A DNA stretch of 6,822 bases, from contig JAEOUK010000370.1 in assembly GCA_016839385.1 (NCBI GenBank), positions 1 through 6,822 of the forward strand, given 5' to 3'. Below the pieces are notes generated by a model. The model was not told where the DNA came from. It did no database searches and worked only from the letters and a program-made list of their open reading frames with translations. The stretch comes from Promethearchaeota archaeon. GTDB lineage: Archaea > Asgardarchaeota > Lokiarchaeia > Sigynarchaeales > MK-D1. Numbering within the stretch: the stretch's first letter is position 1; every line of letters begins with the position of its first letter. Both the position numbers and the translations under genes were made by a program. This document shows, in pieces, positions 1 to 6,822 of the stretch.

Positions 1-1706
1 ATTACCTCTCTTGTTAAGGTTTTTGGAACTTCAAAAATATCTACTTTGGCTTCTAATCTGGTTTTTTCATCAGGATCAATCGTATCCTGGATTAAATCTT
101 TCATGTGAGCTAACCAATTTTCTGTATGGCGAAGTCTTTTTCGAAGGTATGATTTAGATATCAAGCTTGAGATTTGCTTTTGTTCTTGAGTCTGTTGAGA
201 TTTTTTGAGAATTTCGTCAAAAGAAATAAACTTGCGTAGTTGAACCATGTTTACTAAAAATTTATGGGGTATTTGAGGCGGACATTTTTTTCTAATTCGT
301 TTTGCACGGATTAGGGGGTATAGAAAATCAATTTCTTTGATCTGTTTCTCATATTCAGCTTGTTCTGTTTTAGAATATGTTTCTAATTGCTCTTCTAAAC
401 GAACAGGAAATTGGCTTTCTACTAGATCTTTTATCATATCTAACTTATTTTTTGCTAATTGTTTTCGTGTTTCAACATTTTTTTCGTTTCGAATTTGAAT
501 GCTGATTTTCTGAGAAGCTTCTTTTTCAAGTTCCTTGGTTAGTTCCTTTTTTACTCTAAGGGAGTAATCCTCTAATTTTTTATTTAAATCAAAAGGTTCT
601 TCTAACCGGTAATAAATTCGTTCGATACGCTCATATTCATCATATAACAGAGATAATTCCTCAATTCTGAACGAAATGTGTCGGGATGGGTTTGTAGTTA
701 ACACAATCATTCGCAATAATTCTGGTTCTGCCATGGAGAGATAGGTTTTAGGCATAAAAACCACACCTTTACTAGTTCCCATATCGCTATCTCCTAATCG
801 CATCCATTCAAAACCTAATCCTACTGGGCCTTCATAGTTATAAATATTTGTACATAAATCGACCGCAACATCCCATGATCCTGTAATTTTTGTGAAATGG
901 TCTTTCCCTGATCCCTCATATACATTTTTAGGTTCCATAGACCATTTAGCAGGCCAGTCAAGCCTCCACCCGATTTTCACTAGACCACTAGATAATTGGA
1001 CATCACCAGTATACTCACAAGCTGGACAAACATAAGTAACTGAATCATTTTGGTGATTGAAAGTAAGAACTCGATTTGGAATGATTTCTCCTTCCTTATT
1101 TTTGATTTGAGTACGTCCACAATTTTCACACACTACCATAGCAGGCATCCAATCCTTGTAGTACGCATATTTTTCCTCCCTTTCTTTATCCGACATTGCA
1201 TGTGTCAAGTGAGTTAACAAAATATCTTTAGCAATATCTGCTTTTTCTAATCCAATACGGAGCTTTTCCTGCATTTCAGACTGTTGATATAATGCATGTG
1301 TCCAAATCAATTGGATATTTATTCCAAAATCGGGAAACGTGTTTGCTAATTCTTTACCGAAATATTCAGCATAGGAATTCGCTTCTATATCATCAAAAGG
1401 AGATGGAATTAATGCAAAAGGTTTACCTAGATATTTTTTTGCATATTGTTTTGGTATATAAGGTGGAAATCGTTTTGCAGCATCATAACTGTCAAAAAAA
1501 ATTCGAAATACGACATTTTTTCTTTTTTTGATCAGTATTCTACTGATTGCGTCCCCAATAATTACTTCTCTCATAAATCCCAAGTGTACATGACCTGAAG
1601 GAGTTTTACCCGCTGAGATCACGATAGGACTTTGCTTCCGATTAATGATTTCATCCACTATTGGTTCTAACCAGTGAATTGCGTATTCCTCACTCATAGC
1701 AATCAT
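1..1706 (-). CDS. lysS: Class I lysyl-tRNA synthetase (C-terminus cut by the window edge)
   Basis: Charges tRNA-Lys with lysine in the cytoplasm using ATP; this is the archaeal class I form (also called LysK), unrelated to the bacterial class II enzyme. At least 568 residues are encoded and no stop is reached. Reading from the start: an HW pair at residues 11-12 as in family members; the HIGH-type site in SGHVHLG (37-43); a zinc-ribbon-like pair CENC (193-196) and CPAC (227-230); the conserved LDWPAKWS and GSGKDHF stretches; and a KMSKS-like DMGTSKG (308-314). After RIYY (363-366) comes a Lys/Glu-rich helical stretch before HKFLVNMVQL (481-490), longer than the roughly 37 residues I recall in Pyrococcus LysRS. 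Two in-frame ATGs are possible, 1706 and 1697; I chose 1706 because an A/T box lies about 26 bp upstream and no Shine-Dalgarno is seen, which suits a leaderless transcript. It is transcribed away from ABCE1. The identification is firm; exact start and total length are not. Confidence 0.95.
   Translation of the reverse strand, partial: MIAMSEEYAIHWLEPIVDEIINRKQSPIVISAGKTPSGHVHLGFMREVIIGDAISRILIKKRKNVVFRIFFDSYDAAKRFPPYIPKQYAKKYLGKPFALIPSPFDDIEANSYAEYFGKELANTFPDFGINIQLIWTHALYQQSEMQEKLRIGLEKADIAKDILLTHLTHAMSDKEREEKYAYYKDWMPAMVVCENCGRTQIKNKEGEIIPNRVLTFNHQNDSVTYVCPACEYTGDVQLSSGLVKIGWRLDWPAKWSMEPKNVYEGSGKDHFTKITGSWDVAVDLCTNIYNYEGPVGLGFEWMRLGDSDMGTSKGVVFMPKTYLSMAEPELLRMIVLTTNPSRHISFRIEELSLLYDEYERIERIYYRLEEPFDLNKKLEDYSLRVKKELTKELEKEASQKISIQIRNEKNVETRKQLAKNKLDMIKDLVESQFPVRLEEQLETYSKTEQAEYEKQIKEIDFLYPLIRAKRIRKKCPPQIPHKFLVNMVQLRKFISFDEILKKSQQTQEQKQISSLISKSYLRKRLRHTENWLAHMKDLIQDTIDPDEKTRLEAKVDIFEVPKTLTREV
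267..608 (-). other. Expanded helical region inside LysRS
   Basis: This stretch encodes LysRS residues 367-480, between the end of the catalytic core and the start of the helical C-terminal domain. It is dominated by Lys, Glu, Gln and Leu with few Pro or Gly until an RAKRIRKKCPP segment near its end, so it probably forms long helices. Compared from memory with the Pyrococcus enzyme, about 75 residues are extra. No motif identifies a function; it may be a lineage-specific tRNA-binding or packing element. Confidence 0.6.
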
Positions 1707-1770
1707 ATTCAAAAATGTCCAATAAGAGAAAAATTTTTACTATTTCCTCGTTTAACACACATGAAGATCA
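1707..1770. promoter_or_regulatory. Divergent promoter region between lysS and ABCE1
   Basis: These 64 bp separate two outward-facing starts and must hold both promoters. The centre is the symmetrical A/T block AAAAATTTTT at 1729-1738. Its midpoint lies about 27 bp from the lysS ATG at 1706 and about 27 bp from position 1761, which fits the usual archaeal TATA-to-start distance of about 25-27 bp in both directions. On the minus strand a purine-rich GAGGAAATAG just upstream could act as a BRE. No convincing Shine-Dalgarno is seen for either gene, so leaderless or short-leader transcripts are inferred. The box assignment is a reading by eye. Confidence 0.4.
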
Positions 1771-3591
1771 TTGAGAATTGCTGTACTAAACCGAGATATC
1801 TGTAAGCCTGATAAATGTGCGACATCTCCTGCTAAACCATGTATTAAACATTGTCCCGTCTGCAGAACTGGAGTGGAAGTAATAACATTAGAAGATGATG
1901 GATTTCCGTACCTTCATGAAAGTCTTTGCACTGGTTGCGGAATGTGTGTAAAGAAATGTCCTTTTCATTGTTACACTATTGTAAATGTTCCTGATCAATT
2001 GAAGAAAGATCGAACTCATCGTTATGCTCCTGATGGGTTCAGTTTATTTCGAATGTTATATCCAAAGAATGGAAAAGTCTTAGGAGTAATAGGTCAAAAT
2101 GGTATTGGAAAATCCACTGCACTTAAAATACTAGCTGGAGAAATAAAAATGAATCTTGGAAAGTTCGAGGAAATGGGTGATGAATTACCGACTTGGGATG
2201 AAATAATTACATATTTTCGAGGTTCAGAATTACAGGCTTTCTTGGAGAATATGCAAGGGCAAAAACAAAAAGTAGTATACAAACCACAGAATATCACGGA
2301 AATCCCAAAAAAGGTTTCTGGAACGGTTGGGGAGATTTTACAAAGAATTGATGAACGAGATGCATATAATTGGGTAATCCCCTCATTATCTCTAGAAAAA
2401 GTAGAAGATCTTGAGGTTTCTGTCCTAAGTGGCGGGGAACTTCAACGTTTTGCAATTGCTGCAGCGATTTTACGTGAAGGGTTTTGTTATTTGTTTGACG
2501 AACCTACTAGTTATCTGGATGTTAAAGAACGTTTGAAAATGGCAGAAGCAATTCGCGCACTATCCCAACAAAGTAAAACGATAGTTGTCGTTGAACATGA
2601 TATGGCGATTTTGGACTATCTCAGTGATTATGTATCCTTGCTCTATGGTGTTCCTGGTGCATATGGTATTATTTCTCACCCTCATGGAGTACGAGTAGGT
2701 ATAAATACATATCTTAGTGGATATATTAGGGATGAAAATATGCGATTTAGACCACAAGCAATTGAATTTCATACCCGACCACCTCAAGACTCAGTATTTA
2801 CTTCAGGAAACGTATTATTTGAATATCCTGACATGGTGAAAACACTAGGTGATTTCAAACTCACTGTCTATGGCGGTGAAATACACTCTGGTGAAGTAAT
2901 TGGAATTTTAGGACCAAATGGAATCGGGAAAACCACCTTTATTAATCTTATCGCAAATGAGATAAAACCAGATCATGGAAAAGTCGATATTAAAGAACTA
3001 AAAGTAGCGATAAAACCTCAATATTTTCTCGGTGAAGAAGGAATTATTGTTGATGATATCCTTCGAAAAATAAAAAGCAGCGGAGATTTTGCAGCAACCT
3101 ATAAACGACGAATTCTAGATAATTTTGAATTAAATCGTCTTGCAGATCAACCATTAAATGAATTAAGTGGAGGAGAACTTCAACGTGTAAAAATTGCCGA
3201 CTGTTTGACTACTCCTGCAGACATTTATCTTCTTGATGAACCTAGTGCATTTCTAGATGTCGAGATGCGTCTTCGTAGTTCTCTAGTAATCCGCCGTTCC
3301 ATTGAGGAAATAAAGAAATGCGCATTTGTTGTAGAGCATGATATAATTTCTCAAGATTTCATTTCAGATTCATTACTGGTATTTGAAGGAATACCTGGAA
3401 TGGAAGGATTGACAACCCCACCTCAAGATTTACGATCTGGAATGAATCAGTTCCTAAGCAACATGGATATAACTTTCCGAAGGGATCCTACAACAGGAAG
3501 ACCAAGAGTTAATAAAAAAGGCTCAAAATTGGACAGTTATCAAAAATCTATAAATGAATATTATTATGTGCCCAAGAAAGGAGAGGAGTAA
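1771..3591 (+). CDS. abce1: Ribosome recycling factor ABCE1 (RLI), twin-ATPase Fe-S protein
   Basis: Splits post-termination ribosomes into subunits in the cytoplasm, driven by ATP, and is essential in archaea and eukaryotes. The 606 residues show the whole family plan. An N-terminal ferredoxin-like domain has cluster cysteines C11, C16, C24, C28 and C53, C56, C59, C63. NBD1 has Walker A GQNGIGKST (108-116), signature LSGGELQR (219-226), catalytic Glu in DEPTS (E244) and H-loop His276. The hinge reads GINTYLSGYIRDENMRFRP. NBD2 has Walker A GPNGIGKTT (381-389), signature LSGGELQR (465-472), E490 and His523. The C-terminal hinge FRRDPTTGRPR is present. TTG at 1771 is chosen because it yields the family N-terminus MRIAVLNRD and an in-frame stop lies at 1762-1764. 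All catalytic residues are intact, so both ATP sites should work. Oddities are the lengthened C16-C24 loop, extra cysteines C31 and C67, and an overlapping out-of-frame ATG ORF. It is followed after 58 bp by coaBC in the same direction. Confidence 0.99.
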   Translation: MRIAVLNRDICKPDKCATSPAKPCIKHCPVCRTGVEVITLEDDGFPYLHESLCTGCGMCVKKCPFHCYTIVNVPDQLKKDRTHRYAPDGFSLFRMLYPKNGKVLGVIGQNGIGKSTALKILAGEIKMNLGKFEEMGDELPTWDEIITYFRGSELQAFLENMQGQKQKVVYKPQNITEIPKKVSGTVGEILQRIDERDAYNWVIPSLSLEKVEDLEVSVLSGGELQRFAIAAAILREGFCYLFDEPTSYLDVKERLKMAEAIRALSQQSKTIVVVEHDMAILDYLSDYVSLLYGVPGAYGIISHPHGVRVGINTYLSGYIRDENMRFRPQAIEFHTRPPQDSVFTSGNVLFEYPDMVKTLGDFKLTVYGGEIHSGEVIGILGPNGIGKTTFINLIANEIKPDHGKVDIKELKVAIKPQYFLGEEGIIVDDILRKIKSSGDFAATYKRRILDNFELNRLADQPLNELSGGELQRVKIADCLTTPADIYLLDEPSAFLDVEMRLRSSLVIRRSIEEIKKCAFVVEHDIISQDFISDSLLVFEGIPGMEGLTTPPQDLRSGMNQFLSNMDITFRRDPTTGRPRVNKKGSKLDSYQKSINEYYYVPKKGEE

Positions 3592-3600
3592 ATCCTCCCC
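3580..3600 (+). repeat. Hairpin spanning the ABCE1 stop codon
   Basis: GGAGAGGA (3580-3587) and TCCTCCCC (3593-3600) pair over 8 positions with one A-C mismatch around a 5-nt loop, GTAAA, which contains the TAA stop of ABCE1. It is the most GC-rich stem in any intergenic part of the window. No T-run follows, so it is not a classical intrinsic terminator. It could protect a 3' end or affect the ABCE1-coaBC junction. The purine arm also resembles a Shine-Dalgarno, but no gene starts at a suitable distance. Confidence 0.5.
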
Positions 3601-3649
3601 TTACATGCTAAAAACTTAAGTTCATTCACTCTATGATTAAAGTGAGATA

Positions 3650-4909
3650 ATGCAACCCGATCACCCCTCGAAAGATATAATTGGATCTGATTCTAAAGAG
3701 CTACAAGGAAAAACTATCTGTTTATGTCTTACGGGTAGTGTGGCTGTATCAAATGCACCGGTTTTATCTCGCCAGTTAATGAGATTAGGTGCTGAAGTTT
3801 ATTGCGTGATGAGTAAAGCTGCATCGGAGTTGATTCACCCAAATTTATTGCAGTGGGCTACTGGTAATGAAGTGGTCACCGAATTAACGGGAAATATTGA
3901 GCATATAGTACTGGCAGGAGAACGACCCGGTAAATTCGGAAAAGCTGACCTTATCCTAGTATCTCCAGCAACAGCAAACACTATATCAAAAATCGCTTGT
4001 GGAATTGACGACACTCCTGTAACTACTGTGGTTACAACTGCATTTGGTAGTAAAACACCCATAATCATTGTCCCCGCTATGCATGAAAGCATGTATAGTC
4101 ATCCAATAGTACAGAGGAATATTGAGAAGCTACAAAATTTCGGAGTTGAAATTATTTTACCCCGAATAGAAGAGAATAAAGCCAAAATAGCAGATATAGA
4201 AGATATTATAAAAATAGTAATTCAAAAGTTATCCAAACCACAAGATCTTGCTGGATTTTCATTTCTTATTACTGCGGGACCTTCTCGAGAGTACTTAGAT
4301 CCCGTCAGATTTCTCTCAAATCCTTCGACTGGTCGTATGGGAATAGCTCTTACTCAAGAGATATTAAAAAGAGGGGGAAAAGTTACACTAATTTTAGGTA
4401 ATACAACAGTTTCTCCTCCAGAGGAAGTGAATCTTATCAAAGTGGAAACATCTGACGATTATTTAAAAGCAGTAACAACAGAACTTAAAAAGAAGAAGTA
4501 TCAGGTTTTTGTGTCTACTGCCGCAATTTCCGATTTTCGACCAGATAAAAAAATAGTTGATAAAATTAAATCCGAAAACGGTCCGATTTCAGTTAAATTA
4601 ATACCAACACCGAAAATAATAAAAATTGCACGAGAGTTAGATGCAGAACTCATTATAGTAGCGTTTAAAGCAGAATCTAATATATCAAAAGAACAATTAA
4701 TCGAACGTGCCTATTCTCGATTATTGGAATCGAATGTTGATTTGATTGTAGCAAATGATGTGGGGAAAGACAATCGTGGTTTTGAGACTCAGACTAACGA
4801 GCTATATATAATAAACAAGAAGAAAAAAATCATCCATGTCCCATTATCGACCAAAAATCAATGTAGTCTAGAAATTATTAACCAAATAAAGAAACTGATG
4901 AAAATTTAA
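3650..4909 (+). CDS. coaBC: Bifunctional phosphopantothenoylcysteine decarboxylase / phosphopantothenate-cysteine ligase
   Basis: Catalyses two consecutive steps of coenzyme A synthesis: the C-terminal CoaB domain joins 4'-phosphopantothenate to cysteine using a nucleotide (CTP in most studied CoaBC enzymes), and the N-terminal FMN-dependent CoaC domain decarboxylates the product to 4'-phosphopantetheine. At 419 residues it is normal for a fused protein. CoaC part (about 20-195): flavin-binding TGSVAV (28-33), catalytic His85 in EHIVLAG, SPATANTISKIACG, and PAMHESMY (142-149), the archaeal form of the PAMN motif. The archaeal KAKIADIED stretch stands where bacterial enzymes have the flap cysteine. 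CoaB part (about 203-419): TAGPSREYLDPVRF (208-221), SNPSTGRMG, TAAISDFRP (290-298), Lys305 of the KIK motif, and ANDV (368-371). The start is supported by the archaeal HPSK opening (residues 5-8) and a weak AGTGAG ribosome site 4 nt upstream. Co-transcription with ABCE1 is possible, but a separate promoter in the 58-bp gap cannot be excluded. Confidence 0.98.
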   Translation: MQPDHPSKDIIGSDSKELQGKTICLCLTGSVAVSNAPVLSRQLMRLGAEVYCVMSKAASELIHPNLLQWATGNEVVTELTGNIEHIVLAGERPGKFGKADLILVSPATANTISKIACGIDDTPVTTVVTTAFGSKTPIIIVPAMHESMYSHPIVQRNIEKLQNFGVEIILPRIEENKAKIADIEDIIKIVIQKLSKPQDLAGFSFLITAGPSREYLDPVRFLSNPSTGRMGIALTQEILKRGGKVTLILGNTTVSPPEEVNLIKVETSDDYLKAVTTELKKKKYQVFVSTAAISDFRPDKKIVDKIKSENGPISVKLIPTPKIIKIARELDAELIIVAFKAESNISKEQLIERAYSRLLESNVDLIVANDVGKDNRGFETQTNELYIINKKKKIIHVPLSTKNQCSLEIINQIKKLMKI

Positions 4910-4933
4910 CAGTCAAAATAAAATCAACTTAAA

Positions 4934-4970
4934 TATTTTCTAATATAGAACAATTCTCAAAGCCTTTTCT
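4934..4970 (+). terminator. Possible pyrimidine-rich termination region after coaBC
   Basis: Archaeal RNA polymerase often stops at short T-rich tracts. Downstream of the coaBC stop the plus strand has TATTTTCT (4934-4941) and CCTTTTCT (4963-4970), with a 5-bp inverted repeat TTCTA/TAGAA (4938-4942 and 4946-4950) between them. The runs are short and the surrounding DNA is AT-rich, so this is only a candidate. Confidence 0.2.
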
Positions 4971-4997
4971 AACATATTTATGAAAGTGTGGTCTCCT

Positions 4998-5017
4998 AAT
5001 ATTTATAAAGAAATATT
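4998..5017. repeat. AT-rich inverted repeat containing a TATA-like core
   Basis: AATATTT (4998-5004) and AAATATT (5011-5017) are perfect inverted arms around a 6-nt loop. Inside is TTTATAAA (5002-5009), a good match to an archaeal TATA box, which would place a start site near 5031 and give the downstream topoisomerase gene a leader of about 110 nt. The stem is entirely A/T and may be chance in such DNA. Confidence 0.3.
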
Positions 5018-5027
5018 GATAGTAGGT

Positions 5028-5063
5028 TTAATTGAATCGAAAGAGATTAACCATTCAAATTAA
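5028..5063. repeat. Inverted repeat, 10-bp stem with a one-base bulge
   Basis: TTAATTGAAT (5028-5037) pairs with ATTCAAATTAA (5053-5063) over ten base pairs with one bulged A, around a 15-nt loop. It lies in the middle of the gap between coaBC and top6B. Only one of the ten pairs is G-C, so stability as RNA is modest; it could instead be an operator-like site. Confidence 0.3.
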
Positions 5064-5075
5064 TCATTAATTCTA

Positions 5076-5097
5076 AAGGAGTTTTGGAGAGCTCCTT
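5076..5097. repeat. Short inverted repeat upstream of the top6B promoter
   Basis: AAGGAG (5076-5081) and CTCCTT (5092-5097) are perfect inverted arms around a 10-nt loop. The loop has a second GGAG (5086-5089) that could pair with the same right arm, so two alternative pairings exist. It ends just before the TTATAAAAA box at 5099, a position where a repressor or activator site could sit. No known motif is recognised. Confidence 0.3.
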
Positions 5098-5098
5098 G

Positions 5099-5120
5099 TT
5101 ATAAAAAAAAAATTTTAAAG
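5099..5120 (+). promoter_or_regulatory. Candidate TATA boxes for top6B
   Basis: Two TATA-like boxes stand before the ATG at 5142: TTATAAAAA (5099-5107) and TTTTAAAG (5113-5120). The second is centred about 25 bp before the ATG and would give a leaderless transcript; the first would give a leader of about 12-16 nt. There is no Shine-Dalgarno at normal distance from the ATG, which favours leaderless or near-leaderless expression. Boxes were assigned by eye in very A-rich DNA. Confidence 0.35.
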
Positions 5121-5141
5121 TGAAAATCTGGCGCTACTATA

Positions 5142-6822
5142 ATGGTGGAAACAAAAAATAATACTAAAATATCCTCATCAAACTCAACTAAATCATCGAA
5201 TAAGCCTAGAAAACCTAAAAAAATTTCTACAAAAGACAAATCTGGTGATATAAAAGAGGCATCAATTGCGAAATTCATGCGGAAACGGACTCAATTAGTG
5301 GGTTTCGATTACGGAAATTTCAAACACACCCAATATGCAGTGGAATTCATTGATAATGCCTTAGATGCTATAGAGAAATTTCAATGGGATGCAGAAACAA
5401 ATCTAGAACAATTAAAAAACACAACTGCAAGTGCTATTGCAGAATTTGAGCGATTTGATTTAGAAGTTAAATCCATGATAGAGAAAGTAAATAATAATGA
5501 ATCCGATTTAGTCACACCACTCAAAAAACTCTATAAAGCAGTCCCAAATATCATTAACAAGATAAATTTCGTCAATGAAGAAATTCAAAATCTAGTCGGT
5601 ATCAACACGTTCGAAATGGATCCAATAGAAAAAAGCTCGTTAAATGGATCAGTCACTTCATCCAGTTTTCAGCAGAAATATGACGAGTTTTATGCAGAAT
5701 TTCTGGAAATTCAGAAACATTACAATTCAATCATTGAAACGATTGATAATATGGATAAGAATCCTCAATTCATTTTTACACTTGATAAAGAACTTTCACT
5801 TGAAAGCCTTAGTTATCTCTCAAATGGAGTACCACAATCCACTTTTAAACGAAAAATCAACGAATCTTTAAAGAAAAATTTACGCAGATTTATGGAGTCC
5901 AATGAAACGTCTACTTCTTCAAATAGAGAAATTGGAGAACTAGATAAAGATTACGTATCTAATCCTGAATCCCCAGAAGTAGAGGGAATAGGAGAATTGG
6001 AACAAACTGTGGACCTCAAAGCCATCAAACAAGAACTTTCCCTGGATGAGGATTTAGATGATGAAGAAGTTAAAGAACTTCAGAAACTACAGAAAAAAGA
6101 AAAAGATCTTGAAGCAGAATTACAAACATTAGTAGACAATCTAGAGAATTTTGTATCTCCTGTGGTAGATATCGTTGATAATGAACCCATAGTTATCCTC
6201 AAGCTTAGTGAAAATGAAGCTCCAGATGTTTATCGAGAAAGAGGAGATCGATCAGATTCTTACTTATACACAATTGAAGTGTTCGACAACGGTACAGGTA
6301 TGAAACCCGAAGACTTGATGAAATTTGGGAAATATTTAGCTTCAAGTAAAAGTCAAAAATTACGCCAAACTCGGGGAAGCCAAGGATTTGGCTCTCCAAG
6401 TGCATTTAGTGATGCACAAAATACTACCGGACAACCAATTACTGCAATTTCTAAGCATTCCTCTCAATTATATGGAGTATGCTCAGAATTTTACACAACA
6501 GAAAAGAATACAAAGGTATATGTAGTAGATCCCATAGAAATTGAGACCCCATTTATTCATGGGACTTATGTGAAATTGGATTATTTAAACAAAAAATATA
6601 ATCGTGGGTATGTTGACACATATATTGAAAAAACAGCGTTAATGAATTCACATATATCCTTTATATACATCGATCCTTATGGAGACGAACATTTTTACCC
6701 TCGTCGAGTGATTTATTTTCCAAAAGAACCAAAATATGCACTTCCACACCCCAGTTCAATAAAGATTGGTGATTTTCAAGATTTACTTCGTGGGTCTGAT
6801 AACCTTACTGTAAAGGCATTTC
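5142..6822 (+). CDS. top6B: DNA topoisomerase VI subunit B with a large insertion in the ATPase domain (3' end cut)
   Basis: Topoisomerase VI is an A2B2 type IIB enzyme; subunit B binds and hydrolyses ATP to drive strand passage through the break made by subunit A. The first 560 residues are present. After a Ser/Lys-rich tail (about 1-38), FMRKRTQLVGF matches the family's FFRKNxxxxGF opening. The N-box EFIDNALDA (68-76) holds catalytic Glu68 and Mg-binding Asn72. The G1 box is DNGTGM (382-387), and the ATP lid RGSQGFGSPSAF (411-422) is followed by AQNTTGQP (425-432). Then come HGTYVKL, EKTALMNSHISF and HPSSIKIGDFQDLL, matching conserved Top6B stretches. N-box and G1 box are 310 residues apart instead of about 35. 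The start is the first in-frame ATG that precedes the conserved opening. The transducer domain, its ATP-contacting lysine and any downstream top6A gene lie outside. A divergent Top6B-like paralogue with another role is the main alternative. Confidence 0.92.
   Translation, partial: MVETKNNTKISSSNSTKSSNKPRKPKKISTKDKSGDIKEASIAKFMRKRTQLVGFDYGNFKHTQYAVEFIDNALDAIEKFQWDAETNLEQLKNTTASAIAEFERFDLEVKSMIEKVNNNESDLVTPLKKLYKAVPNIINKINFVNEEIQNLVGINTFEMDPIEKSSLNGSVTSSSFQQKYDEFYAEFLEIQKHYNSIIETIDNMDKNPQFIFTLDKELSLESLSYLSNGVPQSTFKRKINESLKKNLRRFMESNETSTSSNREIGELDKDYVSNPESPEVEGIGELEQTVDLKAIKQELSLDEDLDDEEVKELQKLQKKEKDLEAELQTLVDNLENFVSPVVDIVDNEPIVILKLSENEAPDVYRERGDRSDSYLYTIEVFDNGTGMKPEDLMKFGKYLASSKSQKLRQTRGSQGFGSPSAFSDAQNTTGQPITAISKHSSQLYGVCSEFYTTEKNTKVYVVDPIEIETPFIHGTYVKLDYLNKKYNRGYVDTYIEKTALMNSHISFIYIDPYGDEHFYPRRVIYFPKEPKYALPHPSSIKIGDFQDLLRGSDNLTVKAF
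5385..6179 (+). other. Inserted helical and acidic region within Top6B
   Basis: Encodes about residues 82-346, placed between the N-box helix and the strand that leads into the G1 box. By composition it has five parts: a helical Lys/Glu/Asn-rich segment (77-153), a Ser-rich linker (154-173), a second helical segment with aromatic residues (174-255), a Ser/Glu/Pro disordered stretch (256-295), and an acidic start DEDLDDEE followed by a coiled-coil-like heptad region (about 302-343). Codon use looks like the rest of the gene and no stop breaks the frame. It lacks Cys/Ser-start and His-Asn-end intein signatures. I recognise no known domain. Confidence 0.75.

What the first reader, a model, noticed from the sequence alone, without database searches (positions are those of the whole stretch)
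5385..6179. About 265 extra residues split the GHKL ATPase fold of topoisomerase VI subunit B
In the sequence, the N-box E68xxxN72 and the G1 box D382NGTG are 310 residues apart. In characterised Top6B (for example Saccharolobus shibatae, N42 and D76) the gap is about 34. All ATPase motifs on both sides are intact, so the protein is probably active and the insertion must fold out from the nucleotide pocket. The insert has two helical segments, a disordered linker and an acidic coiled-coil end. An arm at this place could sense or control ATP-driven dimer closure, bind a partner, or contact DNA. I know of no described Top6B with such a module.
Basis: partly seen in the sequence, partly recalled or inferred. 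Interest (0 to 1): 0.8.

Follow-up and report, generated by a model that had tools for sequence, protein, structure and literature searches.

The report
Asgard topoisomerase VI with built-in arm
The ATP-using subunit of a DNA-untangling enzyme in Lokiarchaeota-type archaea carries a large, acidic, probably helical arm planted inside its ATP-binding fold; a smaller version of this arm marks a whole class of the enzyme in Asgard archaea, the archaea closest to eukaryotes, for which I found no description.

Summary
Residues 83-346 (5388-6179) of a truncated Top6B gene are inserted between the N-box helix and the next strand; N72-D382 is 310 residues, against 34 in S. shibatae. Relatives on other contigs share the insert, it is under purifying selection, and the ATPase residues are intact, so it is no assembly error. 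The protein belongs to a deep Top6B class ("B2", my label), so far seen only in Asgard archaea: 134 of 227 genomes of the phylum hold it, and all 70 B2 rows measured have a long spacer (99-314, against 36-81 in 27 selected others). Only one small Lokiarchaeal clade has the giant version, made by adding an indel-free 124-residue segment to a shared base. B2 nearly always adjoins its own Top6A and, in Lokiarchaeal-type operons, a third small gene. The insert is strongly acidic with heptad periodicity, so a partner-docking or ATP-gate-control arm is likelier than a DNA-contact arm; this is inferred. My literature searches found no description. Verdict: a new variant of topoisomerase VI.

The parts
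5142..6821 (+). Top6B of the B2 class, first 560 residues; gene runs off the window end (full length about 1200 aa in the nearest relatives)
   Evidence: full-length relatives L001 1199 aa and L002 1204 aa
5343..5369 (+). N-box E68-FIDN72-ALDA (catalytic Glu and Mg-binding Asn)
   Evidence: E and N in 58 of 58 B2 rows
5388..6179 (+). Insert, residues 83-346 (264 aa), between N-box helix and next strand
   Evidence: acidic, pI 4.42; dN/dS 0.09 window vs L001
5388..5759 (+). Segment A, residues 83-206, 124 aa: the second expansion, only in the window clade, no length change in six proteins, heptad periodicity
5760..6056 (+). Segment B, residues 207-305: short motif FxLDxELxLENL seen in most Lokiarchaeal-type B2 aligned, then a linker of variable length (segment 68-99 aa in six proteins)
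6057..6179 (+). Segment C, residues 306-346, 41 aa in six proteins: acidic heptad-patterned stretch, base of the insert; a Pro in it and the E-P that follows it are shared by the B2 class
6183..6206 (+). EPIVILKL, the strand that follows the N-box helix directly in canonical Top6B; E-P invariant in the 60-row alignment
6285..6299 (+). G1 box D382-NGTG
   Evidence: D and G in 58 of 58
6372..6392 (+). G2 box RGSQGFG
   Evidence: 58 of 58 B2 rows; place
6558..6566 (+). G3 box HGT
   Evidence: Thr in 56 of 58 rows, Ser in 1, Asn in 1; place
3650..4909 (+). CoaBC, upstream neighbour (not part of the feature)
   Evidence: TIGR00521
1771..3591 (+). ABCE1/RLI, upstream neighbour (not part of the feature)
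   Evidence: NF009945
3..1712 (-). class I lysyl-tRNA synthetase, cut by the window start (not part of the feature)
   Evidence: TIGR00467

Best explanation
The gene encodes the ATPase subunit of a Lokiarchaeal topoisomerase VI, the only one found in the two nearest genomes. It belongs to a deep, fast-evolved Asgard class of Top6B (B2) whose GHKL domain carries an insert between the N-box helix and the following strand. SHOWN by sequence: (1) the base of the insert (an invariant Trp at its start, a nearly invariant Pro near its end, and E-P at the following strand) is common to the class; (2) one small clade has an added 124-residue indel-free segment, placed once on the tree, giving the 264-residue insert; (3) ATPase, transducer and Top6A cleavage residues are kept; (4) B2 sits next to its own Top6A and, in Lokiarchaeal-type genomes, a third small gene. 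INFERRED: the amphipathic segments fold as a helical, acidic arm projecting from the GHKL domain. The ATP cycle goes on as in Topo VI (ATP binding closes the Top6B gate on the second DNA, Top6A cuts the first), while the arm docks a protein (the third operon product, Top6A, or the opposite Top6B) and so tunes gate closing. Likelihood: identity, class and two-step growth about 0.95; helical arm about 0.8; docking or gate control rather than a passive spacer or DNA contact about 0.5.
For: Class and spacing: B2 versus other Top6B separated at SH-aLRT 100 in 97 rows (96 different), with N-box to G1 distances 99-314 in 70 of 70 B2 rows and 36-81 in 27 of 27 selected others; the split is 100/100 in a careful 46-row tree. 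Two-step growth: window clade of 7 rows, support 100, distance 283-314; the nearest rows have 177-181. Segment A is present in the six window-clade proteins aligned and absent from the 22 other B2 rows aligned. Selection: whole-insert dN/dS 0.09 and 0.13, core 0.02 and 0.03, in the two pairs of three computable for each; segment A 124 aa in six of six proteins with 36 of 124 positions invariant. Acidic in six of six. Activity kept; Top6A Toprim and N domains in L001; catalytic Tyr in 52 of 52 B2-linked Top6A examined, 50 by pattern and the other two by alignment. Sole Topo VI: one PF09239 match in G001 and in G002 and one Top6A each. Third gene: 71 of 227 genomes, handles G001, G002 and G086-G162 only, directly after Top6A in 19 of 55 B2-Top6A loci.
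Against: No structure could be predicted, so helices and the direction of the arm are not shown. The third gene occurs with Lokiarchaeal B2 of several lengths, not only with segment A, some copies are broken, and G084/G085 have long B2 without it; nothing ties it physically to the insert. The insert evolves several times faster than the core and its linker varies, which also fits weak constraint. It matches no family beyond sub-cut-off coil-type hits (best Pfam GAS, E 0.0043, 16.9 bits against a cut-off of 32.3; best PDB sequence E 0.064). One B2 locus (L080, G214) has no Top6A within the 12 kb fetched.
Confidence: 0.5

Rival explanations
1. Passive elongation. A loop at the domain surface tolerates insertions, the class gained residues by drift, and the arm has no task beyond not disturbing the fold.
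For: The insert diverges faster than the core (segment A 57% versus 87% mean identity); length varies widely within the class (99-314); L001's Top6B is also enlarged in at least three other places (100, 55 and 76 residues, plus a 167-residue tail), as if the whole protein swelled.
Against: Segment A (124 aa) and segment C (41 aa) have no length change in six proteins that are only 52-72% identical in A; dN/dS of the whole insert 0.09 and 0.13; heptad periodicity stronger than shuffles in A and C.
Confidence: 0.3
2. DNA-contact arm, like the coiled-coil CC1 insertion of MORC2, that holds the captured or the gate DNA.
For: MORC2 CC1 is a helical insertion in a GHKL ATPase module, contributes to DNA binding and is hinged near the dimer interface (passages of PMC5811534). 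One stretch of this insert, 216-264, has net charge +4 to +5 in 35-residue windows.
Against: CC1 is predominantly basic, with 24 positive residues; this insert is acidic as a whole in six of six proteins, pI 4.2-4.6. The Topo VI DNA contacts described in PMC5922973 are elsewhere (passages).
Confidence: 0.1
3. B2 is not a topoisomerase any more but a regulatory GHKL ATPase or Spo11-like breaking complex with its Top6A.
For: Very long branch to canonical Top6B (2.4-2.6 plus 0.9-1.3 changes per site); fails TIGR01052's cut-off (248.6 against 380.7); the basic KGRR loop is only partly kept.
Against: ATPase residues and the switch lysine kept; W and Y of WKxY in 58 of 58; Top6A cleavage and Toprim motifs kept; in G001 and G002 it is the only Top6B and Top6A found; passes NF003218.
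Confidence: 0.07
4. Assembly error, intein or other mobile insertion.
For: Only the size and the narrow distribution of segment A.
Against: Same insert in records from different contigs; purifying selection; no known domain in the insert; a search with L001's residues 75-352 among proteins of 660-2100 aa gave five hits, all this Top6B by sequence; no relative confirmed in viral contigs.
Confidence: 0.01

Closest known systems
Topoisomerase VI subunit B of Saccharolobus shibatae (2zbk, 1mu5 and others) and Methanosarcina mazei (2q2e)
   Same: GHKL motifs, transducer, switch lysine, WKxY, partner Top6A
   Different: No insert after the N-box; chains of 469-621 aa instead of about 1200; deep split from S. 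shibatae in the tree (M. mazei was not in the trees)
Eukaryotic Top6B with its extra alpha-helical region beside the GHKL domain (PMC11302465, section 12 read)
   Same: Helical addition at the GHKL domain of a Top6B; eukaryotic Topo VI also has lineage-specific partner proteins, RHL1 and BIN4 (passages)
   Different: I recall, but did not test, that the plant addition lies after the strand, in the hairpin. By eye, Asgard canonical Top6B L095, L099, L022, L109 and L110 show an addition there, not before the strand as in B2; no eukaryotic sequence was compared
MORC2 with coiled-coil insertion CC1 (PMC5811534, passages read)
   Same: A projecting helical insertion within a GHKL ATPase module that closes as an ATP-dependent dimer
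   Different: CC1 is in the transducer-like domain, basic and DNA-binding; here the insert is inside the Bergerat fold and acidic; MORC is not a topoisomerase
Asgard Top6B as sampled in PMC9348778 (passages and section 11 read)
   Same: Same enzyme in the same group of archaea, with lineage-specific extensions reported
   Different: The section read reports C-terminal extensions and says nothing of an insert in the GHKL domain or of two Asgard classes; its supplements were not seen

Membership tests
DNA topoisomerase VI subunit B | GHKL N-box, G1, G2, G3 residues | tested here: met
   E, N, D, G, G in 58 of 58; G3 Thr in 56 of 58 (Ser 1, Asn 1)
DNA topoisomerase VI subunit B | Transducer domain PF09239 with switch lysine | tested here: met
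   L001 853-1006, E 3e-27; K in 57 of 58, one gap. The window itself ends before this domain
DNA topoisomerase VI subunit B | H2TH domain between GHKL and transducer | tested here: inconclusive
   L001 aligns to solved Top6B to residue 579 and, weakly, again at 739-781; no structure
DNA topoisomerase VI subunit B | DNA-contact elements WKxY and basic KGRR loop | tested here: inconclusive
   W and Y 58 of 58, K or R between in 58 of 58; at the KGRR place one basic column is kept in 53 of 58 and others in about half of the rows
DNA topoisomerase VI subunit B | NCBIfam equivalog cut-offs | tested here: inconclusive
   L001: NF003218 305.4 over 274 met; TIGR01052 248.6 under 380.7 not met
DNA topoisomerase VI subunit B | Partner Top6A with catalytic Tyr and Toprim | tested here: met
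   Downstream Top6A in L001 and L002; found in 53 of 62 B2 loci; of the 9 without, 8 are cut or end soon after B2, L080 has none in 12 kb. Tyr in 52 of 52
DNA topoisomerase VI subunit B | ATP-dependent strand passage | not testable with these tools
   needs protein
Meiotic Topo VIB-like | degenerate GHKL, no N-box, no H2TH (PMC11302465) | tested here: not met
   N-box intact
Topo VIII / Mini-A | mostly homodimeric relatives, mainly on mobile elements (PMC8185306 passages) | tested here: not met
   A and B are separate genes among housekeeping genes in L001 and L002; no viral relative confirmed
MORC | CC1 in the transducer-like domain, CW zinc finger | tested here: not met
   insert lies between N-box and G1; no CW domain among the Pfam hits of L001

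The most novel reading that the evidence does not exclude
Lokiarchaeal archaea run their chromosomes with a three-subunit topoisomerase VI (B2, its own Top6A, and the small operon protein), in which an acidic arm grown out of the ATPase fold docks a partner and licenses closure of the ATP gate. This would be a partner-controlled Topo VI that evolved apart from the plant Topo VI-RHL1-BIN4 complex, and the window clade would have lengthened the arm to a new reach.
Probability: 0.2. Interest if true: 0.75.

Novelty: new variant of a known kind. Interest (0 to 1): 0.52.

Why it matters
[quoted passage not shown] A deep, widespread Asgard class of the ATPase subunit, altered inside the ATP-binding fold yet with its catalytic residues kept, is a natural experiment on how the gate can be regulated. 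It gives a defined segment (124 or 264 residues) to delete and a candidate partner gene to test. It also warns that Top6B trees that mix Asgard classes mix very unlike proteins.

Tried and rejected
Looked for the window's own genome: none held. Insert alone against Pfam, PHROGs and PDB sequences: only sub-cut-off or chance-level hits; NCBIfam gave the L002 protein two far-below-cut-off hits, NF045487 (21.6 of 300 bits, residues 625-722) and NF041378 (20.2 of 1300 bits, residues 15-328, over the insert), which I read as coil-type noise. Internal duplication as origin of segment A: best self-match E 0.79; four two-copy DNA repeats of 16-27 nt, read as chance. Foreign composition: none. RNA features: no tRNA, no Rfam match. 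Viral relatives of B2: none confirmed among 43 pattern matches; plasmids: three haloarchaeal records with canonical Top6B at about 30% identity. B2 outside Asgard archaea was not searched beyond these and the large protein set, where the named hits among the 120 listed of 270 are Asgard. Ancient paralogy versus fast evolution of B2: the B2-linked Top6A cluster with Top6A beside canonical-type B in L022, L097 and L099 (support 100, quick tree), and a tree joining B2 with the canonical B of that group is not rejected (p-AU 0.35). I therefore prefer a fast-evolved derivative over an older duplication, but the long branch leaves this open. My first regular expressions for the spacing missed part of the rows and those for G3, PPTD and the switch lysine gave many misses; the counts used come from the corrected cuts and the alignment. 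L003 and L004 were dropped from the tree and residue counts because they are truncated copies of L001 and L002; the 58-row residue count also leaves out 4 of 62 B2 loci with short frames (L052, L069, L072, L089). 'Lokiarchaeal-type' and 'Thor-type' are my labels from record titles, protein names and the tree; the tool names no kinship for G handles. Structure prediction, fold search and any model of the arm could not be made.

Full report
WHAT IS IN THE WINDOW. The window carries a cut class I lysyl-tRNA synthetase, ABCE1, CoaBC and, at 5142-6821 (+), the first 560 residues of a topoisomerase VI B subunit that runs off the end. The nearest named relatives are Candidatus Lokiarchaeota metagenome contigs: L001 (83% identity) and L002 (78%). 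They keep ABCE1 and CoaBC upstream and give the whole operon: Top6B 1199/1204 aa, Top6A 398/399 aa, a 188-aa open frame, then a small GTPase-like gene (the names ABCE1, CoaBC and GTPase in these two loci are my reading of the sequences; Top6A by Pfam in L001).

THE INSERT IS REAL. N72 and D382 are 310 residues apart; the S. shibatae pair N42/D76 is 34 apart (alignments). The extra stretch is residues 83-346 (5388-6179). In an alignment with S. shibatae, L001 has 248 extra residues after S. shibatae residue 47 and 24 more after residue 64. So nearly all of it lies between the N-box helix and the next strand (EPIVILKL), with a small addition in the following hairpin. Records from several contigs share it. 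Between window, L001 and L002 the whole insert has dN/dS 0.09 and 0.13 in the two pairs of three where it could be computed, against 0.02 and 0.03 in the core. dS is near 2 or saturated, so these values are rough.

IT IS A CLASS TRAIT, NOT AN ODDITY. I fetched 60 of the strong loci and 20 other Top6B loci. In a tree of 97 Top6B with the insert cut out, the strong class (B2, 70 rows: 62 loci, the window, 7 database proteins) is one side of a branch with support 100. All 70 have N-box to G1 distances of 99-314; the 27 others that I chose, S. shibatae included, have 36-81. A careful tree of 46 of these rows agrees, 100/100. Some genomes, Thor-type by my label, hold both classes (for example three PF09239 matches in G181 and G194), while G001 and G002 have a single Top6B and a single Top6A.

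HOW THE ARM GREW. Aligning the stretch in 28 B2 rows (one of 29 chosen, L053, gave no cut) shows a shared base: a Trp closing the N-box helix and, before the next strand, a stretch with a conserved Pro followed by E-P (invariant W78, E344, P345 and nearly invariant L210, P336 of L001 in the 60-row alignment). Most Lokiarchaeal-type B2 rows add a motif like FxLDxELxLENL and an acidic linker. Only the window clade (window, P0002, L001, L002/P0122, P0123-P0125; support 100) has, right after the Trp, segment A of 124 residues (six of these seven aligned; tree). The nearest rows have distances of 177-181. A search with L001's residues 75-352, limited to proteins of 660-2100 aa, found five clustered proteins; P0003 and, in part, P0004 came from the earlier search. 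By sequence all are this Top6B.

ANATOMY. In six proteins segment A is 124 aa and segment C 41 aa without exception, while the part between varies from 68 to 99 aa. The whole insert is acidic (net -16 to -31, pI 4.2-4.6). In the window protein the heptad contrast exceeds nearly all shuffles in A (0-14 of 1000 shuffles reach it for windows starting at 83-125; 2 of 1000 at 174-208) and in C (4-7 of 1000 at 307-348), but not in most of the linker; one linker window, 237-271, also does (1 of 1000). Overlapping windows, no correction. Helices are thus likely, not shown. Segment A has 36 of 124 invariant positions, mean identity 0.57; C 0.76; the following core 0.87.

IS THE ENZYME ALIVE? In 58 full-length B2 proteins the equivalents of E38, N42, D76, G80 and G106 are invariant, G3 Thr is in 56, the switch lysine K427 in 57 (one gap), and W and Y of WKxY in 58; the basic KGRR loop is only partly kept. 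The downstream Top6A of L001 has N and Toprim domains; the catalytic Tyr is in 52 of 52 B2-linked Top6A (50 by pattern, two by alignment). L001 passes NF003218 but not TIGR01052. So B2 is a divergent Top6B, and in G001 and G002 the only one found (both are metagenome assemblies whose completeness I was not told).

OPERON. Of 62 B2 loci, 53 have Top6A next door, gap -14 to 161 bp; in 8 the contig or fetched stretch ends in or soon after B2; in one, L080 (G214), no Top6A was found in 12 kb (one search lists 55 because L003 and L004 repeat L001 and L002). A third open frame follows Top6A in 19 of these 55, all Lokiarchaeal-type. In 227 genomes it was found in 71 at E 5e-14 or better, all within handles G001, G002 and G086-G162, plus two weak hits in G006 and G206. 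A search of the large protein set gave 16 relatives, hypothetical or without a name. Several copies are broken by stops (G114, G120-G122, G124, G146) or short (G092, G126), so it is not strictly required.

MECHANISM. Established for Topo VI (passages of PMC5922973): ATP closes the Top6B gate, the KGRR loop senses the captured DNA, and WKxY and H2TH hold the cut DNA. The insert leaves the ATPase and most of this in place. My preferred reading is a helical acidic arm that docks a protein and tunes gate closing; the third gene product, Top6A and the opposite Top6B are candidates. For: constant segment lengths, purifying selection, acidity, a conserved base at the N-box helix. Against: no structure, faster evolution than the core, and no sequence link to a partner. 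A passive spacer remains a serious rival.

COMPARISON WITH WHAT IS KNOWN. Eukaryotic Top6B has an extra helical region beside the GHKL domain that may touch the opposite subunit (PMC11302465, section 12). MORC2 has the CC1 coiled coil in its ATPase module, basic and DNA-binding (PMC5811534 passages). The Asgard work I read reports C-terminal extensions (PMC9348778 passages and section 11). Passages of PMC8185306 list one type IIB enzyme for Ca. Prometheoarchaeum. Of PMC12395588 and PMC12188315 I saw passages only; they do not touch the insert. Searches listed no paper whose title or abstract start concerns an insert in Asgard Top6B (one search listed 12 of 53); most subscription papers and most bioRxiv preprints are not in that library, and no supplements were read.

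VERDICT. Observation confirmed; interpretation partly supported; a new variant of a known kind. The surprise lies less in one odd insert than in a widespread, apparently undescribed Asgard class of Topo VI ATPase subunit with an elaborated ATPase fold.

Noticed in passing
   Followed up: partly
L002:9817-10383 (+), L001:8478-9044 (+): Third gene of the Lokiarchaeal-type Topo VI operon, about 188 aa, no confident family (SHOCT match at its end below the cut-off), found in 71 of 227 genomes, handles G001, G002 and G086-G162.
   Followed up: partly
L074-L079, L081, L083-L086, L088, L090, L092, L093: Top6A partners of B2 in these 15 loci (Thor-type by my label) are 658-950 aa, against 386-425 aa in the Lokiarchaeal-type loci: large additions of unknown kind.
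   Followed up: no
L001:3676-7275: Its Top6B is enlarged elsewhere too: about 100 and 55 residues after S. shibatae residues 278 and 282, 76 after residue 331, and a 167-residue tail whose end looks like a winged helix (winged helix is my reading).
   Followed up: no
L097 (G178): A 2282-aa canonical-type Top6B flanked on both sides by Top6A-like genes; by eye it also has a short insert before the strand as well as in the hairpin.
   Followed up: no
G181-G226: Many of these genomes hold two to four Top6B genes, canonical and B2; the canonical copies examined in L104-L107, L113 and L114 have a Top6A beside them.
   Followed up: partly
L080 (G214): A complete B2 gene with no recognisable Top6A in the 12 kb fetched.
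   Followed up: no
G001: No GyrB C-terminal domain match in G001 (2.5 Mb, a MAG), while G002, G090, G087 and G010 have one each; may be incompleteness.
   Followed up: no
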